A stretch of 64,000 bases of DNA, from assembly GCA_015057525.1 (NCBI GenBank), contig SVEE01000003.1, positions 124,001 through 188,000 on the forward strand, given 5' to 3'. Shown here piece by piece: positions 1 to 64,000 of this stretch. The position numbers were made by a program, and so were the translations under genes. The notes under the pieces were generated by a model that worked only from the letters and a program-made list of their open reading frames with translations, was not told the DNA's origin and made no database searches. The DNA is from Lachnospiraceae bacterium (GTDB taxonomy: Bacteria; Bacillota; Clostridia; Lachnospirales; Lachnospiraceae). Position 1 is the first letter of the stretch. Each line of letters opens with the position of its first letter.

Positions 1-471
1 GAAACTGGCCTCCATACCTGTAGCTGAGACATCAACACTAGTGGTTAATTCACCAAAAACAAAATCAACCTTTGTAACAGTATATTTACCATCGGCATAA
101 TCCTCTGTTATATCCATGGTAAATAATGCAGTCTCACTATCAAGGTATTCTGCATCTTTACTATATGCGTCACCTGTTGTTTCATTTGTGTAATATACTG
201 TGGCCTTATCAGGTGTCACTCCACCTGTAAAACCAACCATCACATATTGAGAACCTGTGTGCTCAATATATCTTTCTCCCATTACCAAATAGTCCATCAA
301 AAGCTGACTGTCTGCATCCATCTCTGTTGCCACTACATCATCGTCTACAACTATGACTTCTGTATTCTCTTGTATATATGTAGGGTCTGCAGCTATGGCA
401 GAAAAACCATTGCTACCAATTACCATACAAATGCCAAGAAGCATTGCAACGTACTTTTTAATTTTTTTCAT
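1..471 (-). CDS. Secreted protein of unknown function, N-terminal 157 residues (gene runs off the left edge)
   Basis: Reading leftward from the ATG at 471, the frame stays open to base 1. It starts MKKIKKYVAMLLGICMVIGS, a lysine-rich n-region plus hydrophobic core, followed by an alanine-containing cleavage site (SAIAAD), so it is probably exported by Sec. The mature part is acidic and rich in Thr, Tyr and Val, with beta-strand-like segments (for example VMVGFTGGVTPDKATVYY), which suggests an extracellular beta-sandwich. I do not recognise the family. An AGAAAGG ribosome site precedes the start. The gene follows the transglutaminase-like gene by 35 nt and is probably the next cistron of the glycan operon. 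The C-terminus lies outside the window. Confidence 0.7.
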   Translation of the reverse strand, partial: MKKIKKYVAMLLGICMVIGSNGFSAIAADPTYIQENTEVIVVDDDVVATEMDADSQLLMDYLVMGERYIEHTGSQYVMVGFTGGVTPDKATVYYTNETTGDAYSKDAEYLDSETALFTMDITEDYADGKYTVTKVDFVFGELTTSVDVSATGMEASF

Positions 472-506
472 AATAACAACCTTTCTGATAGTATTTTAAT
501 TATGCT

Positions 507-3113
507 TTAGCATATATTTTCAAATCCATAACACTCTTCATCTATTAAATTACCATCTTCGTCGTATAATCTGAAAAGCGTCCAATAGTAACCGTACTGT
601 GGTTGCCATATTGTCCAAAAACAATTCTCTGGCACATAACACTGTCCTGTCGTGTATATCCACGCATCCTTGCCCTGGGCAAGAAGTGTACAATCCAATA
701 TTAACATCTCATATTTATACTTTCCACCTGGATTATCATAGGTTTCAAATCCTATAAGATATCCTCCACCTTCGCCATCATAAGGCATCTGACATTTACC
801 TTTAATGTACTTGTGGTGATTTATTCCCACTGAAGCTTCAGCAACACTGTCCTCGTTTCCTACAACTCTTACCTTACATAAAAGGACATAGTCACCTGAT
901 TCCTCCGGCTCCCAGTCAAGCCATTCATTATTCAAAGTCCAATCCTTAACCAAAAACCATTTTTCATCACTTGTCTTACAAGCAAGCCATTGATATTCTA
1001 AATCACAATTCCCTGTAGTAGTTGTTGTCATTCCAACCAATGCATGTTCATTATCATGCTCAGCCACATATAATCCACCCGAAGAAACTGTAACATCAAG
1101 CTTATCAGTAGTAACCGACAGACCAGCTGTTGGGTCACTGCACGCCCAATAGGTTGTCGCTGTTTTCCTCATATAAAACGTATATGTCTTATTAGGGCTT
1201 AAACCTAAAAATGTATTTGATGTCTGCCAATTCGACTTATCCATAGAATACTCACAGCCGGCTACCTGTGTTAATGTTATTGAGTTTGTAGAAATTTCAA
1301 CAACACTAGGCATATCGGGAACATCATATTTTCCATAAACTGTTACAACACATGTATCTCTAGAAAAGCCATCGCCAGAAGTCGCCACTATTTCTGTTAC
1401 CCCCGGAGAAACGGCAGTCACAGTTCCATCGGCTGACACAGTAGCAACATTTGGATTTGAAGAACTCCATGTACATGTTTTATAACTTGCATTCTCCGGA
1501 AGAATACTTACTGTAAGATTTATCTGGTTTTCTCCTTCACCAAGTTGGAAACTATGATTATCTATATTAATATCAATATCAGTAACATATATTGGAAAAG
1601 TCCTCGTTGTTGTTGCAGCTGATGCTTTACTTGCACGGTAATAACCTTGCGCTGCTCTTCTCATATAAAAAGTATAACTTGTATCAGGTGTCAATCCTGT
1701 AAATGTGCTTGACGACTGCCAATTCACCTTGTCCATAGAGTATTCACAGCCTACTACATACACAAGAGTTATAGTGTCTGTACTTCTTCCCATAACGGTA
1801 GGTGCATTAGGCGAATCCTGAGAACCATACACATAAACTTTACACTCTGCTCTAAAATATCCATCTCCTGCAACAGCATAAACAACAGTCTCGCCTGGAG
1901 CTACAGCCGTCACAACACCATCATCTGATATAGTTGCAACGCTTGCATTTTCAACCCCCCACGAATAATTCTTGTCTGTCGCATTAGAAGGATATATTAA
2001 TGCCGTTAAATTTTTAGCATTACTGCCATCTATTTCAAGCACTACCTCAGATGAATCTAATGATATAGAAGAAACTGGAATTGGTGTTGTTATTTCTCCG
2101 CTGCCAGAATAATCTATTTCACAATCTGGTGCAACAACATAATATATATCTTCTCTCACATGACCACTTGTTATAGTGTCATCAGATTTCAAAAGATAGC
2201 TTGTATAGTGATTCCCGCTAAAATCATCGTCATCCCAGGTTGTATCCACGTTATACCAGTTTCCATAAAGATTGACCAGATTCCATGCATGATCAGTACC
2301 AGTTACGCTGATACAATCCACACCTGACCCATTGAGAAGTATACTATAAAACTTAGCATACCCGGCACATACTGTATCCTGAAGAATAACTGCACTGTAT
2401 GCCGACTGATTATATGTAGCCGTTGTGGAGCCATACACCACATGGTCACACACAATATCGTGAGCTTCTACGATTATCTCGTAATCATTTGCACATTGCT
2501 CTAACTCGTCAAGCCATCCCTCTACCAATCCAAAAAACTCATCTGTAACATCATCTCTAGCATCACCATCAGCAAAAATTTCATAGACACAAGGTGCTAT
2601 AATCTGACTATTAGTCGAAATCATAAATTTAGTATCTATAAAATAAAACTGGGGATTTTGATAAATAAATATTGCCAAAATTTCCTTGGCACGTTCTTTT
2701 GTCATACCTGCGTAGGATGTTGAACCGATAACATAGTTATTCCCCGCCTTTTCACAATCAGCATCAGTAGACAAAATGTTAATTGCAGCCTCATAAAGCT
2801 CGTCATAAAAATTCTGTTCGACTTCGTTCAGCATATTTTTGCAATAATCATTGGAGAATATTGAATAATCGGAAATAGCATATACAGAATCTATAGCGTA
2901 TACTTCCTGCTCCGCCTGTTCAATGCTTTCTAAATAATCAGCATATTCCTCATCTGTCATTTCTATGCCAATCAGTTCTTCACAGTCCGCCAATAATCTT
3001 GACTCATCCAAAGCCTTTTCTTGTCCCTGAACAGATATACTTCCTGCAAGCATGGAAAATACAAGGATGAATGATAATACAATCGAATGTAGTTTTCTCA
3101 ATTTTCTCATCAA
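507..3113 (-). CDS. Secreted transglutaminase-like protein with two Ig-like (BIG2) and two FN3-like repeats
   Basis: The 868-residue protein has a signal peptide (hydrophobic residues about 10-30). A transglutaminase-like core is visible at residues 210-295, with a Cys-His-Asp triad: Cys249 (DTVCAGYAKF), His275 (TGTDHAWNLV) and Asp290 (WYNVDTTWDD). Two bacterial Ig-like domains follow (about 345-430 and 510-595; both contain VATIS/VATVS, DGVVTAV/DGTVTAV). Each is followed by a fibronectin-III-like module with the shared motif GCEYSMDK-NWQ, so the Ig-FN3 pair has been duplicated. The last 150 residues are aromatic-rich. It probably acts at the cell surface as a peptidase or cross-linking enzyme on wall or protein substrates; the actual reaction is unknown. 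AGGAGGTG precedes the start, and only 7 nt separate it from the rgpF-like gene, so it is cotranscribed with polysaccharide genes. Confidence 0.85.
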   Translation of the reverse strand: MMRKLRKLHSIVLSFILVFSMLAGSISVQGQEKALDESRLLADCEELIGIEMTDEEYADYLESIEQAEQEVYAIDSVYAISDYSIFSNDYCKNMLNEVEQNFYDELYEAAINILSTDADCEKAGNNYVIGSTSYAGMTKERAKEILAIFIYQNPQFYFIDTKFMISTNSQIIAPCVYEIFADGDARDDVTDEFFGLVEGWLDELEQCANDYEIIVEAHDIVCDHVVYGSTTATYNQSAYSAVILQDTVCAGYAKFYSILLNGSGVDCISVTGTDHAWNLVNLYGNWYNVDTTWDDDDFSGNHYTSYLLKSDDTITSGHVREDIYYVVAPDCEIDYSGSGEITTPIPVSSISLDSSEVVLEIDGSNAKNLTALIYPSNATDKNYSWGVENASVATISDDGVVTAVAPGETVVYAVAGDGYFRAECKVYVYGSQDSPNAPTVMGRSTDTITLVYVVGCEYSMDKVNWQSSSTFTGLTPDTSYTFYMRRAAQGYYRASKASAATTTRTFPIYVTDIDINIDNHSFQLGEGENQINLTVSILPENASYKTCTWSSSNPNVATVSADGTVTAVSPGVTEIVATSGDGFSRDTCVVTVYGKYDVPDMPSVVEISTNSITLTQVAGCEYSMDKSNWQTSNTFLGLSPNKTYTFYMRKTATTYWACSDPTAGLSVTTDKLDVTVSSGGLYVAEHDNEHALVGMTTTTTGNCDLEYQWLACKTSDEKWFLVKDWTLNNEWLDWEPEESGDYVLLCKVRVVGNEDSVAEASVGINHHKYIKGKCQMPYDGEGGGYLIGFETYDNPGGKYKYEMLILDCTLLAQGKDAWIYTTGQCYVPENCFWTIWQPQYGYYWTLFRLYDEDGNLIDEECYGFENIC

Positions 3114-3120
3114 ACACCTC

Positions 3121-5022
3121 CTATTTTCTTTTCACAATTTTATTCTTTACCTTTGAAAGTGGTCTTCTTATAGGTCCCGGTATAAAACTATATCTAGAAG
3201 GCACAACATACTTTCCAGACCTCACATCATTTACAACATGATAAGCATTGGAAAGCTTCGCTCTTGTATCGTTATAGTTACCGGCGTCCTGGCCCTCGAA
3301 GAATATAATCTTGTTTATTTCCTTAACCATGTGATGGAGATTTGTTATCTCCATTGCTGCACCTTCCTCAGTCATAACCCAACCTGGATAAAAGCCTTGA
3401 CTCTGTGCAGAATATGAGTAAATTCTCTCCACTGCATGTAGTATTGTTCCATCATCAGGAATAGGCTCCTCAGGAAATTCATCATAATTCCAGTTATAAT
3501 CAAAAATAGGTTTTAATGCTTTGGCTCTTGCCCAGAAGAACGAGCCAAGAGGTGCTATAGGCTCCATATCCTGTTTAATCGAGACATTTATACCTAACTT
3601 CTTTGCAAGCTCTACTGTATTCTCATAGTTTAAGCCCCACTCAAGACCAAGAGTAATAAAATAATCACCATGGTTTGGAGGTGGTGGCGAAAGAATACCC
3701 GCTCTCTCATGAGTTTCAAAAACATTAAGTATATTTTCAACGTATTCTTTTGACTTAAGAACATTTTCAAAACATTTATATGCAAATGATGTTCCAATTG
3801 TTCCCGGCTTAGTCTGTCCAGCCTTCTTGTCGTGGGCATGACAGATATAGTCATAATCGTCTAAAAATTCTCTAAACTCCACCAGGAAAGGACCTACATC
3901 TCGTCCCTTATTTCCTACAACTCTTACATCTAGCTTGCCACATGTAAGCTTAGAAAAATGCTTAATTATTTCTTCTTTTTTCTCTTCTGTATTTGTAGTA
4001 ACATATATGTCCGCATGCTCAGGCATAGAAGCCGCATACATAGCACACTCCTCAACCAAGTCGATAAAGTGAATATGCATCACCAGTGCAATTTTCTTAT
4101 CCTTAGCAACTCCCGGTCTATATGAATACTTGCTTGACAGCGGGTAATTCCACTGTAAATTTTTCTTTAGTATTGCTTGATTCTCTACCCTGAGAAGATT
4201 ATCCCATATTAAATTCATGTCATAATCTGTATGTTTCTCAAGATAATTGAATAATTCCAATGCTTCCTGACCACAGGACTCGTTGAGTACCACATTGTAA
4301 TCCTGCATAAATGAGCGACGCTTAAATATAGGGCATCTCTTTTCTGCAACCATCTTCTTCGCCATACCAACTGCTGGCTGATGAGACAATTCCTTGTAAT
4401 CCTCCGCATCAGCATATACAGCCCACTTATATCCCATATCACCAAAATGCTTGGTGAACTTGGCCTCATGTCTGCTTATGGAATCAATATAACCTGTAAT
4501 CATTGGCATATCATCCCAGTAGCTGTGAAACTCCGGTGTAGCAATAAGACTTTTTCTAATTGCGATAAAATGTGACTGAATATGGTCAGGAAGATATCCT
4601 TCTTCCATAGTTCCAAAAGGATCAAAATCAGTTTTGTAAAACTGCGTAATGCCCCAGAAATCTAAATCCTTTTTATCCATATCGTCAAACATTTCCTTAA
4701 ACGGATAAACTGGACCCATGAGAGTAAAGTTCATGAGCAAAATTTCATCGTAATTATCAAGCTTTTCCCAGCCATACTGTTCCATGGCTGTCTTGTATGC
4801 CCATACATCAAACCCCTTATTCTCACGAACAAGTATATTTTCGGTAAACTTTTCAAATTTTGCTCTACCCTCATCATTAAGCTTGCCATTGCAAACCACC
4901 ATGATTTCAGACACATTCTTCTTCATATCATCAAGCATATATGGTATATATTCATCCACAACACCATCTCTGTCATAGAAAAAGAATATAAGCAATCTGT
5001 TTTTATTGTCCTTAATTATCAT
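3121..5022 (-). CDS. RgpF-like rhamnan synthesis glycosyltransferase
   Basis: The protein (about 633 residues) has the RgpF/rhamnan-synthesis-F layout. An N-terminal part begins FFFYDRDGVVDEYIPYML and contains the motif ENKGFDVWAYK. A second, related part around residues 330-400 has VGNKGRDVGPFLVEF and YICHAHDKK. RgpF proteins take part in rhamnose-containing wall polysaccharide assembly, and the neighbouring rml genes fit this. I chose the ATG at 5022 rather than an in-frame ATG 21 nt upstream, because AAGGAG sits 7 nt before it. That gives an 11-nt overlap with the preceding gene and suggests translational coupling. The C-terminus is strongly basic (KVKNKIVKRK). No membrane segment is evident. 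Sugar and acceptor specificity cannot be read from the sequence. Confidence 0.85.
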   Translation of the reverse strand: MIIKDNKNRLLIFFFYDRDGVVDEYIPYMLDDMKKNVSEIMVVCNGKLNDEGRAKFEKFTENILVRENKGFDVWAYKTAMEQYGWEKLDNYDEILLMNFTLMGPVYPFKEMFDDMDKKDLDFWGITQFYKTDFDPFGTMEEGYLPDHIQSHFIAIRKSLIATPEFHSYWDDMPMITGYIDSISRHEAKFTKHFGDMGYKWAVYADAEDYKELSHQPAVGMAKKMVAEKRCPIFKRRSFMQDYNVVLNESCGQEALELFNYLEKHTDYDMNLIWDNLLRVENQAILKKNLQWNYPLSSKYSYRPGVAKDKKIALVMHIHFIDLVEECAMYAASMPEHADIYVTTNTEEKKEEIIKHFSKLTCGKLDVRVVGNKGRDVGPFLVEFREFLDDYDYICHAHDKKAGQTKPGTIGTSFAYKCFENVLKSKEYVENILNVFETHERAGILSPPPPNHGDYFITLGLEWGLNYENTVELAKKLGINVSIKQDMEPIAPLGSFFWARAKALKPIFDYNWNYDEFPEEPIPDDGTILHAVERIYSYSAQSQGFYPGWVMTEEGAAMEITNLHHMVKEINKIIFFEGQDAGNYNDTRAKLSNAYHVVNDVRSGKYVVPSRYSFIPGPIRRPLSKVKNKIVKRK

Positions 5023-6448
5023 CAGATTTCTCCTTCTTTCCAACTACTCGTCTAACCGCTCTAACAGGTTTTGTCATCTTCCAACTTAAAGAATTAGTCA
5101 TATAATTAATTTCAGCCTGTTTAGCGTCTATTTCCTGCTGCTTTGACACAAGCTCCTGCTGCTTTGACACAAGCTCCTGTTGCTTTGACACAAGCTCCTG
5201 CCCCTTTGCACCAAGCTTATCCGCCACCTCAAGGAGCTCACACTGAAATCTCAGATTGTCTGCCTTCAAGTTCTCGCATTGTTTAATGTATTCCTGCTGA
5301 GCAAAAGCAATATTATCATTTAAATAATCTATGTCATATTCTACAGAAATACTTGTCACACCCTCTCTTATATCACCTATCATAAGTTTTGGGTCATCAT
5401 TATTGAAAAGAATAAATCGGTTGTCTGTAGAAACACCATTGCTGCCATAGTCTATTGCATAGTCTTCTTCCCCGTGAGCCTGCATCTCGATTATATTTAC
5501 CATGCAACGTATACTTGCCGGGTCAATAAATATAGTCTTAACACCAGGTTCAACATCAAAAGAAAATTTTATTCGACCACTATCGTCAGCCAAGTTTTTT
5601 ATGTTGGTAGTTATTCTGGAATCATCCTCTAAGAACTGTGTTACCTCCACATACTTTAGATTGTCCTGAAGCATTTTATATTCTACCAAACCTCTTGGGA
5701 AATACAATGGTTTTCCCATAGTTTCAAATAATTCCCAAATTGGAACGTTATCTGCAACAACATATTTTTGGAAATGTTTTTCCATTTCATCATATATTTC
5801 ATTCTTACTCTTATCTACACCAAGAAGCTCATACATATCTATATTTTTTAGCTGTTTTTCTCTATTTGCTTCATAGTAGTGTATTGCTCTATATAATATA
5901 AAATCCACCGGAATCTTGATGTCAAATGTCCATTCATAATCAAGAATTGTCCAGTTCTTACTATCTTTATCTATAATAATATTAGGGAATATCAAATCAA
6001 TATCGCTGTGCTTCATGCACTTTGCATCTTCCGGTTCATCAGCCTCAGGACCAAATACATATTTATATCCCTCTAAAACAGAAAAATCTTCACAAGCCAT
6101 TTTTCTTACATTTTCGCCATAAGCTTTAACAAGCAAGCCAAAGCCTTCAACATCACCCTTGCCAAGACAAATATCCATCTCTTCCTCGAGAGTTCTCCCT
6201 ACAACATACTCAAGGGATATTACACCCTCATCATATGAGCTCTTATTTGGAACGAAAATTGTATCTTCACATTGCTTGCAAAGACCTAAATAAGTGTTAT
6301 ACATATTTTCAAGGTGGGAACTACTTTTATCTGTAGTTCCACACTTTTGTACGTATCTTTTACCTTTTTCATCCTGATATATTTCTGTACGTATTTTATA
6401 GTTAATATTTCTATCATTGGAGAACTTTGTATATATAAGTTTCTTCAT
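5012..6448 (-). CDS. Kinase-fold protein of the glycan cluster with C-terminal heptad coiled coil
   Basis: The protein has 478 residues. The N-terminal half resembles small-molecule/LPS kinase-like (aminoglycoside phosphotransferase-fold) proteins. A catalytic-loop-like HSDIDLIFPNIII lies near residue 147, and a metal-binding-like LDYEWTF near residue 170. A middle beta-rich region (about 280-390) follows. Then come a coiled coil with the seven-residue unit QELVSKQ three times in a row (about 416-437) and a tail NSLSWKMTKPVRAVRRV; SxSWKxTxPxR tails recur in clostridial glycan-cluster proteins. It probably modifies or docks with the growing polysaccharide, possibly with the methyltransferase upstream, as a chain-terminating pair. 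That role is inference from context. Start ATG has AAGGAG upstream. Confidence 0.65.
   Translation of the reverse strand: MKKLIYTKFSNDRNINYKIRTEIYQDEKGKRYVQKCGTTDKSSSHLENMYNTYLGLCKQCEDTIFVPNKSSYDEGVISLEYVVGRTLEEEMDICLGKGDVEGFGLLVKAYGENVRKMACEDFSVLEGYKYVFGPEADEPEDAKCMKHSDIDLIFPNIIIDKDSKNWTILDYEWTFDIKIPVDFILYRAIHYYEANREKQLKNIDMYELLGVDKSKNEIYDEMEKHFQKYVVADNVPIWELFETMGKPLYFPRGLVEYKMLQDNLKYVEVTQFLEDDSRITTNIKNLADDSGRIKFSFDVEPGVKTIFIDPASIRCMVNIIEMQAHGEEDYAIDYGSNGVSTDNRFILFNNDDPKLMIGDIREGVTSISVEYDIDYLNDNIAFAQQEYIKQCENLKADNLRFQCELLEVADKLGAKGQELVSKQQELVSKQQELVSKQQEIDAKQAEINYMTNSLSWKMTKPVRAVRRVVGKKEKSDDN
5140..5202 (-). repeat. Three tandem 21-bp units inside the kinase-like gene
   Basis: Units 5140-5160, 5161-5181 and 5182-5202 are nearly identical 21-mers that start GCTTTGACACAAGCTCCT on the plus strand. 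A fourth, diverged copy follows at about 5203-5223. Each unit encodes one coiled-coil heptad (QELVSKQ), so copy-number change would lengthen or shorten the coiled coil in frame. Confidence 0.9.
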
Positions 6449-6478
6449 GTATATATTACTCCTTCATTTAACAACTTC

Positions 6479-7408
6479 CTATTCAGTCATGCCATATAGC
6501 ACTAAATAAGAGTTGGAGAATATATCAAACATTCCGTCTGATATAATATTATCAAAGGCCTTCGACTCATCAAAAACCATCATTCTCTCTGCATCAAAAT
6601 TACGAAGATTGTTGGTGAGTTCTCCCTGTTTAGGAAGATAATCATCCGAGTAAACAATCATAGGTAACTTATAATCCGGATATGGATAATAAAATTCCAT
6701 ATCTGTAAGTCCGCTTTCTTCGCCTAGCTTAAGTAAGCCATTCTTGGAAAATGTTTTTACACTGTCTACACCTATATATCCCTCTATTCCGGAATAATAT
6801 GTTCCAAGATGATCTTCCTTACAGCCTGCCCAATATTTAAGGCCATATTTGTTCTCTATGGCTACAACTATTTTACCCTCAGGGGCAAGATGTTTTTTAA
6901 TTATATTCAGAAACTCCACATATGGCTCATCTGACTTTATATAGCTCGCCGCATATTCCAAAACTCCAATAAGGGTAATGTATTGATATTTCTTAGTAAG
7001 ACTTTTTTCAACATCCTGAAAATTTCCCACCTGTATATCTATGTTATCCATGTCCTTATGTCTGGTTGCATTGACCAAGCTTCTTTTTCTAGATAATTCG
7101 ATACAATCTACATGAGCTGCCTTCCTTGCAAGAGCACCTGTAATAGCTCCGCAGCCTGCTCCTATCTCAAGGACCTCATCACTCTTACCTATAGGCATCC
7201 AGTCTACAATATTTTCTCTTATGTCAGAAAGGTGATAAAGGATTGCCCAATCCTTTCTTTGGTCTATTATGCTGTTGTATTCATTCTCACCATGATTACT
7301 TACAATATTAAGAAGCTCATCCTCTGAACCGTCCTCATACAAATCCTTGCCTGAGTAGCAATCATAGTGAAGGGCGACCTTGCCAATATATTCTATATTG
7401 TTATCCAA
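6479..7408 (-). CDS. Class I SAM-dependent methyltransferase of the glycan cluster
   Basis: This 309-residue protein has the Rossmann motif I VLEIGAGCGAITGAL near residues 78-92, an acidic residue ending strand 2 (VDCIEL), and a post-motif region LIGVLEYA. Together these indicate a class I methyltransferase. The start is TTG, preceded by AGGAGG at a 7-nt spacing. It lies between the Wzt-type exporter ATPase and the kinase-like protein. In ABC-exported O-polysaccharides, methyl- and phospho-caps often end the chain and are recognised by the C-terminal domain of Wzt; a similar capping role is plausible here but unproven. Substrate unknown. Confidence 0.8.
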   Translation of the reverse strand: MDNNIEYIGKVALHYDCYSGKDLYEDGSEDELLNIVSNHGENEYNSIIDQRKDWAILYHLSDIRENIVDWMPIGKSDEVLEIGAGCGAITGALARKAAHVDCIELSRKRSLVNATRHKDMDNIDIQVGNFQDVEKSLTKKYQYITLIGVLEYAASYIKSDEPYVEFLNIIKKHLAPEGKIVVAIENKYGLKYWAGCKEDHLGTYYSGIEGYIGVDSVKTFSKNGLLKLGEESGLTDMEFYYPYPDYKLPMIVYSDDYLPKQGELTNNLRNFDAERMMVFDESKAFDNIISDGMFDIFSNSYLVLYGMTE

Positions 7409-7433
7409 ATCTATTCCTCCTAAATAAGAGTTC

Positions 7434-8717
7434 CTAACTTATAACCTTAACCTCTGAATTCATATCAAAGAAACCTACTGTATCCTTGTCCGATATTACG
7501 TTGATATTGCACACGTCATACAATCTGTGGTATACAACAAAATCATTGTCCTTATATCCCACACAGCCAAATGATATCAAATAGTTTCTTCCCTGCAGAT
7601 TCATATTCTGCTTAAATTCCACAACCTTAATATCACCTTTTTTTACCTTACCAAAATTTATTTTCTCGTACATGGTGTTAGTACCTGTAACATCTGTACC
7701 CTGTAAATCCTTTATGGTGTAGGCAAAAATTGGCTCATCAATATCCTGATTAAACTTCATCTTCATTCGAATTCTGAAGCTTGTATTTTTTTGAATATTA
7801 TTAGTGATTCTTCCCTTGTCATCTATGATGGCAAAATCAACTATCTCCGCTTCCTTATCACCATATTCTAAGACATTAGGATTTAGCATAAGAATGCTCT
7901 TCCAAGCCTTATCTGTATCTTCTAAAGAATTCTCCATACCTTCTATAGTTGGTTGCTCTTCGTCTAGTTCTCTATTCTCAGCTGCACTTACGAGAACCTG
8001 CTTGTACAAATCTATGATTTCCTTAGGCTCTCCATCTGCCATAAGCTGTCCCTTGTTAAGAAGCACCGCTCTATCACAATATTTTGCTATGCTACCAAGG
8101 TCATGACTAACAAAGAGTATTGTCTTTCCCGCCTGCTTAAATTCATCAAACTTGTGATAGCACTTCGCCTGGAAGAATACATCACCTACAGACAAAGCCT
8201 CATCTACAATAAGGATTTCCGGGTCAATGTTAATGGCAACGGCAAAGGCAAGTCTGACAAACATACCACTTGAATATGTCTTTACAGGCTGATGCACAAA
8301 ATCACCTATGTCTGCAAAATCAAGTATGGTCTGCATCTTTGCATCTACTTCTTCTCTTGTATATCCCATCATAGTTCCATTGAGATATATATTTTCTATA
8401 CCGGAATACTCCATGTTGAAGCCTGCACCAAGCTCAAGAAGTGCTGAAATTCTTCCATCTACATCTATTTTACCCTCAGTAGGATTAAGCACACCTGTGA
8501 TGATTTTAAGAATGGTTGATTTACCGGCACCATTAGTACCTATAATACCTACACATTCACCTTTTTTTACTTCAAAATTAATATCATTTAAAGCAAAATG
8601 TTCCTTGTGCTTCTTCTCCTTAGTAAGACCAAGAGCCTCCTTGAATCTATCAGAAGGCTTCTCGTATAATTTATATAATTTGCTGATATGATCTACTTTT
8701 ATAGCAACATCGCCCAT
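7434..8717 (-). CDS. Polysaccharide ABC exporter ATP-binding protein (Wzt/TagH family) with C-terminal substrate-binding domain
   Basis: The 427-residue protein has an ATPase domain of about 250 residues: Walker A GTNGAGKST (about 58-66), the truncated signature SSGMFVRLAFAVAI typical of polysaccharide exporters, Walker B ILIVDEALSVGD and the switch histidine in FVSHD. Residues about 265-427 form a Wzt-C-like beta-sandwich domain, which in O9a-type systems binds the capped non-reducing end of the chain. It pairs with the permease at 9585-10544, although a dehydrogenase gene lies between them. The start has GGAGATAAGAT upstream. Export of a completed rhamnose- or deoxysugar-containing chain across the membrane is the likely role. 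Confidence 0.92.
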   Translation of the reverse strand: MGDVAIKVDHISKLYKLYEKPSDRFKEALGLTKEKKHKEHFALNDINFEVKKGECVGIIGTNGAGKSTILKIITGVLNPTEGKIDVDGRISALLELGAGFNMEYSGIENIYLNGTMMGYTREEVDAKMQTILDFADIGDFVHQPVKTYSSGMFVRLAFAVAINIDPEILIVDEALSVGDVFFQAKCYHKFDEFKQAGKTILFVSHDLGSIAKYCDRAVLLNKGQLMADGEPKEIIDLYKQVLVSAAENRELDEEQPTIEGMENSLEDTDKAWKSILMLNPNVLEYGDKEAEIVDFAIIDDKGRITNNIQKNTSFRIRMKMKFNQDIDEPIFAYTIKDLQGTDVTGTNTMYEKINFGKVKKGDIKVVEFKQNMNLQGRNYLISFGCVGYKDNDFVVYHRLYDVCNINVISDKDTVGFFDMNSEVKVIS

Positions 8718-8735
8718 ATCTTATCTCCAAAACAA

Positions 8736-9563
8736 TTATTTATCCATTATCTTTTTAATTTTTGTATTGTCTCCCCATATAGCAGGTGAATCATAAGCTC
8801 TATCAGGGAATGCACCGTAGATAAGCTTTATATCAAAATTATTTTCTTTGATATATCCTTCAACTCTGTCCGCAAGAGATATTGGTTCTCCCGAACAACA
8901 GTTAATAATTCCGTCAACCTCTGTCTGAGTTGCCACAGAAGCAATCTGCTTAGCAAGCTCCTTAACATCTATAAAGTCATATTTGTTCTTACCTGTTGTA
9001 AATGGAAATTCCTTCTTCCCATCCATATGTGCCTGAGTGAGCTTAGAGAAGATAGAGTTATTCTTAAGGTCATCTCCTAAAATATAATATCCTCTTACCC
9101 ACTGACATATAGCCTTGCACTCCTCGCACTTAAGGAATGTGAGCTGTCTAAGTGAATTCTTAGCAATTGCATAGAGAGAACGTGGATTACAAGGTGTATT
9201 CTCGTCAATAGCACCTTCGTGGTAGCCAACCTCATGCATACTACCCATAACAACAATCTGCTTCAAACCACCCTCAAGCATATTTTTGATGAATTCATAA
9301 TGCTTAGGTAACTCATCTATGTGACTTGGTGCGTTGTGAACAAATCCATTTCTCCATGCCATATGTATTACTACATCAGGCTCTCCAAACTGCTCATATA
9401 TATCTTCAGCTCCACTGAACAATTCAACATCAGTCTTTATGGCTCTTTCATCTACTCCGTCATATCTTATGTCTGAAGCCAAAACCTCATGTCCCATATC
9501 AAGTAAAGTGGAAACTACATATCTTCCAATATATCCATTTGCTCCTGTTACTAATAATTTCAT
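8736..9563 (-). CDS. NAD(P)-dependent short-chain sugar dehydrogenase/epimerase of the rml cluster
   Basis: The 275-residue extended SDR has an N-terminal nucleotide-binding motif TGANGYIGRYV (residues 6-16) and the catalytic Tyr-x3-Lys in SLYAIAKNSL (near 132-136). It is encoded between the two exporter genes and after rmlB, rmlA and rmlC. The cluster has no recognisable rmlD, so this enzyme probably reduces a dTDP-4-keto-6-deoxyhexose. The product could be dTDP-L-rhamnose, or the 4-epimer or D-series product made by related reductases such as those for 6-deoxytalose or fucose. The sequence alone does not settle which. A clear AGGAGGT site precedes the ATG. Confidence 0.8.
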   Translation of the reverse strand: MKLLVTGANGYIGRYVVSTLLDMGHEVLASDIRYDGVDERAIKTDVELFSGAEDIYEQFGEPDVVIHMAWRNGFVHNAPSHIDELPKHYEFIKNMLEGGLKQIVVMGSMHEVGYHEGAIDENTPCNPRSLYAIAKNSLRQLTFLKCEECKAICQWVRGYYILGDDLKNNSIFSKLTQAHMDGKKEFPFTTGKNKYDFIDVKELAKQIASVATQTEVDGIINCCSGEPISLADRVEGYIKENNFDIKLIYGAFPDRAYDSPAIWGDNTKIKKIMDK

Positions 9564-9584
9564 AATCTACCTCCTCGGATGCAA

Positions 9585-10544
9585 CTACATTACATCCGCA
9601 AAATGTACTTGCAATTTCTTAAATATATTTTTGCCTATTACATATAACACGATTACTACTGCCCAGAACCATATTGTCCAAACTGGTCTATCCCAGAACC
9701 ATGTGTCATTCAACAAGGAATCTCTGAAACCATTTACCACATAGTAAACCGGATTGATAACTCTAAGTATCATATCTACCTTTGGAGAAATAGCGCTGGC
9801 ATCCCACATAATAGGGGTAGCCCAAACGCCGACCTGAAGAATAATACCGATTATCTGATTCAGGTCTTTGAAAAATACTACTATGGATGATGTAAGGTAT
9901 ACCAAGGATGTAACCAAGGCAAACATACAAACAATATAGTAAATCAGCTGAATAGTGTACGCGTCAGGATAGTATTTATAGAATATGTGGAATACCATAA
10001 TAAATACCACAAAGAACAGGTGCACAAACACCGCAGATATAACCTTTACAATCGGTAATATATCTATCTTAAATACTACTTTTTTGACAAGATAACTATA
10101 TTCTGTAAGAGCATTTGTTCCTGAACCAAGAGCCTCTGAGAAGAAGAACCATGGTACTAAACCACATATAAGCCAAAGCACAAAAGGATGGTCTATCATT
10201 CGTCCTGAACGTAGTCCTACTTCAAGTGCGAACCAGTACACAAGCACCAGTATCACAGGCTGAACAAAAGCCCATATTATACCGAAGTATGAACCTGCAT
10301 ATTTTGTTTTGAAATCATTCTTAGCCAGACCCCAAATTAATTTTTTGTCTAGTAAAATGTTTTTGCCAAGGTCTTCAATAACCCAGAAGTTATAAAGCAA
10401 TACAAGTGTGGCTACATCCATTGCCCCACACACAAGAATTTTTGTAGACAAAACATCTGGCTCAAGAAACAGAAATACACATACATTGCCGGCTATAACT
10501 AGTAATGCCAGCAACAATGTAACTGCAAGTCTTCTCTTATTCAT
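9585..10544 (-). CDS. Polysaccharide ABC exporter permease (Wzm/TagG, ABC-2 type)
   Basis: The 319-residue integral membrane protein belongs to the ABC-2 polysaccharide exporter permeases. After two extra N-terminal hydrophobic segments (residues 7-30 and 35-55) comes the amphipathic cytoplasmic element NDFKTKYAGSYFGIIWAFVQP, followed by six predicted membrane spans. The typical motif PVYYVVNGFRDSLL lies near the C-terminus. It starts 4 nt after rmlC and works with the Wzt-type ATPase. The two extra N-terminal spans lengthen it relative to the roughly 260-residue family norm. Confidence 0.9.
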   Translation of the reverse strand: MNKRRLAVTLLLALLVIAGNVCVFLFLEPDVLSTKILVCGAMDVATLVLLYNFWVIEDLGKNILLDKKLIWGLAKNDFKTKYAGSYFGIIWAFVQPVILVLVYWFALEVGLRSGRMIDHPFVLWLICGLVPWFFFSEALGSGTNALTEYSYLVKKVVFKIDILPIVKVISAVFVHLFFVVFIMVFHIFYKYYPDAYTIQLIYYIVCMFALVTSLVYLTSSIVVFFKDLNQIIGIILQVGVWATPIMWDASAISPKVDMILRVINPVYYVVNGFRDSLLNDTWFWDRPVWTIWFWAVVIVLYVIGKNIFKKLQVHFADVM

Positions 10545-10548
10545 AAGT

Positions 10549-11121
10549 TTACTTCCTATAATCCTTTATTCCATTCCAATTCTGGTCTTTTTCAGATATA
10601 ACAAGGTCTTCCTTAGTCATACCTTCTGGCATAGGCCATTCTACACCAATTTCTGGGTCAGACCAGAGAAGTCCACCCTCATCATTAGCATGATAGAAAT
10701 CTGTACACTTGTAGCAGAACTCTGCACTCTCTGAAAGAACGATAAAACCATGTGCAAAATTCTTAGGTATAAAAAACTGTTTTTTATTCTCTGCTGAAAG
10801 GAGAACACCATACCACTGTCCATAAGTAGGAGAACCCTCTCTCAAATCTACTGCTACATCAAACACTTCACCACTTACAACTCTAACAAGCTTGTCCTGT
10901 GGATAGTTAATCTGGAAGTGAAGTCCTCTTAAAACACCCTTTTTTGAGCTTGACTGATTATCCTGAACGAACTGACAATCAATACCTGCTGCTGCGAAAT
11001 CATTGTAGTTGTATGACTCCATAAAGTATCCTCTCTCATCTCCGAAAACAGATGGAGTGATAACCTTAAGTCCTTCTATGTTACATGTTTCAACTGTTAT
11101 TTTTCCGAATTTTTCTGACAT
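10549..11121 (-). CDS. rmlC: dTDP-4-dehydrorhamnose 3,5-epimerase
   Basis: The 190-residue cupin has the RmlC signature. SVFGDERGYFMESYN near the N-terminus is followed by FVQDNQSSSKKGVLRGLHFQ, with the catalytic His in GLHF, then VAVDLREGSPTYGQW and FAHGFIVLSE. The enzyme epimerises C3 and C5 of dTDP-4-keto-6-deoxyglucose in the cytoplasm. Length matches the family (about 180-190). GAGGAAATAAT precedes the start. It is 20 nt downstream of rmlA and 4 nt upstream of the exporter permease, so all three are one transcript. Its presence means the L-series 4-keto sugar is made, which favours an L-rhamnose or 6-deoxy-L-talose product. Confidence 0.95.
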   Translation of the reverse strand: MSEKFGKITVETCNIEGLKVITPSVFGDERGYFMESYNYNDFAAAGIDCQFVQDNQSSSKKGVLRGLHFQINYPQDKLVRVVSGEVFDVAVDLREGSPTYGQWYGVLLSAENKKQFFIPKNFAHGFIVLSESAEFCYKCTDFYHANDEGGLLWSDPEIGVEWPMPEGMTKEDLVISEKDQNWNGIKDYRK

Positions 11122-11141
11122 ATTATTTCCTCACAAATATT

Positions 11142-12011
11142 TTATAATCCATTAGCTACATCAACTAAGTATTGACCATATGCTGTCTTCATAAGTGGCT
11201 CAGCAAGCTTAAGTAACTGCTCTCTATCAATAAAGCCTCTCTTGTAAGCTATCTCCTCGATACAAGAAATGTAAAGTCCCTGTCTCTTCTGGAATGCCGC
11301 AACGAAATCTGCTGCATCAAGAAGCATGTCGTGATTACCTGTGTCAAGCCAAGCAAATCCTCTACCGAGAGTTTCAACCATAAGGTCTCCTCTGCGAAGA
11401 TACTCGTTGTTGACAGAAGTTATTTCTATTTCGCCTCTAGCAGAAGGCTTAACATTTTTAGCAATCTCAACTACGTCATTGTCGTAGAAATAAAGTCCTG
11501 GAACTGCGTAGTTTGACTTAGGATTTTCAGGCTTCTCCTCAATAGAAAGAGCCTTACCGTTCTCATCAAACTCTACTACTCCGTACTCTCTTGGATCCTT
11601 AACATAGTATCCAAAAATTGTTGCACCCTTTTCTCTTGTAGCTGCATTCTTAAGCACCTTAGAGAAGCTCTGTCCGTAGAAAATATTATCTCCAAGAACA
11701 AGGGCAACACTGTCCTTGCCAATGAACTCTTCACCTACGATAAATGCATCTGCAAGTCCTCTTGGAGTTTCCTGAATAGCGTAAGAAAAGCTCATTCCAA
11801 GCTGGCTTCCATCTCCAAATAAATCCTGAAATACAGGTAAGTCTCTAGGTGTAGAGATGATAAGCACCTCTCTGATTCCTGCCAACATAAGTGTTGAAAG
11901 TGGATAGTATATCATGGGTTTGTCGTAAACCGGCATAATCTGTTTTGAAATCGCTTTAGTAAGCGGATAAAGGCGTGTTCCTGAACCGCCTGCAAGAATA
12001 ATTCCCTTCAT
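11142..12011 (-). CDS. rmlA: Glucose-1-phosphate thymidylyltransferase
   Basis: The 289-residue nucleotidyltransferase starts [18 protein letters not shown], the nucleotide-binding signature of RmlA. It continues with [30 protein letters not shown] and ITSVNNEYL. It couples dTTP and glucose-1-phosphate to dTDP-glucose, the first step of the pathway. The frame is open for 105 more bases upstream, but those would encode a hairpin-rich leader. The ATG at 12011 has AGGAGG at a good distance and gives the normal family length. Confidence 0.96.
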
Positions 12012-12042
12012 GTTTTGTCCTCCTATTCCTATCGCCCTATAC

Positions 12043-12103
12043 CACGGAAAGCTGACACACGCTTCTCCATGTAAACATGGCTCATCGTGTCCCAGCTTCC
12101 GTG
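12043..12103 (-). other. Long imperfect hairpin between rmlB and rmlA
   Basis: Arms 12043-12061 and 12086-12103 are complementary over about 18 bases (CACGGAAAGCTGACACACG against CGTGTCCCAGCTTCCGTG) with one bulge and a mismatch or two. The 24-base loop contains a second palindrome, CCATGTAAACATGG (12067-12080). It lies in the only gap over 40 nt within the operon, just before the rmlA ribosome site, and has no following T-run. This suggests an RNA processing site or a translational element rather than a terminator. Function is inference. Confidence 0.7.
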
Positions 12104-12119
12104 ATGCACGTCTCAATCT

Positions 12120-13199
12120 CTACGCGTACATGTCCTCATAATATTTTTGGTAGTCGCCACTTGTTACGTTCTTCATCCATTCTTCGTTTTCGAAGAACCA
12201 AGCGATTGTCTTCTTGATTCCCTCAGCAAACATAGTCTCTGGCTCCCAGCCTATCTCTGCCTTAATCTTATCTGGAGCGATAGCGTATCTTCTATCGTGT
12301 CCCTTTCTATCTTCTACATATGTGATAAGGTCTGTAGTTACAAGTGCCTTTCTTGGATCTCCTTCTGGAAGCATCTCCTGAAGTGTATCTATAATGATGT
12401 TAATAATTTCGATATTCTGTTTCTCGTTGTGTCCACCAATGTTGTATGTTTCAAAAAGCTTACCCTTTTCCTGAACCATATCAATTCCCTTAGCATGGTC
12501 TTCAACATATAACCAGTCACGTACATTCTTACCATCGCCATATACAGGAAGCTTCTTACCCTGAAGCGCATTGTTAATGATAAGTGGAATAAGCTTCTCT
12601 GGGAACTGATAAGGACCATAGTTATTACTGCAGTTAGTAATATTAGCAGGGAACTTATAAGTATCCATATATGCTTTTACAAGCATGTCTGATGAAGCCT
12701 TACTTGCTGAGTATGGGCTGTGTGGGTCATATGGTGTAGTCTCATAGAAATATGCATTAGGATCATCTGGAAGTGAACCATATACCTCATCTGTAGAAAC
12801 ATGGAGGAACTTCTTTCCTTCCTTAAATGTTCCATCTGGAAGCTCCCATGCAGCCTTAGCACAGTTAAGCATAACAGCTGTACCAAGGACGTTAGTCTCA
12901 ACGAAAACCTCTGGGTTCTTGATACTTCTATCTACGTGACTCTCTGCAGCAAAATGAACAACTCTGTCTATGTCGTTTTCTGCAAATATCTTAGCAATTG
13001 CATCCTTATCGCAAATATCTGCTTTAACAAATGTATAATTATCTCTTCCCTCTACTGCCTTAAGGTTCTCAAGGTTACCAGCATAAGTAAGCTTGTCTAC
13101 GTTAATAATACGAATTTCATTATCATATTTCTTAAACATGTAATGAATGTAGTTTGAGCCAATAAATCCTGCTCCTCCTGTTACTAAATATGTTCTCAT
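12120..13199 (-). CDS. rmlB: dTDP-glucose 4,6-dehydratase
   Basis: The 359-residue extended SDR has the NAD-binding motif TGGAGFIGSNYIHY at residues 7-20, HFAAESHVDRSI, the dehydratase triad region HVSTDEVYGSL, and the catalytic YSASK near residue 162. It converts dTDP-glucose to dTDP-4-keto-6-deoxyglucose. It is the first gene of the minus-strand operon, preceded by AGGAGGAACAAG and by a candidate promoter at 13231-13259. A 108-nt gap containing a hairpin separates it from rmlA, an order (B before A) that differs from the common A-C-B-D arrangement. Confidence 0.96.
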   Translation of the reverse strand: MRTYLVTGGAGFIGSNYIHYMFKKYDNEIRIINVDKLTYAGNLENLKAVEGRDNYTFVKADICDKDAIAKIFAENDIDRVVHFAAESHVDRSIKNPEVFVETNVLGTAVMLNCAKAAWELPDGTFKEGKKFLHVSTDEVYGSLPDDPNAYFYETTPYDPHSPYSASKASSDMLVKAYMDTYKFPANITNCSNNYGPYQFPEKLIPLIINNALQGKKLPVYGDGKNVRDWLYVEDHAKGIDMVQEKGKLFETYNIGGHNEKQNIEIINIIIDTLQEMLPEGDPRKALVTTDLITYVEDRKGHDRRYAIAPDKIKAEIGWEPETMFAEGIKKTIAWFFENEEWMKNVTSGDYQKYYEDMYA

Positions 13200-13230
13200 C
13201 TTGTTCCTCCTAAAATGTATTATTTATTTT

Positions 13231-13259
13231 ATATTATGTACTGCTTCTTTCTGTTTCAA
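13231..13259 (-). promoter_or_regulatory. Candidate sigma-A promoter of the rml operon
   Basis: On the minus strand TTGAAA (13254-13259) and TAATAT (13231-13236) are separated by exactly 17 bases, 32 bases upstream of the rmlB start. The -10 box is weak (4 of 6). A better -10-like TATAAT lies further upstream, but without a matching -35 box. Confidence 0.5.
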
Positions 13260-13349
13260 ACTCATTATAATTTGATTTGCACAGTTAATAGAATTGTAAC
13301 ATATTTGCTATATATCCGCAAGCATACCATTAAAAAAACTGTTTTAAGA

Positions 13350-13952
13350 TTATTTTAAATGTTTCTTTCCTTTTTCATTGTTACACATCAGCTTACAAAA
13401 AATAACCGCCACAATAGTTGACACGGAAGTTGTTACTAAGGCAGGTCCAATTATAGATGTAGGCGACTGGGAGCTATATTGACTTCTATAGGCAATTATA
13501 TTAACGGGAATTAATTGCAAGGAGGATATATTAAGAACAAGCAATGTACACATTTCCTTTGTGGCAACAGACTTGTTTCCACCTAATATTTTAAGTTCCT
13601 CCATGGCTTTTAGCCCCGCCGGTGTTGCCGCCCATCCAAGTCCTAAAATATTGGCAATCATATTTGTTGCTATATACCCTCTTGCAGGATGCTCTTTCGG
13701 TATGTCCGGAAACAGAAATGTCAATACTGGACTCAAGGCTTTTGTCCATTTCTCTATAAGACCTGCCTCCTTAGCAATGTTCATTATTCCACTCCAAAGT
13801 CCTACCACTCCCAGCATGACTATGCAAAGAGAGATTGCTTCCTCGGCAGAATCAAGGGCTCCGTTGGATACAGCCTCAACAACCCGTCCTCCCTGAATAC
13901 CACTAAAGAAAACACCTACAATAATCATAAACGCCCAGATATAATTAAGCAT
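13350..13952 (-). CDS. spmA: Spore maturation protein A-like membrane protein
   Basis: The 200-residue polytopic membrane protein matches SpmA (nucleoside-recognition/Gate-like domain). Visible features are a start MLNYIWAFMIIVGVFFSG, the family motif IAKEAGLIEKWTKALSPVLTFLFPDIP, the conserved NMIANILGLGWAATPAGLKAM, and a C-terminal QYSSQSPTSIIGPALVTT. SpmA is needed for spore core dehydration in Bacillus, usually together with SpmB; no spmB follows here. Its ribosome site (GAGGTG) lies inside the 3' arm of the hairpin at 13953-14021, so the start may be masked when that hairpin forms. The gene sits alone between two glycan operons. Confidence 0.88.
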   Translation of the reverse strand: MLNYIWAFMIIVGVFFSGIQGGRVVEAVSNGALDSAEEAISLCIVMLGVVGLWSGIMNIAKEAGLIEKWTKALSPVLTFLFPDIPKEHPARGYIATNMIANILGLGWAATPAGLKAMEELKILGGNKSVATKEMCTLLVLNISSLQLIPVNIIAYRSQYSSQSPTSIIGPALVTTSVSTIVAVIFCKLMCNNEKGKKHLK

Positions 13953-14021
13953 AAAAACACCTCATACTTCGCATATAGTTTATTTACTTCTTTTATTTAT
14001 ATGCAAGTATGAGGTGTTTTT
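13953..14021 (-). terminator. Long inverted repeat: terminator of the second glycan operon, overlapping the spmA ribosome site
   Basis: Arms 13953-13977 and 13998-14021 match over 24 bases with one mismatch (plus-strand left arm starts AAAAACACCTCATACTT). On the minus strand the stem ends in TTTTT directly before the spmA ATG. It includes the stop codon of the upstream glycosyltransferase gene and the GAGGTG ribosome site of spmA. It should terminate or attenuate minus-strand transcription. Confidence 0.8.
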
Positions 14022-16287
14022 ATCCTCGCACCGAAAAATCCGGCCTGTCTAAAGCTAAATTAATATTGTAATATGGGTCACCATCTCTAAGAATATCAGC
14101 CCACTTCACAAGAAAAAGTTCTGTCTCCTGCCTAAATCTTTCTTTCTTGGCCGGGGTGTCTTCAAGACCTCTGGATTTTGACTCATAGTGGTAGAGCTTC
14201 GCATGTGGATTGTACACCACAAGTTTGCCCAGTGCTCTAACCTTAAGACAAAAATCAACATCATTAAATGCAACCGTGAAGCTCTCATCAAGACTTCCAG
14301 CCTGCTCAAATACAGATTTTTTAGTCATAAGACATGCAGCCGTAACTGCACTGTAATCGCACGCCATCTTTGTTCTGTTTTGATATAGATTGTCTCTTTC
14401 AAAAAGTCCTACAAATGCATGACCGGCAATTCCACCGTATCCCACAATTACACCTGCATGCTGTATAGCGCCGTCATCATAGTAAAGTCTGGCACCTACT
14501 ATTCCCACATCTTCTCTTTGACAGTATCCCAGCATCTGAGCCAGACATTCACCATCCATAATCTCTGTGTCATTATTGAGAAGCAAAACATATTCACCCT
14601 TTGCCTCTGACACACCAAAGTTATTTATAGCAGAATAATTAAATTCCTTTTCCCATTTTATAACACGAACATTATCTCTATTTTTAAGTTCTTCATAGTA
14701 AGAAAATGTACCATCCTCCACACTGTTGTTTTCCACAATAACAAACTCATAATTGGAGTAAGTTGACAGTCTGTCAATGGAATCTATGCACTTCTTTAAA
14801 TCCTGGGCATGATCCTTGTTAGGGATAATTATAGATAGAAGAGGATTATTCTTTGTATCATATGTAGTTTTTAAAGCATTTATATCATCCTGAAGTTCAA
14901 CGGTAGCCTTGAGGCCCATACGAGAAAAATGCTCCTCAAGAACATATTTTGTCTTATTGCTAACCTTTGTCTCTTCTCCCAAAATCTCATGATATAAAAC
15001 TTTGGCTATATGCTTAATTTCAAATGACTCCTCATAGCAACGAAGAATGTAATCATATTCCTTCTCATTGCCCAAGGATTTATCTGGCACTCCAAGCTTG
15101 TCAAAAGCAGATTTTTTAACCACATAATTTCGACCAATATAATTCCAACTTCTTAGTAAGTCTATATTCATATCAGGCTTAAAATTTGGATTAACATATC
15201 GATTATTCGACAGGTCAATCACATCATTGTCGGAATACAATACATCCACTGTTTCCCTGTTAATAACTTCCACATACTCATAAAGCAAATTAGACTCTGG
15301 TATAGTATTTTCATTCCACATAAGAATGTAATCACATTCCTCTATAGAAGATGCCAAGTTGCTGTAGGTTTGAGCGGAAAATATTGATACATCAACATTT
15401 TTACCCATGACATAAAACTTAGGTTCAAAGTCAAATTTATGCTTCCTTTGAATTTCTAAAGCCTCCTCTGTAAGCAACTGTTTTCTTATCCATTTATCGT
15501 AGGCCTTTGGCTTCTTCAAATGCTTTGATGTCATCTTTGCCTTGACCTTTTGCAAGGTTACCTTTATCCCCATATTCTTCAAACACAGGAAAAACTTATA
15601 TGAATTTCTTTTTAATTTGGTTAATAATAAAGATTTGCTTTCTGTATCTGTGCCTATAATCTTCTGTGTATTTTTTATACCACCAGAAGACATGGTGAAA
15701 TATAATTTTTCTTTGGTCAAATCATACTTAACAGAAAAACCTATAACCTTATCCCCTTTATATTCAGGGAAATAGCAAATCATATCTTCCCTCTCATGTC
15801 TTGAAAGAGATATTTCTCTTCCCTTATCTTGAGCTTCTTTGTGAACACGAAACTCATACTCTTCGTATCCAATTGCCCAGCCTCTTAATTCAACCTTTTT
15901 ATCACTGACAATCACACCATCCAAGCAACAATTTAACTTGTGAACGACTTCTATTATTTTCTTTTTGGTAAGTCGAATAATCTCTTTTTCTTCTCCTAAG
16001 TCCCTATAGGTAATTGTCAAGTTAAAATCCTTATTACAATCCTCAGGTACATCTACAAGCAGCGCAACCATAAGTGTAATCTCAGTATCCTGAATTTCCA
16101 CTCTTTTCATAGGTGGTATAGGTGTAGTTATAATTTCTATAGGACACGCTTTTTCTTCTTTGCCACTATAAATTGTTGCAACAAAAATCTGGTCTGACAA
16201 CACTTCGTCATTGCCATACCCACACACAACTATTTGATTGCTTTTTGCAACACTAGCACGAACCTTATCAAATAAAAACTTCACCAC
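14020..16287 (-). CDS. Tandem GT2 glycosyltransferase with degenerate first domain
   Basis: The protein has 755 residues. An N-terminal region of about 270 residues resembles that of the paralogue at 18344. A shortened first GT2-like domain (about 290-450) follows, with LYSDNDVI and KPDMNIDLLRSWNYIGRN but no normal N-terminal nucleotide-binding strand. A complete second GT2 domain (about 485-740) shows LLSIIIPNKDHAQDL, VENNS, LLLNNDTEIM, VGARLYYDDGAIQHAGV and AFNDVDFCLKV. It belongs to the rhamnosyltransferase-like tandem GT2 group that elongates rhamnose-rich polysaccharides. Start is one of two adjacent GTG codons; AGGAG is better spaced for the second (16284). It is the last gene of the operon and stops inside the terminator hairpin. 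Confidence 0.88.
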   Translation of the reverse strand: MVKFLFDKVRASVAKSNQIVVCGYGNDEVLSDQIFVATIYSGKEEKACPIEIITTPIPPMKRVEIQDTEITLMVALLVDVPEDCNKDFNLTITYRDLGEEKEIIRLTKKKIIEVVHKLNCCLDGVIVSDKKVELRGWAIGYEEYEFRVHKEAQDKGREISLSRHEREDMICYFPEYKGDKVIGFSVKYDLTKEKLYFTMSSGGIKNTQKIIGTDTESKSLLLTKLKRNSYKFFLCLKNMGIKVTLQKVKAKMTSKHLKKPKAYDKWIRKQLLTEEALEIQRKHKFDFEPKFYVMGKNVDVSIFSAQTYSNLASSIEECDYILMWNENTIPESNLLYEYVEVINRETVDVLYSDNDVIDLSNNRYVNPNFKPDMNIDLLRSWNYIGRNYVVKKSAFDKLGVPDKSLGNEKEYDYILRCYEESFEIKHIAKVLYHEILGEETKVSNKTKYVLEEHFSRMGLKATVELQDDINALKTTYDTKNNPLLSIIIPNKDHAQDLKKCIDSIDRLSTYSNYEFVIVENNSVEDGTFSYYEELKNRDNVRVIKWEKEFNYSAINNFGVSEAKGEYVLLLNNDTEIMDGECLAQMLGYCQREDVGIVGARLYYDDGAIQHAGVIVGYGGIAGHAFVGLFERDNLYQNRTKMACDYSAVTAACLMTKKSVFEQAGSLDESFTVAFNDVDFCLKVRALGKLVVYNPHAKLYHYESKSRGLEDTPAKKERFRQETELFLVKWADILRDGDPYYNINLALDRPDFSVRG

Positions 16288-16300
16288 AACACTCCTGCTT

Positions 16301-18331
16301 TTATAAAATGTTTTTAAACACTGCAGTCACAACAAATAAGTTCATAAACACAGACAGGAACATTAATACCTTATCTGTATCCTTGCCTATACATGCTTTC
16401 TTGGTTCTAAATCCAATGAACAAAAGCACTAAACCTGGGAGGAAATATCTTCCTTGTACACCTTCGATATAATTATAGGATGCCGGAGTCCAATTAATAA
16501 GCATTCCTAGCATAGCTATGAAGCATACTCCTACAAACATAAGCCACATCCATAATCTGCTTCCCATTTTAATTAGCTGTTCTTCATTTTCCTTACGAAA
16601 AGCAGCCAGAACAATGAGAACGCCAAAAGGAATTACAAATATATGAGGTATAGGTATATCAAGCCAGCCTAAATTACCACCAAACAAACCTATTAAGTAA
16701 TCATTGGATTTCATCCATATTGTATTTATAAATACAGACACCAGTTCAAATGGAGCTTTCAGAAAATATCCGATAGTATATCCTGCTTCTCCGTTCCATG
16801 AGATAATAGTGTTGTTAATGTTCTGTGGCAATGTGAGATTAGCATAAATTCTCAACGCAAAAAGACCACATACACCTACAAATCCTAGCAGACCAACACC
16901 GACTACAATTTTAAGCCAAAGGGGCGTCGCCTTTATCTTCTCCCATATAGTTTTTCTATTTTGTACTAGATATCTGCCCAATATCATAAGTGGCAATACA
17001 ACAATCGGAAGTAAGGCATGACTCTTGCATGGGAATAAAAGTAAACAACAAAGAGCTAATATAATAGCTTTTATTATCTGCGACTTTTTACTTTCTTTTT
17101 CTCCATACATGAAATTAAGAGTAAGCGCAATTATCACTATACTTAATCCATTTATCATACAGTCATATGAATAGGAATTAGTTTGCTGTAACATTATAGG
17201 GAACATTGCCCAAATAAACACAACGCCCTTGCCAAAAGGTATTTTTCTTATGGCATAAAAGGCTGCAAGAACAAATATTATAGTATTGAAAAATCTTCCA
17301 AGAAGATAAACCATATTTGTGCTAAGTCCCATCAAACGGCCAATTGTCATACCAAGTGCCGCAGGATAATACAAATAATCATAGGTGAAAACAGGTGTAT
17401 AAGATGTAGCCACCATCTCATCCGACTGGGCTTTATCCATAATTCCATCCAGATAATAATTCATATATGAACGGTCTAAATCCATCAACTGAAAACCTTT
17501 GTTGTAATCAGACTGGCGCATCATAATTGTGGCGCCACCTGTCATTTCCTCACCAAGCATTTTGTTGGAAACATCATAAGCTTTAAACAAATGCACCGGT
17601 TCATCAGGAGCTGCCATAACAGGAATAACAAGGGAAAATGCTATACCCATCAATAGTCCACATACAAGATATACAAACTCTGTCTTGATATTTTTGCCTA
17701 TAACAAAAAACATTACATAGGCTAATACTATAGCTAAAATAAGCACAGCATAAACAACGTGAATAAGAACATAACTATTATCCTTACCTGCCGCTGATAC
17801 ACCCATAACAATATCCTGACCTATAGGTATATCGTTAACTGTAAGAATTCCGTCTGGGTCATCTACCGAGGTTATAACCATCTGTAGATTTATACCTTCC
17901 TGAAAACCTGCAAAGCTAAATGTAAGCTGATAATTTTCTCTGTCGTTGACAACAGCCACAGGGAAACCTACAAGCGCCTTCTCTCCACTTGCAATAAATG
18001 AAGAACTGAGTGACTGATTTGCCAAAACCTCACCTGTATTTAAATCCTGCAATATCACATCTACAGCACCAGTGGCAAGTCCTTCCCCATCGTAAATAAA
18101 CTCTACTACAACAGCACGAAACATTTCTGCCTCAGCGGAAAAGCTTTGTGTAATAATCGTAGAATTATCTACTGGTAAATAAACCTTTTCTTCTGTCTCA
18201 TAAACAGATGTAATTTCTCCATTATTGTATGTATACTGTCTTATATACATAAATACAAAAATAGAAAAAAGAACTATAACCCCAAGCACCACAAACTGCC
18301 ATATTTTATTTTTCTGTACCTTTTTTTCCAT
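16301..18331 (-). CDS. DUF2142 family polytopic membrane protein (GT-C-like)
   Basis: The 676-residue protein has a membrane anchor at residues 10-30, an extracytoplasmic beta-rich domain (about 40-180), then about ten hydrophobic spans. APDEPVHLFKAYDVSNK, the acidic loop after the second span, is the signature of DUF2142 proteins. Their topology resembles GT-C glycosyltransferases that use lipid-linked sugars outside the membrane. No catalytic activity is established for the family. It lies 12 nt after the tandem GT2 gene at 18344 and 13 nt before the one at 14020, so all three form one operon, presumably decorating the same glycan on both sides of the membrane. Confidence 0.85.
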   Translation of the reverse strand: MEKKVQKNKIWQFVVLGVIVLFSIFVFMYIRQYTYNNGEITSVYETEEKVYLPVDNSTIITQSFSAEAEMFRAVVVEFIYDGEGLATGAVDVILQDLNTGEVLANQSLSSSFIASGEKALVGFPVAVVNDRENYQLTFSFAGFQEGINLQMVITSVDDPDGILTVNDIPIGQDIVMGVSAAGKDNSYVLIHVVYAVLILAIVLAYVMFFVIGKNIKTEFVYLVCGLLMGIAFSLVIPVMAAPDEPVHLFKAYDVSNKMLGEEMTGGATIMMRQSDYNKGFQLMDLDRSYMNYYLDGIMDKAQSDEMVATSYTPVFTYDYLYYPAALGMTIGRLMGLSTNMVYLLGRFFNTIIFVLAAFYAIRKIPFGKGVVFIWAMFPIMLQQTNSYSYDCMINGLSIVIIALTLNFMYGEKESKKSQIIKAIILALCCLLLFPCKSHALLPIVVLPLMILGRYLVQNRKTIWEKIKATPLWLKIVVGVGLLGFVGVCGLFALRIYANLTLPQNINNTIISWNGEAGYTIGYFLKAPFELVSVFINTIWMKSNDYLIGLFGGNLGWLDIPIPHIFVIPFGVLIVLAAFRKENEEQLIKMGSRLWMWLMFVGVCFIAMLGMLINWTPASYNYIEGVQGRYFLPGLVLLFIGFRTKKACIGKDTDKVLMFLSVFMNLFVVTAVFKNIL

Positions 18332-18343
18332 AAGTATTCTTCC

Positions 18344-20806
18344 CTATTTCTTATATGTGAAGTCCTGTCTTTCAAGAGTCAGATTAGGATTGTAGCAAGG
18401 GTCACCCTTACGAATAACATATCCCCATCTTTCCATGAAAATTTCTTTTTCTTTCTCAAATCTTTGTTGCTTCTCCGGCGTATTTTCCGAGCCTCTAGAC
18501 TTAGATTCATAGTGATATAAAATAGCATATGGATTGTAGACAATTCTCTTTCCAAGCTTCTTTAATCTGAGACATAAATCTATGTCGTTAAAGGACACCG
18601 CCAAGGTTTCATCGAAACCGCCAAGTTCTTCAAAATACTTTCTTGACACCATCATACATGCTGCTGTCACCGCACTGTAATCACTGACAAACTTACTCTT
18701 TGCCCTGTATACTTCCTCCTCATAAAGTCCTGAGAATGCGTGACCGGCAACACCACCCATACCAAGAATTACACCTACATGCTGTATTGTGTCATCGGGA
18801 TAATAAAGTCTTGCACCAACTGCTCCCACATCCTCATGCTGACAATATCCAAGCATATGAGAAAGCCACTCCGGTGACACCACTTCTATATCGTTGTTTA
18901 AGAAAAGTAAATAATCACCCTTTGCCTCCTTAACACCGAAGTTATTAATTGCAGAGTAATTAAAGTCCTTACCCCAATTAACAACTCTTATGTTAGGGCT
19001 ATTTTCATATTTTTTATAATGTACAAATGTGTCAAGAGACTTACTGTTGTTCTCAACAATAACAATCTCATAATTGTCGTAGTCAGTCTTAGCCTTAATG
19101 GATTCTACACATTTGTCCAAATCCTCAACATGGTCTTTGTTTGGAATAATGATAGAAACCAAAGGATTGTCCTTAACAGGAAATGTACTCTTGTAATATC
19201 CTAAAAATTCTGATATTTCCACAGTAGCTTCGATTCCAAGTCTCTTGTAGTGGTCTTCAACCGCCTTTTTTCCCGCCTCATAGGCATACATTTTAACCTC
19301 AGGAGCGCTAGCTGTAGAACCACTGTGGGCACGCCAATGATAAAGTATTTTAGGTATATGAACCACCCCATCTGCCTGTTCCACACATCTTAAAATAAAA
19401 TCAAAATCCTGAGCTCCATTGTACTCACCCTTAAATGGACCAACCTTATCTACTAAGGCTTTAGCAGCTACAAACATATGACATATATAATTATTACTTC
19501 TTAAAAATCCAAGATTAAAGTCAGGCTTAAAATGTGGGTCGAAGAAAAACTTGCCCTTCATATCCACCTTATCTTCATCTGTGTATATTACATCAACCTT
19601 CTTCTCATTGAGAACCTTGACACACTCATACAAGGCATCATAAGTGAAAAGATCATCATGGTCACCAAGAACAATATAGTCACCTGTAGCAATCTTAAGT
19701 GCCTGATTAGTGTTCTCAGATATACCGAGAGGCCCCTTTTCCTCAGCGATATATTTGATTCTTTCATCCTGAGCTGTCATTGCACCAACAATATCCTTAA
19801 GTCGAGAGCTGTCAGGACTTCCATCAGAGAAGCAAAGCTCCCAGTTTCTATAGGTCTGATTCTGAAGAGACTCAACCAACTCATTGAGGAACTTCTCGTC
19901 AGTTTCATAAAGTGGTACAACAACACTGAATTTAGGATTATAGTCAAACTCTACAGTTCTTTGATATTTGAAATCCTTCGCCTTTGGCATATATTTCTTA
20001 AGCCACTTTTTGTAGTCCTTATTTCTAAAGAATAGTCTGTGTATAGTCTTAGTCCAGGTTGCCTTAATTCCATTCTTCTTAAGGCTCTCCACACCCTTTT
20101 GGTAATACACATAAAATGTGTTGATAAACTGCAACTTCTCTGAACTGAAAAATCCCTTTATCTTATGAATAACATCTATGTCGTCTGCCATAAAATGTAA
20201 ATCCATCTTCTCTGGGTCCTTCTCGATTTTAACCAGGAAACCTACCTTTTTATCCTCTGGACAATCTGCAAATGTGGCTTGTAAATCCACACGCTCATGC
20301 CACATAACCTCCACAGGAACATCTACCTCCGTGTCTGTTCCTCTGTATGTAACTTTAATGTCCACTTTTCTGCTATCAATAACTCTTCCCTTTATAATTA
20401 TGTTCTTGTCGTCTGTGGCAACAGAATCAATGGCATAATTTATGTCATTAATGCATGCACGAATCTTAGAGACAGTAGTTTCATAAATCTTCTGCTTTAC
20501 CCCTGTTTTCTTATCAACTACTCCTACATATACCTTGTCCTTCTCGTCTACAGCCATATTACTAAATGGTATACTTATACTAAGGAGCTTGGAAATATTC
20601 TTCTTATTTATTCTAGCTCTTAAGTAAAGAGGCGCCATAGTAATTGTGTATTCAGCCTTAATCTTAACTTGTTTGTCATCCTGCACAACATAAACATCAA
20701 GGTCTCTGTCATCCATAAACTCTGGTGCACAGCAACCCTGAACTATAACACAATTTCTAATTTTTGCACTATTTCTAATTTGTTGAAAATAGAATCTATT
20801 ATCCAT
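18344..20806 (-). CDS. Tandem GT2 glycosyltransferase (rhamnosyltransferase-like)
   Basis: The protein is about 820 residues. An N-terminal beta-rich region (1-250) precedes a full GT2 domain (about 290-500) with FSVVVPLYETDEKFL, LGDHDD (metal-binding DxD) and YTDEDKVD, then a second GT2 domain (about 545-790) with PLVSIIIPNKDHVEDL, FLNNDIEVV and SFNDIDLCLRL. Both catalytic domains look intact, unlike in the paralogue at 14020. The open frame begins at a TTG six codons upstream, but the ATG at 20806 has an AGAGAAG site at the right distance. First gene of the operon; its promoter is at 20844-20872. The acceptor sugar is unknown. Confidence 0.9.
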   Translation of the reverse strand: MDNRFYFQQIRNSAKIRNCVIVQGCCAPEFMDDRDLDVYVVQDDKQVKIKAEYTITMAPLYLRARINKKNISKLLSISIPFSNMAVDEKDKVYVGVVDKKTGVKQKIYETTVSKIRACINDINYAIDSVATDDKNIIIKGRVIDSRKVDIKVTYRGTDTEVDVPVEVMWHERVDLQATFADCPEDKKVGFLVKIEKDPEKMDLHFMADDIDVIHKIKGFFSSEKLQFINTFYVYYQKGVESLKKNGIKATWTKTIHRLFFRNKDYKKWLKKYMPKAKDFKYQRTVEFDYNPKFSVVVPLYETDEKFLNELVESLQNQTYRNWELCFSDGSPDSSRLKDIVGAMTAQDERIKYIAEEKGPLGISENTNQALKIATGDYIVLGDHDDLFTYDALYECVKVLNEKKVDVIYTDEDKVDMKGKFFFDPHFKPDFNLGFLRSNNYICHMFVAAKALVDKVGPFKGEYNGAQDFDFILRCVEQADGVVHIPKILYHWRAHSGSTASAPEVKMYAYEAGKKAVEDHYKRLGIEATVEISEFLGYYKSTFPVKDNPLVSIIIPNKDHVEDLDKCVESIKAKTDYDNYEIVIVENNSKSLDTFVHYKKYENSPNIRVVNWGKDFNYSAINNFGVKEAKGDYLLFLNNDIEVVSPEWLSHMLGYCQHEDVGAVGARLYYPDDTIQHVGVILGMGGVAGHAFSGLYEEEVYRAKSKFVSDYSAVTAACMMVSRKYFEELGGFDETLAVSFNDIDLCLRLKKLGKRIVYNPYAILYHYESKSRGSENTPEKQQRFEKEKEIFMERWGYVIRKGDPCYNPNLTLERQDFTYKK

Positions 20807-20843
20807 ATTTATCTTCTCTTTCAAAATATTTTATTTAAATTTT

Positions 20844-20872
20844 ATCATAACACACCAAATTGTCCCATTCAA
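20844..20872 (-). promoter_or_regulatory. Extended -10 promoter of the second glycan operon
   Basis: On the minus strand TTGAAT (20867-20872), 17 bases, then TATGAT (20844-20849). The -10 box is preceded by TGT, giving an extended -10 element. The distance to the glycosyltransferase start is about 37 nt. Confidence 0.6.
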
Positions 20873-20888
20873 GACAAGGTTTTATATG

Positions 20889-21590
20889 CTAGTAAAGACC
20901 TATCACTAAAGGCACAACAAAAACTGTCATAATACCAGCCACAGCCACTGCAAGTCCACTCATTGCCCCTTCGGTTTCTCCCATCTCAAGGGCTTTGGCT
21001 GTACCCATAACATGGGCAGAAGTCCCAAGCGCCACTCCCTTTGCAATAGGCTCATCAATTTTAAATAATCTATAAATCACGTCAGCCACAACATTTCCAA
21101 ATATTCCAGTTATAATAATACTTGCAACAGTAATATTTACTATGCCTCCCTGCTGTTCAGACACCACCATACCTATGGCTGTCGTTATAGACTTAGGAAG
21201 TAGGGTTGCAAATATGGTTTTATCTAAGGTAAACATTACACTCACTCCCCATACTGTAACAGCACTTGCAACTATACCCGATATAATTCCACCTGCTATG
21301 GCCCATATGTTTTTCTTTAACAAAGTAAGCTTCTCATATAAAGGAACTGCAAGGCATACCGTAGCCGGTGTAAGCAAGTAGGATATTACAGTGGTTCCCG
21401 ACTTATACACTTCATAGCTGATACCTGTAATTTTTAAAACAACTATTATAAGAATGATAGCAACAAGTATTGGATTGAATAATGCAAAGTTTATTTTGTT
21501 TTTTATAAATTTGCCAACTCCATAGGCACACAAGGTAAGCGCTACCCCAAAAAACATCATGAAGGATATTGTGTTTATTATCTCATGCAT
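20889..21590 (-). CDS. lrgB: LrgB/CidB family membrane protein
   Basis: The 233-residue polytopic protein has the LrgB signature: NPILVAIILIIV, TPATVCLAVPLYEKL, LLPKSITTAIGM and ALGTSAHVMGTAKALEMGE. LrgAB/CidAB act in control of murein hydrolase activity and, in several species, as transporters of small organic acids such as pyruvate. The open frame begins further upstream, but ATG 21590 has AGGAGG nine bases before it and lies one base after the lrgA stop (TAGTATG), so the two are translationally coupled. It is the last gene of the ABC-lrgA-lrgB unit. Confidence 0.93.
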   Translation of the reverse strand: MHEIINTISFMMFFGVALTLCAYGVGKFIKNKINFALFNPILVAIILIIVVLKITGISYEVYKSGTTVISYLLTPATVCLAVPLYEKLTLLKKNIWAIAGGIISGIVASAVTVWGVSVMFTLDKTIFATLLPKSITTAIGMVVSEQQGGIVNITVASIIITGIFGNVVADVIYRLFKIDEPIAKGVALGTSAHVMGTAKALEMGETEGAMSGLAVAVAGIMTVFVVPLVIGLY

Positions 21591-21591
21591 A

Positions 21592-21966
21592 CTACACATC
21601 CTCCTGTTTAACATTTTCTTTAGTTTTCTTCCTTATTATGCCTTGAGTAACTCTTCCAGTTACAACCATTACCACAATGGTGGACGCAGTACCTATCAGC
21701 ATAAGGGGCAGAATAATTTCCTTAAGAATACCCCAGTTATCCATAAGACCAACCGCTGGCGGAATAAACATTATAGGCATAATATCCAACAAAAACGTGC
21801 TTGTTTCCTTCACATGCTCCACTTTAATTATACCTGTAATCAACAACACAAGCATAATGAGTAATCCGTAGATGCTTGCGGGCATAGAAAAAGGGAGGAA
21901 CTCACTTAAGAGTTCCCCCATTAAAGAAATCAATATTATAATTGCGAATTGTTTAAGATAACGCAT
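21592..21966 (-). CDS. lrgA: LrgA/CidA family holin-like membrane protein
   Basis: The 124-residue protein has four predicted membrane spans and the family motif FLPFSMPASIYGLLIMLVLL, followed by FLLDIMPIMFIPPAVGLM. Its tail is charged (RKKTKENVKQEDV). The longer open frame upstream lies inside the ABC transporter gene. ATG 21966 has AGGAG at 8 nt and begins just past the transporter stop codon, so the two genes are directly adjacent. This fits LrgA, a small membrane partner of LrgB. Confidence 0.93.
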   Translation of the reverse strand: MRYLKQFAIIILISLMGELLSEFLPFSMPASIYGLLIMLVLLITGIIKVEHVKETSTFLLDIMPIMFIPPAVGLMDNWGILKEIILPLMLIGTASTIVVMVVTGRVTQGIIRKKTKENVKQEDV

Positions 21967-21967
21967 C

Positions 21968-24691
21968 TTACTCACTCCTAAGTGCCTCCACAGGATCTTT
22001 CTTAGATGCATATCTTGATGGTATAAGTCCACCAATCATTGTAAGCACAACACTTATGAAAACAAGTATAATTGCTCCCGCAACAGGAAGTGCTGCTACA
22101 TCCTTAAGACCAGAGACATGTTCAATTATCATATTAACAGGGAAATTAAGTAATATAGTTACTATTATACCCAACAAACCTGCCACAAATCCAATTATTA
22201 TTGTCTCTGCATTAAATACTCTTGAGATATCCTTCTTAGATGCACCGATACTTCTAAGAACACCAATTTCCTTAGTTCTCTCAAGAACTGAAATGTATGT
22301 GATAATACCTATCATAATTGACGAAACAACAAGTGAAATTGCAACAAATGCCATAAGGACATATGATATGCTGTTTATAATAGAGCTTACAGAAGACATC
22401 ATAGAGCCTACTAAGTCTGTGTAGGAAATCTCTTTTTCTTCCTCTCCAGCTGCCATAACATTATCATTGTATTCTTCAATTATGTCAATAATTTTTTCTT
22501 TCGATTCAAAATCCTTAGGATATATTCTTATTATCTTTGGATCTTCCTCATAAGCAATTCCTATAGATACTAAGTTGTCATCATAGGTAGCATCCTCTAC
22601 TGTCTTTAAATCAGAGAGGGAAATTCCGCCACCACCCTGTGCCTCTTCATCCATAGATTCCATAATAGCTGCCATAATAGCCATCTGCTGTTCCTGTGGC
22701 ATAGTAGCAATAGCTGTAAGGATTTCTTCGTCACTTAATCCACCGAGACCCATTGCGTCAAGGAATTCCTGACTTTCAGCAGCTTCCTCTTCAGCCTGGA
22801 TAGCACTTAAATCTGTACCAAACTCATATCCTGTGAACACATTCATGTCGGGATTGTTGAGCTGCTCCTGACCTACTTCACTAGATACAGCCATCTCAAT
22901 AAGCTTTTCTACAAGGTCATGTCTATAACCAATTGTTGTATTAAGAGAACGAACTGCTACTTCCTCGTTTGGTTTAATAATAGCTGTAACCTTAACATCT
23001 ATACCGTTGTCAATTTTTTCTCTGAGAAACTCTTCGTCATCTCTCATATCAACATAACAGCCTGCTTCCTCATCGTAAGCATAAAAATCAGATGTAGGTA
23101 TAACCTTAAATGTAAGGTTAAGAAGCTCCTCATATGTGTACGAAGTATTTTCAAATGTTAATGTTTCACCCTTTAATGCAGCACCCATCATCTGCTGAAG
23201 TTCGGAAACGTCTCTTAATCCAAGAGCATAAAGCTCATAATCAGTTATCTCATTGTTCTTATTTACAACTAATACTACTTCGTCATAGCTTGTTGGCCAC
23301 TCACCTGCCACAATGTCATACTGGCTGTGAAGAAGTTCTTCATTTTCTATCATTTCAGACCATACATCTGCCGAGCCTGCTGTCATACCTACGTTGGACA
23401 TTTCTGTCATTGTACCCATACCAATACTATCCATAACAGAAGTTGGATTTACCTGATATATCTCGTTATTATCCTTTATTGTATAGACATTTAAAGTAAT
23501 TCCGTATGTGTACATGATGTCAGTAGTATAATCCTTGATTATGCTACCATCACCATTCTCAATGTAGTCCTTAAATGAAATCATATCATTTATCTTTACT
23601 TCACCAAGCATAGTGCTCATATAATCTCCAATGAAGTTGTTAGAATATACCTTATCTAAATCATGCTCATCCTCACTCTCCATCTCTGTACCCATCATGA
23701 GAGCCATCATGCCTTCCATGTCAATGGATTCATCAGTAATTTCCAATGGATAAGTTGAAAGCGTATCTTCTTCAACACCTTTAATATAATTTCTAAAACC
23801 GTCAGAAAGGGAAAGTATCATAGCAATACCGATAATACCTATACTTCCTGCAAAGGCTGTAAGAATAGTTCTGCCCTTCTTAGTAAGAAGGTTGTTGAAG
23901 CTTAAACCAAGAGCTGTAAGATATGACATCTTTCTCTTCTTCATCTTCTCTTTCTCTGCAACTGGATCAAGATTTTTTAACATCTCATCCATGTCTTTTG
24001 TTATCTCTTCATCGCTGTATGGCATAGAATCATCTATAACCTTACCGTCGAGAAGCTTAATAATTCTAGTAGAGTATTTCTCCGCAAGCTCAGGGTTATG
24101 AGTAACCATGATTACAAGTCTATCTTCTGCTATTTCCTTTAAAAGATCCATTATCTGTACGCTTGTCTCTGTATCAAGTGCACCTGTTGGCTCGTCAGCG
24201 AGAAGAATCTCTGGGTCATTAATGAGGGCTCTTGCTATTGCAACTCTCTGCATCTGTCCACCAGACATCTGGTTAGGCTTCTTGTGTATCTGGTTACCAA
24301 GACCAACCTTCTCAAGCACCTCCTTGGCACGCTTTCTTCTCTCTGCCTTGCTTACTCCAGAAAGTGTAAGTGCAAGCTCAACATTTTGAAGAACTGACTG
24401 GTGCATAATAAGGTTATAGCTCTGGAACACAAAACCTATGGAATGATTTCTGTAGGTATCCCAATCTCTGTCCTTATATTCTTTAGTTGATTTTCCTTTG
24501 ATTACAAGGTCACCGCTTGTGTACTGATCAAGACCACCAACAATATTAAGCATTGTTGTCTTTCCACAGCCTGACTGACCAAGTATGGATACAAATTCGT
24601 TAGCTCTAAAATTGATGCTTACTCCCTTAAGAGCCTGAACGGTAGTATCACCTGTCACATAATCCTTGACTATGTTCTTTAACTGTAACAT
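21968..24691 (-). CDS. ABC transporter: fused ATPase and FtsX-like permease (MacB-like)
   Basis: The 907-residue protein has an N-terminal LolD/MacB-type ATPase (1-225): Walker A GQSGCGKTT, signature MSGGQMQRVAIARAL, Walker B ILLADEPTGAL and H-loop VTHNP. A basic linker leads to a first membrane span near 275. A large extracytoplasmic acidic, Met- and Glu-rich domain (about 310-760) and three C-terminal FtsX-type spans follow, ending SRYASKKDPVEALRSE. Such type VII ABC proteins couple ATP use to events outside the membrane, such as antimicrobial-peptide defence, lipoprotein or hydrolase activation. Transcription starts from a promoter within the duplicated 131-bp element; lrgA and lrgB follow in the same unit. 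The substrate cannot be inferred. Confidence 0.9.
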   Translation of the reverse strand: MLQLKNIVKDYVTGDTTVQALKGVSINFRANEFVSILGQSGCGKTTMLNIVGGLDQYTSGDLVIKGKSTKEYKDRDWDTYRNHSIGFVFQSYNLIMHQSVLQNVELALTLSGVSKAERRKRAKEVLEKVGLGNQIHKKPNQMSGGQMQRVAIARALINDPEILLADEPTGALDTETSVQIMDLLKEIAEDRLVIMVTHNPELAEKYSTRIIKLLDGKVIDDSMPYSDEEITKDMDEMLKNLDPVAEKEKMKKRKMSYLTALGLSFNNLLTKKGRTILTAFAGSIGIIGIAMILSLSDGFRNYIKGVEEDTLSTYPLEITDESIDMEGMMALMMGTEMESEDEHDLDKVYSNNFIGDYMSTMLGEVKINDMISFKDYIENGDGSIIKDYTTDIMYTYGITLNVYTIKDNNEIYQVNPTSVMDSIGMGTMTEMSNVGMTAGSADVWSEMIENEELLHSQYDIVAGEWPTSYDEVVLVVNKNNEITDYELYALGLRDVSELQQMMGAALKGETLTFENTSYTYEELLNLTFKVIPTSDFYAYDEEAGCYVDMRDDEEFLREKIDNGIDVKVTAIIKPNEEVAVRSLNTTIGYRHDLVEKLIEMAVSSEVGQEQLNNPDMNVFTGYEFGTDLSAIQAEEEAAESQEFLDAMGLGGLSDEEILTAIATMPQEQQMAIMAAIMESMDEEAQGGGGISLSDLKTVEDATYDDNLVSIGIAYEEDPKIIRIYPKDFESKEKIIDIIEEYNDNVMAAGEEEKEISYTDLVGSMMSSVSSIINSISYVLMAFVAISLVVSSIMIGIITYISVLERTKEIGVLRSIGASKKDISRVFNAETIIIGFVAGLLGIIVTILLNFPVNMIIEHVSGLKDVAALPVAGAIILVFISVVLTMIGGLIPSRYASKKDPVEALRSE

Positions 24692-24784
24692 CTCGTCCTC
24701 CTAAATATATGGATGGCAATTATCTGCCTCCCCACCCTCTTATTTGAGGATATTATTAATACATATTTTAACAATTACCGAAAA

Positions 24785-24813
24785 ATAATAGCACAGTATT
24801 TTTTTGAAGTAAA
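24785..24813 (-). promoter_or_regulatory. Promoter of the ABC transporter-lrgAB unit
   Basis: On the minus strand TTTACT (24808-24813), 17 bases, then TATTAT (24785-24790), preceded by TGC, an extended -10. The weak -35 box suits an activator-dependent promoter. Confidence 0.55.
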
Positions 24814-24822
24814 GAGATTTAA

Positions 24823-24839
24823 TGTGAATTAACTGTGAA
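24823..24839 (-). promoter_or_regulatory. TTCACA direct repeats, possible OmpR-family activator site
   Basis: Two TTCACA hexamers on the minus strand (24834-24839 and 24823-24828) are 11 bp apart start to start, one helical turn, ending about 9 bases upstream of the -35 box. This resembles sites of PhoP/OmpR-class response regulators. No regulator gene is adjacent, so the factor is unknown. Confidence 0.45.
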
Positions 24840-24913
24840 TATAGTATAAAATTAAACTAATTAATATTATACCTTTTATATTTATCCCCAAAAATTTCCT
24901 GAAATGTAAATCA

Positions 24914-24947
24914 GCCAAGAACAACACATAAAAGTATTGCTCTTGGC
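24914..24947. terminator. Stem-loop downstream of the small membrane-protein gene
   Basis: GCCAAGAACAA (24914-24924) pairs with TTGCTCTTGGC (24937-24947) with one mismatch. A T-rich tract follows only on the plus strand, while the gene it follows is on the minus strand, so efficiency is uncertain. The loop and right arm resemble the terminator at 27170-27200. Confidence 0.5.
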
Positions 24948-24983
24948 CTTTTCTATCATAAACAATTTATATTATTTTATATG

Positions 24984-25367
24984 TTAACGAATAAAGAGTG
25001 GTCCCCACCACATCATTGCTACACCTATATTGTGTATAAGACAAGGAGTATTAATTACAATAAAAAGGGATTTTTCCTTAATACTTTGTAACGGTTGTAT
25101 AATATAATTAAGGATATTACAATAAATCATACACGCTGAAACAATATGTGGATTTTGATCAAAAAATGAGCATACATCCTCTAATAAAGGAACAAACGCA
25201 TCATAACCTATTACACCTTCTACAACCCCAAGTAGTAACGTTACTGTCAATATGTACCACCATATCGCACCAACGTAAAACGACACAGCAAATTTAACCA
25301 AAATATCCTGATGTTTTTCTATAAACTCTGTCGGATCAGGTAACTCTGTCCATTTTGTTTCTTCCAT
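24984..25367 (-). CDS. Small membrane protein of unknown function (127 residues)
   Basis: Residues 1-25 are polar and acidic (EETKWTELPDPTEFIEKH). A long hydrophobic segment about 27-55 (VSFYVGAIWWYILTVTLLLG) and a second, weaker hydrophobic stretch near the C-terminus (about 105-125, ending MMWWGPLFIR) follow. I do not recognise the family. The start ATG overlaps the stop codon of a 46-codon open frame upstream (TAATG), and a GGGGG-type ribosome site is nearby. Codon use and the hydrophobic pattern make it a credible gene, though it could be a recent orphan. It is in the accessory segment between the two 131-bp repeats. Confidence 0.6.
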   Translation of the reverse strand: MEETKWTELPDPTEFIEKHQDILVKFAVSFYVGAIWWYILTVTLLLGVVEGVIGYDAFVPLLEDVCSFFDQNPHIVSACMIYCNILNYIIQPLQSIKEKSLFIVINTPCLIHNIGVAMMWWGPLFIR

Positions 25368-25507
25368 TACATAACCCCCAATATTTCTAAAAGATGCACT
25401 TTATATGACCCTACTTTTTCTCGTATCTCCATTTTCAAAAAAAGAGGCACAGTACCAGAATAAAATCCATCATTATCCGTATCAACATTATTAGAGCCCG
25501 AATTCAT
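25367..25507 (-). CDS. Possible 46-residue protein coupled to the small membrane-protein gene
   Basis: ATG at 25507 opens a 46-codon frame with polar content (MNSGSNNVDTDNDGFYSG and on). Its TAA overlaps the ATG of the 127-residue gene as TAATG. Just upstream, a 13-codon frame (25504-25545) with its own GGAGAG site ends as ATGA on this start codon. The three frames thus read as overlapping cistrons, which suggests coupling, but they could also be pieces of one frameshifted gene. Not recognised. Confidence 0.35.
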   Translation of the reverse strand: MNSGSNNVDTDNDGFYSGTVPLFLKMEIREKVGSYKVHLLEILGVM

Positions 25508-25640
25508 AGCGAATACATATATTTTATTATTACACTATCCTTCATATTTTCTCTCCAAAATCTTTTAATAAATATACTTCAAGAGCAACATATAAAAGTA
25601 TCGGTCTTGGCTATTATTATAAGTTTTGTTTAAGCATTAC

Positions 25641-25937
25641 TTAAAAAAGAATTCCACCACTTAAAATATAAATCATGTTTCCTAAAATTACCATAGTTAC
25701 CAACAAATATATTGCCTTATGTATTTTTTTCGACATTGGTTTGATTTTAAATATTAAAGTAGCAAAAAAGACATAAATAAACACCAAAAACACACCCAAA
25801 AACTTAGGGCAATTTTGATATATAAATTCTATTGCATCTATTCCGCCATAGAACAATGAATCTAACAATACTACAAATAAAAGAAGTGCAATACTCAACA
25901 AAAATACTAATGCAATTTTAATTAAACACCTTAGCAT
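25641..25937 (-). CDS. Small three-span membrane protein of unknown function (98 residues)
   Basis: The sequence is almost entirely hydrophobic in three blocks, about residues 5-28 (IALVFLLSIALLLFVVLLD), 43-63 (FLGVFLVFIYVFFATLIF) and 73-96. A short basic cytoplasmic-like loop (KIKPMSKKIHK) lies between the second and third. GAGGAAAAATA precedes the ATG. It is transcribed from the second copy of the 131-bp promoter segment, 65 nt upstream, so it probably responds to the same signal as the ABC-lrgAB unit. No family recognised; an immunity or envelope-stress role would fit the context but is only inference. Confidence 0.6.
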   Translation of the reverse strand: MLRCLIKIALVFLLSIALLLFVVLLDSLFYGGIDAIEFIYQNCPKFLGVFLVFIYVFFATLIFKIKPMSKKIHKAIYLLVTMVILGNMIYILSGGILF

Positions 25938-26002
25938 TATTTTTCCTCACAAATTATAATTATTCAACCACACCATATAACGTCAACAAGTTAACTGAAT
26001 AA

Positions 26003-26133
26003 TCCCCACCCTCTTATTTGAGGATATTATTAATACATATTTTAACAATTACCGAAAAATAGTAGCACAGTATTATTTTGAAGTAAAGAGATTTAATGTG
26101 AATTAACTGTGAATATAGTATAAAATTAAACTA
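26003..26133. repeat. 131-bp direct repeat, copy 2 (promoter region of the 98-residue membrane protein)
   Basis: Nearly identical to 24729-24859. It carries the same minus-strand TTTACT (26082-26087), 17-bp spacer and -10 box (TACTAT, 26059-26064, one base changed from copy 1), and both TTCACA half-sites (26097-26102, 26108-26113). Confidence 0.95.
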
Positions 26134-26144
26134 TCCTTGTGTGC

Positions 26145-26150
26145 TATAAT
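26145..26150 (+). promoter_or_regulatory. Extended -10 box before the Rpn-type nuclease gene
   Basis: TGCTATAAT with no good -35 box. It would give a leader of about 215 nt. A 17-bp palindrome, TGGTATATCATATACCA, lies at 26228-26244 in that leader and could be an operator. I see no gene between 26134 and 26372. Confidence 0.4.
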
Positions 26151-26372
26151 TTCTTCAATTATTTATTGCTACCACTAAAAAGATGTGTTACGATAATTCA
26201 AAGCATTAATATTCTTTTTCTATATTGTGGTATATCATATACCATGTCTTACATTCTTAGAATCACAGAACTTCGATGCTTTATTCCACAATTTAAGCAG
26301 CGAGGATATGTAATTCTAGATGTAACATTTCCTCCTGCTAAGCTTGGGTTTCCCCATAGAACAGGAGGAGTT

Positions 26373-27161
26373 ATGAACGAAATCAAAACGCCAAAACACA
26401 CAATTGGCAAGTCAGTCGAAAAGCTAAGACCTATTGACGACACATTTACACAAAAACTGGGCGAAAATAAAGATTTCTGCGAAGAGCTTTTAAGAGTTGT
26501 TCTTAATAATTCTGAATTAAAGATTATTAGCAACACCACACAAAAGACTCTACATAATATCGACACTCGTTCAGTAACAATTGACATCAAATGTATATGC
26601 GAAAGCGGAACCATTTTTGGTGTCGAAGTACAAAAGTCAAACAATGATGACCACCAAAAAAGAGTCAGATATAACAGTTCTTGTATTCAAATTCAATCAC
26701 TCGAAAAGTGCTCATCATTTAAAGAATTACCGGATGTCTGCATGATATATATAACAGAAACAGACTTCTTAAGAAGAGGGAAAACAATATACCATATTGA
26801 TAGGATAATACGAGAAACAGGAGAAGTTATTACAAACGGCTATACAGAAATCTATATTAACTCGGAAATTGACGATGGCTCTGCACTAGCAGAATATATG
26901 AAAATTTTCAAAAGTGAAACCGTAAGCAAAAACCAAAATTTTCCTGTAATTTGTAGATTAACAGAATATTACAAACACGGAGAGGGGCGCAAAAACATGT
27001 GTGAAATAGTAGAGAATTACGCAAAAGCTTGCATGAGAGAACAGGCCATTGCAATAGCAATTAAATCTATTAAAAAAGGATATTCTAACGAAGACATTAT
27101 AGACTTAACAGGTTTATCACTTGAAGAAATTGAAGAATTAAAAACAACTTCACCTATTTAA
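26373..27161 (+). CDS. Rpn/PD-(D/E)XK nuclease family protein (transposase-like)
   Basis: The 262-residue protein resembles the PD-(D/E)XK nuclease-family transposases and Rpn recombination-promoting nucleases. It has TIDIKCICESGTIFGVEVQ, giving the expected Asp and Glu-x-Gln catalytic residues, followed by a typical central domain (FKELPDVCMIYITETDF) and a C-terminal helix-turn-helix-like tail (KKGYSNEDIIDLTGLSLEEI). An open frame reaches 234 bases further upstream, but ATG 26373 has a clear AGGAGGAG site. The lone plus-strand gene in a minus-strand region, next to repeats and structured DNA, suggests acquisition. Such proteins are often intact but inactive as movers; activity is unknown. 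Confidence 0.8.
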   Translation: MNEIKTPKHTIGKSVEKLRPIDDTFTQKLGENKDFCEELLRVVLNNSELKIISNTTQKTLHNIDTRSVTIDIKCICESGTIFGVEVQKSNNDDHQKRVRYNSSCIQIQSLEKCSSFKELPDVCMIYITETDFLRRGKTIYHIDRIIRETGEVITNGYTEIYINSEIDDGSALAEYMKIFKSETVSKNQNFPVICRLTEYYKHGEGRKNMCEIVENYAKACMREQAIAIAIKSIKKGYSNEDIIDLTGLSLEEIEELKTTSPI

Positions 27162-27169
27162 CATTGACT

Positions 27170-27204
27170 AAAGAGCAATACTATAAAAGTATTGCTCTTT
27201 TTCT
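27170..27204 (+). terminator. Rho-independent terminator of the Rpn-type gene
   Basis: AAAGAGCAATAC (27170-27181) and GTATTGCTCTTT (27189-27200) form a perfect 12-bp stem with a 7-base loop, followed by a T-rich tract. Sequence is shared in part with the stem-loop at 24914-24947. Confidence 0.85.
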
Positions 27205-27388
27205 TTGCTTCGGCTCGGTGCCGTGGAGATTCCTATGGAATCTTGAGCAACTTTTTTCTATGAGCCATGCACACCTCCTCTTCACTTCGTTCCGACTCGG
27301 TGCGGGCTTTCGCCCTATAAAACGAAAAAAATACGCCCCGGTATGTGCAAGCACAACCTGGCGTATCTTTTCGTTTTGCATGGCTCAT
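27205..27388. other. Densely structured intergenic element with nested palindromes
   Basis: Outer arms ATGAGCCATGCA (27260-27271) and TGCATGGCTCAT (27377-27388) are perfect complements. Inside, AAAACGAAAA...ATACGCC (27319-27337) pairs with GGCGTATCTTTTCGTTTT (27360-27377), with a further GTGC/GCAC stem within. GGGCTTTCGCCC, GATTCCTATGGAATC and CGGCTCGGTGCCG form separate hairpins. No open frame is convincing. It ends on the phosphoglucomutase stop codon and may be that gene's terminator, a repeat element or a small RNA. Confidence 0.65.
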
Positions 27389-29115
27389 TAGAGCATATAT
27401 TCAATCATTTTTAGCACTGCATCTCCGAATTTGCCTGAGAGTTCCTGTGCCTCTTCGATGTTCTTTCCTACTACTCCATAGTAGAATTTTATCTTTGGCT
27501 CAGTTCCTGAAGGTCTTACACATAACCATGCTCCACCTTCAAGCTCATAATACACTACATTGGACTTAGGAAGTCCTGTTGGTACCACCGCCTTGTTTAC
27601 CATATTGGTAGCAGTATCATTGTCGTAGTTGCGTGCCCAAAGTACCCTATATCCTGCTATCTCTGTAGGTGTATTATTCTTAAGGTGTGTCATTATCTTC
27701 TGTATCTGCTCTAAGCCGTCAATTCCCTTAAGTGTAAGTGTCTTTATATCATCTACATAGTAGCCATACTTCTCGTATACATCTATCATGGCATCCCAAA
27801 GTGTCATGTCGAGAGACTTGTAATATGCTGCTGCCTCGCAAAGCGCCATAGTAGCAACAATAGCATCCTTATCTCTTGCATGTGTACCGATGAGACATCC
27901 ATAACTCTCCTCAAATCCGAAGAGGTATGTTCCATTTTTCTTGGTCTCAAATTCAAGCATCTTCTGACCGATAAACTTGAATCCTGTGAGAACCTCGATA
28001 AGCTTAATACCATACTGCTTAGCCATCTCGTCTACAAGGTTTGTAGTAACGATTGACTTAATAAGTGCTCCATCCTCTGGAAGTCCCTTTGTTGCCTTCA
28101 TCTGACCAATCTCATAATCAGCAAGTAAGCTTCCTGACATGTTTCCAGTGAGACAATGGTATTCACCAGCCTTATCCTTAACATATACACCAAGTCTGTC
28201 TGCATCAGGGTCAGTTGCAAGTACAAGGTCTGCATCTCTTTCCTTGGCAAGCTTAAGAGCAAGCTCAAATGCTTCCGCAGCCTCTGGGTTAGGATAACTT
28301 ACAGTTGGGAAGTTGCCATCTGGAAGTTCCTGTTCAGGCACAACATATACCTTTTCAAATCCAAGCTCACGAAGTATTCTTCTAGCTGGAATATTTCCTG
28401 TTCCATGAAGAGGAGTATATACAATCTTAAGCTCACTGCCATACTTGTCTATGCAATCCTGGTGGATTACAAGCTTCTTAAGCTCTGCCATGTAAGCGTC
28501 ATCAACTTCTTTGCCAATAATCTCGTAGAGGCCTTCATGAATCGCCTCCTGCTTAGGCATTGTCTTAGCATCCTGTACAGTAATGGCCTTAACTTCCTTC
28601 ATGATACCTGCATCATGAGGTGGTGTAATCTGGGCACCATCCTCCCAGTATACCTTATATCCATTATATTCAGGTGGATTGTGGCTTGCTGTAATGTTAA
28701 TACCAGCAATACATCCTAAATATCTAACTGCAAATGATAACTCTGGTGTAGGTCTTAATGAATCAAATACATAAGCCTTGATTCCGTTAGCAGCAAGACA
28801 AAGCGCTGCTACATCAGCAAATTCAGGAGAACATCTTCTTGAGTCAAAAGCGATTGCAACACCCTTTGACTGTTTTTTACGATTAATAATATAGTTGGCA
28901 AGTCCCTGTGTCGCCTTAGCAACAACGTAATCGTTCATACGATTAATACCTGCTCCAATTATACCTCTGAGACCAGCTGTACCGAATTCAAGGTCTGCAT
29001 AGAAACGCTCTTTGATTTCATTTTCGTCATCCTTGATAGCCAGTAATTCCTGTCTTGTCTCCTCACTGAAAAATGGGTTTTGTGTCCACTCTTCATATAC
29101 TTTCATGTAATCCAT
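27388..29115 (-). CDS. pgcA: Alpha-phosphoglucomutase/phosphomannomutase
   Basis: The 575-residue alpha-D-phosphohexomutase shows TAGLRGIIGAGINRMN at the N-terminus, the phosphoserine loop ITASHNPPEYNGYK, the metal-binding loop TDPDADRLGV, the sugar-binding loop GFEESYGCLIG and the phosphate-binding RPSGTEPKIKFY near the end. It interconverts glucose-6-phosphate and glucose-1-phosphate. It would supply glucose-1-phosphate for the RmlA reaction and for wall glycans. Length is normal for the PgcA type. AAGGAGGACCATC precedes the ATG. It stands alone on its transcript, with the PEGA lipoprotein gene 13 nt upstream. Confidence 0.94.
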   Translation of the reverse strand: MDYMKVYEEWTQNPFFSEETRQELLAIKDDENEIKERFYADLEFGTAGLRGIIGAGINRMNDYVVAKATQGLANYIINRKKQSKGVAIAFDSRRCSPEFADVAALCLAANGIKAYVFDSLRPTPELSFAVRYLGCIAGINITASHNPPEYNGYKVYWEDGAQITPPHDAGIMKEVKAITVQDAKTMPKQEAIHEGLYEIIGKEVDDAYMAELKKLVIHQDCIDKYGSELKIVYTPLHGTGNIPARRILRELGFEKVYVVPEQELPDGNFPTVSYPNPEAAEAFELALKLAKERDADLVLATDPDADRLGVYVKDKAGEYHCLTGNMSGSLLADYEIGQMKATKGLPEDGALIKSIVTTNLVDEMAKQYGIKLIEVLTGFKFIGQKMLEFETKKNGTYLFGFEESYGCLIGTHARDKDAIVATMALCEAAAYYKSLDMTLWDAMIDVYEKYGYYVDDIKTLTLKGIDGLEQIQKIMTHLKNNTPTEIAGYRVLWARNYDNDTATNMVNKAVVPTGLPKSNVVYYELEGGAWLCVRPSGTEPKIKFYYGVVGKNIEEAQELSGKFGDAVLKMIEYML

Positions 29116-29128
29116 GATGGTCCTCCTT

Positions 29129-30526
29129 CTATTCCACTAAATCAAGTAATGATGTGAGGTCCGCAAAAGAATACTCATCATCTTTGCCATCATTAGCCGC
29201 TTGTATTGTATAACTCTTTATTAAATAACCTGATTTGTACAAGGTAATGGTATGAGCTCCAACTACCTTTGTAAATGAAACAGGTGCAATTCCTACATAT
29301 TCTCCATCTACGTAAACACTAGCGCCTACTGGAGTTTTAATTGTTATCTTGTTGCTGGTCACCTCGCCAGTAGGAATCTCAGCGTCCGTTGGGGTTGCTT
29401 CCTCACCTTCATCTTCTGTGGTAGACTCCCCTGTGGTTGACTCTTCTGTAGTAGTTCCTTCCGTAGAAGAAACATTAGTTTCAGGCTCCTCCGTAGTAGA
29501 CTCTGTTGTAGATGAATCATCCTCTTCATCTTCATCGTCATCCTCATCCTCAAGAGCAACCAGATTAACTGTAAATGTGTTAACCGTCTTAGATATACTA
29601 AACCCACCATTAAAGGTCTTATATCCATCAGCCTCGATTTTAACATCGTAATTACCATACAAGCCAGTATAAGTATGCCCAGCTATTTTATCTCCATTCA
29701 CATACACCACCGCATCTGTTGGAGTTATGGTAAATGTTGCCGTTCCTGTAGGTATGGCTATATCACCAATGTTAACCGTAGTTTCATTATCTCTTGTGAC
29801 AACTACCGGCTTACTGTTAGAGAATCCGTTCTTGTTAATTCTTAGCGTATATGAACCTTCTCTTACCGCAATAAGCATATCACTGGTTACAGGAACAATA
29901 ACGTCATATCCTATCTCAACCATTCCGCCAATGTAAGTATCATGATTGGTGAGACGGACATATCCATGACCCAGTTCAATGTTAACAGAAACCAAAACAT
30001 CATTGTAGAAGTTTAAAGTAACCTGATCTTCCAGATTAATTTCTGTAACATCTATTATGCTACCCTTATCAAAGGCCACAACATGTTCAGCCATGAGGCA
30101 TGTGGTACCTTTGTACTTAGCTTTACCATTAGCCACATCTGCAGCAAACTTGGTTACACTATCCTTTGTGTAGGCTGAACCGCTCTTAGTAATACTAACA
30201 AGCTTCATAGTATCCGAATAAAAGCAAACATCAACTACACTGCCGTCAGCCAAATCGCTTAAGGTAATTACATCACCATATGCATTATATATGCCGACGC
30301 CACCATGGTATATCAAGTCGTAGGGTGTTCCATTTGTGCACTCAATAAAACTAAAAATATTCTGTTCTAAATCTCTTTGTGATATAACTGCTGTTATGGT
30401 CACTTCCTCATGAGAACTAACTGCCTCATCGCTCACGTCATAAACCTTGACCTCGCCGCTGTCTCCACAGCCCCAAGCGAACATTAACAGAAATAACATC
30501 ACGGTTAATATCATATTTTTTCGCAT
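29129..30526 (-). CDS. Lipoprotein with two PEGA domains
   Basis: The protein (about 465 residues) has a lipobox FAWGC near residue 20, so it is likely lipid-anchored outside the membrane. Two PEGA repeats are visible: one around DAVVYVNGDKI...GLYGNYDVKIEADGYK and a C-terminal one, GASVYVDGEYVGIAPVSF. A linker of Asp/Glu then Ser/Thr/Glu-rich repeats separates them, typical of a flexible wall-spanning spacer. PEGA domains are surface or ligand-binding folds with no enzyme activity. The frame opens at a GTG three codons upstream, but ATG 30526 has AAGGTGGG in position. Promoter at 30548-30576. Confidence 0.85.
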   Translation of the reverse strand: MRKNMILTVMLFLLMFAWGCGDSGEVKVYDVSDEAVSSHEEVTITAVISQRDLEQNIFSFIECTNGTPYDLIYHGGVGIYNAYGDVITLSDLADGSVVDVCFYSDTMKLVSITKSGSAYTKDSVTKFAADVANGKAKYKGTTCLMAEHVVAFDKGSIIDVTEINLEDQVTLNFYNDVLVSVNIELGHGYVRLTNHDTYIGGMVEIGYDVIVPVTSDMLIAVREGSYTLRINKNGFSNSKPVVVTRDNETTVNIGDIAIPTGTATFTITPTDAVVYVNGDKIAGHTYTGLYGNYDVKIEADGYKTFNGGFSISKTVNTFTVNLVALEDEDDDEDEEDDSSTTESTTEEPETNVSSTEGTTTEESTTGESTTEDEGEEATPTDAEIPTGEVTSNKITIKTPVGASVYVDGEYVGIAPVSFTKVVGAHTITLYKSGYLIKSYTIQAANDGKDDEYSFADLTSLLDLVE

Positions 30527-30547
30527 AGTTCCCACCTTAACTTCTGT

Positions 30548-30576
30548 ATTATACTAAATATTTTGTCAAATGTGAA
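30548..30576 (-). promoter_or_regulatory. Sigma-A-type promoter of the PEGA lipoprotein gene
   Basis: TTCACA (30571-30576), exactly 17 bases, then consensus TATAAT (30548-30553), with the ATG 22 bases downstream of the -10 box. One of the clearest promoters in the window. Confidence 0.8.
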
Positions 30577-30591
30577 GTAAATATGTATATT

Positions 30592-31584
30592 TTAATTTAG
30601 TTTTATATTTTTCATTAAATCTAGCAGTTCCTTCTTTTTATCTTCATCCTGTATAACCTTGTGTAATTTTTCAAGCATTTTAGGTGATATCCAGTTTTTT
30701 GGCGAGTTTATATACTGATTACTTATTTTATAAAACTTCTCAGGGTAGCAGTATAAATTATATATGTAATTTATATCTTCCTGACTAAGAGGACATATTG
30801 CATCATATCTTTTAAGTATGTTCAGCAAAACATTGTAGTTGTAATTATTTTTCTCAACAGTCTTTCTCATGAAATGATATAAATCCGTAAGCTGATTGCC
30901 CACATAGAATTTATCAAAATTAATAGTTGCAATTACGGGTTCTCCTTCCCCATAATTAATAAGGACACTGTGCTGATTATACATTCCATGGCAATAACCC
31001 AAATGACTTTTATTTTCCCCGCCTTCATTATCTAAGCAGCTTCTCTCACACTCCAAAGCCTGCTTAAAAAAATAATTAAAGGCTTCCATATAAATATCCT
31101 CAAATTCTTTTCTAGGTCTTTTTTTAGAGATAAAATTTCTAACCCGCTTCAGCTCCATATTACGCTTTTTAAAATCACCATTTATTCTTATATGTACATC
31201 CGACTCCGTACTGTCAAACACCTTTTTTCCAGCAATGTGCAGTTTCGCCAGATTATCTACAGCCATATTAATTTCATACTGGTCGGTAATATTACATTCT
31301 TTACCGTTAAAAAACATTCGCAAAACAAAGGGATTTCCATACCTATCATATGTGTAAAGTTCATTTTCTTTGTTCCTGATACACCTATCTATATTACAAA
31401 AATCAGATTCAAACATTTTCTCCTTGAAAAGGAATTCAGCATTCAGTCTACTTTCATTTACATCTAATTGCTTAAGCTGCAAAATACCCATATCCGTCTT
31501 CAAAATAACAGCACCACGACCTCTGCTGGTCTGATAAACTTCCATATCATAAGCTTCATAAATTTCACTATTCTTTTCAGACAA
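30592..31584 (-). CDS. CotS-like spore-coat/kinase-fold protein
   Basis: The protein (about 330 residues) resembles the CotS/YutH family, distant relatives of aminoglycoside phosphotransferases found in spore coats. Visible are an N-lobe-like ...RGRGAVILKTDMGILQLKQ, a loop GYCHGMYNQHSVLINYGEGE corresponding to the catalytic loop, and INFDKFYVGNQLTDLYHFMRK in place of the metal-binding motif. The open frame begins at a TTG five codons earlier, but GGAGGGG lies inside that extension and is spaced six bases from the TTG at 31584, which I take as the start. It follows the CCA-adding enzyme gene after 72 nt. Confidence 0.75.
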   Translation of the reverse strand: MSEKNSEIYEAYDMEVYQTSRGRGAVILKTDMGILQLKQLDVNESRLNAEFLFKEKMFESDFCNIDRCIRNKENELYTYDRYGNPFVLRMFFNGKECNITDQYEINMAVDNLAKLHIAGKKVFDSTESDVHIRINGDFKKRNMELKRVRNFISKKRPRKEFEDIYMEAFNYFFKQALECERSCLDNEGGENKSHLGYCHGMYNQHSVLINYGEGEPVIATINFDKFYVGNQLTDLYHFMRKTVEKNNYNYNVLLNILKRYDAICPLSQEDINYIYNLYCYPEKFYKISNQYINSPKNWISPKMLEKLHKVIQDEDKKKELLDLMKNIKLN

Positions 31585-31656
31585 AAAAATCCCCTCCAAA
31601 CATCAATCTTGTAAATTGTATGTCCAAAGGGGAATTTTAATTCCTATTACACAAAA

Positions 31657-33048
31657 TTAATTTTTTAATTTGTCTTCAACTAAAGATATGAGTTTTTCTT
31701 TTTCGTTTAATTTTGGTTCATCAAGAACCAGCTCCAAAAGATAGCTAAGCATATCGCCCATATCCTTTCCCGGCTTCATACCCAAATCCATAAGAACCTT
31801 TCCATCTATTGCAAGGTCAGATATTTTCAAGCAATGTGCCTCTTCCTTGATAACATTGTACAATTCCTTCATCTTGTTAAGAGCTTTATTTTTATCTTCA
31901 AGTCTATAATCTGATTGACCAGCTATGTCAGCCTCTCTAATAACAAAAAAGTCAGCTGCATTTTCAATTCCCAGCTTGGCAACAAAACGTCTAAAAGCCT
32001 TAATACTTATTTCATCTGCCTTCCAGCTGATACCGTAATCATGATAGAGCACGGTTCTACTCACTTGATTTATTGTGGCATTGTCCATCTTGAGACGTCT
32101 AAGAATATCCTTAGCCATCTTCTCACTAACCTTGTGGTGACCATAAAAATGGTCAATTCCATCTTCTCCAGTATGCTTGCAGGCTGGCTTGCCCACATCA
32201 TGGAAGAGAGCTGCATATCTATATGCTGGTGTGTTCGGAACATTTTCCATAACCTTAATGGTATGCATACCCACTGAATATAAATGATGGGGATTATTCT
32301 GCTCTGTCCTCATCATTTCATCAAACTCAGGCAAAATTATCTCAGTAATCCCAAGATTATATGCCTCTACAAGCCTTTTAGGATTGTCAGATGTAATAAG
32401 CTTTGTAAGCTCCACCTGTATTCTTTCAGCACTGATATCCCGAAGATATTTTGCCTGTTCCTTCATAGCAACTCTTGTTGTTTCAGCTATTTCAAATCCC
32501 AGCTGGGCTGCAAATCTCACCGCCCTCAAAATTCTAAGAGCGTCTTCATCAAATCTGTCACTTGGATTCCCTACACATCGCACCACATGATTATTTAAAT
32601 CATCTATTCCGCCAAATATGTCGATTACTCCGTCTGTATCGTTATAAGCCATGGCGTTAATAGTGAAATCTCTACGTTTCAAATCTTCTTCCAAGGATGC
32701 AGTAAACAAAACCTCAGTAGGGCGTCTGTGATCCTCATACTTTCCATCTATTCTATAGGTTGTAACCTCAAAGGCATAAATACCTGCATGCTCAGGTCTT
32801 CCCTTAGCCACAATATCTTTATCTACAAGAACCGTTACTGTACCATGCTGAATGCCTGTGTCCACAGTTCTCTTAAAAATCTCTTTAACCTGTAAAGGTG
32901 TAGCAGAGGTTGTAATATCCCAGTCATTAGGATTCTTGTCTAGAAGACTGTCCCTGACACAGCCACCAACTATATACGCCTCATAGCCATGCTTATTAAG
33001 TTGTTCAATAATATACTCTGCCCCTATAGGCATACATATCTTAGTCAT
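31657..33048 (-). CDS. cca: CCA tRNA nucleotidyltransferase (HD-domain type)
   Basis: The 463-residue enzyme has the class II nucleotidyltransferase head YIVGGCVRDSLLDKNPNDWDIT, with the metal-binding DxD-like pair, the neck motif RDFTINAMAYN, RILRAVRFAAQLGF, and an HD domain (YAALFHDVGKPACK). It adds or repairs the CCA end of tRNAs. It is read with rluA and proS, 60 nt after proS; a GC-rich hairpin lies in that gap. GGAAAGAAGACT precedes the ATG. Confidence 0.93.
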   Translation of the reverse strand: MTKICMPIGAEYIIEQLNKHGYEAYIVGGCVRDSLLDKNPNDWDITTSATPLQVKEIFKRTVDTGIQHGTVTVLVDKDIVAKGRPEHAGIYAFEVTTYRIDGKYEDHRRPTEVLFTASLEEDLKRRDFTINAMAYNDTDGVIDIFGGIDDLNNHVVRCVGNPSDRFDEDALRILRAVRFAAQLGFEIAETTRVAMKEQAKYLRDISAERIQVELTKLITSDNPKRLVEAYNLGITEIILPEFDEMMRTEQNNPHHLYSVGMHTIKVMENVPNTPAYRYAALFHDVGKPACKHTGEDGIDHFYGHHKVSEKMAKDILRRLKMDNATINQVSRTVLYHDYGISWKADEISIKAFRRFVAKLGIENAADFFVIREADIAGQSDYRLEDKNKALNKMKELYNVIKEEAHCLKISDLAIDGKVLMDLGMKPGKDMGDMLSYLLELVLDEPKLNEKEKLISLVEDKLKN

Positions 33049-33075
33049 AGTCTTCTTTCCTCTACATACAGTAAT

Positions 33076-33098
33076 GCCGCGAGCTTAAGGCTCGCGGC
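33076..33098. other. GC-rich hairpin between proS and cca
   Basis: GCCGCGAGC (33076-33084) and GCTCGCGGC (33090-33098) form a perfect 9-bp stem with a 5-base loop. On the minus strand no T-run follows, so it may be an mRNA stabiliser or weak attenuator rather than a full terminator. The plus strand does have a T-run after it. Confidence 0.7.
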
Positions 33099-33107
33099 CT
33101 AATATTT

Positions 33108-34541
33108 TTAGTAAGCTTTTCCGAAATAAACCATCTTCTTAGCAGGCTTGCCACAATGTACGCAAGTTTCACCTAAATTCTCCTGCTCAAATGGCATACA
33201 TCTTGTTGTAGCACCAGTCTCTTCCTTAATTGCGATTTCGCACTCCTGATCACCACACCACATACCCTTGATGAAGCCCTGCTTCTTCTCAAGAATATCT
33301 GTAAACTCATCCCAATTAGTTGCAGTGTGAGTATTTTCCTCTCTATGAGCAAGAGCTCTGTCAAACATATCCTGCTGCATCTGCTCTAAGATTTCACCAA
33401 TCTTAACCTCAAGCTCTGCAAATGGAACGATAGTCTTTTCTCTTGTATCTCTTCTTACAACAACAGCCTGTCCAGCTTCGATATCCTTAGGACCAACCTC
33501 AACACGAAGAGGAATTCCTCTCATCTCCTGCTCGGCAAACTTAAATCCTGGATTCTTATCTGAATCATCAACCTTAACTCTGTATGCCTTAAGCATATCC
33601 TTAAGCTCAGCCGCCTTCTCAAGAACGCCTTCCTTCTTCTGCATGATAGGAACTATCATAACCTGAGTTGGAGCCACTCTTGGTGGAAGCACAAGACCAG
33701 AATCATCACCGTGAACCATAATTACTGCTCCGATAAGTCTTGTTGTCATACCCCATGAAGTCTGGTGAACGTACTGAAGTTTATTTTCCTTATCTGTATA
33801 TTGGATTCCAAATGCCTTGGCAAATCCGTCTCCAAAGTTGTGTGATGTACCTGACTGAAGTGCCTTTCCATCATGCATAAGAGCCTCTATTGTATAAGTA
33901 GCTTCTGCACCTGCAAACTTTTCCTTATCAGTCTTTCTACCTTTAATAACAGGCATTGCAAGAACCTGCTCACAGAAATCTGCATACACATTAAGCATCT
34001 GAATTGTTCTTGCCTCAGCGTCCTCAGCTGTAGCATGAGCTGTATGACCCTCCTGCCATAAGAACTCTCTAGAACGAAGGAATGGTCTTGTCTCCTTCTC
34101 CCATCTAACAACTGAACACCACTGATTATAAACCTTTGGTAAATCTCTATATGACTGAATATCCTTTGCATAGAAATCACAGAAAAGTGTCTCTGATGTA
34201 GGTCTTACACACATTCTCTCCTGAAGTGGATTAAGTCCACCATGAGTTACCCATGCAACCTCTGGAGCAAATCCTTCAACGTGATCCTTCTCCTTCTGAA
34301 GTAAGCTCTCTGGAATAAACATAGGAAGATATACATTTTCAACCCCTGTCTCCTTGAATCTAGCATCAAGCTGACTCTGAATAAGCTCCCATATAGCGTA
34401 TCCTGCTGGCTTTAATACCATACATCCCTTAACACTTGTATAATCAATAAGTCCTGCCTTAGTAACAACGTCTGTATACCATTGTGCAAAATCTTCCTCC
34501 ATGGAAGTAATCTGTTCTACTAATTTTTTGTCCTTAGCCAT
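33108..34541 (-). CDS. proS: Prolyl-tRNA synthetase, short (archaeal/eukaryotic-like) type
   Basis: The 477-residue class II synthetase lacks the roughly 180-residue editing insertion of E. coli-type ProRS. It has the ProS type 3 layout: motif 1 region [20 protein letters not shown], motif 2 [20 protein letters not shown], motif 3 [20 protein letters not shown], and an anticodon domain followed by a C-terminal zinc-binding-like region ([27 protein letters not shown]). It charges tRNA-Pro. AGAGGAAAATAAA precedes the ATG. Cotranscribed with the pseudouridine synthase 34 nt upstream. Confidence 0.96.
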
Positions 34542-34575
34542 TTTATTTTCCTCTCATTTCTCGCATATTTAATCC

Positions 34576-35277
34576 CTAGAACTCATCAAGCTCTATAACA
34601 TCGAAGGCCTCACCCTCAGGCTCATGCTTAAACACCATAGGCTCTCCTGTAACCGGATGATTAAGTTCTATTCTAGATGAATAAAGACCAATCTGTCTAT
34701 ATCTTCTCTTGGTTCTACTGAAAAGCGGGTTGTACTTTGTATCTCCCCAAATTCCACATCCTTTATTCGCCATCTGTACTCTTATCTGATGGTGTCTGCC
34801 TGTAATAAGCTCTATTAATACGTAGGACAAAACTCCCTCATCAGTTTCAAATACATCTAAAACCTCATAATAAAGTTCTGCCTTCTTAGCTCCTTTATCT
34901 CCCTTCTTGGCAACAGATGCTGTATTGTTCTTGGGATTTCTCACAAGGTAATCAACCATCTCTCCCGCCTCATCAGGAAGCTCACCTGTAAGTATCGCCT
35001 GATAGAATTTAACAATTCCACCATCCTGCATATCATCTGAAAGCTTGGCAGCAACCTCAGGTGTCTTGGCAAAAATCATTACACCCCCTACGGGTCGGTC
35101 TAACCTATGTATTACAGCCACATAAGGTTCTTCGTCAGAATCAGAGTTATCAAAGAGATAATTCTTTATATGAGTAACCATATCTTCATCATTAGACTTA
35201 TCACCCTGTGACGGTACACCGCACGGCTTTACACATGCAAGCATATATTCATCTTCATACAAAATGTTTAGCTTCAT
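34576..35277 (-). CDS. RluA-family RNA pseudouridine synthase
   Basis: The 233-residue protein has the catalytic-Asp motif VIHRLDRPVGGVMIFAKT and the downstream LITGRHHQIRVQMA of RluA-type synthases, but no N-terminal S4 domain, so it is a short-form enzyme. It isomerises uridines in rRNA or tRNA; the target site is not predictable. First gene of the rluA-proS-cca transcript, whose promoter is at 35330-35358. AAGGAAATGATT precedes the ATG. Confidence 0.9.
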   Translation of the reverse strand: MKLNILYEDEYMLACVKPCGVPSQGDKSNDEDMVTHIKNYLFDNSDSDEEPYVAVIHRLDRPVGGVMIFAKTPEVAAKLSDDMQDGGIVKFYQAILTGELPDEAGEMVDYLVRNPKNNTASVAKKGDKGAKKAELYYEVLDVFETDEGVLSYVLIELITGRHHQIRVQMANKGCGIWGDTKYNPLFSRTKRRYRQIGLYSSRIELNHPVTGEPMVFKHEPEGEAFDVIELDEF

Positions 35278-35329
35278 ATAATCATTTCCTTATTATATAT
35301 TAATCCTTAAGTTAAAAAAGGCTTTTCTT

Positions 35330-35358
35330 ATTATACTTGGAAACTTACACATTTTCAA
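35330..35358 (-). promoter_or_regulatory. Promoter of the rluA-like/proS/cca unit
   Basis: On the minus strand TTGAAA (35353-35358), 17 bases, then consensus TATAAT (35330-35335); about 52 bases upstream of the pseudouridine synthase start. Confidence 0.75.
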
Positions 35359-35380
35359 CTAGTCATTTGCAGAAGACGTT

Positions 35381-36010
35381 TTACTTTCTCCAACCAAACC
35401 TCTTTTTTACCTTTGTAGCCGCAACCTCCTCGTTAGCCCTTTGTATCTGTCTTAAGGCTTCATCAAGCTTTCTGAATCTTGCCTCCTCCTTTTCTTCCTT
35501 TTCTCTCATAACTGTATCAAACTGTCTCATTACGTCCTCGGTTATCTCGGACTTAATTGAAGATGTAATTATATCTTTATTCTCTCTTAGAGCATTAGCA
35601 ATTATCTTATTCATTACCGTTTGAAGCTGTGCTGTCTTAAAGTCAACAATTTTACTCTGCTCAAAATCCTCTTTGCCAACTGTCTCTTTTATTATTTTAT
35701 CTTTTACTACCACTTCTTCAATTTTTCCCCTCTCTTGATTCGCATCATCTGCACAATCTTGAGGAGATGCTTGTCTTACCATGTCTTCTTTTTTTCTAGC
35801 CTCAATTCCCACCTTAATATCCTTAAGAGAAAAACCTCTATCCTTTAAATCCATAATTTCTCTAAACATCTTTATATCTCTTTGATCATAAAATCTGTGT
35901 CCCATGGAATTTCTCTTAATTTCAAGACCAAGCTCTTCCTCCCAATATCTAAGCACATGACTCTCTACTCCTAGCATTTTCGCAGCTTCCTTTATCATAA
36001 TTCCTTCCAT
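35381..36010 (-). CDS. MerR-family transcriptional regulator
   Basis: With the start chosen at ATG 36010 the protein has about 209 residues. The N-terminal winged helix is MerR-like: MIKEAAKMLGVESHVLRYWE, GHRFYDQRDIKMFREI and DLKDRGFSLKDIKVG. The rest is a charged, coiled-coil-prone region with no cysteine pair, so it is not a metal sensor. It ends with a basic tail (KVKKRFGWRK). The frame opens 63 bases upstream at a TTG, but GGAGGAG with a 6-base gap marks the internal ATG. It is divergent from the DUF885 gene, with the long hairpin in the gap. Confidence 0.85.
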   Translation of the reverse strand: MEGIMIKEAAKMLGVESHVLRYWEEELGLEIKRNSMGHRFYDQRDIKMFREIMDLKDRGFSLKDIKVGIEARKKEDMVRQASPQDCADDANQERGKIEEVVVKDKIIKETVGKEDFEQSKIVDFKTAQLQTVMNKIIANALRENKDIITSSIKSEITEDVMRQFDTVMREKEEKEEARFRKLDEALRQIQRANEEVAATKVKKRFGWRK

Positions 36011-36130
36011 ATGAATCTCCTCCAACATCTTTCTATCATTCACTTTACCATACCCTATACTCTTAAACTTCAAATTTCGTATTACAAATTATTACAACAT
36101 CACCTATTATTCGTTAAATTTGACATTGAA

Positions 36131-36273
36131 ATTCGCATTCTGCATGGTCTGCAAACATGGCAGGAAAACTGGGCTATAAACATATAATTAACAAACTTTT
36201 GAACTGCGTTGCAGTGTGTTTGTGATTATATGTTTATAGCCCAGTTATCCTGCCATGTTTTGTAGACCCGAAT
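36131..36273. repeat. Long near-perfect hairpin, about 143 bp, in the merR/DUF885 divergent gap
   Basis: Arms 36146-36196 and 36218-36268 are complementary over about 50 bases with few mismatches; ATTCG (36131-36135) and CGAAT (36269-36273) extend the pairing. The 21-base loop holds a smaller stem, ACTGC/GCAGT. There is no open frame. It lies between the starts of two divergent genes, with the DUF885 promoter 49 bp further on. It could be a mobile miniature element or encode a structured RNA. Confidence 0.85.
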
Positions 36274-36321
36274 GAAGCCGTATTTTTATTTATTATTTTA
36301 GGTATTGTAGATTCATGTGAA

Positions 36322-36350
36322 TTGATTTTTTCTTGCATTATGTGTATACT
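36322..36350 (+). promoter_or_regulatory. Promoter of the DUF885 lipoprotein gene
   Basis: TTGATT (36322-36327), 17 bases, then TATACT (36345-36350). The start codon is 66 bases downstream. Confidence 0.65.
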
Positions 36351-36415
36351 AGGTGTGACTACATAATAAACGGGGATTTCTAATAATATATAAGGTAGTT
36401 ATTAAGGAGGATATT

Positions 36416-38341
36416 ATGATTAAATTTAAGAAGAAATCATTGGTCGCAATAGCTATGTCCATCATGATGGCATTGTCATTATGCGGTTGTGGCGACAAAG
36501 ATAAGGACAAAGATAAAGATAAAGACAAGGATAGAACTGAGGAAGCTCAGAGCGAAACTGACGCTGATGAGGGAGATGAAGACACTGAGGATGTTGTTAT
36601 AACAACTCCAGATGATGAGGATGATGAGGAGTATGTACCTTACGAGGATCCTACAACACCTGAAGCTCTTGAGGAGCAGGCAGAATTTGACGAATGGCTT
36701 TGGGATAGTTTCGTTGAAAGTGTAACCTGCGACACTGTAACTTTACACTATACTCTCGCACATCCAGAGAACTATGATATAGAAGCTCCTGAGGTAACCT
36801 ACGGCGAGGTTGATTTTAGCGAAGAAGGTCTTGCTGAGGATAAAGCTGACAGTGAAGCAACTTTAGCTGAAATGGAGGCATTTGACTACGATTTACTTAC
36901 TGGAGACCAGAGATTATCTTACGATGTTATTTATGACTACATCGAAACTGATTTAGCATTTTATGATAACATTTATCTCTATGAGCCATTTGCATATACA
37001 AGTGGTTTGCAGACAAATCTCCCAATCACAATGGCGGAGTACACATTCTACGACAAGCAGGATGTTGACGACTATATTGCTCTCTTAAATCAAACTCTTG
37101 ATTATTACAATGCATACTTAGATTTTGAGAGAGAAAAATCTGCTAATGGCTTCTTTATGAATGACGCATGTGCAGATGAAGTTATTAGACAGTGTGAGGA
37201 ATACATTGCTACACCAGAAGAAAATCTTCTTATCGTTACATTTAATGATAGAATAAGCGAAGTTCCTGAAATAACTGAAGAAGAAATCGAAACCTATAAG
37301 CAGGCAAATTACGATGCAGTTATGAATTCTGTTATTCCTGCTTACGAAAGTATAATCTCTACTTTCAACGAGTTAAAGGGTACTGGAACAAATGATTTAG
37401 GTCTTGTTTATCTCGAAGGCGGGGAAGAATATTATGAATATCTTCTTGCAAGCAATGTAGGAACTGATAAAACACCAGATGAAATTATCGAAATATTAGA
37501 TACAAGAATCAACGATGTGCTTATTGATTTCTCAACAGTTGCATTTAGTAACTACGAAGCTTATGAGTCTTACTATGAAGAATATGAGGACTTCTACACT
37601 GACATAGATGCTAAGGAAAGTATCGAATTCTTCCAGGAGGCATTTGCTGACGTTTTCCCTGAGATTCCTCCTATTGAGTTTACAGTTACATCTGTACATG
37701 AATCTCTTGAAAATATTGTAAGCCCTGCATTTTATATGACTCCACCTATGGATGATTATTTAAATAACTCTATCTATATTAATGAAGGAAGCGAAACAGG
37801 TGCTACATGGAACACATATGCACATGAAGGAATTCCTGGTCATATGTACCAGTTTGTATACTTCCTCTCTAATGACCCAGAGCCAATCCGTACACTTCTT
37901 AATTTTAGTGGTTACCAGGAAGGCTGGGCAACATATGTGGAAATGATGTCATTTGATTACTTTGATGGATATAGCAATGAAGTTTATGCTGACTTTGAAC
38001 GCGCAAACAACGAACTTAACCTTTTAGTAAGTGCACGTATAGAAATTGGTGTTAATTACGAGGGATGGACTCTTGAAGATACAGAGAACTACTTAGCTGA
38101 AAGTGGTTTTGATTCAAGCATTGCTCAGGATATTATGGATTACGTCATTGCAGAGCCTGCCAACTATCAGATGTATGTTATGGGATGGCTTGAATTCGAA
38201 GAATTAAGAGAGCTTACCATTGACGAATTAGGTGATGATTTTGTGGAGACTGACTTCCATAAGGTTCTTCTCGATGCTGGTCCATGTCAGTTCTATTTAC
38301 TTGAAAATTTAGTGATAGATTATATCAATAGCGTGAAGTAA
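36416..38341 (+). CDS. DUF885-family lipoprotein, probable metallopeptidase
   Basis: The 641-residue protein has a lipobox LCGCG near residue 25, then a charged linker of KD repeats and acidic Thr/Glu stretches. The C-terminal part is DUF885: ARIEIGVNYEGWTLEDTENY, and the zinc-binding-like HEGIPGH near residue 470, with a downstream glutamate-containing helix (GYQEGWATYVEMM). Members are predicted extracellular metallopeptidases; the substrate is unknown. AAGGAGGATATT precedes the ATG. It is followed by pckA after its own promoter, so it is probably monocistronic. Confidence 0.88.
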   Translation: MIKFKKKSLVAIAMSIMMALSLCGCGDKDKDKDKDKDKDRTEEAQSETDADEGDEDTEDVVITTPDDEDDEEYVPYEDPTTPEALEEQAEFDEWLWDSFVESVTCDTVTLHYTLAHPENYDIEAPEVTYGEVDFSEEGLAEDKADSEATLAEMEAFDYDLLTGDQRLSYDVIYDYIETDLAFYDNIYLYEPFAYTSGLQTNLPITMAEYTFYDKQDVDDYIALLNQTLDYYNAYLDFEREKSANGFFMNDACADEVIRQCEEYIATPEENLLIVTFNDRISEVPEITEEEIETYKQANYDAVMNSVIPAYESIISTFNELKGTGTNDLGLVYLEGGEEYYEYLLASNVGTDKTPDEIIEILDTRINDVLIDFSTVAFSNYEAYESYYEEYEDFYTDIDAKESIEFFQEAFADVFPEIPPIEFTVTSVHESLENIVSPAFYMTPPMDDYLNNSIYINEGSETGATWNTYAHEGIPGHMYQFVYFLSNDPEPIRTLLNFSGYQEGWATYVEMMSFDYFDGYSNEVYADFERANNELNLLVSARIEIGVNYEGWTLEDTENYLAESGFDSSIAQDIMDYVIAEPANYQMYVMGWLEFEELRELTIDELGDDFVETDFHKVLLDAGPCQFYLLENLVIDYINSVK

Positions 38342-38347
38342 AAACTG

Positions 38348-38376
38348 TTGACTTCTCTTTAACTTGCTTATATACT
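38348..38376 (+). promoter_or_regulatory. Promoter of pckA
   Basis: TTGACT (38348-38353), 17 bases, then TATACT (38371-38376), 89 bases before the ATG, which has AGGAGGAAAAACA. The strong boxes fit the high expression suggested by the biased codon use of pckA. Confidence 0.75.
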
Positions 38377-38465
38377 AAGGTTGGTTAACTTTTATCACAG
38401 TTAATTATTATATGGTTCCGTGACAAGAACTATTAATCAAATATACAAAACTAGGAGGAAAAACA

Positions 38466-40154
38466 ATGTCAACAAAAGCTTATTATCCAATTAGCGAAAT
38501 CGGCGCTGGTAAGCCAGGTTTCTCTAAGACTCGTTCAATCATTGAGGCTGCTTTCTACGGCAACAACGTAGTAAAGGTTAATACTCTCAAGGAAGCTTAC
38601 GAGTTAGCAAAGAACTCACCAGGAACTATCGTAACTGATATGCCTATCTTAAGAGGTGAGGAGTTCGGTCTTGAGGCTGATGCTAAGGTTTTATTATTCA
38701 ACGATGGTGCTGTAACAGGACGTTACGCAACTGCTCGTAGAATCAAAGGAGAGCCAGGCGTAGATGACGCTAAGCTCGATAAGGTAGTTATGGATGCTAT
38801 CTATGAAACTCGTTGGAAGACTATGTACCACGCTGAGGTATTTGTAGGTCTTGATCCAGAGTTCATGGCTAAGGCACATCTCTTAATTCCAGAAGGAGAA
38901 GAGAATCTCCTTTACAACTGGATGCTTAACTTCCAGTATATGTCAGATGAATATGTAAAGATGTATAAGAAGTCACAGCCTATCGGTGGTGGTAACGAGC
39001 CAGATATCTATATCTTCTCTGATCCACAGTGGGTACCTGGCAACCGTCCAGACGTTGACTACAGCTGCTTAAGCGATCCACTTACACTTTGCTACTTCGA
39101 TACTAACGAGAACTGTGCTGCAATCCTTGGTATGAAATACTTCGGTGAGCACAAGAAGGGTACTCTTACTATGGCTTGGGCTCTTGCTAACAGAAATGGT
39201 TATGCATCATGCCACGGTGGACAGAAGGAGTACATTCTTGCAGATGGTTCTAAGTTCGTTGCTTCTGTATACGGATTATCAGGATCAGGTAAGTCAACTC
39301 TTACTCATGCTAAGCATGACGGCAAGTACGAGATCAAGGTTCTTCATGATGACGCATTCATCATCAACTCTGATACTTGTGCTTCTATCGCACTTGAGCC
39401 AACTTACTTCGATAAGACTGCAGATTACCCAACAGGTTGTGCAGATAATGATTACTTACTTTCAGCTCAGAACTGTTCAGCAACTCTTGATGAAAACGGT
39501 AAGATTCAGTTAGTAACTGAGGATATCAGAAACGGTAACGGCCGTGCTATTAAGTCTAAGCTTTGGTCTCCAAACCGTGTAGATAAGATTGATGCTCCTG
39601 TTAATGCTATATTCTGGATTATGAAGGATCCAACAATCCCACCAGTAGTTAAGCTTAAGGGTGCTGCTCTTGCATCAGTTATGGGTGCAACTCTTGCTAC
39701 TAAGACTTCTTCAGCAGAGCGTGTTGCTGCAGGAACAGATATGAACGCTATTCGTATCGTACCATATGCTAACCCATTCAGAACTTATCCACTCGTTAAC
39801 GATTACGATAAGTTCAAGAAGCTTGTTGCTGAGAAGGACGTAGATTGCTACATCATCAACACTGGTGATTTCATGGGCAAGAAGGTTCAGCCTAAGGATA
39901 CTCTTGGAATCCTTGAGGCAATCGTTGAAGGCAAGGCTTCATTCACTCAGTGGGGACCTTTCGAAGATATCGAAATCATGGATTGGGAAGGATTTACTCC
40001 TGACCTTAATGACGCTGCTTACAAGGCAGAGCTTAAGAGCTCAATGCAGACTCGTGTTAACGCTGTTGAAGGCTTCGCTAACAACAAGGGTGGATACGAT
40101 AAGCTTCCAGATGAGGCACTTGCAGCTCTCAAGAAGCTCGTTGATGTACTTTAA
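38466..40154 (+). CDS. pckA: Phosphoenolpyruvate carboxykinase, ATP type
   Basis: The 562-residue enzyme has the P-loop GLSGSGKSTLT near residue 273, typical of ATP-PEPCK, then HDDAFIINSDTCASIALEPTYFDKT with metal-binding Asp residues, and RIVPYANPFRTYPL. It interconverts oxaloacetate and PEP; in fermentative gut bacteria it often runs in the direction that fixes CO2 and makes ATP. Codon use is strongly biased (GCT, GGT, AAG, CGT), unlike the neighbours, pointing to very high expression. A perfect terminator follows. Confidence 0.94.
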   Translation: MSTKAYYPISEIGAGKPGFSKTRSIIEAAFYGNNVVKVNTLKEAYELAKNSPGTIVTDMPILRGEEFGLEADAKVLLFNDGAVTGRYATARRIKGEPGVDDAKLDKVVMDAIYETRWKTMYHAEVFVGLDPEFMAKAHLLIPEGEENLLYNWMLNFQYMSDEYVKMYKKSQPIGGGNEPDIYIFSDPQWVPGNRPDVDYSCLSDPLTLCYFDTNENCAAILGMKYFGEHKKGTLTMAWALANRNGYASCHGGQKEYILADGSKFVASVYGLSGSGKSTLTHAKHDGKYEIKVLHDDAFIINSDTCASIALEPTYFDKTADYPTGCADNDYLLSAQNCSATLDENGKIQLVTEDIRNGNGRAIKSKLWSPNRVDKIDAPVNAIFWIMKDPTIPPVVKLKGAALASVMGATLATKTSSAERVAAGTDMNAIRIVPYANPFRTYPLVNDYDKFKKLVAEKDVDCYIINTGDFMGKKVQPKDTLGILEAIVEGKASFTQWGPFEDIEIMDWEGFTPDLNDAAYKAELKSSMQTRVNAVEGFANNKGGYDKLPDEALAALKKLVDVL

Positions 40155-40176
40155 TTAGTACCTTATAGAAACACTC

Positions 40177-40204
40177 AACCCTCCGCAATTGCGGAGGGTT
40201 TTTG
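40177..40204 (+). terminator. Bidirectional terminator after pckA
   Basis: AACCCTCCGCAATTGCGGAGGGTT (40177-40200) is a perfect palindrome followed by T-rich sequence on the plus strand. It also lies just past the end of the hicB-like gene on the minus strand. Confidence 0.95.
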
Positions 40205-40567
40205 TTATCCTGCATACAATGCATCATTTTTCGAAAGAAGATACACACAATATTGATTCATGCTTACTCCCTCTTTCTGCGAATGTTCTGCTAAATCTCT
40301 GTGCAAGCTGCGAGGTATTCTTAATTTGAATTGTCCTGAGTAAGCCTCTAGACTATCTGGTTCGCGAATCTCTATCCCCTCATCAATAGCAGCTTCAATC
40401 CATGCCTTTTTAGCATCTAATGCGTTTTTCACAGCACTCTCAATAGTTTCACCACATGTAATACAGCCTGGCAAATCTGGATAAGTAACTACAAAACCGC
40501 CTTCATCTTTATCCTCTACAATCTCCATGCGATACGACATTGCCATATACTCATTCAACGTCTTCAT
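40205..40567 (-). CDS. hicB: HicB-type antitoxin
   Basis: The 120-residue protein has the HicB-like partial RNase-H fold: EDKDEGGFVVTYPDLPGCITCGETIESAVKNALDAKKAW, followed by a ribbon-helix-helix-like C-terminus (FKLRIPRSLHRDLAEHSQKEGVSMNQYCVYLL). It would bind and neutralise HicA and repress the operon through its DNA-binding tail. The frame opens at a GTG five codons upstream; I place the start at ATG 40567, inside the hicA coding end, giving a 17-nt overlap. Follows hicA, the usual gene order of many hicAB loci. Confidence 0.9.
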   Translation of the reverse strand: MKTLNEYMAMSYRMEIVEDKDEGGFVVTYPDLPGCITCGETIESAVKNALDAKKAWIEAAIDEGIEIREPDSLEAYSGQFKLRIPRSLHRDLAEHSQKEGVSMNQYCVYLLSKNDALYAG

Positions 40568-40808
40568 CTTTTTTCGCCTCACTTTCTACAATCTCTCTTA
40601 CCATTTCGACATATATCCTTTTTATTGGTTCGTGTCTTGGAATTGTAATAGGATTACATCCCAATTTTCTAAATGTGCAATGACTACTTCCACTTCTTGG
40701 AGAATTCATAATATATCCACAATTCTCCAACACCTTTTTCAATTCATCAAACCGTAAATCTTTTGATAAATTGTAAATTCTTGCTATTAATTTATCCCAC
40801 TTGGACAT
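40551..40808 (-). CDS. hicA: HicA-type mRNA interferase toxin
   Basis: The 85-residue HicA protein has a double-stranded-RNA-binding-like fold. It contains RSGSSHCTFRKLGCNPITIPRHEP, with the key His in GSSH, then IKRIYVEMVREIVESEAKKDED. HicA cleaves mRNA independently of ribosomes when its antitoxin is lost. It is slightly longer than the roughly 60-residue family core because of an N-terminal addition. Start ATG 40808 has AGGAGG; a longer frame upstream runs through the promoter and is rejected. Confidence 0.88.
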   Translation of the reverse strand: MSKWDKLIARIYNLSKDLRFDELKKVLENCGYIMNSPRSGSSHCTFRKLGCNPITIPRHEPIKRIYVEMVREIVESEAKKDEDVE

Positions 40809-40827
40809 AATTATGCCTCCTATCTTT

Positions 40828-40856
40828 ATTATACGTGGTACCACATATGGTGTCAA
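40828..40856 (-). promoter_or_regulatory. Consensus promoter and palindromic operator of hicAB
   Basis: TTGACA (40851-40856), 17 bases, TATAAT (40828-40833). The spacer contains the palindrome GTGGTACCAC (40835-40844), extendable to 10-bp arms with two mismatches. HicB binding there would block RNA polymerase, giving autorepression. Confidence 0.85.
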
Positions 40857-41074
40857 CAAATTACATAAATAATGCCAATATCTAATTTATTAATAAATTG
40901 AAAGTCAGCGAAATCGCCAAGAAAAAATGATATACGAATTTAGAAAACGTTACATAATAATATTAATATAAGCAGCTTCCAAAGTAAAGAAAAAGTCTTA
41001 CTCCTGACCTCAGACAACTTTTTTCCATAAAGCCTCAATGATTTTGTTAGTACAGTTATTATTATAAACCAAAA

Positions 41075-41335
41075 TAAGCCTGCCACTTTTGGTTTGAATG
41101 ATTATATATATTTCTACAATACTTGCGAAGAGATATTACACATTTCTTATGTTCGAATCGAAATGTAGCAACTTGCTGACATGGATGTCAGCATAGGCGC
41201 ACTGCACAGGATGTGCGGTGTGCGACGTGTTGCGTCAAATACATACAACCTAAAGTTCGAACATTAGAAATTGTTATGTCTCGTAGCGTGTTGTAAAAAT
41301 ATATATAATCATCCAACCAAGGGGGCAGGCTTTAT
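41075..41335. mobile_element. 261-bp MITE-like element, copy A
   Basis: The ends read ATAAGCCTGCC and GGCAGGCTTTAT, with terminal inverted repeats of about 45 bp. The interior has further complementary arms meeting at TTCGAA and a core of two hairpins. No open frame spans it. Copies B and C lie at 42820 and 45909. Bases 40860-41074 to its left hold only a degenerate 33-nt repeat near 41006 and the shared 27-bp flank at about 41043; I see nothing else there. Confidence 0.85.
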
Positions 41336-41347
41336 TTATATCAGTAT

Positions 41348-42640
41348 TTAATTAAATGAATAATGATTTCCTGTTGAATATCTAAAATACTCTATCATTA
41401 TTACAGTATCATTTGAATCATAGAAAAATCTTATTCCATCTATATCATACATATGAGTAGGGGCTGGCGGATATCTGTCAGTCATATTCATACAACAATT
41501 TACTTCATCATAACTAACAGCTTTTTTCAAAATCTCAGCTACCTCCGGATAAGTATTTTCAACATCCTTATATTGAGAGGTAATCCTTCCATACACAGCC
41601 TTTCCATCTACCATATCATATTCATAAAGTGTACGGGCAAGGTAACTACTTCGCACGTCAGATTTTTTTGAACCAATCATAATTCCTCTGTTGGTTATAT
41701 ATAAACCTGATTTATAGTTTTCACTGTTAATTGTGTTTCCGCTTATATCAGGATATATCCACATGGTCCAATCCTCAAAAGGAGATTTTACATCCTTCAT
41801 ATAATTTATGAAGTTCCTATCCTTAACATTTTGAGTAAAATAATTATCGCCTAATATAGATAAATCATAATGGTCATTTTCTATGTTGGTTGGTAATGAT
41901 AGTGGCATTACATCACTGGATACATCAGTTTTTCTTTCTATTTTTTCAAGATGTCCGTCGGTTTCATTCATATAATAATAGAAATTATCATCCTCTATTT
42001 TTCCTTTTGCAACAACACCATTCCAGTTATAAAAAACTATCTGACCAAAGGAATTGTATCCAAATCTATTATGATATAAATGCCCATTTTCATCAGCATA
42101 TCCAAAATTACCATCTACAAATTGGAACCACCCTTCTTTTTCCATAACACCATAAGCATTAAAATATGAAGGTGTCGCATTATTACCCATGTATGCTATT
42201 TCATTTACATACATATATCCATACGTCCCAAAATAGCAATAATCATCTACTTCTTCACCTGAAATGCTCATTGTAATATGCTCTACAGAATCAAAAGATT
42301 CATGACCTTCTTCATCAAAATATATAACATGCTCACCATCAGGATGATATGTCAATCTGCTCTTCATAGGTGTTCCATCATTTTGAAGGTAATATGTATA
42401 TATCCCATCACAGAAAAAGCATTCTGTTGCCAGTTCTCCATTTGGAAGAAAATAATATGTGCCATCCCAAGTTCCACCATTTAAGTTAATGTTATAATGT
42501 GGAACTTCCCTTGCTGTTGAAACATTTTTTTCTTCCTGTGTAGTAGTGCTAACATTGGCAACAATTTCAGATGTAGCTGCTTGAGTATCGACAGGAACCA
42601 ACAGCAACATCAATACCACCAAAACACTAATTTTTTTCAT
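41348..42640 (-). CDS. Secreted protein with wall-binding-like aromatic repeats
   Basis: The protein (about 430 residues) begins with a signal peptide ending in DTQAATSE. It then has aromatic, Gly- and Asn-rich repeats of the choline/glucan-binding style (WDGTYYFLPNGELATECFF, YYLQNDGTPMKSRL, GWFQFVDGNFGYADENGHLYHNRFGYNSFGQIVFYNWNGVV). A C-terminal region of about 170 residues is not recognised. It probably sits on the wall through the repeats. The GTG two codons earlier is too close to AGGAGG, so ATG 42640 is used. It is flanked on both sides by MITE-like copies A and B. Confidence 0.72.
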   Translation of the reverse strand: MKKISVLVVLMLLLVPVDTQAATSEIVANVSTTTQEEKNVSTAREVPHYNINLNGGTWDGTYYFLPNGELATECFFCDGIYTYYLQNDGTPMKSRLTYHPDGEHVIYFDEEGHESFDSVEHITMSISGEEVDDYCYFGTYGYMYVNEIAYMGNNATPSYFNAYGVMEKEGWFQFVDGNFGYADENGHLYHNRFGYNSFGQIVFYNWNGVVAKGKIEDDNFYYYMNETDGHLEKIERKTDVSSDVMPLSLPTNIENDHYDLSILGDNYFTQNVKDRNFINYMKDVKSPFEDWTMWIYPDISGNTINSENYKSGLYITNRGIMIGSKKSDVRSSYLARTLYEYDMVDGKAVYGRITSQYKDVENTYPEVAEILKKAVSYDEVNCCMNMTDRYPPAPTHMYDIDGIRFFYDSNDTVIMIEYFRYSTGNHYSFN

Positions 42641-42819
42641 GCTCACTGCCTCCTACACTAAAATTATTGATATCCATTTATTGAAATTCCAAAAATCACA
42701 TTCCATCAATTTATAGAATATTTTAATGCCATCTACACACATAACTTTAACCCTTATATTAAATCTAGCATATAAAATATGCTTTTACAATATTTTGTTG
42801 GTACAGTTATTATTATAAA

Positions 42820-43080
42820 ATAAGCCTGCCACCTTGGTTGGATGATTATATATATTTCTACAACTCTTGCAAAGAGATATTACACATTTCTTATGTTCGA
42901 ATCCAATTAATAGCAACATGCTGACATGGATGTCAGCATAGGCGCACTGCACAGGATGTGCGGTGTGCGGCGTGTTGCGTCAAAGACATACAACCTAAAT
43001 TTCGAACATTAGAAATTGTTATGTCTCGTAGCGTGTTGTAAAAATATATATAACCATCCAACCAAAGTGGCAGGCTTTAT
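42820..43080. mobile_element. 261-bp MITE-like element, copy B
   Basis: Same orientation as copy A, with very similar sequence over its full length. Preceded, as copy A is, by about 27 bases reading TTTTGTTGGTACAGTTATTA and on. The rest of the 42641-43113 gap holds nothing I recognise. Confidence 0.85.
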
Positions 43081-43113
43081 GTCCCCCCGAAAAAGTCATT
43101 CAACAATATTAGT

Positions 43114-44229
43114 TCACACAATAATTTTCCTTCGGTTAGTTATATACATAAATAATGCAAATCCAATTATGCTGGCGATAACAGCCACATACCACATTTT
43201 TATGCTTGAAACCAAGAACAAACTAAATATTGCAATAGCAAAAAGCCCTCCAATCATGACATTTCCAAACTTGAAATAAAATCCTTGTTTTGATAAGTCC
43301 TGTTTCTTAGTAAGATGTACCCCTAAGCCTATCAATATCAAACCAATAAGCAAATATGACAGGGCATACCATATATATAAGTTTGCTTCCTTGAATCCTA
43401 TTATTCCTTCTTGCATAGAATAATATCCCATACCACCTGTGGTACTTAAAGTGTATTCTTTCCCTTCATAAACTATAGTATAAAACATACGCTTCATCTG
43501 CCACCATGCATTATTAACATAGTGATCATATTTTTCTATCATATAGATATTTCCACCCGGCAGATACATTTTAATATAGCCCATTATTGTGTTAAATATA
43601 TTGTCCTTGCTATACATAAATGTCTCATATATTAAATTCATACTTCCATAAATCATCGCCATGCTTGCAGCAGTTGCAACAACCTTTAAATCTCCTCTGA
43701 CAACCAACGATTCTATAAAATACATTATGCCGATAATCATTACTGTATAACATATGAGTGTGATTCCCACGCCTGTTAATGCCGACAGCAACCATGGTAA
43801 TTCTATACTATACTCAGCCAGAGTAACTTTCATATATAAGAAATTGACTACAACAACCAAAACAATCGATGTTGTGGCAACAGTAATATCCATGATGGCT
43901 CTATAAGCGACAATCTTATCCCTCTTTATAGGAAGTGTTTCTAAGAATTCTCTTTCTGACTTGTTTCTTTCTCCCCAAAGCATAACTCCATGCAAAAGGA
44001 TGAATCCTAATATTAGGAGCTTAGAATAGAAAGATAAAAACAAGTTTCTAATACTATAAACGCCCACCACATCCATTAATTTATAATATATATTTTGTGT
44101 TCCAATGTTAAATATATTTTCTATCCAGTCAGGATTCGTGTATTCAAAGATATTTCTAATCATAATACCTACTAATACAACAAAGAAAATCAAATAATAC
44201 TTGTAATTTACTTTCAACCATTTCTTCAT
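43114..44229 (-). CDS. ABC transporter permease of a GntR-controlled (Ytr-like) operon
   Basis: The 371-residue protein has about six to eight hydrophobic spans with charged loops and a large soluble loop near residues 230-280. The N-terminus MKKWLKVNYKYYLIFFVVLV is anchor-like. It begins directly after the ATPase stop codon (no gap) and is the last gene of the unit. The order GntR, ATPase, permease matches Bacillus-type YtrABC-like transporters, linked to antibiotic stress or acetoin use; the substrate here is unknown. Similarity of permeases in this class is low, so assignment rests mainly on context and topology. Confidence 0.8.
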   Translation of the reverse strand: MKKWLKVNYKYYLIFFVVLVGIMIRNIFEYTNPDWIENIFNIGTQNIYYKLMDVVGVYSIRNLFLSFYSKLLILGFILLHGVMLWGERNKSEREFLETLPIKRDKIVAYRAIMDITVATTSIVLVVVVNFLYMKVTLAEYSIELPWLLSALTGVGITLICYTVMIIGIMYFIESLVVRGDLKVVATAASMAMIYGSMNLIYETFMYSKDNIFNTIMGYIKMYLPGGNIYMIEKYDHYVNNAWWQMKRMFYTIVYEGKEYTLSTTGGMGYYSMQEGIIGFKEANLYIWYALSYLLIGLILIGLGVHLTKKQDLSKQGFYFKFGNVMIGGLFAIAIFSLFLVSSIKMWYVAVIASIIGFALFMYITNRRKIIV

Positions 44230-45111
44230 CTACTCTTCCCCCTTTCTCTCCTCCAGAGCAATATATAATTCCTCAAGACTCATATCCAGTTCTTCAATGT
44301 AACCTGCCCCCAGATTTTTTAACCATTTTTGCTTTTCACTGTCATATTCTTCTATTACCAAGGTATAAACATTACCTACATTACTATATTTAACAACTGT
44401 ATCTCTGGCTAATAGCTTTTCGTTAACTCCATTCTCAAATACAGCCTGTACCTTGGTTAATCGACCCTTTAACTCGTCTAAATTTGAATTATCAAATACC
44501 TTTCCCTTCTCTAAAATTGTTATAGTATCACATAATTTTTCCAAATCATTTAGATTGTGTGAGCTAATTAAAACTCCCACATTATCTTTCTCAACCGCTT
44601 CTATTATAATCTCCATAAATGCTTTTTTTACCACTGGGTCCAGACCTGATGTAGGTTCATCCAAAAGAAGATACTCTGGATTTTTAGCAAGTTCCAACAT
44701 TAAACCAAGTCTCATCTTTTGCCCCTTTGACAATGTATCTATTTTAGCATCTAAATCAAGCTTGAATCTGTTGTTATATTCATTAAATTTATCCTTACTA
44801 AATTTAGGGAAATATATTTCAAAAACATCTATCATCTTCTTTATTGTGTATCTACCTATGTAATCATTATTATCTGACACATAGCCTATTTTTTCTTTGA
44901 TTTCAGGATTTGTATATATTACTTTATCCTCACAAGTTATTTCTCCTGAATCCACTTTATATATACCTGCAACACATTTTATTAATGTTGTTTTACCTGC
45001 CCCATTATCACCCACAAGGCCTTGAATCTGTCCTGGGGCTATAACGAGACTTATATCTTCTATTGCGGTCTTGCCATAATAACTTTTAAAAATATTATTA
45101 ATTTTAATCAT
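44230..45111 (-). CDS. ABC transporter ATP-binding protein (YtrB-like)
   Basis: The 293-residue ATPase has Walker A GDNGAGKTT, Q-loop region SDNNDYIGRYT, signature LSKGQKMRLGLMLELAK, Walker B YLLLDEPTSGLDP and H-loop ISSHN. About 80 C-terminal residues follow the nucleotide-binding domain. Its start overlaps the gntR stop by 4 bases, indicating coupling. It energises the permease encoded next. The function is probably envelope-stress-related efflux or substrate-specific export, as inferred from the operon type. Confidence 0.9.
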   Translation of the reverse strand: MIKINNIFKSYYGKTAIEDISLVIAPGQIQGLVGDNGAGKTTLIKCVAGIYKVDSGEITCEDKVIYTNPEIKEKIGYVSDNNDYIGRYTIKKMIDVFEIYFPKFSKDKFNEYNNRFKLDLDAKIDTLSKGQKMRLGLMLELAKNPEYLLLDEPTSGLDPVVKKAFMEIIIEAVEKDNVGVLISSHNLNDLEKLCDTITILEKGKVFDNSNLDELKGRLTKVQAVFENGVNEKLLARDTVVKYSNVGNVYTLVIEEYDSEKQKWLKNLGAGYIEELDMSLEELYIALEERKGEE

Positions 45112-45485
45112 CTGCTTAGTCCTCCATACAGTTCTTTAATTATTTCTATAACATCCTTCTCCTCAAATCCCATCATTTTAAGTTCAAGTATACTTGGTTC
45201 CAGATTTTTCTTAACTTGATTAATTTTATTCTCATCAGGTTTTTTTATTGTTTCTCCTGCAATAAATGCACCCTTTCCCCTTATTGTCTCAATAACTCCC
45301 TGGCGTTCAAGCTCCTGATATGCTTTAGCGACTGTTCCAGGAGTTATGCTAAGCTCCAACGCCAATTTTCTTACTGAAGGTATAGGCATACCTGGCTTAA
45401 TATTCCCTTTAACAACATGAAACTTTACCTGTTCTATGATCTGCTCATAAATAGGTGTATCTCTTTTTAAATCCAGCTTAATCAC
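45108..45485 (-). CDS. GntR-family repressor (YtrA-like)
   Basis: The 125-residue protein consists of a GntR winged helix (DTPIYEQIIEQVKFHVVKGN, PSVRKLALELSITPGTVAKAYQELE) and a short C-terminal dimerisation helix, the size of the YtrA subgroup. Start GTG has AGGAGGTGATTTT. A perfect inverted repeat overlaps its promoter, so it probably represses its own operon until the inducer appears. Confidence 0.92.
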   Translation of the reverse strand: MIKLDLKRDTPIYEQIIEQVKFHVVKGNIKPGMPIPSVRKLALELSITPGTVAKAYQELERQGVIETIRGKGAFIAGETIKKPDENKINQVKKNLEPSILELKMMGFEEKDVIEIIKELYGGLSR

Positions 45486-45575
45486 AAAATCACCTCCTAT
45501 AATGTTTAAATAAGCATTTTAATTTTATGAATTACAACCCAAAATGAATTTTAACTTTTCGTTGTTACATCTCCA

Positions 45576-45629
45576 TAACTGTATCACTCGTATTGATACA
45601 GTTATAACACACTATATTTCCATTGTCAA
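45576..45629 (-). promoter_or_regulatory. Promoter and inverted-repeat operator of the GntR-ABC operon
   Basis: On the minus strand TTGACA (45624-45629), 17 bases, TATAAC (45601-45606) with TG at the extended position. TAACTGTATCA and TGATACAGTTA (45576-45604) form a perfect 11-bp inverted repeat with a 7-base spacer, overlapping the -10 box and start site, as expected for GntR repression. Confidence 0.9.
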
Positions 45630-45686
45630 CATATTTAATAAATATTCTTACAGTCCCATATTAAATAAATATTCAAACTCTAAATT

Positions 45687-45850
45687 GGGTCTATAGAAAA
45701 AAAGTTATTCCCCAGACCCAAAGTTTATTCAACATAAGGGTACAGAGCACAACTTTTTTCCTAAAGACCCAATCCAACGCAATTTTATTTACATAACACA
45801 GCTTTCTATTAAACACAGGGTCTTAGAAACAGCTTTTTTTCTATAGACCC
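45687..45850. repeat. Three 33-nt GGGTC...GACCC repeats
   Basis: Units 45687-45719, 45738-45770 and 45818-45850 are each exactly 33 nt. Oriented alike, the first and the reversed second and third agree: GGGTCT, a TAG, then an A-run and AAGTT/AAGCT, ending ACCC. The second and third units are inverted relative to the first. Spacers of 18 and 47 bases are unrelated. Each unit's ends are complementary. A diverged fourth copy lies near 41006-41036. Confidence 0.85.
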
Positions 45851-45908
45851 TCAATAATTTATACATGAATTTTATCACACATAAAGCCTGCGAGTTTCAT
45901 TGTTCAAT

Positions 45909-46171
45909 ATAAAGCCTACCACCTTGGTTGGAATGGTTATATATATTTTTACAACACGCTACGAGACATAACAATTTCTAATGTTCGAAATTTAGGTTGT
46001 ATGTCTTTGACGCAACACGCCGCACACCGCACATCCTGTGCAGTGCGCCTATGCTGACATCCGTGTCAGCATGTTGCTATTAATTGGATTCGAACATAAG
46101 AAATGTGTAATATCTCTTTGCAAGAGTTGTAAAAATATATATAATCATCCAACCAAAGTGGCAGGCTTTAT
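45909..46171. mobile_element. 263-bp MITE-like element, copy C (inverted)
   Basis: Its core is the reverse complement of the cores of copies A and B. A partial terminal repeat ATAAAGCCTGC occurs again just outside at 45881-45891. The third 33-nt repeat ends 58 bases to its left. The remaining parts of the 45486-46319 gap hold only the operator, the 33-nt repeats and the terminator. Confidence 0.85.
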
Positions 46172-46260
46172 GGGGAAAAATGCATCCCGCAGGCATTATG
46201 CGAAAAAATGAATATGCAAGGCACATCCCTGTATGATGAAAGAGTTGCCAAAAACAACAA

Positions 46261-46286
46261 AAGGACCGGTTATATAACCGGTCCTT
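46261..46286 (-). terminator. Palindromic terminator after the zinc-ribbon gene
   Basis: AAGGACCGGTTATATAACCGGTCCTT is a perfect 26-bp palindrome, followed on the minus strand by a T-rich tract (TTGTTGTTTTT). Confidence 0.9.
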
Positions 46287-46319
46287 GAATTTCTAATTTA
46301 TTATTTAATTGTACTAAGA

Positions 46320-47291
46320 TTAGTAGCAGAAATAATCATATACATATACGTCTACATCATAATCATCTGGAGCGTAGCCTACATGTACATAAATCTCTAC
46401 ATAACTATCATTGTAGCCTACATCCTCTAAGAGAGTCTGTAATGTTTCATCATTCTCATAATCTAAGGCTTTAACTAACTCTTCAACAAACTTATCTTCT
46501 GGATCATCGAAGTCATCACTATTGAAGTAGTAAGTATCCTCCCAATAAGCATCCTCATATGCTTCCTCGTCGTTAGCAAGAATGTCTGCAGTTGCCTTAT
46601 CAACCTTATCCTTAAGGTCTTCTATATACTTTTCATCTACTACTAAATCTAAAGTTTTCTTCTTATCTGTAGAATCAAAGTCCTCGCCTTCTATTTCAAC
46701 TACATTGTCTTTATCATCAAACTCAGCTTCGAGTTCATCACCTTCAATGTTAGTCATAACGATTTCTTTGTCTTTCTTGTCATATTCATAAGTACCCGCA
46801 CTTGCAATAACTTCTTCGTCTTCGTCTTCATCATAGTAGTAAATTGCATAGTTACCTTCGTCGAATACTACTCTGTACTCTTCATCATACTTCTTGTCCT
46901 TATATGTATACTCACCCTGAAGCTTAGCTCTTGTTAAAATAGGAACAAGTACTGCAAGTAAAATAACAAGAACAATAACAGATGGAATACCAATAATAAG
47001 ACCCATCTTTAAGCCCTTTGGCATTGGTGCCTTAGGTGCTTTTGGTGCATCTGGCTGCTGTGCATATCCTGTCTGACCGCCGTAATTCATCTGCTGATTA
47101 AAATTAGGATCCATCTGCTGTCCGAATGCTGGTCCACCTGGCATCTGCTGAGCATCATAAGTAGGATATACAGGCTGTCCCATTGGCTGTACTGTCTGTC
47201 CCATTGGCTGAGCAGCCTCTATCTTAGCTCCACAAGTTGTACAGAATCCCATTCCGTCTTCCACTATTGCTCCACAATTTAAACAATTCAT
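46320..47291 (-). CDS. Membrane protein with N-terminal zinc ribbon
   Basis: The 323-residue protein starts MNCLNCGAIVEDGMGFCTTC, a two-CxxC zinc ribbon. A Gln/Met/Pro/Gly-rich linker (about 28-90), one membrane span (GLIIGIPSVIVLVILLAVLV) and a very acidic extracytoplasmic domain rich in Asp, Glu and Tyr follow. The type is common in clostridia, but its function is not known. It is 24 nt downstream of the hybrid histidine kinase and may be cotranscribed with it. AGAGGGG precedes the start. Confidence 0.75.
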   Translation of the reverse strand: MNCLNCGAIVEDGMGFCTTCGAKIEAAQPMGQTVQPMGQPVYPTYDAQQMPGGPAFGQQMDPNFNQQMNYGGQTGYAQQPDAPKAPKAPMPKGLKMGLIIGIPSVIVLVILLAVLVPILTRAKLQGEYTYKDKKYDEEYRVVFDEGNYAIYYYDEDEDEEVIASAGTYEYDKKDKEIVMTNIEGDELEAEFDDKDNVVEIEGEDFDSTDKKKTLDLVVDEKYIEDLKDKVDKATADILANDEEAYEDAYWEDTYYFNSDDFDDPEDKFVEELVKALDYENDETLQTLLEDVGYNDSYVEIYVHVGYAPDDYDVDVYVYDYFCY

Positions 47292-47314
47292 AATTTCTAC
47301 CCCTCTCTTATGTA

Positions 47315-49084
47315 TTAATCTTCTTTTTTGCTGATGTATTTATTCAAAGTCTCTACAACTGTATTAAGGTTGTATGGCTTAGCAATATAATCATCAAGCT
47401 TGTTTTCAAGAATTCTCTCTTTATCGCCAAACATTGCTCTTGCTGTTACCGCGATGATAGGAAGTCTCTTTCTGTGTTCCTTCTGCTCAACCTCACGAAT
47501 AAGTTGAGTAGCAGCGATACCATCCATAACAGGCATCTGAACATCAAATAAAGCTGCATCGTACTGTTTTTGCTTAAAGAGCTCAACAGCCTTCTCCCCG
47601 TTTTCAGCTATATCATATGAAAATCCTGCCATACCAAGGAGCTTACCGATAACCTGCTGGTTAACTGGCTCATCCTCAGCAACAAGAATTCTTGCTTTGC
47701 TGTGTGCATTGATTGAGAATAAAGCTGCATCATCCTGCTTAGCCTCTGCTGCCTTTTGAGCCTCAACCTCTGCTGCCTTAACAACCTTAAGAGGAATCTC
47801 TGCTATGAAAGTAGAACCAATACCCTCTTTACTCTGTACGCTAATTGTTCCACCCATGAGTTCAGCAATCTGTTTAGAAATAACAAGACCAAGTCCTGAA
47901 CCACCGTATTTTCTTGTATCTGATGCATCTACCTGAGAGAATCTGATAAAGAGCTTATCCATATCCTTCTCAGAAATACCGATACCTGAATCTGCAACTG
48001 CAATACGAAGTGTAATAGCTTCCTTCTCAGAATCTATAGCAGCTATCTTAACTCTTACGCTACCCTCTGCTGTGAACTTAAGTGCATTAGAGAGGAGACA
48101 GTTAAGAATCTGCTGTATTCTCTGTCCGTCACCCTTAACGAGCTTAGGAATGTTATTACCAAATGTACAATCAAGAGCAAGACCCTTGTTAGTTGCTGTT
48201 GGAACCTGTGCAGCAACAGTCTCTTCAATAGCGCTCTTAACATCAAAAATCTCTTCCTTGAGGTTGTATTTACCAGCCTCAAGTTTACTTATATCAAGGA
48301 TATCATTTATAAGTCTTAAAAGGTTATCAGCACAATTCTTAGCAGTGAGAAGATTATCTCTATAATCTGCCTGTAAATCATCAGCCATAAGGGTAAGCTG
48401 AAGCATACCAAGGATACCATTAATAGGAGTTCTAATTTCGTGGCTCATGTTAGCTAAGAACTCAGCCTGAGTCTTATATGCTGCGTTAGCATCTTCAATC
48501 GCCTTAGAAAGCTTATTCTCAGTCTCCTTCTGGTCTGTTATATCAATAACAACCATGTTTATGTAATCTGCTTCCGACTTGTACATAACTGTGTTAAACA
48601 CTCTGCCAAGCTTCTCCATAGTAATCTCAACATCCATGAAGTCGCCTTCCTTAGTGCCGGAAGTGTTGTATGCCATAAACCATGCATTAATATCCTGGAG
48701 AACCTCTATCTTACTCTCTCCAAGAATCTTATTCTCGTAATCAGAAGTATCAAGATTGAAGTAGTTACCGAACTTCTCGTTAGCTTCTTCAATGCTGTAT
48801 CCTGTTGCATTACCCATGGAATCTGTAATAATCTTTGCATGTGCAAATCCAATTGGAAGATTCATGAATAACTTCTTGTATTTGTCACTCTTAGAATGAC
48901 CACTTATCTCATTACCACATAAGATGTAAATCACTCCACCTGTTACAGCTGCTGCTAAAATACCTGTAACAATACCTGCCGGTACCTTACCCATTATAGC
49001 ACCAACTATAATTCCTAACACAACTTCAATTGCAGCTGCTGCAATCATAAGTTTCTGCCATCCTAGTTCCTTTAATCTTTCCAT
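47315..49084 (-). CDS. Hybrid sensor histidine kinase/response regulator
   Basis: The protein (about 589 residues) has two membrane spans near the N-terminus (about 10-55), a PAS-like domain (about 65-190), a HisKA domain with His in FLANMSHEIRTPINGILG, a HATPase domain (DSGIGISEKDMDKLF, GSGLGLVISKQIAELM), and a C-terminal receiver with the phosphoaspartate in DAALFDVQMPVMDG. It is likely an intracellular or membrane-proximal sensor passing phosphate on to a separate partner; no histidine phosphotransfer protein is nearby. I start at ATG 49084; an upstream GTG overlaps the ribosome site. Confidence 0.9.
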   Translation of the reverse strand: MERLKELGWQKLMIAAAAIEVVLGIIVGAIMGKVPAGIVTGILAAAVTGGVIYILCGNEISGHSKSDKYKKLFMNLPIGFAHAKIITDSMGNATGYSIEEANEKFGNYFNLDTSDYENKILGESKIEVLQDINAWFMAYNTSGTKEGDFMDVEITMEKLGRVFNTVMYKSEADYINMVVIDITDQKETENKLSKAIEDANAAYKTQAEFLANMSHEIRTPINGILGMLQLTLMADDLQADYRDNLLTAKNCADNLLRLINDILDISKLEAGKYNLKEEIFDVKSAIEETVAAQVPTATNKGLALDCTFGNNIPKLVKGDGQRIQQILNCLLSNALKFTAEGSVRVKIAAIDSEKEAITLRIAVADSGIGISEKDMDKLFIRFSQVDASDTRKYGGSGLGLVISKQIAELMGGTISVQSKEGIGSTFIAEIPLKVVKAAEVEAQKAAEAKQDDAALFSINAHSKARILVAEDEPVNQQVIGKLLGMAGFSYDIAENGEKAVELFKQKQYDAALFDVQMPVMDGIAATQLIREVEQKEHRKRLPIIAVTARAMFGDKERILENKLDDYIAKPYNLNTVVETLNKYISKKED

Positions 49085-49165
49085 CCGCTGATACACCCCT
49101 TATCTTCTATATTTTACTCTTAAATTATAAGAATACTGACATAATATCACAGTATGAATATTTTA

Positions 49166-52100
49166 CTATATATTTGATTCTTGGTCAATGTTATTAACGT
49201 CGTTTTTTACATGATTTGCACAATTTTTTTTCTTGTTATAGTTAATTATACCCAACAAAAACAGCACTCCACACACTAAAGTTATGACTAGGCCTTCCTT
49301 CAATCCCTTAGGAACATACATCATCTCAATAGTATGCTCACCTGGTGCCATATCAACACCTATAAAGGCTTCTCCAATAGCATAATACGGAACCTCTTTG
49401 CCATCCACCTTAATTGTCCATCCTTCATCATAAGGAATTGATGTAAACATAGTTTGAAAAGAAGGCATGTTAATATGTCCATACACATAACCATCATCAT
49501 ACTCTTCAACCTGAAGCATATTGTTGTTTAAAGCCTCATGTATAATTTGATATTTATATTCATCATAGGAATACATATAAAATGTAGCTGTTGTCTTAGT
49601 AGGAGTTACACTTTTGTAAATGTATTCCACTGCCACATACTGTCCTGCCTGAAGGTCACCTAAATGGAATAACTGCGATTGGTATCTGTCACAGGTTAAC
49701 TCCTTGCCATCCACATAGAATCTAACATTTGTAATACCATTTCCACGACAATTTACATAGTAATCTCCTCCATGGTCTACATAGAAAGAGGTAATAAAAC
49801 TAGCCTCGCCTGTATTGTAAGGCGTAAACGAAATTATACTTCCATTAACTGAAATATCGCAGGTGTCGCTGTCTACCATAAGTCTGGCATACTCCATCTC
49901 AAAACAGCTTTCCTGACCTGTCATTTTCTCAATAAGATTAGTCTGATTAGTGGCTGTAAGACCTGCCTTTCTATCCCAATCCTTAACATCTTCAGAAACT
50001 GCAAAACCAAGAGAAAGAGGGTATGGATTTTCGTATATCCTTATACCTGCTTCTTCTCCAACATAGTTAAAGTCAAAGTTGTTATAGTCACCTTCTCGTT
50101 CAAGTATATATCTCACATTTAAAATAGAGTTAGTAAATGGCGTTGAACCCATGTAAAGGAACTCATTTGCACCAGTGTAGAATCCCAAACGTCCCATTGT
50201 AGTTACAAGCTCGCCGTTAACTGTAGAACAGAAGGTTCCAACACTAGGCATATTAAACCATGTAACCTCATCTAGAAGCTTGGAGTCCACCAGCTCTACT
50301 CTGTGGAAATCTAAATTATTCTCCTTAGCTATTTCCTTCACCTTATTGTAAGCTGCTGTTACCTCTGGTGTAGATTCATACTTTTCAAGACTGGCGTAGC
50401 CATTGCTACCCATACCAAATGCACCATTTACCAAAGCTTCAGTCACACAAACCGCAGTAAACACCACATAGAATATTTCTTTTTTCATAACCCTCGCCGA
50501 GAGGAATATGAGAATTATAGCATAAAGGGCAAGCATAGCAATTGTAGAAGCCATTATTTTTCCATCTATGCCGCCAATAGTTTTCATATCACATAAAACC
50601 AAGAAACATGCCACCATCATTATGGCAGATAAAATATATGCCATATGCATTCTGTGAATATCCTTAAGAACATCGTATGTCATAACCAATGCAATAAACA
50701 CAAAAAGGAAGGAAAATCTATTTGGGATTCCATACTGGTTATGCATTCCATGCCAAATATAATTCAACATTTCGTTGTTGAAGCTCACAAACAAGAAGAC
50801 AATAAGAAGAATGTTTCTTATTTTATCCCACAGCTTAATGTGGTCACTAAATACGTATAACACTATTGCAATTAATGTAAATGTTCCACAATACAGATTT
50901 ACACCACCGTCAAAGGTCTGGGTTGTAATAGGCTCTGTCATAAAGAACATCTGCTTAAACATTTCAAATATGCCTCCATACCAGTTGGACTCTGGAAGCT
51001 TCATTGCAGATGAGGCGGTTGTCATTATTCCAAAATATGCCGGTATCAACAGAAAGGCTGCTAAACCACCTGACAAAAGAGAATATATTCCAAATCGAAT
51101 GCCTCCTACAAAAAATTTCTTAATTCCTCCATGGTTATAAACAAAGAACCATAACACAAGGAAGAGACAAATAATAAATCCAATGTAATAATTACAGTAC
51201 AAACAATAGAAAAGAGACAATGTATACATCTTAGGGTCTCCATCCTTCATAAGCTTCTGGAATCCTAAGATAATAAGTGGGAATATCATAATGCAATCGA
51301 GCCACATGGTATTCCAGTAATATCCCAAAACGTAATTACTCAAGGCATAGCAAACAGAAATAGCTATTATATAACTACTTCTCACTTTTTCCCCGTCCTT
51401 GTTAGATAGATAACAAACCATGGTTGTAGAAGAAAGACATATCTTAATAACCATCAAAAGGCTGGCCACCATAGGTATGAGTTCCTTGCTAAACAAAAGC
51501 AACGCATAGTTGAAGGGACTTGATAAATAATACGCCGCAAGGGAAACAAAATTTGAACCGAGAGCTATATTCCACGAATAAAAAAGACTGCCCTCGTTCA
51601 TAAGCTTATCTCTATATTCAGAGAAGAAAGGTATATACTGGTGCAAGCTATCCACGATTGTAAGTGAATTTGGTGCCAGAGGTGTAATCTTCATAGCAAT
51701 CCACACACCAGTCATAAATATAAACACAATTCCAAAAGAAATATAATAACAGTAGTTATCCTTAAAGTTCTCTTTTAAGCTTCTGCGTTCCTTTTTAAAA
51801 ACAAATAGCTTACTGAACAAATAATTAAGTACAAGTACCACAAACTGTACTAAAAATTTGGATAAAACTTCGCTGAGTCTAAAGCTATCACAGAGTATAG
51901 CAAACCCAAGCACCTCTACTGCCATAGAGACAACACGGGCACCAAAGAAGCTTACAGCCTCAAGTATTGTGGCTGAAACACTGTTATTCTTACTTCTAAA
52001 CACAAAAAATTTATTGGCAAAATAGGCAAATGTTATAGCCATAATAATGGCTATAACATTGCTTAAATTTCTGCTTAATGTAGTTAGGTTTCTTAGTAAG

Positions 52101-52195
52101 AAGAACGCTATTAAATTAACAAATGTGGTACAACCACCCGCTACAAGGTAACGAACTTTGTCATTGGCAAGCAATTTCTTCGCTAAATTTAACAT
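49166..52195 (-). CDS. GtrA-YfhO fusion membrane protein
   Basis: The 1009-residue protein fuses two families. Residues about 8-135 are GtrA-like (VRYLVAGGCTTFVNLIAFFLL, FANKFFVFRS, LVQFVVLVLNYLFSKLFVFK), four spans proposed to flip undecaprenyl-phosphate sugars. Residues about 150-1000 are a YfhO-type GT-C-like protein with about twelve spans, then a large extracytoplasmic C-terminal domain (IPYDEGWTIKVDGKEVPYYAIGEAFIGVDM) and a final span. The combination suggests one protein that moves a lipid-linked sugar and uses it on a cell-surface polymer. It follows the GH9 gene by 16 nt and may share its transcript. Confidence 0.88.
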   Translation of the reverse strand: MLNLAKKLLANDKVRYLVAGGCTTFVNLIAFFLLRNLTTLSRNLSNVIAIIMAITFAYFANKFFVFRSKNNSVSATILEAVSFFGARVVSMAVEVLGFAILCDSFRLSEVLSKFLVQFVVLVLNYLFSKLFVFKKERRSLKENFKDNYCYYISFGIVFIFMTGVWIAMKITPLAPNSLTIVDSLHQYIPFFSEYRDKLMNEGSLFYSWNIALGSNFVSLAAYYLSSPFNYALLLFSKELIPMVASLLMVIKICLSSTTMVCYLSNKDGEKVRSSYIIAISVCYALSNYVLGYYWNTMWLDCIMIFPLIILGFQKLMKDGDPKMYTLSLFYCLYCNYYIGFIICLFLVLWFFVYNHGGIKKFFVGGIRFGIYSLLSGGLAAFLLIPAYFGIMTTASSAMKLPESNWYGGIFEMFKQMFFMTEPITTQTFDGGVNLYCGTFTLIAIVLYVFSDHIKLWDKIRNILLIVFLFVSFNNEMLNYIWHGMHNQYGIPNRFSFLFVFIALVMTYDVLKDIHRMHMAYILSAIMMVACFLVLCDMKTIGGIDGKIMASTIAMLALYAIILIFLSARVMKKEIFYVVFTAVCVTEALVNGAFGMGSNGYASLEKYESTPEVTAAYNKVKEIAKENNLDFHRVELVDSKLLDEVTWFNMPSVGTFCSTVNGELVTTMGRLGFYTGANEFLYMGSTPFTNSILNVRYILEREGDYNNFDFNYVGEEAGIRIYENPYPLSLGFAVSEDVKDWDRKAGLTATNQTNLIEKMTGQESCFEMEYARLMVDSDTCDISVNGSIISFTPYNTGEASFITSFYVDHGGDYYVNCRGNGITNVRFYVDGKELTCDRYQSQLFHLGDLQAGQYVAVEYIYKSVTPTKTTATFYMYSYDEYKYQIIHEALNNNMLQVEEYDDGYVYGHINMPSFQTMFTSIPYDEGWTIKVDGKEVPYYAIGEAFIGVDMAPGEHTIEMMYVPKGLKEGLVITLVCGVLFLLGIINYNKKKNCANHVKNDVNNIDQESNI

Positions 52196-52211
52196 TTATC
52201 TAATGCTCCTA

Positions 52212-54503
52212 TTACTTTAATCCTGTCAAAAGATAGATAAGTGGTGAGTTCCAGTAAATTGTAACCTCGTTACATGAGAAACTCTGCTCATTATCTACAT
52301 AACATGTTGATGGCGAATATCCAAAGAGAACTGCCTGAGCATATGGATCTTCCAAAGCAGCATCTGGACCACCAACAAGCATACCTGGAAGTGTAGTTCC
52401 AAGTACCTGAGAAGGTCTGTGGTGTGTCTCTGTTGGTGAAAGGGCACCATAACCTGTTACATAACAGTAAGCTGTACCGTTAACACCAAAGATATAATCT
52501 CTTTCTCTCTGAGCGTACTCTCTATATACCTCATCTCCAGAAAGATTATATGCCATAAGAAGAAGCATACCATTGTTACAAATGCTCATATTACTTCCCC
52601 ATGGATATGTCTTAAGACCTACATAGAAACCATCTCTCTGACACGCCTCAAGAAGCATATCTGCCTCCTTAAAGAATGCCTCTGAAGCTGCAGTCTTAAC
52701 AGTTTCATCTATACCTTCTGCCTTAGCAAGGTCATAAAGTGGATATAAACCAATTGTTGCCCATCCAAGGCCTTTTCTATAATTTTCTGCCATTGCTGCA
52801 TTAAGAGCATCAAGATACTTGCTGTCCTTAGTTGCAATGTAAAGCTCGGCTGCTGCCCAAACATACTCATCCTCCATAGTACCGTCTGGGTATTCTCCAG
52901 TAACAATCTCTTCTGGATTGCTGTAAGCCTTAGGACCGCTAGCCTCCATATAGTCGAATGCCTTCTTGGCAGCTTCAAGACATGAACTTGCGAAGTCTGC
53001 ATCAATATCAGCATATACTACTGATGCCTTAGCCATAACAGCTGCAAAATCACTTGTTGCTGTGTATGAAATCGGTGCAAGTACCATCTGGTCAGTTTCA
53101 TCAACAGCTAAAACTGTCTCAGGGAATACAAGAGCAGTTACCTTGTGGTACACACCACCTGTCTCATCATCCTGCATCTTTAACATCCAATCAAGCTCAT
53201 ATCTAGCTTCATCTAATAAATCAGGTACTCCATTGCCACTTTCTGGTATTCCAATATCATCTGCATCATATCCATAATCCTCGTATGCAAGGAATAAATC
53301 CTGAATAGTCTTTGCACCAGGTACTACATATCTTCCGTAGTCACCAGCATCATGCCAACCACCTGACACATCAACGCTTGTACCCTCATCACCATAAATC
53401 ACAGCAGAACCTGTATGACATGCTGCATGTGCAAAATCACCTGCAATGTTAGCATCAAGCTCACATCCACATCTCTGCATATAAAGGAATTTAACAACAT
53501 CTGCGTAAATTTCGCTATATAAATCTACACCAATGCTAAACTCATAAGATTCACCTGATGGAGTGGAAATAATCTTATATCTACCTGGAGACTGGAAGTC
53601 TGTAAAGTCACCACGACGAATATTTGAACCTACATTGCTATCGAAAACAAGGTCAGGGTCGTAATCTCCAATGTATACTGTCTCCTCAGTATCAGCCTTA
53701 ACAATCTTGAACTTTGTATCGTCCTTAGAAGTTGTAATTACAGTCTTAACATCTGTTGGGTGGTATCCTATCTGATTAACCTTAACCGGATTAGGTATTG
53801 GTGCACCCTCTATCTGTGCAGCGTTCGAACTGTCAGTTACGAAAAGTGAAATATTATCAAAATAAATCTTGTGAGGCTCGATAGTCTCCTCCATCATACC
53901 CTCATAGTATCCCATATTTACTACAAATCTAGGAGCTGGATCAGAAGACTCACTCATAGTAAATTCCATAGTAATAGTCTGCTTCTCTGGAGTTAATACT
54001 ACCTTTTCGCTAGCATATGCGTGATAGTCTCCACCATTAATCTGAACTCTCCACTCTACAGGTCTTTCAACTGTAGAATAAGCATCAAAGGATACGGTAT
54101 ATACACAACCCTCTGCCATTGTAAATCCATCATAATAAACCTGACATCCATGCTCAACAGAACCAATCTTATTGATATCACAAACCATCTGTCCATCTTC
54201 AATGTAAAGGCTGTATTCTCCTCCATTAACATATGTTGTGAATCCTGCTAAGCTCTCGTCATCAAAGTTGATTCCAAGTACATCTGCACCTTCAACAGTA
54301 GTAAATCTCTCGTTCTCTTCTACTGGTGCTTCTGTTGTTATCCATTCTTCAGTGTCTTCAATAACAACTGCTTCAGGATAAGACGCATCTGTTTCTGTAG
54401 TTGCTTCTGTAGTTTCAGTTGTCTTCTTGTCGCCACAAGCAGCTAAAGAAAGCATCATAGTCGCAGCTAACATAACTGCCACTGTCTTTTTAATCTTTCT
54501 CAT
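52212..54503 (-). CDS. GH9 family cellulase lipoprotein
   Basis: The protein (about 763 residues) has a lipobox LAACG near residue 24, then a Thr/Glu-rich spacer. A CBM4/9-like beta-sandwich (about 70-230), a cellulase Ig-like domain (PNPVKVNQIGYHPTDVKT), and a GH9 catalytic domain with GGWHDAGDYGRYVVPG (catalytic Asp pair), HHRPSQ and the general-acid Glu region CNEVTIYWNSPLIYLLTG follow. It should cut beta-1,4-glucans or related glycans at the cell surface. The ATG two codons upstream is too close to AAGGAGG, so 54503 is used. It lies 14 nt after hisA, an odd partner. Confidence 0.9.
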   Translation of the reverse strand: MRKIKKTVAVMLAATMMLSLAACGDKKTTETTEATTETDASYPEAVVIEDTEEWITTEAPVEENERFTTVEGADVLGINFDDESLAGFTTYVNGGEYSLYIEDGQMVCDINKIGSVEHGCQVYYDGFTMAEGCVYTVSFDAYSTVERPVEWRVQINGGDYHAYASEKVVLTPEKQTITMEFTMSESSDPAPRFVVNMGYYEGMMEETIEPHKIYFDNISLFVTDSSNAAQIEGAPIPNPVKVNQIGYHPTDVKTVITTSKDDTKFKIVKADTEETVYIGDYDPDLVFDSNVGSNIRRGDFTDFQSPGRYKIISTPSGESYEFSIGVDLYSEIYADVVKFLYMQRCGCELDANIAGDFAHAACHTGSAVIYGDEGTSVDVSGGWHDAGDYGRYVVPGAKTIQDLFLAYEDYGYDADDIGIPESGNGVPDLLDEARYELDWMLKMQDDETGGVYHKVTALVFPETVLAVDETDQMVLAPISYTATSDFAAVMAKASVVYADIDADFASSCLEAAKKAFDYMEASGPKAYSNPEEIVTGEYPDGTMEDEYVWAAAELYIATKDSKYLDALNAAMAENYRKGLGWATIGLYPLYDLAKAEGIDETVKTAASEAFFKEADMLLEACQRDGFYVGLKTYPWGSNMSICNNGMLLLMAYNLSGDEVYREYAQRERDYIFGVNGTAYCYVTGYGALSPTETHHRPSQVLGTTLPGMLVGGPDAALEDPYAQAVLFGYSPSTCYVDNEQSFSCNEVTIYWNSPLIYLLTGLK

Positions 54504-54517
54504 ATTCATCCTCCTTT

Positions 54518-55291
54518 TTATTTTAAAAATGATATAACCTCTTCGTATATCATATTACCTCCGAAAATATCCAGGGCACTGCCAATAGTTACATCAAGCT
54601 TATCTTTACCTAATTCCTTTAGTCTCTGTAGGTCATAAAAGCTTCCTACTCCACCGGCATAGGTCATTGGAATTTTGCCCCAGTCAGCTAATATCTGAAC
54701 CAACTCCTCCTCGATACCCTGAGCCTTACCCTCCACGTCTACCGCATGAATAAGGTATTCACTGCAATACTTGGATAGCTTATCCAAAGTGTCAGCGCAT
54801 AAGACCTCATCAGTATAGTTCTGCCAACGGTCCGTAACTATATAGTATTTGTCATCCCTCTTTCTGCAGCTTAAATCAAGGACTAATCTCTCCTTACCAA
54901 CTGCATCAACCAAGCTCATCAAATTATCATAGTTGACTTTACCATCCTTAAACACATAAGAGGTTACTATTACATGGGATGCTCCCATATCAAGAAACTC
55001 CTTAGCATTATCAGCAGTTATTCCACCACCTATTTGTAATCCGTTAGGATATGTGTTCAGAGCAAGTTTTGCCTGAGCAAGGTCGGCATCATAATATTGG
55101 CTGTCCCACTTATTAAGAATAATTATATGTCCACCTGTGATTCCGCTTTTTTTATACATATCAGCATAAAAATCCGCTTTTAGCTCGGAGACAAAATTAT
55201 CCTTGGCACTGTCTGCTTCGTCCTTCAGACTGCCACCCACAATCTGTTTTACAGCCCCGTTATGTATGTCTATACATGGTCGAAATCTCAT
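54518..55291 (-). CDS. hisA: HisA-type isomerase, eukaryotic-like form
   Basis: The protein (about 257 residues) has a (beta/alpha)8-type sequence starting MRFRPCIDIHNGAVKQIVGG, with LQIGGGITADNAKEF, LVLDLSCRKRDDKYYIVTDRW and TYAGGVGSFYDLQRLKELG. It catalyses the fourth cyclisation-side step of histidine synthesis (ProFAR isomerase). FRPCIDIHNG-VKQIVGG and the long insert with CRKRDD are features of the eukaryotic/His6-like subgroup, not the common bacterial HisA. It is isolated from any other his gene. GGAGG with AAATT selects the ATG at 55291. Confidence 0.82.
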   Translation of the reverse strand: MRFRPCIDIHNGAVKQIVGGSLKDEADSAKDNFVSELKADFYADMYKKSGITGGHIIILNKWDSQYYDADLAQAKLALNTYPNGLQIGGGITADNAKEFLDMGASHVIVTSYVFKDGKVNYDNLMSLVDAVGKERLVLDLSCRKRDDKYYIVTDRWQNYTDEVLCADTLDKLSKYCSEYLIHAVDVEGKAQGIEEELVQILADWGKIPMTYAGGVGSFYDLQRLKELGKDKLDVTIGSALDIFGGNMIYEEVISFLK

Positions 55292-55374
55292 AATTTCCTC
55301 CATACTGTATGCCTATTTTATCACTGATGCATACCGATTCATTGTAACACAACAAAGGCAGTTATTCAACAGAA

Positions 55375-55403
55375 TTCCCACTTTACGATGATATATGTAT
55401 AAT
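55375..55403 (+). promoter_or_regulatory. Candidate promoter of the CbxX-like ATPase gene
   Basis: TTCCCA (55375-55380), 17 bases, then consensus TATAAT (55398-55403), with GGAAGG and the ATG 42 bases on. The -35 box is weak. Confidence 0.55.
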
Positions 55404-55444
55404 GATATAATCAAACATATTTAACGAAACAAAGGAAGGTATAT

Positions 55445-56905
55445 ATGAGCACAAATCTTAAACAAGAATTAAATGATTGTTACATGTATGGCGAAATCAT
55501 TTCTCAGCAGGGATTTGGACCTGAAACAGATATTACTATGAGGGAAATGATTAAATTTGATTTACTTCAATATCTGGCATATCTTCTCGACACACAAGAC
55601 GGAACCCTATATCCGGAACTTAGTTTTATCAATAGCTACTTGGGGGAATATTTTACATCAGAACGACTTATGAGATTTAAGTACGATAGAACTGAGAACG
55701 AAAAGTTTGCCACAAACGTACCAAGATCATTCACATATTTTGCCAATGCTGACCTGTCAGGAAAGTCAGCCTACACCACTAAAGGTTTTTCTAAATCACG
55801 TAATTTATATAATATTTTTCTATCTCTGGGACAGACCTTCATTGCCTGCAACAGTCAGGTTTCTCAAAATGAAATCGATAGACTTACCAGCTATACAGGA
55901 ATGATAGAAAAGTTTTTGAGAGACCACCATTTATTCGAAGCTGGCAAAGGGCCTATCAAGGTTACAGGTACACCTGTATCCCCTAAAAAGTCATCAGATA
56001 AGAGCAAAAATTCCACAATCAAAGCATCAAACCCTAAGGCAGCTTTAGAAGCTATGAAGGGTCAGCTCAATAAAGAGGAAGTATCTGAAGAGGATGTTAC
56101 CTTGGAAGATTTAATGGCTGAGCTTAACGAACTCACAGGACTTGAAGAGGTCAAAAAAGAAATCAAAACAATGATTAATATCTTAAAGGTAAAGAAGCTT
56201 CGTGAAGAGAGGGGTATGAAGCAGCCAGAATTATCTCTCCACATGGTTTTCTCAGGAAATCCTGGTACAGGTAAAACAACCGTAGCAAGACTTCTTGCAA
56301 AAATATACAAATGCCTAAAGGTGTTACCAGAAGGACACTTGGTGGAGGTTGACCGTTCAAGCCTCGTAGAAGGTTATGTAGGACAGACAGCCACTAAGAC
56401 TAAAGCCGTTGTAGAAAGCGCCTTAGGAGGAGTTTTATTCATTGATGAGGCCTACACTCTAACTGCAGGCAAGGACGGTAAGGATTTCGGTCAGGAGGCT
56501 GTTGACACCATCCTTAAGATGATGGAGGATAACCGAGACAACTTAATTGTAATCGTGGCAGGATATACCGAACTTATGAAGGAATTTGTTGACTCCAATC
56601 CAGGACTTCGTTCCCGTTTCAACAAATATATTTTCTTCAAGGATTACTCAGGTTCACAGTTATACGACATTTTCATTTCTATGTGTAAGAAACAGGAATA
56701 TGAGCCTAACGAGGCAGGCAAAAAACATGTAAAAGAATACTTAGAGCAGCTCTCAGAAAGCAGAGACGAGAATTTCGCAAATGCCCGCGAGGTAAGAAAT
56801 TACATTGAGAGAGCTATAGCTCGACAGGCAACACGTATAGTGAAGCTTGACGAAGTAAGCGACAAACAGTTAAAAACACTCACAAAATCAGATTTAACAG
56901 AATAA
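55445..56905 (+). CDS. CbxX/SpoVK-type AAA ATPase
   Basis: The 486-residue protein has a roughly 190-residue N-terminal region not recognised, then a linker and an AAA domain: LTGLEEVKKEIKTMINILKV, Walker A GNPGTGKTT (about 271-279), pore-loop-like RSSLVEGYVGQTATKT, Walker B GVLFIDEAYTL, and sensor region RSRFNKYIFFKDYS. Relatives are the CbxX/CfqX Rubisco activase and the SpoVK sporulation ATPase. The function is a remodelling ATPase with unknown target. It converges with the third GT2 gene at a shared terminator. Confidence 0.88.
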   Translation: MSTNLKQELNDCYMYGEIISQQGFGPETDITMREMIKFDLLQYLAYLLDTQDGTLYPELSFINSYLGEYFTSERLMRFKYDRTENEKFATNVPRSFTYFANADLSGKSAYTTKGFSKSRNLYNIFLSLGQTFIACNSQVSQNEIDRLTSYTGMIEKFLRDHHLFEAGKGPIKVTGTPVSPKKSSDKSKNSTIKASNPKAALEAMKGQLNKEEVSEEDVTLEDLMAELNELTGLEEVKKEIKTMINILKVKKLREERGMKQPELSLHMVFSGNPGTGKTTVARLLAKIYKCLKVLPEGHLVEVDRSSLVEGYVGQTATKTKAVVESALGGVLFIDEAYTLTAGKDGKDFGQEAVDTILKMMEDNRDNLIVIVAGYTELMKEFVDSNPGLRSRFNKYIFFKDYSGSQLYDIFISMCKKQEYEPNEAGKKHVKEYLEQLSESRDENFANAREVRNYIERAIARQATRIVKLDEVSDKQLKTLTKSDLTE

Positions 56906-56916
56906 ACAAAAATTAA

Positions 56917-56960
56917 AACCCATTTGCCCTATCCTTTAACTATGATAGAGCAAATGGGTT
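56917..56960. terminator. Bidirectional terminator between convergent genes
   Basis: AACCCATTTGCCCTATC (56917-56933) and GATAGAGCAAATGGGTT (56944-56960) pair over 17 bases with one mismatch. T-rich tracts flank it on both strands. The minus-strand glycosyltransferase gene ends inside it. Confidence 0.9.
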
Positions 56961-58841
56961 TCCTTCTTTAGTAAAATTAGGATTGTAGTATGGGTCTCCT
57001 TGGTCTAGGAACTGTTTCCACAATACCTTAAACAAGTTTTCATCCTGCCTGATAATCCTCTCTGTAGATTCTTTTGTTATCGTGTCGATTTTTGTAGAAC
57101 TTTGAGTGTTATGATAATACCATCCTGCATCTGCTGCTCCAACAATAAGCTTATTATATTGTCTTACACGCAAACAAAAATCCACATCAGCTATATCTGT
57201 CTTAAACTTATCTGAAAATCCACCTATTTTCTCAAACAAATCTCTCTTAACCAACAAGCACGATGCTGACACTGCACTGAAATTTTCATTGACACGATTA
57301 TGCATCAAATATCCAAAACCATCCTTTTTAATACCCTGATACAAATATTCTGCGATTCCATTTAATCCAACAGCCATTCCCTTATGGTAAGTATTGCCTG
57401 TATCTGTATATAGTGTTCCTGATACAGCACCTACCTCTTGGCGCATACATATACCCAGCATTTCTCCAAGGGATGTATAATCTATTATTTCCGTATTGTT
57501 ATCAAGGAATAATATATAGTCTCCTTTTGCCTGTGCAGCACCATAATTTCGAACTGCTGACATAGTAGAAAGAGAAACATCATTTACAACCCTTATGTTC
57601 TTACGCTGATGTTCAAGGTCTGAGTAAAACTTCGGCATAGCACTGTTGGACAATTCCCCACATACTATTATAATTTCAAAATTGCTATAGCGAGCCTTGT
57701 CGTATAGAGGGTTTATGCATTTTTTCATAAACACAGGGTCATCTCCCCCTGGAATAACTATGGATACCAGTGGATTTCCCGGTGTGTCATAATTAACCTT
57801 ATATATTCCCCACATATCTGTATGACTAACTGTTGCATATTCCTTCATGCGTTTGAGATGGTCTGCAAGTGCCTTCTTACCCGCCTCCTTAGCATATTCC
57901 TTCTTATGAGGATTAGCGGCTACAGAACGATTATTGATTCTCCAGTGATATAAAACTCTAGGTATGTGTTTAACACTTACTCTTTTGTCTACGTCTTCTG
58001 AATATATATTTTCACAACATCTTAAAATAAAATCATAATCCTGTGCTCCGTCGTATTCCTTACGGAAGCCTCCAACTTTTATAGCCAGCTCTCTTTTAGC
58101 CACAAACAAATGTGTTATATAGTTGTGGGCTCTCAATAAATCAAGACTGAAATCCGGCTTTAACGCAGGGTCAGAATACTTAATTCCATCCTCAGACATC
58201 TTATCTTCATCAGAATATAAAGCATCATATCTTTCTTCCTGAAGAGCCGATGCTACATGAAATAGAGCATCATCAGTCAGCACATCATCATGGTCTAAGA
58301 GCACAATATAGTCCCCACATGCCATTTCCAATGCCCTGTTGGTATTCTCTGAAATACCTAAATTTTCTTCAAGAATAACGTAATCTATTCTGCTATCTTT
58401 ATCCATATATTCATGGACTATTTTTTCAGTTTCTAAGCGATATATCTTTTTGTATGTTTCGCTGTCAGTATTTGGCTCATCTTCTATGTATACATCCTCA
58501 GTTTTGTTACCTTGACTTCCATCCACAATACAAAGCTGCCACTTGCCGTAGGTCTGATTACAAACTGATTCTATCATGGCACGCAAAAAGAACTCCGGAG
58601 TCATATATACCGGAACAAGTATGCTAAAGGTTGGTTCATAGTTAAATTTCACCTGTCTTTGTCTATCCAGCTCTTCAGGGTCTGCCTCATGCTTTTCCTT
58701 ATACCAGCTGTTATAGGCAAGGCCCGGTCCACTCATCTTGTACTTGACTCTTGACCATACACCACCAAGACCATTGTAACGTATGTAGTTTAATCCCTTT
58801 TTAATATTCTGGGAGTTAATTGATGATAAGCTAAACTTCAT
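56940..58841 (-). CDS. Tandem GT2 glycosyltransferase (third member)
   Basis: The protein (about 633 residues) lacks the long N-terminal region of the other two. The first GT2 domain (about 70-330) is complete, with FSILVPVYMTPEFFL, LLDHDD and YSDEDKMS; the second (about 365-610) has PLVSIVIPGGDDPVF, FLDNNTEII and ADVDFCLRV. The second domain is more diverged. The open frame extends 57 bases upstream into trkH, but ATG 58841 has AGAGGTAAAT. It is encoded after the Trk genes, far from the two glycan operons. Confidence 0.87.
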   Translation of the reverse strand: MKFSLSSINSQNIKKGLNYIRYNGLGGVWSRVKYKMSGPGLAYNSWYKEKHEADPEELDRQRQVKFNYEPTFSILVPVYMTPEFFLRAMIESVCNQTYGKWQLCIVDGSQGNKTEDVYIEDEPNTDSETYKKIYRLETEKIVHEYMDKDSRIDYVILEENLGISENTNRALEMACGDYIVLLDHDDVLTDDALFHVASALQEERYDALYSDEDKMSEDGIKYSDPALKPDFSLDLLRAHNYITHLFVAKRELAIKVGGFRKEYDGAQDYDFILRCCENIYSEDVDKRVSVKHIPRVLYHWRINNRSVAANPHKKEYAKEAGKKALADHLKRMKEYATVSHTDMWGIYKVNYDTPGNPLVSIVIPGGDDPVFMKKCINPLYDKARYSNFEIIIVCGELSNSAMPKFYSDLEHQRKNIRVVNDVSLSTMSAVRNYGAAQAKGDYILFLDNNTEIIDYTSLGEMLGICMRQEVGAVSGTLYTDTGNTYHKGMAVGLNGIAEYLYQGIKKDGFGYLMHNRVNENFSAVSASCLLVKRDLFEKIGGFSDKFKTDIADVDFCLRVRQYNKLIVGAADAGWYYHNTQSSTKIDTITKESTERIIRQDENLFKVLWKQFLDQGDPYYNPNFTKEGNPFALS

Positions 58842-58858
58842 ATTTACCTCTTTGTTCG

Positions 58859-60310
58859 TTACGCTTTTTTCTTCTTTGGAACCCACACGGAAGGACAAAA
58901 TAGTAGAAGAACTGGGAAAAGCTCTAATCTTCCAACTAACATATCAAACATGAAAACATATTTAGAAAAGCCAGAAAAATGTCCAAAATTCTGAGTCGGT
59001 CCAACCATATTAAGACCTGGACCAACATTATTTATAGTTGCAGCTACTGACGAAAAGTTTGTCACTAAATCCTTATTATCTATTGTTATAAGGAAAAGGG
59101 ATGTGACAAATATTAATATATATGTTACAAGGAAAACATTTGTAGCTCTAATTGTCTCATGTTCCACTACCTTTCCATCCACGGCAACCTTCTTTACACT
59201 TCTAGGATGCAAAAACGATGTTATCTCCTTGAACACGGTCTTTATCCATATCACAAAACGAGAAACCTTTATTCCACCACCAGTACTACCTGCACAAGCA
59301 CCGATAAACATAACAACTAGAAGCACTGTATGACACATAACCGGCCACAAATCAAAATCCGTACTCATGAATCCTGTAGTGGTCATTAAAGAGGCAACCT
59401 GAAAAAATGCATGTCTTATGGCATCTTTACCTGAAGCAAAGGAATCATATATATTTGCAAAAATTATTAGAGAAGAAACAACAATTATGAGTATATAATT
59501 ACGTGCCTCCTCATGCTTAAATGCCTGTTTAAACTTCTTGGTAAGCAATAGAAAATATACCCCGAAATTTACACCAAAAAGTATCATAAATACAGTTACA
59601 ACCCACTGAATATATGGGCTCATACTGGCAAGACTGTCATTACGAATACCAAATCCACCTGTTCCTGCTGTAGAAAAAGCTGTAGTCAACGACTCAAAAA
59701 ATGACATCCCACCTACCAAAAGAAAAATAACCTCTATAATCGTAAGAACAATATATATACCATATAAAATCAAAGCATTATATCTTACCTTAGGAACAAT
59801 TTTATCTACCGAAGGTCCCGGACTTTCTGCCTTCATAAGATTCATATTAGAACCACCTGCCATAGGAACAATAGCAAGTAGAAACACTAAAACTCCCATG
59901 CCGCCAATCCAATGAGTGAAGCTTCTCCAGAACAAACTACACCACGAAAGAGTCTCCACATCAGATAATATAGTAGCACCAGTAGTTGTAAAGCCTGAAA
60001 TAGTTTCAAAAAGTGCATCTGTAAAGCTTGGTATATCACCATTTAAAATAAAAGGCAGACAGCCTACTACAGACATAATCATCCAACTTAATGCCACTGT
60101 CACAAAGCCTTCTCTAATATAAATATTCATATCTTTAGGCTTCTTAATTACCATCAAACCGCCCACAAAAGCACTTCCAAGAAGAACCCATAAGAAGGAA
60201 TACCCTGCCACCTCTTTGTATATTAATGCAACTACACAAGGCAGAAGCATGAAGGCTGCCTCAACAACCATAATCCAACCTAATATATATCTGACAACTG
60301 AATAATTCAT
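58859..60310 (-). CDS. trkH: TrkH-type potassium uptake membrane protein
   Basis: The 483-residue protein has eight to ten spans, a signature of four pore-loop repeats with Gly at the filter positions: ISGFTTTGATIL, AFSTAGTGGFGI, SLMTTTGFMS and ATINNVGPGLN. It ends with a charged tail (PKKKKA). It mediates potassium uptake with the regulatory subunit TrkA encoded 11 nt upstream. Length is normal. Confidence 0.94.
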   Translation of the reverse strand: MNYSVVRYILGWIMVVEAAFMLLPCVVALIYKEVAGYSFLWVLLGSAFVGGLMVIKKPKDMNIYIREGFVTVALSWMIMSVVGCLPFILNGDIPSFTDALFETISGFTTTGATILSDVETLSWCSLFWRSFTHWIGGMGVLVFLLAIVPMAGGSNMNLMKAESPGPSVDKIVPKVRYNALILYGIYIVLTIIEVIFLLVGGMSFFESLTTAFSTAGTGGFGIRNDSLASMSPYIQWVVTVFMILFGVNFGVYFLLLTKKFKQAFKHEEARNYILIIVVSSLIIFANIYDSFASGKDAIRHAFFQVASLMTTTGFMSTDFDLWPVMCHTVLLVVMFIGACAGSTGGGIKVSRFVIWIKTVFKEITSFLHPRSVKKVAVDGKVVEHETIRATNVFLVTYILIFVTSLFLITIDNKDLVTNFSSVAATINNVGPGLNMVGPTQNFGHFSGFSKYVFMFDMLVGRLELFPVLLLFCPSVWVPKKKKA

Positions 60311-60321
60311 ATCTCTAACCC

Positions 60322-61707
60322 TTATTTCAAAATATCCTTTACATCATGGAAACCAGTATGGGCAGTTACAACAATAACTCTGTCCCCTGCCTGTATACTA
60401 TCAGCACCACGAGGAATAATTATCTTTCCTTTTCTATTTAGGCAAGCAATAAGAAGCTCGTCCTTCAAAGGAAGTTCCATAAGTGGCTTGCCAATTACAG
60501 GTGAATCTTTCTCCACCTTGAATTCTATAGCCTCTGCCCTGTTGTCAAAAAGATGATAAAGGGTTTCTATGTTACTGCCTATAGAATTTTGCATCGCACG
60601 GACATAGGCAACAATTTTCTCAGTAGTCATATATCTTGGATATATAACACTACCCAAATCCATACTATCAATAACATCTATAAATGTACTTCTATTTATT
60701 TTAGTTATAACCTTTGTATTTGAGTTCTTACGGGCAAATAATGTAAGTAAAATATTTTCCTCATCCAGCCCGGTAAGAGGAACAAAAGCCTCTGCATTCT
60801 CAATTCCCTCTTCTCGAAGAAGTGACTCATCAGAGCCATCCCCATGTATCACCAGGGCTTTTGGAAGAAGCACACTGAGTTCATCACACCTTTGCTCATT
60901 CATCTCGAAAAGCTTCACGGAAATATTAGTTTCAAGAAGCTGCTTTGCCAAGTAATATGAAGTTTTACCTCCACCAATTATTGTACAATTGCGCACCTGA
61001 TGGGTTTCAACATTGATTTTCTTAAAGAAATTCTGTGTATTAATAGGCGTTGCAAGAAATGATACTAAATCCATCTCTCTAAGTTCAAATGAACCATCCG
61101 GAATAACCAAGTTCCCCTCGCGCTCTACAGCACATATAAGTAAATCACACTTAAACTCAGCCAAGGATGCTAGTTTCATTTCGTGCAAAACATTACCCTG
61201 CGGTATTCTGAATTTAACAATCTCTGCATGTCCCTTCGCAAAGGAGCTAATCTCCAAAGCCGTTGGAAGTCTAAGTAAACGAGCAATCTCAGAAGCTGTC
61301 TCAAGTTCAGGATTGATAATGAGGGAAATACCAAGCTGATCTCTGAGGTAGCTGAGCTCTGCACTGTAATCAGGATTTCTCACTCTGGCTACAGCAGCAC
61401 AATCTCCCACTTTCTTAGCTATTGTACAGCAAAGAAGATTTAATTCATCTGACTCTGTCACCGCAATAATTAAATCTGCATTCTCAATACCTGCATCTAT
61501 CTGCACACTGTAGCTGGCACCGTTACCAGGAATTCCCATAACATCATAGGTTCCTGTGACCCTTTGTACCACCTGCGGATTAATATCCACCACCGTGATA
61601 TCATGTTTTTCCTTGCTAAGACTCTCTACAAGGGTGGTACCAACCTTTCCACACCCTACAATAATAATCTTTAAACCTTGAACCTTTTTAGAAAAAGGAC
61701 TTTTCAT
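60322..61707 (-). CDS. trkA: TrkA potassium uptake regulator
   Basis: The 461-residue cytosolic protein has two RCK units, each with an NAD-binding motif (IIVGCGKVGTTLVESL and CTIIGGGKTSYYLAKQLL) and a TrkA-C domain (FRIPQGNVLHEM; KVEKDSPVIGKPLMELPL). Duplicate RCK repeats of this length match the Trk rather than the Ktr type. It gates TrkH, probably in response to nucleotides. It begins next to the decayed HD-GYP gene, whose stop overlaps the region just before its ATG. Confidence 0.94.
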   Translation of the reverse strand: MKSPFSKKVQGLKIIIVGCGKVGTTLVESLSKEKHDITVVDINPQVVQRVTGTYDVMGIPGNGASYSVQIDAGIENADLIIAVTESDELNLLCCTIAKKVGDCAAVARVRNPDYSAELSYLRDQLGISLIINPELETASEIARLLRLPTALEISSFAKGHAEIVKFRIPQGNVLHEMKLASLAEFKCDLLICAVEREGNLVIPDGSFELREMDLVSFLATPINTQNFFKKINVETHQVRNCTIIGGGKTSYYLAKQLLETNISVKLFEMNEQRCDELSVLLPKALVIHGDGSDESLLREEGIENAEAFVPLTGLDEENILLTLFARKNSNTKVITKINRSTFIDVIDSMDLGSVIYPRYMTTEKIVAYVRAMQNSIGSNIETLYHLFDNRAEAIEFKVEKDSPVIGKPLMELPLKDELLIACLNRKGKIIIPRGADSIQAGDRVIVVTAHTGFHDVKDILK

Positions 61708-61708
61708 T

Positions 61709-62257
61709 TTACTGACCTCTCATCTTATATTCTATATCTTCATCTATCATCTCAATCATTATAGCAACCTCAGGTATATCCTTTCCCCTAAGACCGTCTG
61801 GATAACCTGAGCCATCATACTTTTCATGATGCCACCTTGCACCGATTTCAATTCCTGGAATCTCAGATATATTCTTTAATATATCCGCACCTATAACAGG
61901 ATGCGTTTTAATAATATCATACTCCTCATCATTAAGCCATGATATTTTATTGATAATATCATCAGGTATACCTATCTTACCTATGTCATGAAGAAGTCCC
62001 ATATAGTATATTTCTTGTTGTTCTTTTTCACTCTTGCCATATCTTCTGGCAATTTCCCTTGCATATTCTGCCACACGAACTGAATGACCATTAGTATATT
62101 TATCCTTAGCATCTATAGTTCTTGCAAGAGTAGTCATCACCTGTCAAAAAAACAACGGCTATATCTGCACAATGAGAATCTGACTTAATCATTCTGTTGA
62201 CTTCAAATCAATTGGATCATCATCCACAACCAATATAGTTGCTTTATTTTCCAACAT
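61709..62257 (-). pseudogene. Decayed response regulator-HD-GYP gene
   Basis: An ATG at 62257 with AGAGGTG starts a receiver-like MLENKATILVVDDDPIDLKS, then a stop. A second piece in another frame contains ADIAVVFLTGDD, from the middle of a receiver. A 143-codon frame (61709-62140) holds an HD-GYP core (HSVRVAEYAREIARRYGKSE, LLHDIGKIGIPD, HEKYDGSGYPDGLRGKDIPE), but its C-terminus is cut short and ends EDIEYKMRGQ. Normal genes of this class encode an intact receiver plus a longer HD-GYP domain that degrades cyclic di-GMP. Frameshift plus internal deletions make this a likely pseudogene. Confidence 0.7.
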
Positions 62258-62298
62258 ATAATCACCTCTTTTGTAGCTTTGGCAATTACCCTTCATAT

Positions 62299-62652
62299 CT
62301 ATCTAGCTAATTTTTCAACCTTATCCTGTATCTCCTGTGGCATAAAAGGTTTCTTAATAAATCCTTGAACCTGATATTTTTCCACAAGTTCCTCAATATC
62401 CTCAGCACCCGAAAGAAAAGCCACCGGTGTATCAAAGCATGCATCCTCTCTTACTTTAGCCAAGGTTTCTATACCATCCATATCTGGCATTTCTATATCT
62501 AATAACACAAGGTCAAAACTATCCTTGGACAGCATCTCGATAGCCTCACTTCCTGACTCTGCCTTAACTACCTCATGCCCTTTTTTGCCAAGCATAAATT
62601 CTGCCATCCTTAAATTCATTGCATCATCATCTACTACTAATATTTTTCCCAT
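62299..62652 (-). CDS. Single-domain response regulator (CheY-like)
   Basis: The 117-residue receiver starts MGKILVVDDDAMNLRMAEFML, with phosphorylated Asp in DLVLLDIEMPDMDG, the conserved Ser/Thr region VAFLSGAED and Lys in GFIKKPFMPQE. No output domain follows. It precedes the decayed HD-GYP gene and follows dinB on the minus strand. It may serve the hybrid kinase at 47315, but that is speculation. Confidence 0.9.
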   Translation of the reverse strand: MGKILVVDDDAMNLRMAEFMLGKKGHEVVKAESGSEAIEMLSKDSFDLVLLDIEMPDMDGIETLAKVREDACFDTPVAFLSGAEDIEELVEKYQVQGFIKKPFMPQEIQDKVEKLAR

Positions 62653-62665
62653 AATCGCTCCTTAG

Positions 62666-63934
62666 TTACAAACAATCCCCGCATCCATTACTATTTTTTA
62701 TACTATTCTGAACCTGAGCCTTGTATTTTCTGCCCACATCCATTGAGTTTTTATAAACAGAACCTCTCATAATTTTGTCCATTCCGTATCTAGTTCTTAT
62801 TGAGTCCATTGTTTCATCTATTTTCTTCTGCTTTTCTCTTCCTGCATTGTCGAACAAAGACATTTGTTCCATACTGTCTCTAGTAATGTTTGATAAAGCT
62901 ATGCCAATAAGTCTAAGTGGTGTTTTTCCGTCCCAAAGTCCAGCAAACAACTGAATTGACGTCTCATATATCTCCTTGGTAACATCCGTAGCATCGGTCA
63001 AATTAACTTGATGAGACTGATTCTTAAAATCATTAGACCGAATTTTCACAGATACGCAATACGCTTTAGCGCCCTCACTTCTCATGCGAGTTGCCACACT
63101 ATCTGCAAGACCAAGCAAAATCTGATTTGCTCTTTCATATGTAACTATATTCTCTTCCACAGTTGTAACTACGCTATAGCTTTTTGCCTCCCTCTCTTCC
63201 GAAGTAACAGGAGATTCATCAATCCCCTGTGCAAGTAAATGTATATGCTCTCCTATCTTGTCTCCGAGAAGTAACTTCACAAAAGAAACCTCTGCCTTAG
63301 CTAAATCTTCGATAGTTTTTAAACCTGCCTCATTTAATCTCTTGGCTGAACTTTTACCTACACCAAACATATCGCTCACGGGAAGGGGCCACATCTTTTG
63401 CTTAATTTCATCATCCGTAAGCAAAGTATGCACCTTGTCTGGTTTCTCAAAATCGCTGGCCATCTTGGCCAAAAATTTATTTCTACCTATTCCAACATTA
63501 ACCGTAAATCCAAGGGTATCCCTAATTTCATTCTTAATATCATGGGCTGTCTTAATAGGGTCAGGGTATATTTTGCCTGTTCCCGTCATATCAAGAAAAC
63601 ACTCATCGATAGAGAACTCTTCCACCTCTGGAGCATATTTACGGCATATATCCTTGAATTGCTTTGAGCAGCTTTCATAAAGTGTAAAATCACTTTGAAC
63701 AATGACCAAATCCGGACATTTTCTGAGAGCCATGGAAATAGGTTCACCCGTGTTTATTCCATATGCCTTGGCAGGAATAGACTTAGCTGTTACTATACTG
63801 GTTCTCTTGTCAGGATTACCTCCCACACAAGATGGTATAAGTCGCAAATCCGGCTCACCCAGCTTTACACGTCTTGCTGCCTCCCAAGATAAAAACGCAC
63901 TATTTACATCAACATGAAAAATAAGTCTTTCCAT
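62666..63934 (-). CDS. dinB: DNA polymerase IV (Y-family)
   Basis: The 422-residue enzyme shows FHVDVNSAFLSWEAARR (first metal Asp), the steric-gate region, EEFSIDECFLDMTGTG (second metal motif), RNKFLAKMASDFEKPD (finger/palm), DMFGVGKSSAKRLNEAGLKTIEDLA (helix-hairpin-helix), and a little-finger domain. It is a translesion polymerase. No C-terminal clamp-binding motif is obvious in the last residues, which run KYKAQVQNSIKNSN. The start has only a weak ribosome site. Confidence 0.94.
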   Translation of the reverse strand: MERLIFHVDVNSAFLSWEAARRVKLGEPDLRLIPSCVGGNPDKRTSIVTAKSIPAKAYGINTGEPISMALRKCPDLVIVQSDFTLYESCSKQFKDICRKYAPEVEEFSIDECFLDMTGTGKIYPDPIKTAHDIKNEIRDTLGFTVNVGIGRNKFLAKMASDFEKPDKVHTLLTDDEIKQKMWPLPVSDMFGVGKSSAKRLNEAGLKTIEDLAKAEVSFVKLLLGDKIGEHIHLLAQGIDESPVTSEEREAKSYSVVTTVEENIVTYERANQILLGLADSVATRMRSEGAKAYCVSVKIRSNDFKNQSHQVNLTDATDVTKEIYETSIQLFAGLWDGKTPLRLIGIALSNITRDSMEQMSLFDNAGREKQKKIDETMDSIRTRYGMDKIMRGSVYKNSMDVGRKYKAQVQNSIKNSNGCGDCL

Positions 63935-63948
63935 ATCTCATACCACTC

Positions 63949-64000
63949 TTACATTGTTTGTAAATATTCTCCTGCTGCCAGTGCAGCTACTGCTCCATCA
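63949..64000 (-). CDS. C-terminal end of a probable thioredoxin-reductase-like flavoprotein
   Basis: The 16 readable residues before the TAA are DGAVAALAAGEYLQTM. The run GDGAVAALAA is typical of the final FAD-contacting helix of thioredoxin-reductase-like enzymes. The rest of the gene lies beyond the right edge. The identification rests on this short match only. Confidence 0.4.
   Translation of the reverse strand, partial: DGAVAALAAGEYLQTM

Follow-up and report, generated by a model that had tools for sequence, protein, structure and literature searches.

The 64,000-nucleotide stretch of Lachnospiraceae DNA analysed here (the window) contains three copies of a palindromic element of 261-263 bp, the third inverted, as a preliminary description of the window had claimed. 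The elements and their parts are:

41075..41335, + strand: copy 1, whole palindromic element
41123..41289, + strand: copy 1, TwoAYGGAY RNA (RF01731), model positions 1-168, 86.6 bits (cut-off 43)
41174..41193, + strand: copy 1, hairpin 1, loop TGGA at 41182-41185
41197..41223, + strand: copy 1, hairpin 2, loop GGA at 41209-41211
42820..43080, + strand: copy 2, whole palindromic element
42867..43034, + strand: copy 2, TwoAYGGAY RNA (RF01731), 84.8 bits
42918..42939, + strand: copy 2, hairpin 1, loop TGGA at 42927-42930
42942..42968, + strand: copy 2, hairpin 2, loop GGA at 42954-42956
45909..46171, - strand: copy 3, whole palindromic element, inverted
45956..46123, - strand: copy 3, TwoAYGGAY RNA (RF01731), 84.7 bits
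46051..46072, - strand: copy 3, hairpin 1, loop CGGA at 46060-46063
46022..46048, - strand: copy 3, hairpin 2, loop GGA at 46034-46036

Copies 1 and 2 were identical in 244/263 alignment columns, copies 1 and 3 in 243/265 and copies 2 and 3 in 256/263. Terminal inverted repeats were present, but not with the length of about 45 bp first given: the arms extend over about 85 bp and are imperfect, with small interruptions, the first and last 90 nt being complementary in 71/95, 74/93 and 75/93 columns in copies 1, 2 and 3. The upstream end was also corrected for copies 1 and 2, which share about 30 bp more (TTTTGTTrGTACAGTTATTATTATAAA). By eye, TA was seen at both ends of the copies.

The two-stem core was found in all three copies. 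Hairpin 1 reads ATGCTGACA-TGGA-TGTCAGCAT, with CGGA as the loop in copy 3 and the outermost A-T pair of the stem missing in copy 1; hairpin 2 reads GCGCACTGCACA-GGA-TGTGCGGTGTGC and is fully paired only if G-U is counted. Structure was strong in both kinds of folding that had been proposed (z from -14.2 to -15.3): as RNA, copies 1-3 reached -122.8, -125.5 and -130.1 kcal/mol (z -15.3, -14.2 and -14.6; 0/200 shuffles equally good), and copy 2 folded as DNA gave z -14.5. The absence of a coding frame was borne out, no ORF that reaches 60 aa lying inside any copy; an 87-aa TTG-start frame that opens in the last part of copy 2 and extends past it looks like chance.

All three cores matched the Rfam model RF01731 over its full length (84.7-86.6 bits, cut-off 43). 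The element had been presented as undescribed, a claim that a known repeat family was expected to overturn; its core is indeed the catalogued family TwoAYGGAY, whose function is unproven. TwoAYGGAY has been treated as a probable RNA (PMC2864571) and as a predicted CsrA-binding sRNA (PMC4333381); the parts of the literature on it that were consulted held neither a proven function for this candidate RNA of 2010 nor a statement on its mobility. The window copies share with the Rfam family two GGA-type apical loops and the enclosing stem. The loop of hairpin 1 (ATGGAT or ACGGAT) fits the AYGGAY motif; hairpin 2, with CAGGAT, has a GGA loop and does not match the AYGGAY letters. Unlike the model of 168 positions, the unit found here measures about 261 bp, has longer inverted arms, and belongs to a family that is multi-copy and inserts.

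The source genome (G000) carries nine TwoAYGGAY copies, and 20/37 genomes of the genus, the source included, were positive, with 1-35 copies each; the family is multi-copy, dispersed and patchy. The flanks of dispersed copies differ. A unit with the window's own ends occurred among the 37 genomes only as the three window copies, within 5 kb, so these copies may have arisen by local duplication; no empty orthologous site was found for them. Local duplication as the sole origin of the family at large was ruled out by empty sites in relatives.

Insertion was seen at orthologous sites of other genomes. The locus of an element pair in G013 was compared with 10 stretches from 9 other genomes (G014, also matched, was left out): a single terminator-like hairpin stood there instead in four genomes (G010, G017, G016 and G006), one element in G015 and a coreless remnant in G005, and G007, G008 and G019 gave no assignable state. 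Between G018 and G025, whose flank pieces are about 82-97% identical, 13 sites were assignable: three were empty, three held a short unrelated sequence, one held the element in a form with GA-cis inside hairpin 2, and six were occupied by another palindromic element and therefore do not show simple insertion. At G018 position 69363, 287 bp including the element separate the arms of a terminator-type hairpin; G025 has this hairpin intact, with a loop of 8 bp. With several orthologous sites of relatives found empty, occupied by something else or reduced to a remnant, the RF01731 element family inserts.

The term MITE-like consequently held for the family in its dispersed copies, inverted arms, lack of an ORF and empty or remnant sites in relatives. 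Neither a consistent target duplication nor a partner transposase was found: apart from the TA at the window copy ends, a possible TAAT/TATT was noted at one compared site and nothing clear elsewhere. A DNA search of the 37 genus genomes with the element matched its own genome only and yielded none larger. The idea that the terminal repeat marks the end of a larger transposon was followed in 13 compared stretches with the G013 element ends or relatives, and several contigs end there. Like MITEs, the element is short, non-coding and many-copied, and it is present or absent at orthologous sites of relatives. The remark that it is unlike a simple MITE was justified by its conserved structured RNA core and mostly copy-specific outer arms. 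Transfer by phages or plasmids was unsupported: insensitive searches gave no match among 50,697 phage and 72,556 plasmid records, nor in viral contigs for two exact element patterns.

Beyond the Rfam model, the two arms of a copy pair with each other and are mostly unlike those of other copies; over the 35 nt adjoining the model, identity between copies of one genome was just 0.63-0.65. In 12 orthologous copy pairs, single changes in arm pairs led to a mismatch in 67 cases, to G-U in 30 and to Watson-Crick pairs in 10, and double changes to Watson-Crick pairs in 11, G-U in 1 and a mismatch in 11, with 29 gaps; these counts use the pairs of the G018 fold, which biases them towards breaks, and the G-U share expected among single changes, about one-third, is our own estimate. 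Strong selection on the outer arms was unsupported by these changes. An origin of the arms wholly from host DNA fits at G018 69363 and fits in part at site 2822785, although a deletion in G025 would give the same picture there. As a general rule this origin was ruled out by site C4:196196 of G025, both long arms of which are missing from the empty site. By eye, the arms include terminator-like hairpins.

The strand read as RNA was examined in 93 copies (G018 25/25 matches, G025 30/35, G000 9/9, G010 10/10, G013 3/3, G014 3/3 and G015 13/16; G002, with 27 matches, and other positive genomes are outside this set). In the stem internal to the model, G-U pairs outnumbered A-C mismatches by 56 to 10, an asymmetry that points to a probable RNA in the Rfam orientation. 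The signal was reversed when the outer arms of G000 were taken by themselves (G-U 11 vs A-C 24). Promoters of the element's own showed no excess over shuffles (38 found vs 31.1 expected, sd 5.8).

In a sample of 299 Lachnospiraceae genomes, csrA was present in 44/45 TwoAYGGAY positives vs 110/254 negatives (p 1.7e-13), and the unrelated comparison gene cas1 showed no such excess (16/45 vs 108/254). Family and class searches used the best 9 and best 7 candidates per genome, respectively, with stricter filters, so that positives can be missed and copy numbers are at least those found; curated cut-offs were passed by 43/45 TwoAYGGAY and 152/154 csrA positives. The csrA excess agrees with the published prediction of CsrA binding by TwoAYGGAY, but is confounded with motility or flagella and with ancestry. 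Within the genus there was no separation (18/20 positives vs 15/17 negatives). In G000 csrA lies beside fliW, in what by eye resembles a flagellar gene cluster; csrA is present in G025 and absent from G028, and the one-contig genome G018 has 25 TwoAYGGAY copies and neither csrA nor fliW.

GGA loops in both hairpins were counted in 7/9 copies of G000, 12/13 of G015, 3/3 of G013, 3/3 of G014 and 6/10 of G010, vs 1/25 in G018 and 2/30 in G025, where hairpin 1 has lost its GGA in 24/25 and 28/30 copies. All 25 copies in the G018 alignment keep GGA in hairpin 2, although the count gave 20/25, the counting rule overlooking GGA loops on 3-bp stems. The paired GGA loops, seen in the majority of copies in five genomes, and the co-occurrence with csrA in the family sample recall CsrB/RsmY/RsmZ-type RNAs. 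Those, however, come from few genes, whereas TwoAYGGAY copies are short, numerous and scattered, none with more than two hairpins of this kind, and their CsrA binding is only predicted.

The window copies are probably a non-coding mobile palindromic element with TwoAYGGAY in its middle. A putative transposase would move it in trans, with a preference for gaps beside or within terminator hairpins, and arms of the host's hairpins could in this way turn into its outermost, copy-specific arms. The element would be read as RNA in the Rfam orientation, and both of its hairpins would bind CsrA through their GGA loops; many dispersed copies might titrate CsrA or place a CsrA site in the transcripts that host them. 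Against the CsrA explanation count G018, with its 25 copies, no csrA or fliW and yet an invariant hairpin 2 GGA; the loss of the hairpin 1 GGA in G018 and in csrA-bearing G025; and the lack of a csrA difference within the genus, the family excess being confounded. The reversed signal in the G000 outer arms and the lack of a consistent target duplication, a transposase or a promoter excess count against the explanation as a whole.

The copies in G018 and the lost hairpin 1 loops would equally suit a purely selfish hairpin element, whose moving enzyme recognises the two hairpins as DNA and for which CsrA is irrelevant, as would arms whose pairs are lost between orthologues at a rate that looks neutral. 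We consider this unlikely in view of the G-U asymmetry inside the model, the strong family-level csrA excess and the orientation of the elements, sense outnumbering antisense by 28 to 11 in gaps between same-direction genes of G018 and G025. That bias is also what a hairpin between cistrons or at the 3' end would give, serving mRNA processing, stability or termination. REP/BIME and Correia elements are analogues of such mRNA-end hairpins; REP/BIME are intergenic palindromes near gene ends, sometimes in inverted pairs. The TwoAYGGAY element resembles REP/BIME in all these respects and differs in its far larger size and structured core. Its downstream gene is convergent in 34/38 copies of G000, G010, G013, G014 and G015 (pair members share neighbours and are not independent), its arms include terminator-like hairpins, and another structured element takes six slots in the same relative orientation. 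A giant counterpart of REP/BIME or Correia elements is thus possible but doubtful, since it leaves the conserved GGA loops and the csrA excess unexplained and the arms decay without clear selection.

The clustering of the window copies within 5 kb, the extra upstream sequence common to copies 1 and 2, and the 12/25 G018 copies with a G025 counterpart matching on both flanks would agree with immobile CsrA-sponge RNA genes multiplied by ordinary duplication. Such genes are improbable, a reading already weakened by sites of a close relative that lack just the element and by dispersed copies with differing flanks. For the mobile element favoured above, the comparisons with relatives indicate a TwoAYGGAY core within a mobile DNA hairpin, and this hairpin may bind a global gene regulator, CsrA. 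With TwoAYGGAY carried on an inserting palindrome, its copies need to be counted and tested differently. Close relatives that differ in whether a site is empty or filled already offer natural experiments, and with the csrA excess the published CsrA hypothesis can be tested beyond Gammaproteobacteria.

More tentatively, Lachnospiraceae may harbour a guild of RNA-coding mobile hairpins, TwoAYGGAY and GA-cis among them, that enter loops of existing hairpins, nest, and swap in the same intergenic slot and orientation; through the predicted CsrA-binding loops of TwoAYGGAY, such jumps would rewire the CsrA regulon. If different structured elements do replace one another in a single slot, genomes would be changing in an unusual way.

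Three further observations were made. Inverted pairs of elements occur in places. The occupant of six of the same slots as TwoAYGGAY elements is a structured RNA without an Rfam match. GA-cis was found inside TwoAYGGAY and also inside a third, apparently unlisted family.

The preliminary description reported three copies of one element in the window, the third inverted. All three are present and near-identical (244/263, 243/265 and 256/263 matching alignment columns), and copy 3 does lie in the opposite orientation:

41075-41335, forward strand, copy 1
42820-43080, forward strand, copy 2
45909-46171, reverse strand, copy 3

Every copy folded as RNA far better than shuffled sequences, as did copy 2 folded as DNA. 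The element had been regarded as undescribed; for its core this could not be upheld, as all three cores matched TwoAYGGAY RNA (Rfam RF01731; two GGA-loop hairpins) over the full model. Rfam types the family as cis-regulatory and places it in clan CL00106, which we take to be CsrA-related. In the literature, a table of the discovery paper classes TwoAYGGAY as a probable RNA that is not cis-regulatory and gives its occurrence as human gut, gamma-Proteobacteria and Clostridiales (PMC2864571); CsrA binding has been predicted from motif matches only (PMC4333381). Two further papers list it with two additional covarying pairs (Rfam 15; PMC11701678) and, in a preprint, term it relatively unexplored (PMC11661157). 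The name was absent from the accessible portions of the Rfam 12 paper (PMC4383904), and a search covering largely non-subscription papers, in part as excerpts, returned no description of TwoAYGGAY as mobile.

The host genome (G000) contained nine TwoAYGGAY copies, only three of them with the end sequences seen in the window. Positive genomes numbered 20 of 37 in the genus (host included; 1-35 copies each), 45 of 299 in the family sample and 36 of 391 in the class sample, 27 of these last above the curated cut-off. Divergent pairs, with matches about 200-230 bp apart, were observed in G000 (1), G010 (4), G013 (1) and G015 (4), on stretches L064, L130-L133, L136-L139 and L145; by eye, the members differed in core sequence (nine aligned pairs).

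Comparison of related genomes makes it very probable that the TwoAYGGAY family is mobile. Where G013 carries an inverted pair of elements, four genomes (G010, G017, G016 and G006) held just 48-112 bp with one terminator-like hairpin between the same flanking matches, G015 had one of the two elements and G005 a core-less remnant (G007, G008 and G019 yielded no readable outcome; G014 was left out). For the close relatives G018 and G025, both flanks of 12 of the 25 G018 copies were matched in at least one G025 window (30 windows fetched, from 35 copies). Among the other copies, 13 sites were resolved: three empty, three with short unrelated sequence, six with another palindromic element and one shared.

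Element sites resolved between G018 and G025
G018 2822785, empty
G018 69363, empty
G025 C4:196196, empty
G025 C1:19281, short unrelated sequence (88-bp hairpin)
G025 C6:71111, short unrelated sequence (111 bp)
G025 C1:66427, short unrelated sequence (87 bp)
G018 85877, different palindromic element
G018 2791210, different palindromic element
G018 2747332, different palindromic element
G018 835367, different palindromic element
G018 951477, different palindromic element
G025 C11:64556, different palindromic element
G018 2022178, shared, extra insert in G025

Also sought, in addition to these 13, were G018 2101379, 2580611 and 2587546, and G025 C2:113215, C4:190636, C4:98792, C4:151793, C6:120576, C1:296574 and C1:304717. 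Absence from one relative may also be due to deletion, the G018-G025 comparison being a pairwise one. Core-less palindromes (L182, ~1840-1877; L183, ~1743-1780; L187, 1743-1881; L188, 1618-1822) resemble what a deletion would leave of the element, or may be assembly errors where a contig end is near; contig ends lay near elements in several cases. A Clostridiales-1 RNA (RF01699, 110.1 bits; L228:7376-7538) was seen about 1 kb from G025's empty counterpart of G018 2822785. If insertion is the correct reading, the novelty concerns the setting of a known RNA family, TwoAYGGAY within an inserting palindrome, of which no description was found in the literature covered.

At the G025 counterpart of G018 69363 there is a hairpin of the terminator type, its loop 8 bp long. 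Both halves of this hairpin are also present in G018, but separated by 287 bp that include the element. Past the right half the genomes soon diverge, and the flank realigns only ~1.4 kb further in G018. The extra insert at the G025 counterpart of G018 2022178 is a GA-cis RNA (RF02987) within TwoAYGGAY hairpin 2. Three of seven GA-cis matches, the three that were examined, were nested, as if GA-cis were itself a small mobile hairpin:

L244:8492-8579, GA-cis within TwoAYGGAY
L247:8475-8562, GA-cis within a second, unlisted structured element
L230:10071-10156, GA-cis within the unlisted element

Over the 60 nt outside the model, the arms of one copy were 76-80% complementary, compared with 59% when the two arms came from different copies and 55-57% after shuffling (25 G018, 30 G025 and 9 G000 copies); some copies in G010, G015 and G000 have common arms of ~80-105 nt. 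Arm changes between orthologous G018 and G025 copies (12 pairs) were mostly pair-breaking, so that arm pairing appears to date from the origin of each copy and not to have been preserved since. In 35 of 735 within-genome copy pairs of G018 and G025 the arms matched outward on both sides; in 14 of the best 25 of these, the match broke off on either side 31-39 nt outside the model. Past the match end, the two copies agreed at 6-13 of 20 positions, roughly as unrelated sequences would. Of 48 values for the pairing of a copy's own arms there (copies repeated), only 14 reached 14 or more of 20. From these alignments, the outer layer of the element might be the target hairpin.

The unlisted element, GCAGACCATTGGAGCAC...GGAAGTGAGCGAGAGCGCGTCTGC, was found in G018, G025 and another genome, with 23 distinct pattern matches in the sequences examined (L225:6156-6265, L226:16716-16813, L230:18039-18123 and others). 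Changes on both sides affected 17 of 31 predicted pairs, on 21 of the 23 matches, the structure being predicted from the same alignment. In the scanned loci, which hold 11 of the 23 matches, no Rfam family scored above cut-off on the element itself, and it apparently is not in Rfam. Six slots carried this family in one of G018 and G025 and TwoAYGGAY in the other.

With conserved positions counted repeatedly, G-U exceeded A-C by 56 to 10 in the model stem and by 130 to 88 in the outer arms (11 to 24 in G000 alone). Binding of CsrA by TwoAYGGAY is about as likely as not. In the family sample csrA was present in 44 of 45 positive and 110 of 254 negative genomes (cas1, for comparison: 16/45 and 108/254). 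Against the link, csrA did not discriminate within the genus (18/20 positives, 15/17 negatives), G018 has 25 copies without csrA or fliW, the sole csrA-less positive of the family sample, G204, is missing fliW too, and hairpin 1 has lost its GGA in 24 of 25 G018 and 28 of 30 G025 copies. The joint statement, mobility with CsrA binding, we consider somewhat favoured.

By simple ORF calls of at least 100 aa, the downstream gene was oriented towards the element (convergent) for 34 of 38 copies from G000, G010, G013, G014 and G015. For G018 and G025 together it was on the same strand in 32, converging in 22 and not called in one; within same-direction gene gaps, sense copies of the element outnumbered antisense ones 28 to 11. 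That positions differ between the two genome groups argues against one simple cis-regulatory role.

Around copy 3 (window 45880-46210), inspection by eye showed its end sequence recurring in part, ATAAAGCCTGCG outside on the left and GCAGGCATTAT on the right, as if the copy were nested in an older palindrome. A different short repeat adjoins copy 3 (45682-45850), matching G000:C6:125507-125597 (both strands) and C13:28117-28282. At 40205-40859 of the window, two small overlapping genes resemble, by eye, a HicB/HicA toxin-antitoxin pair.
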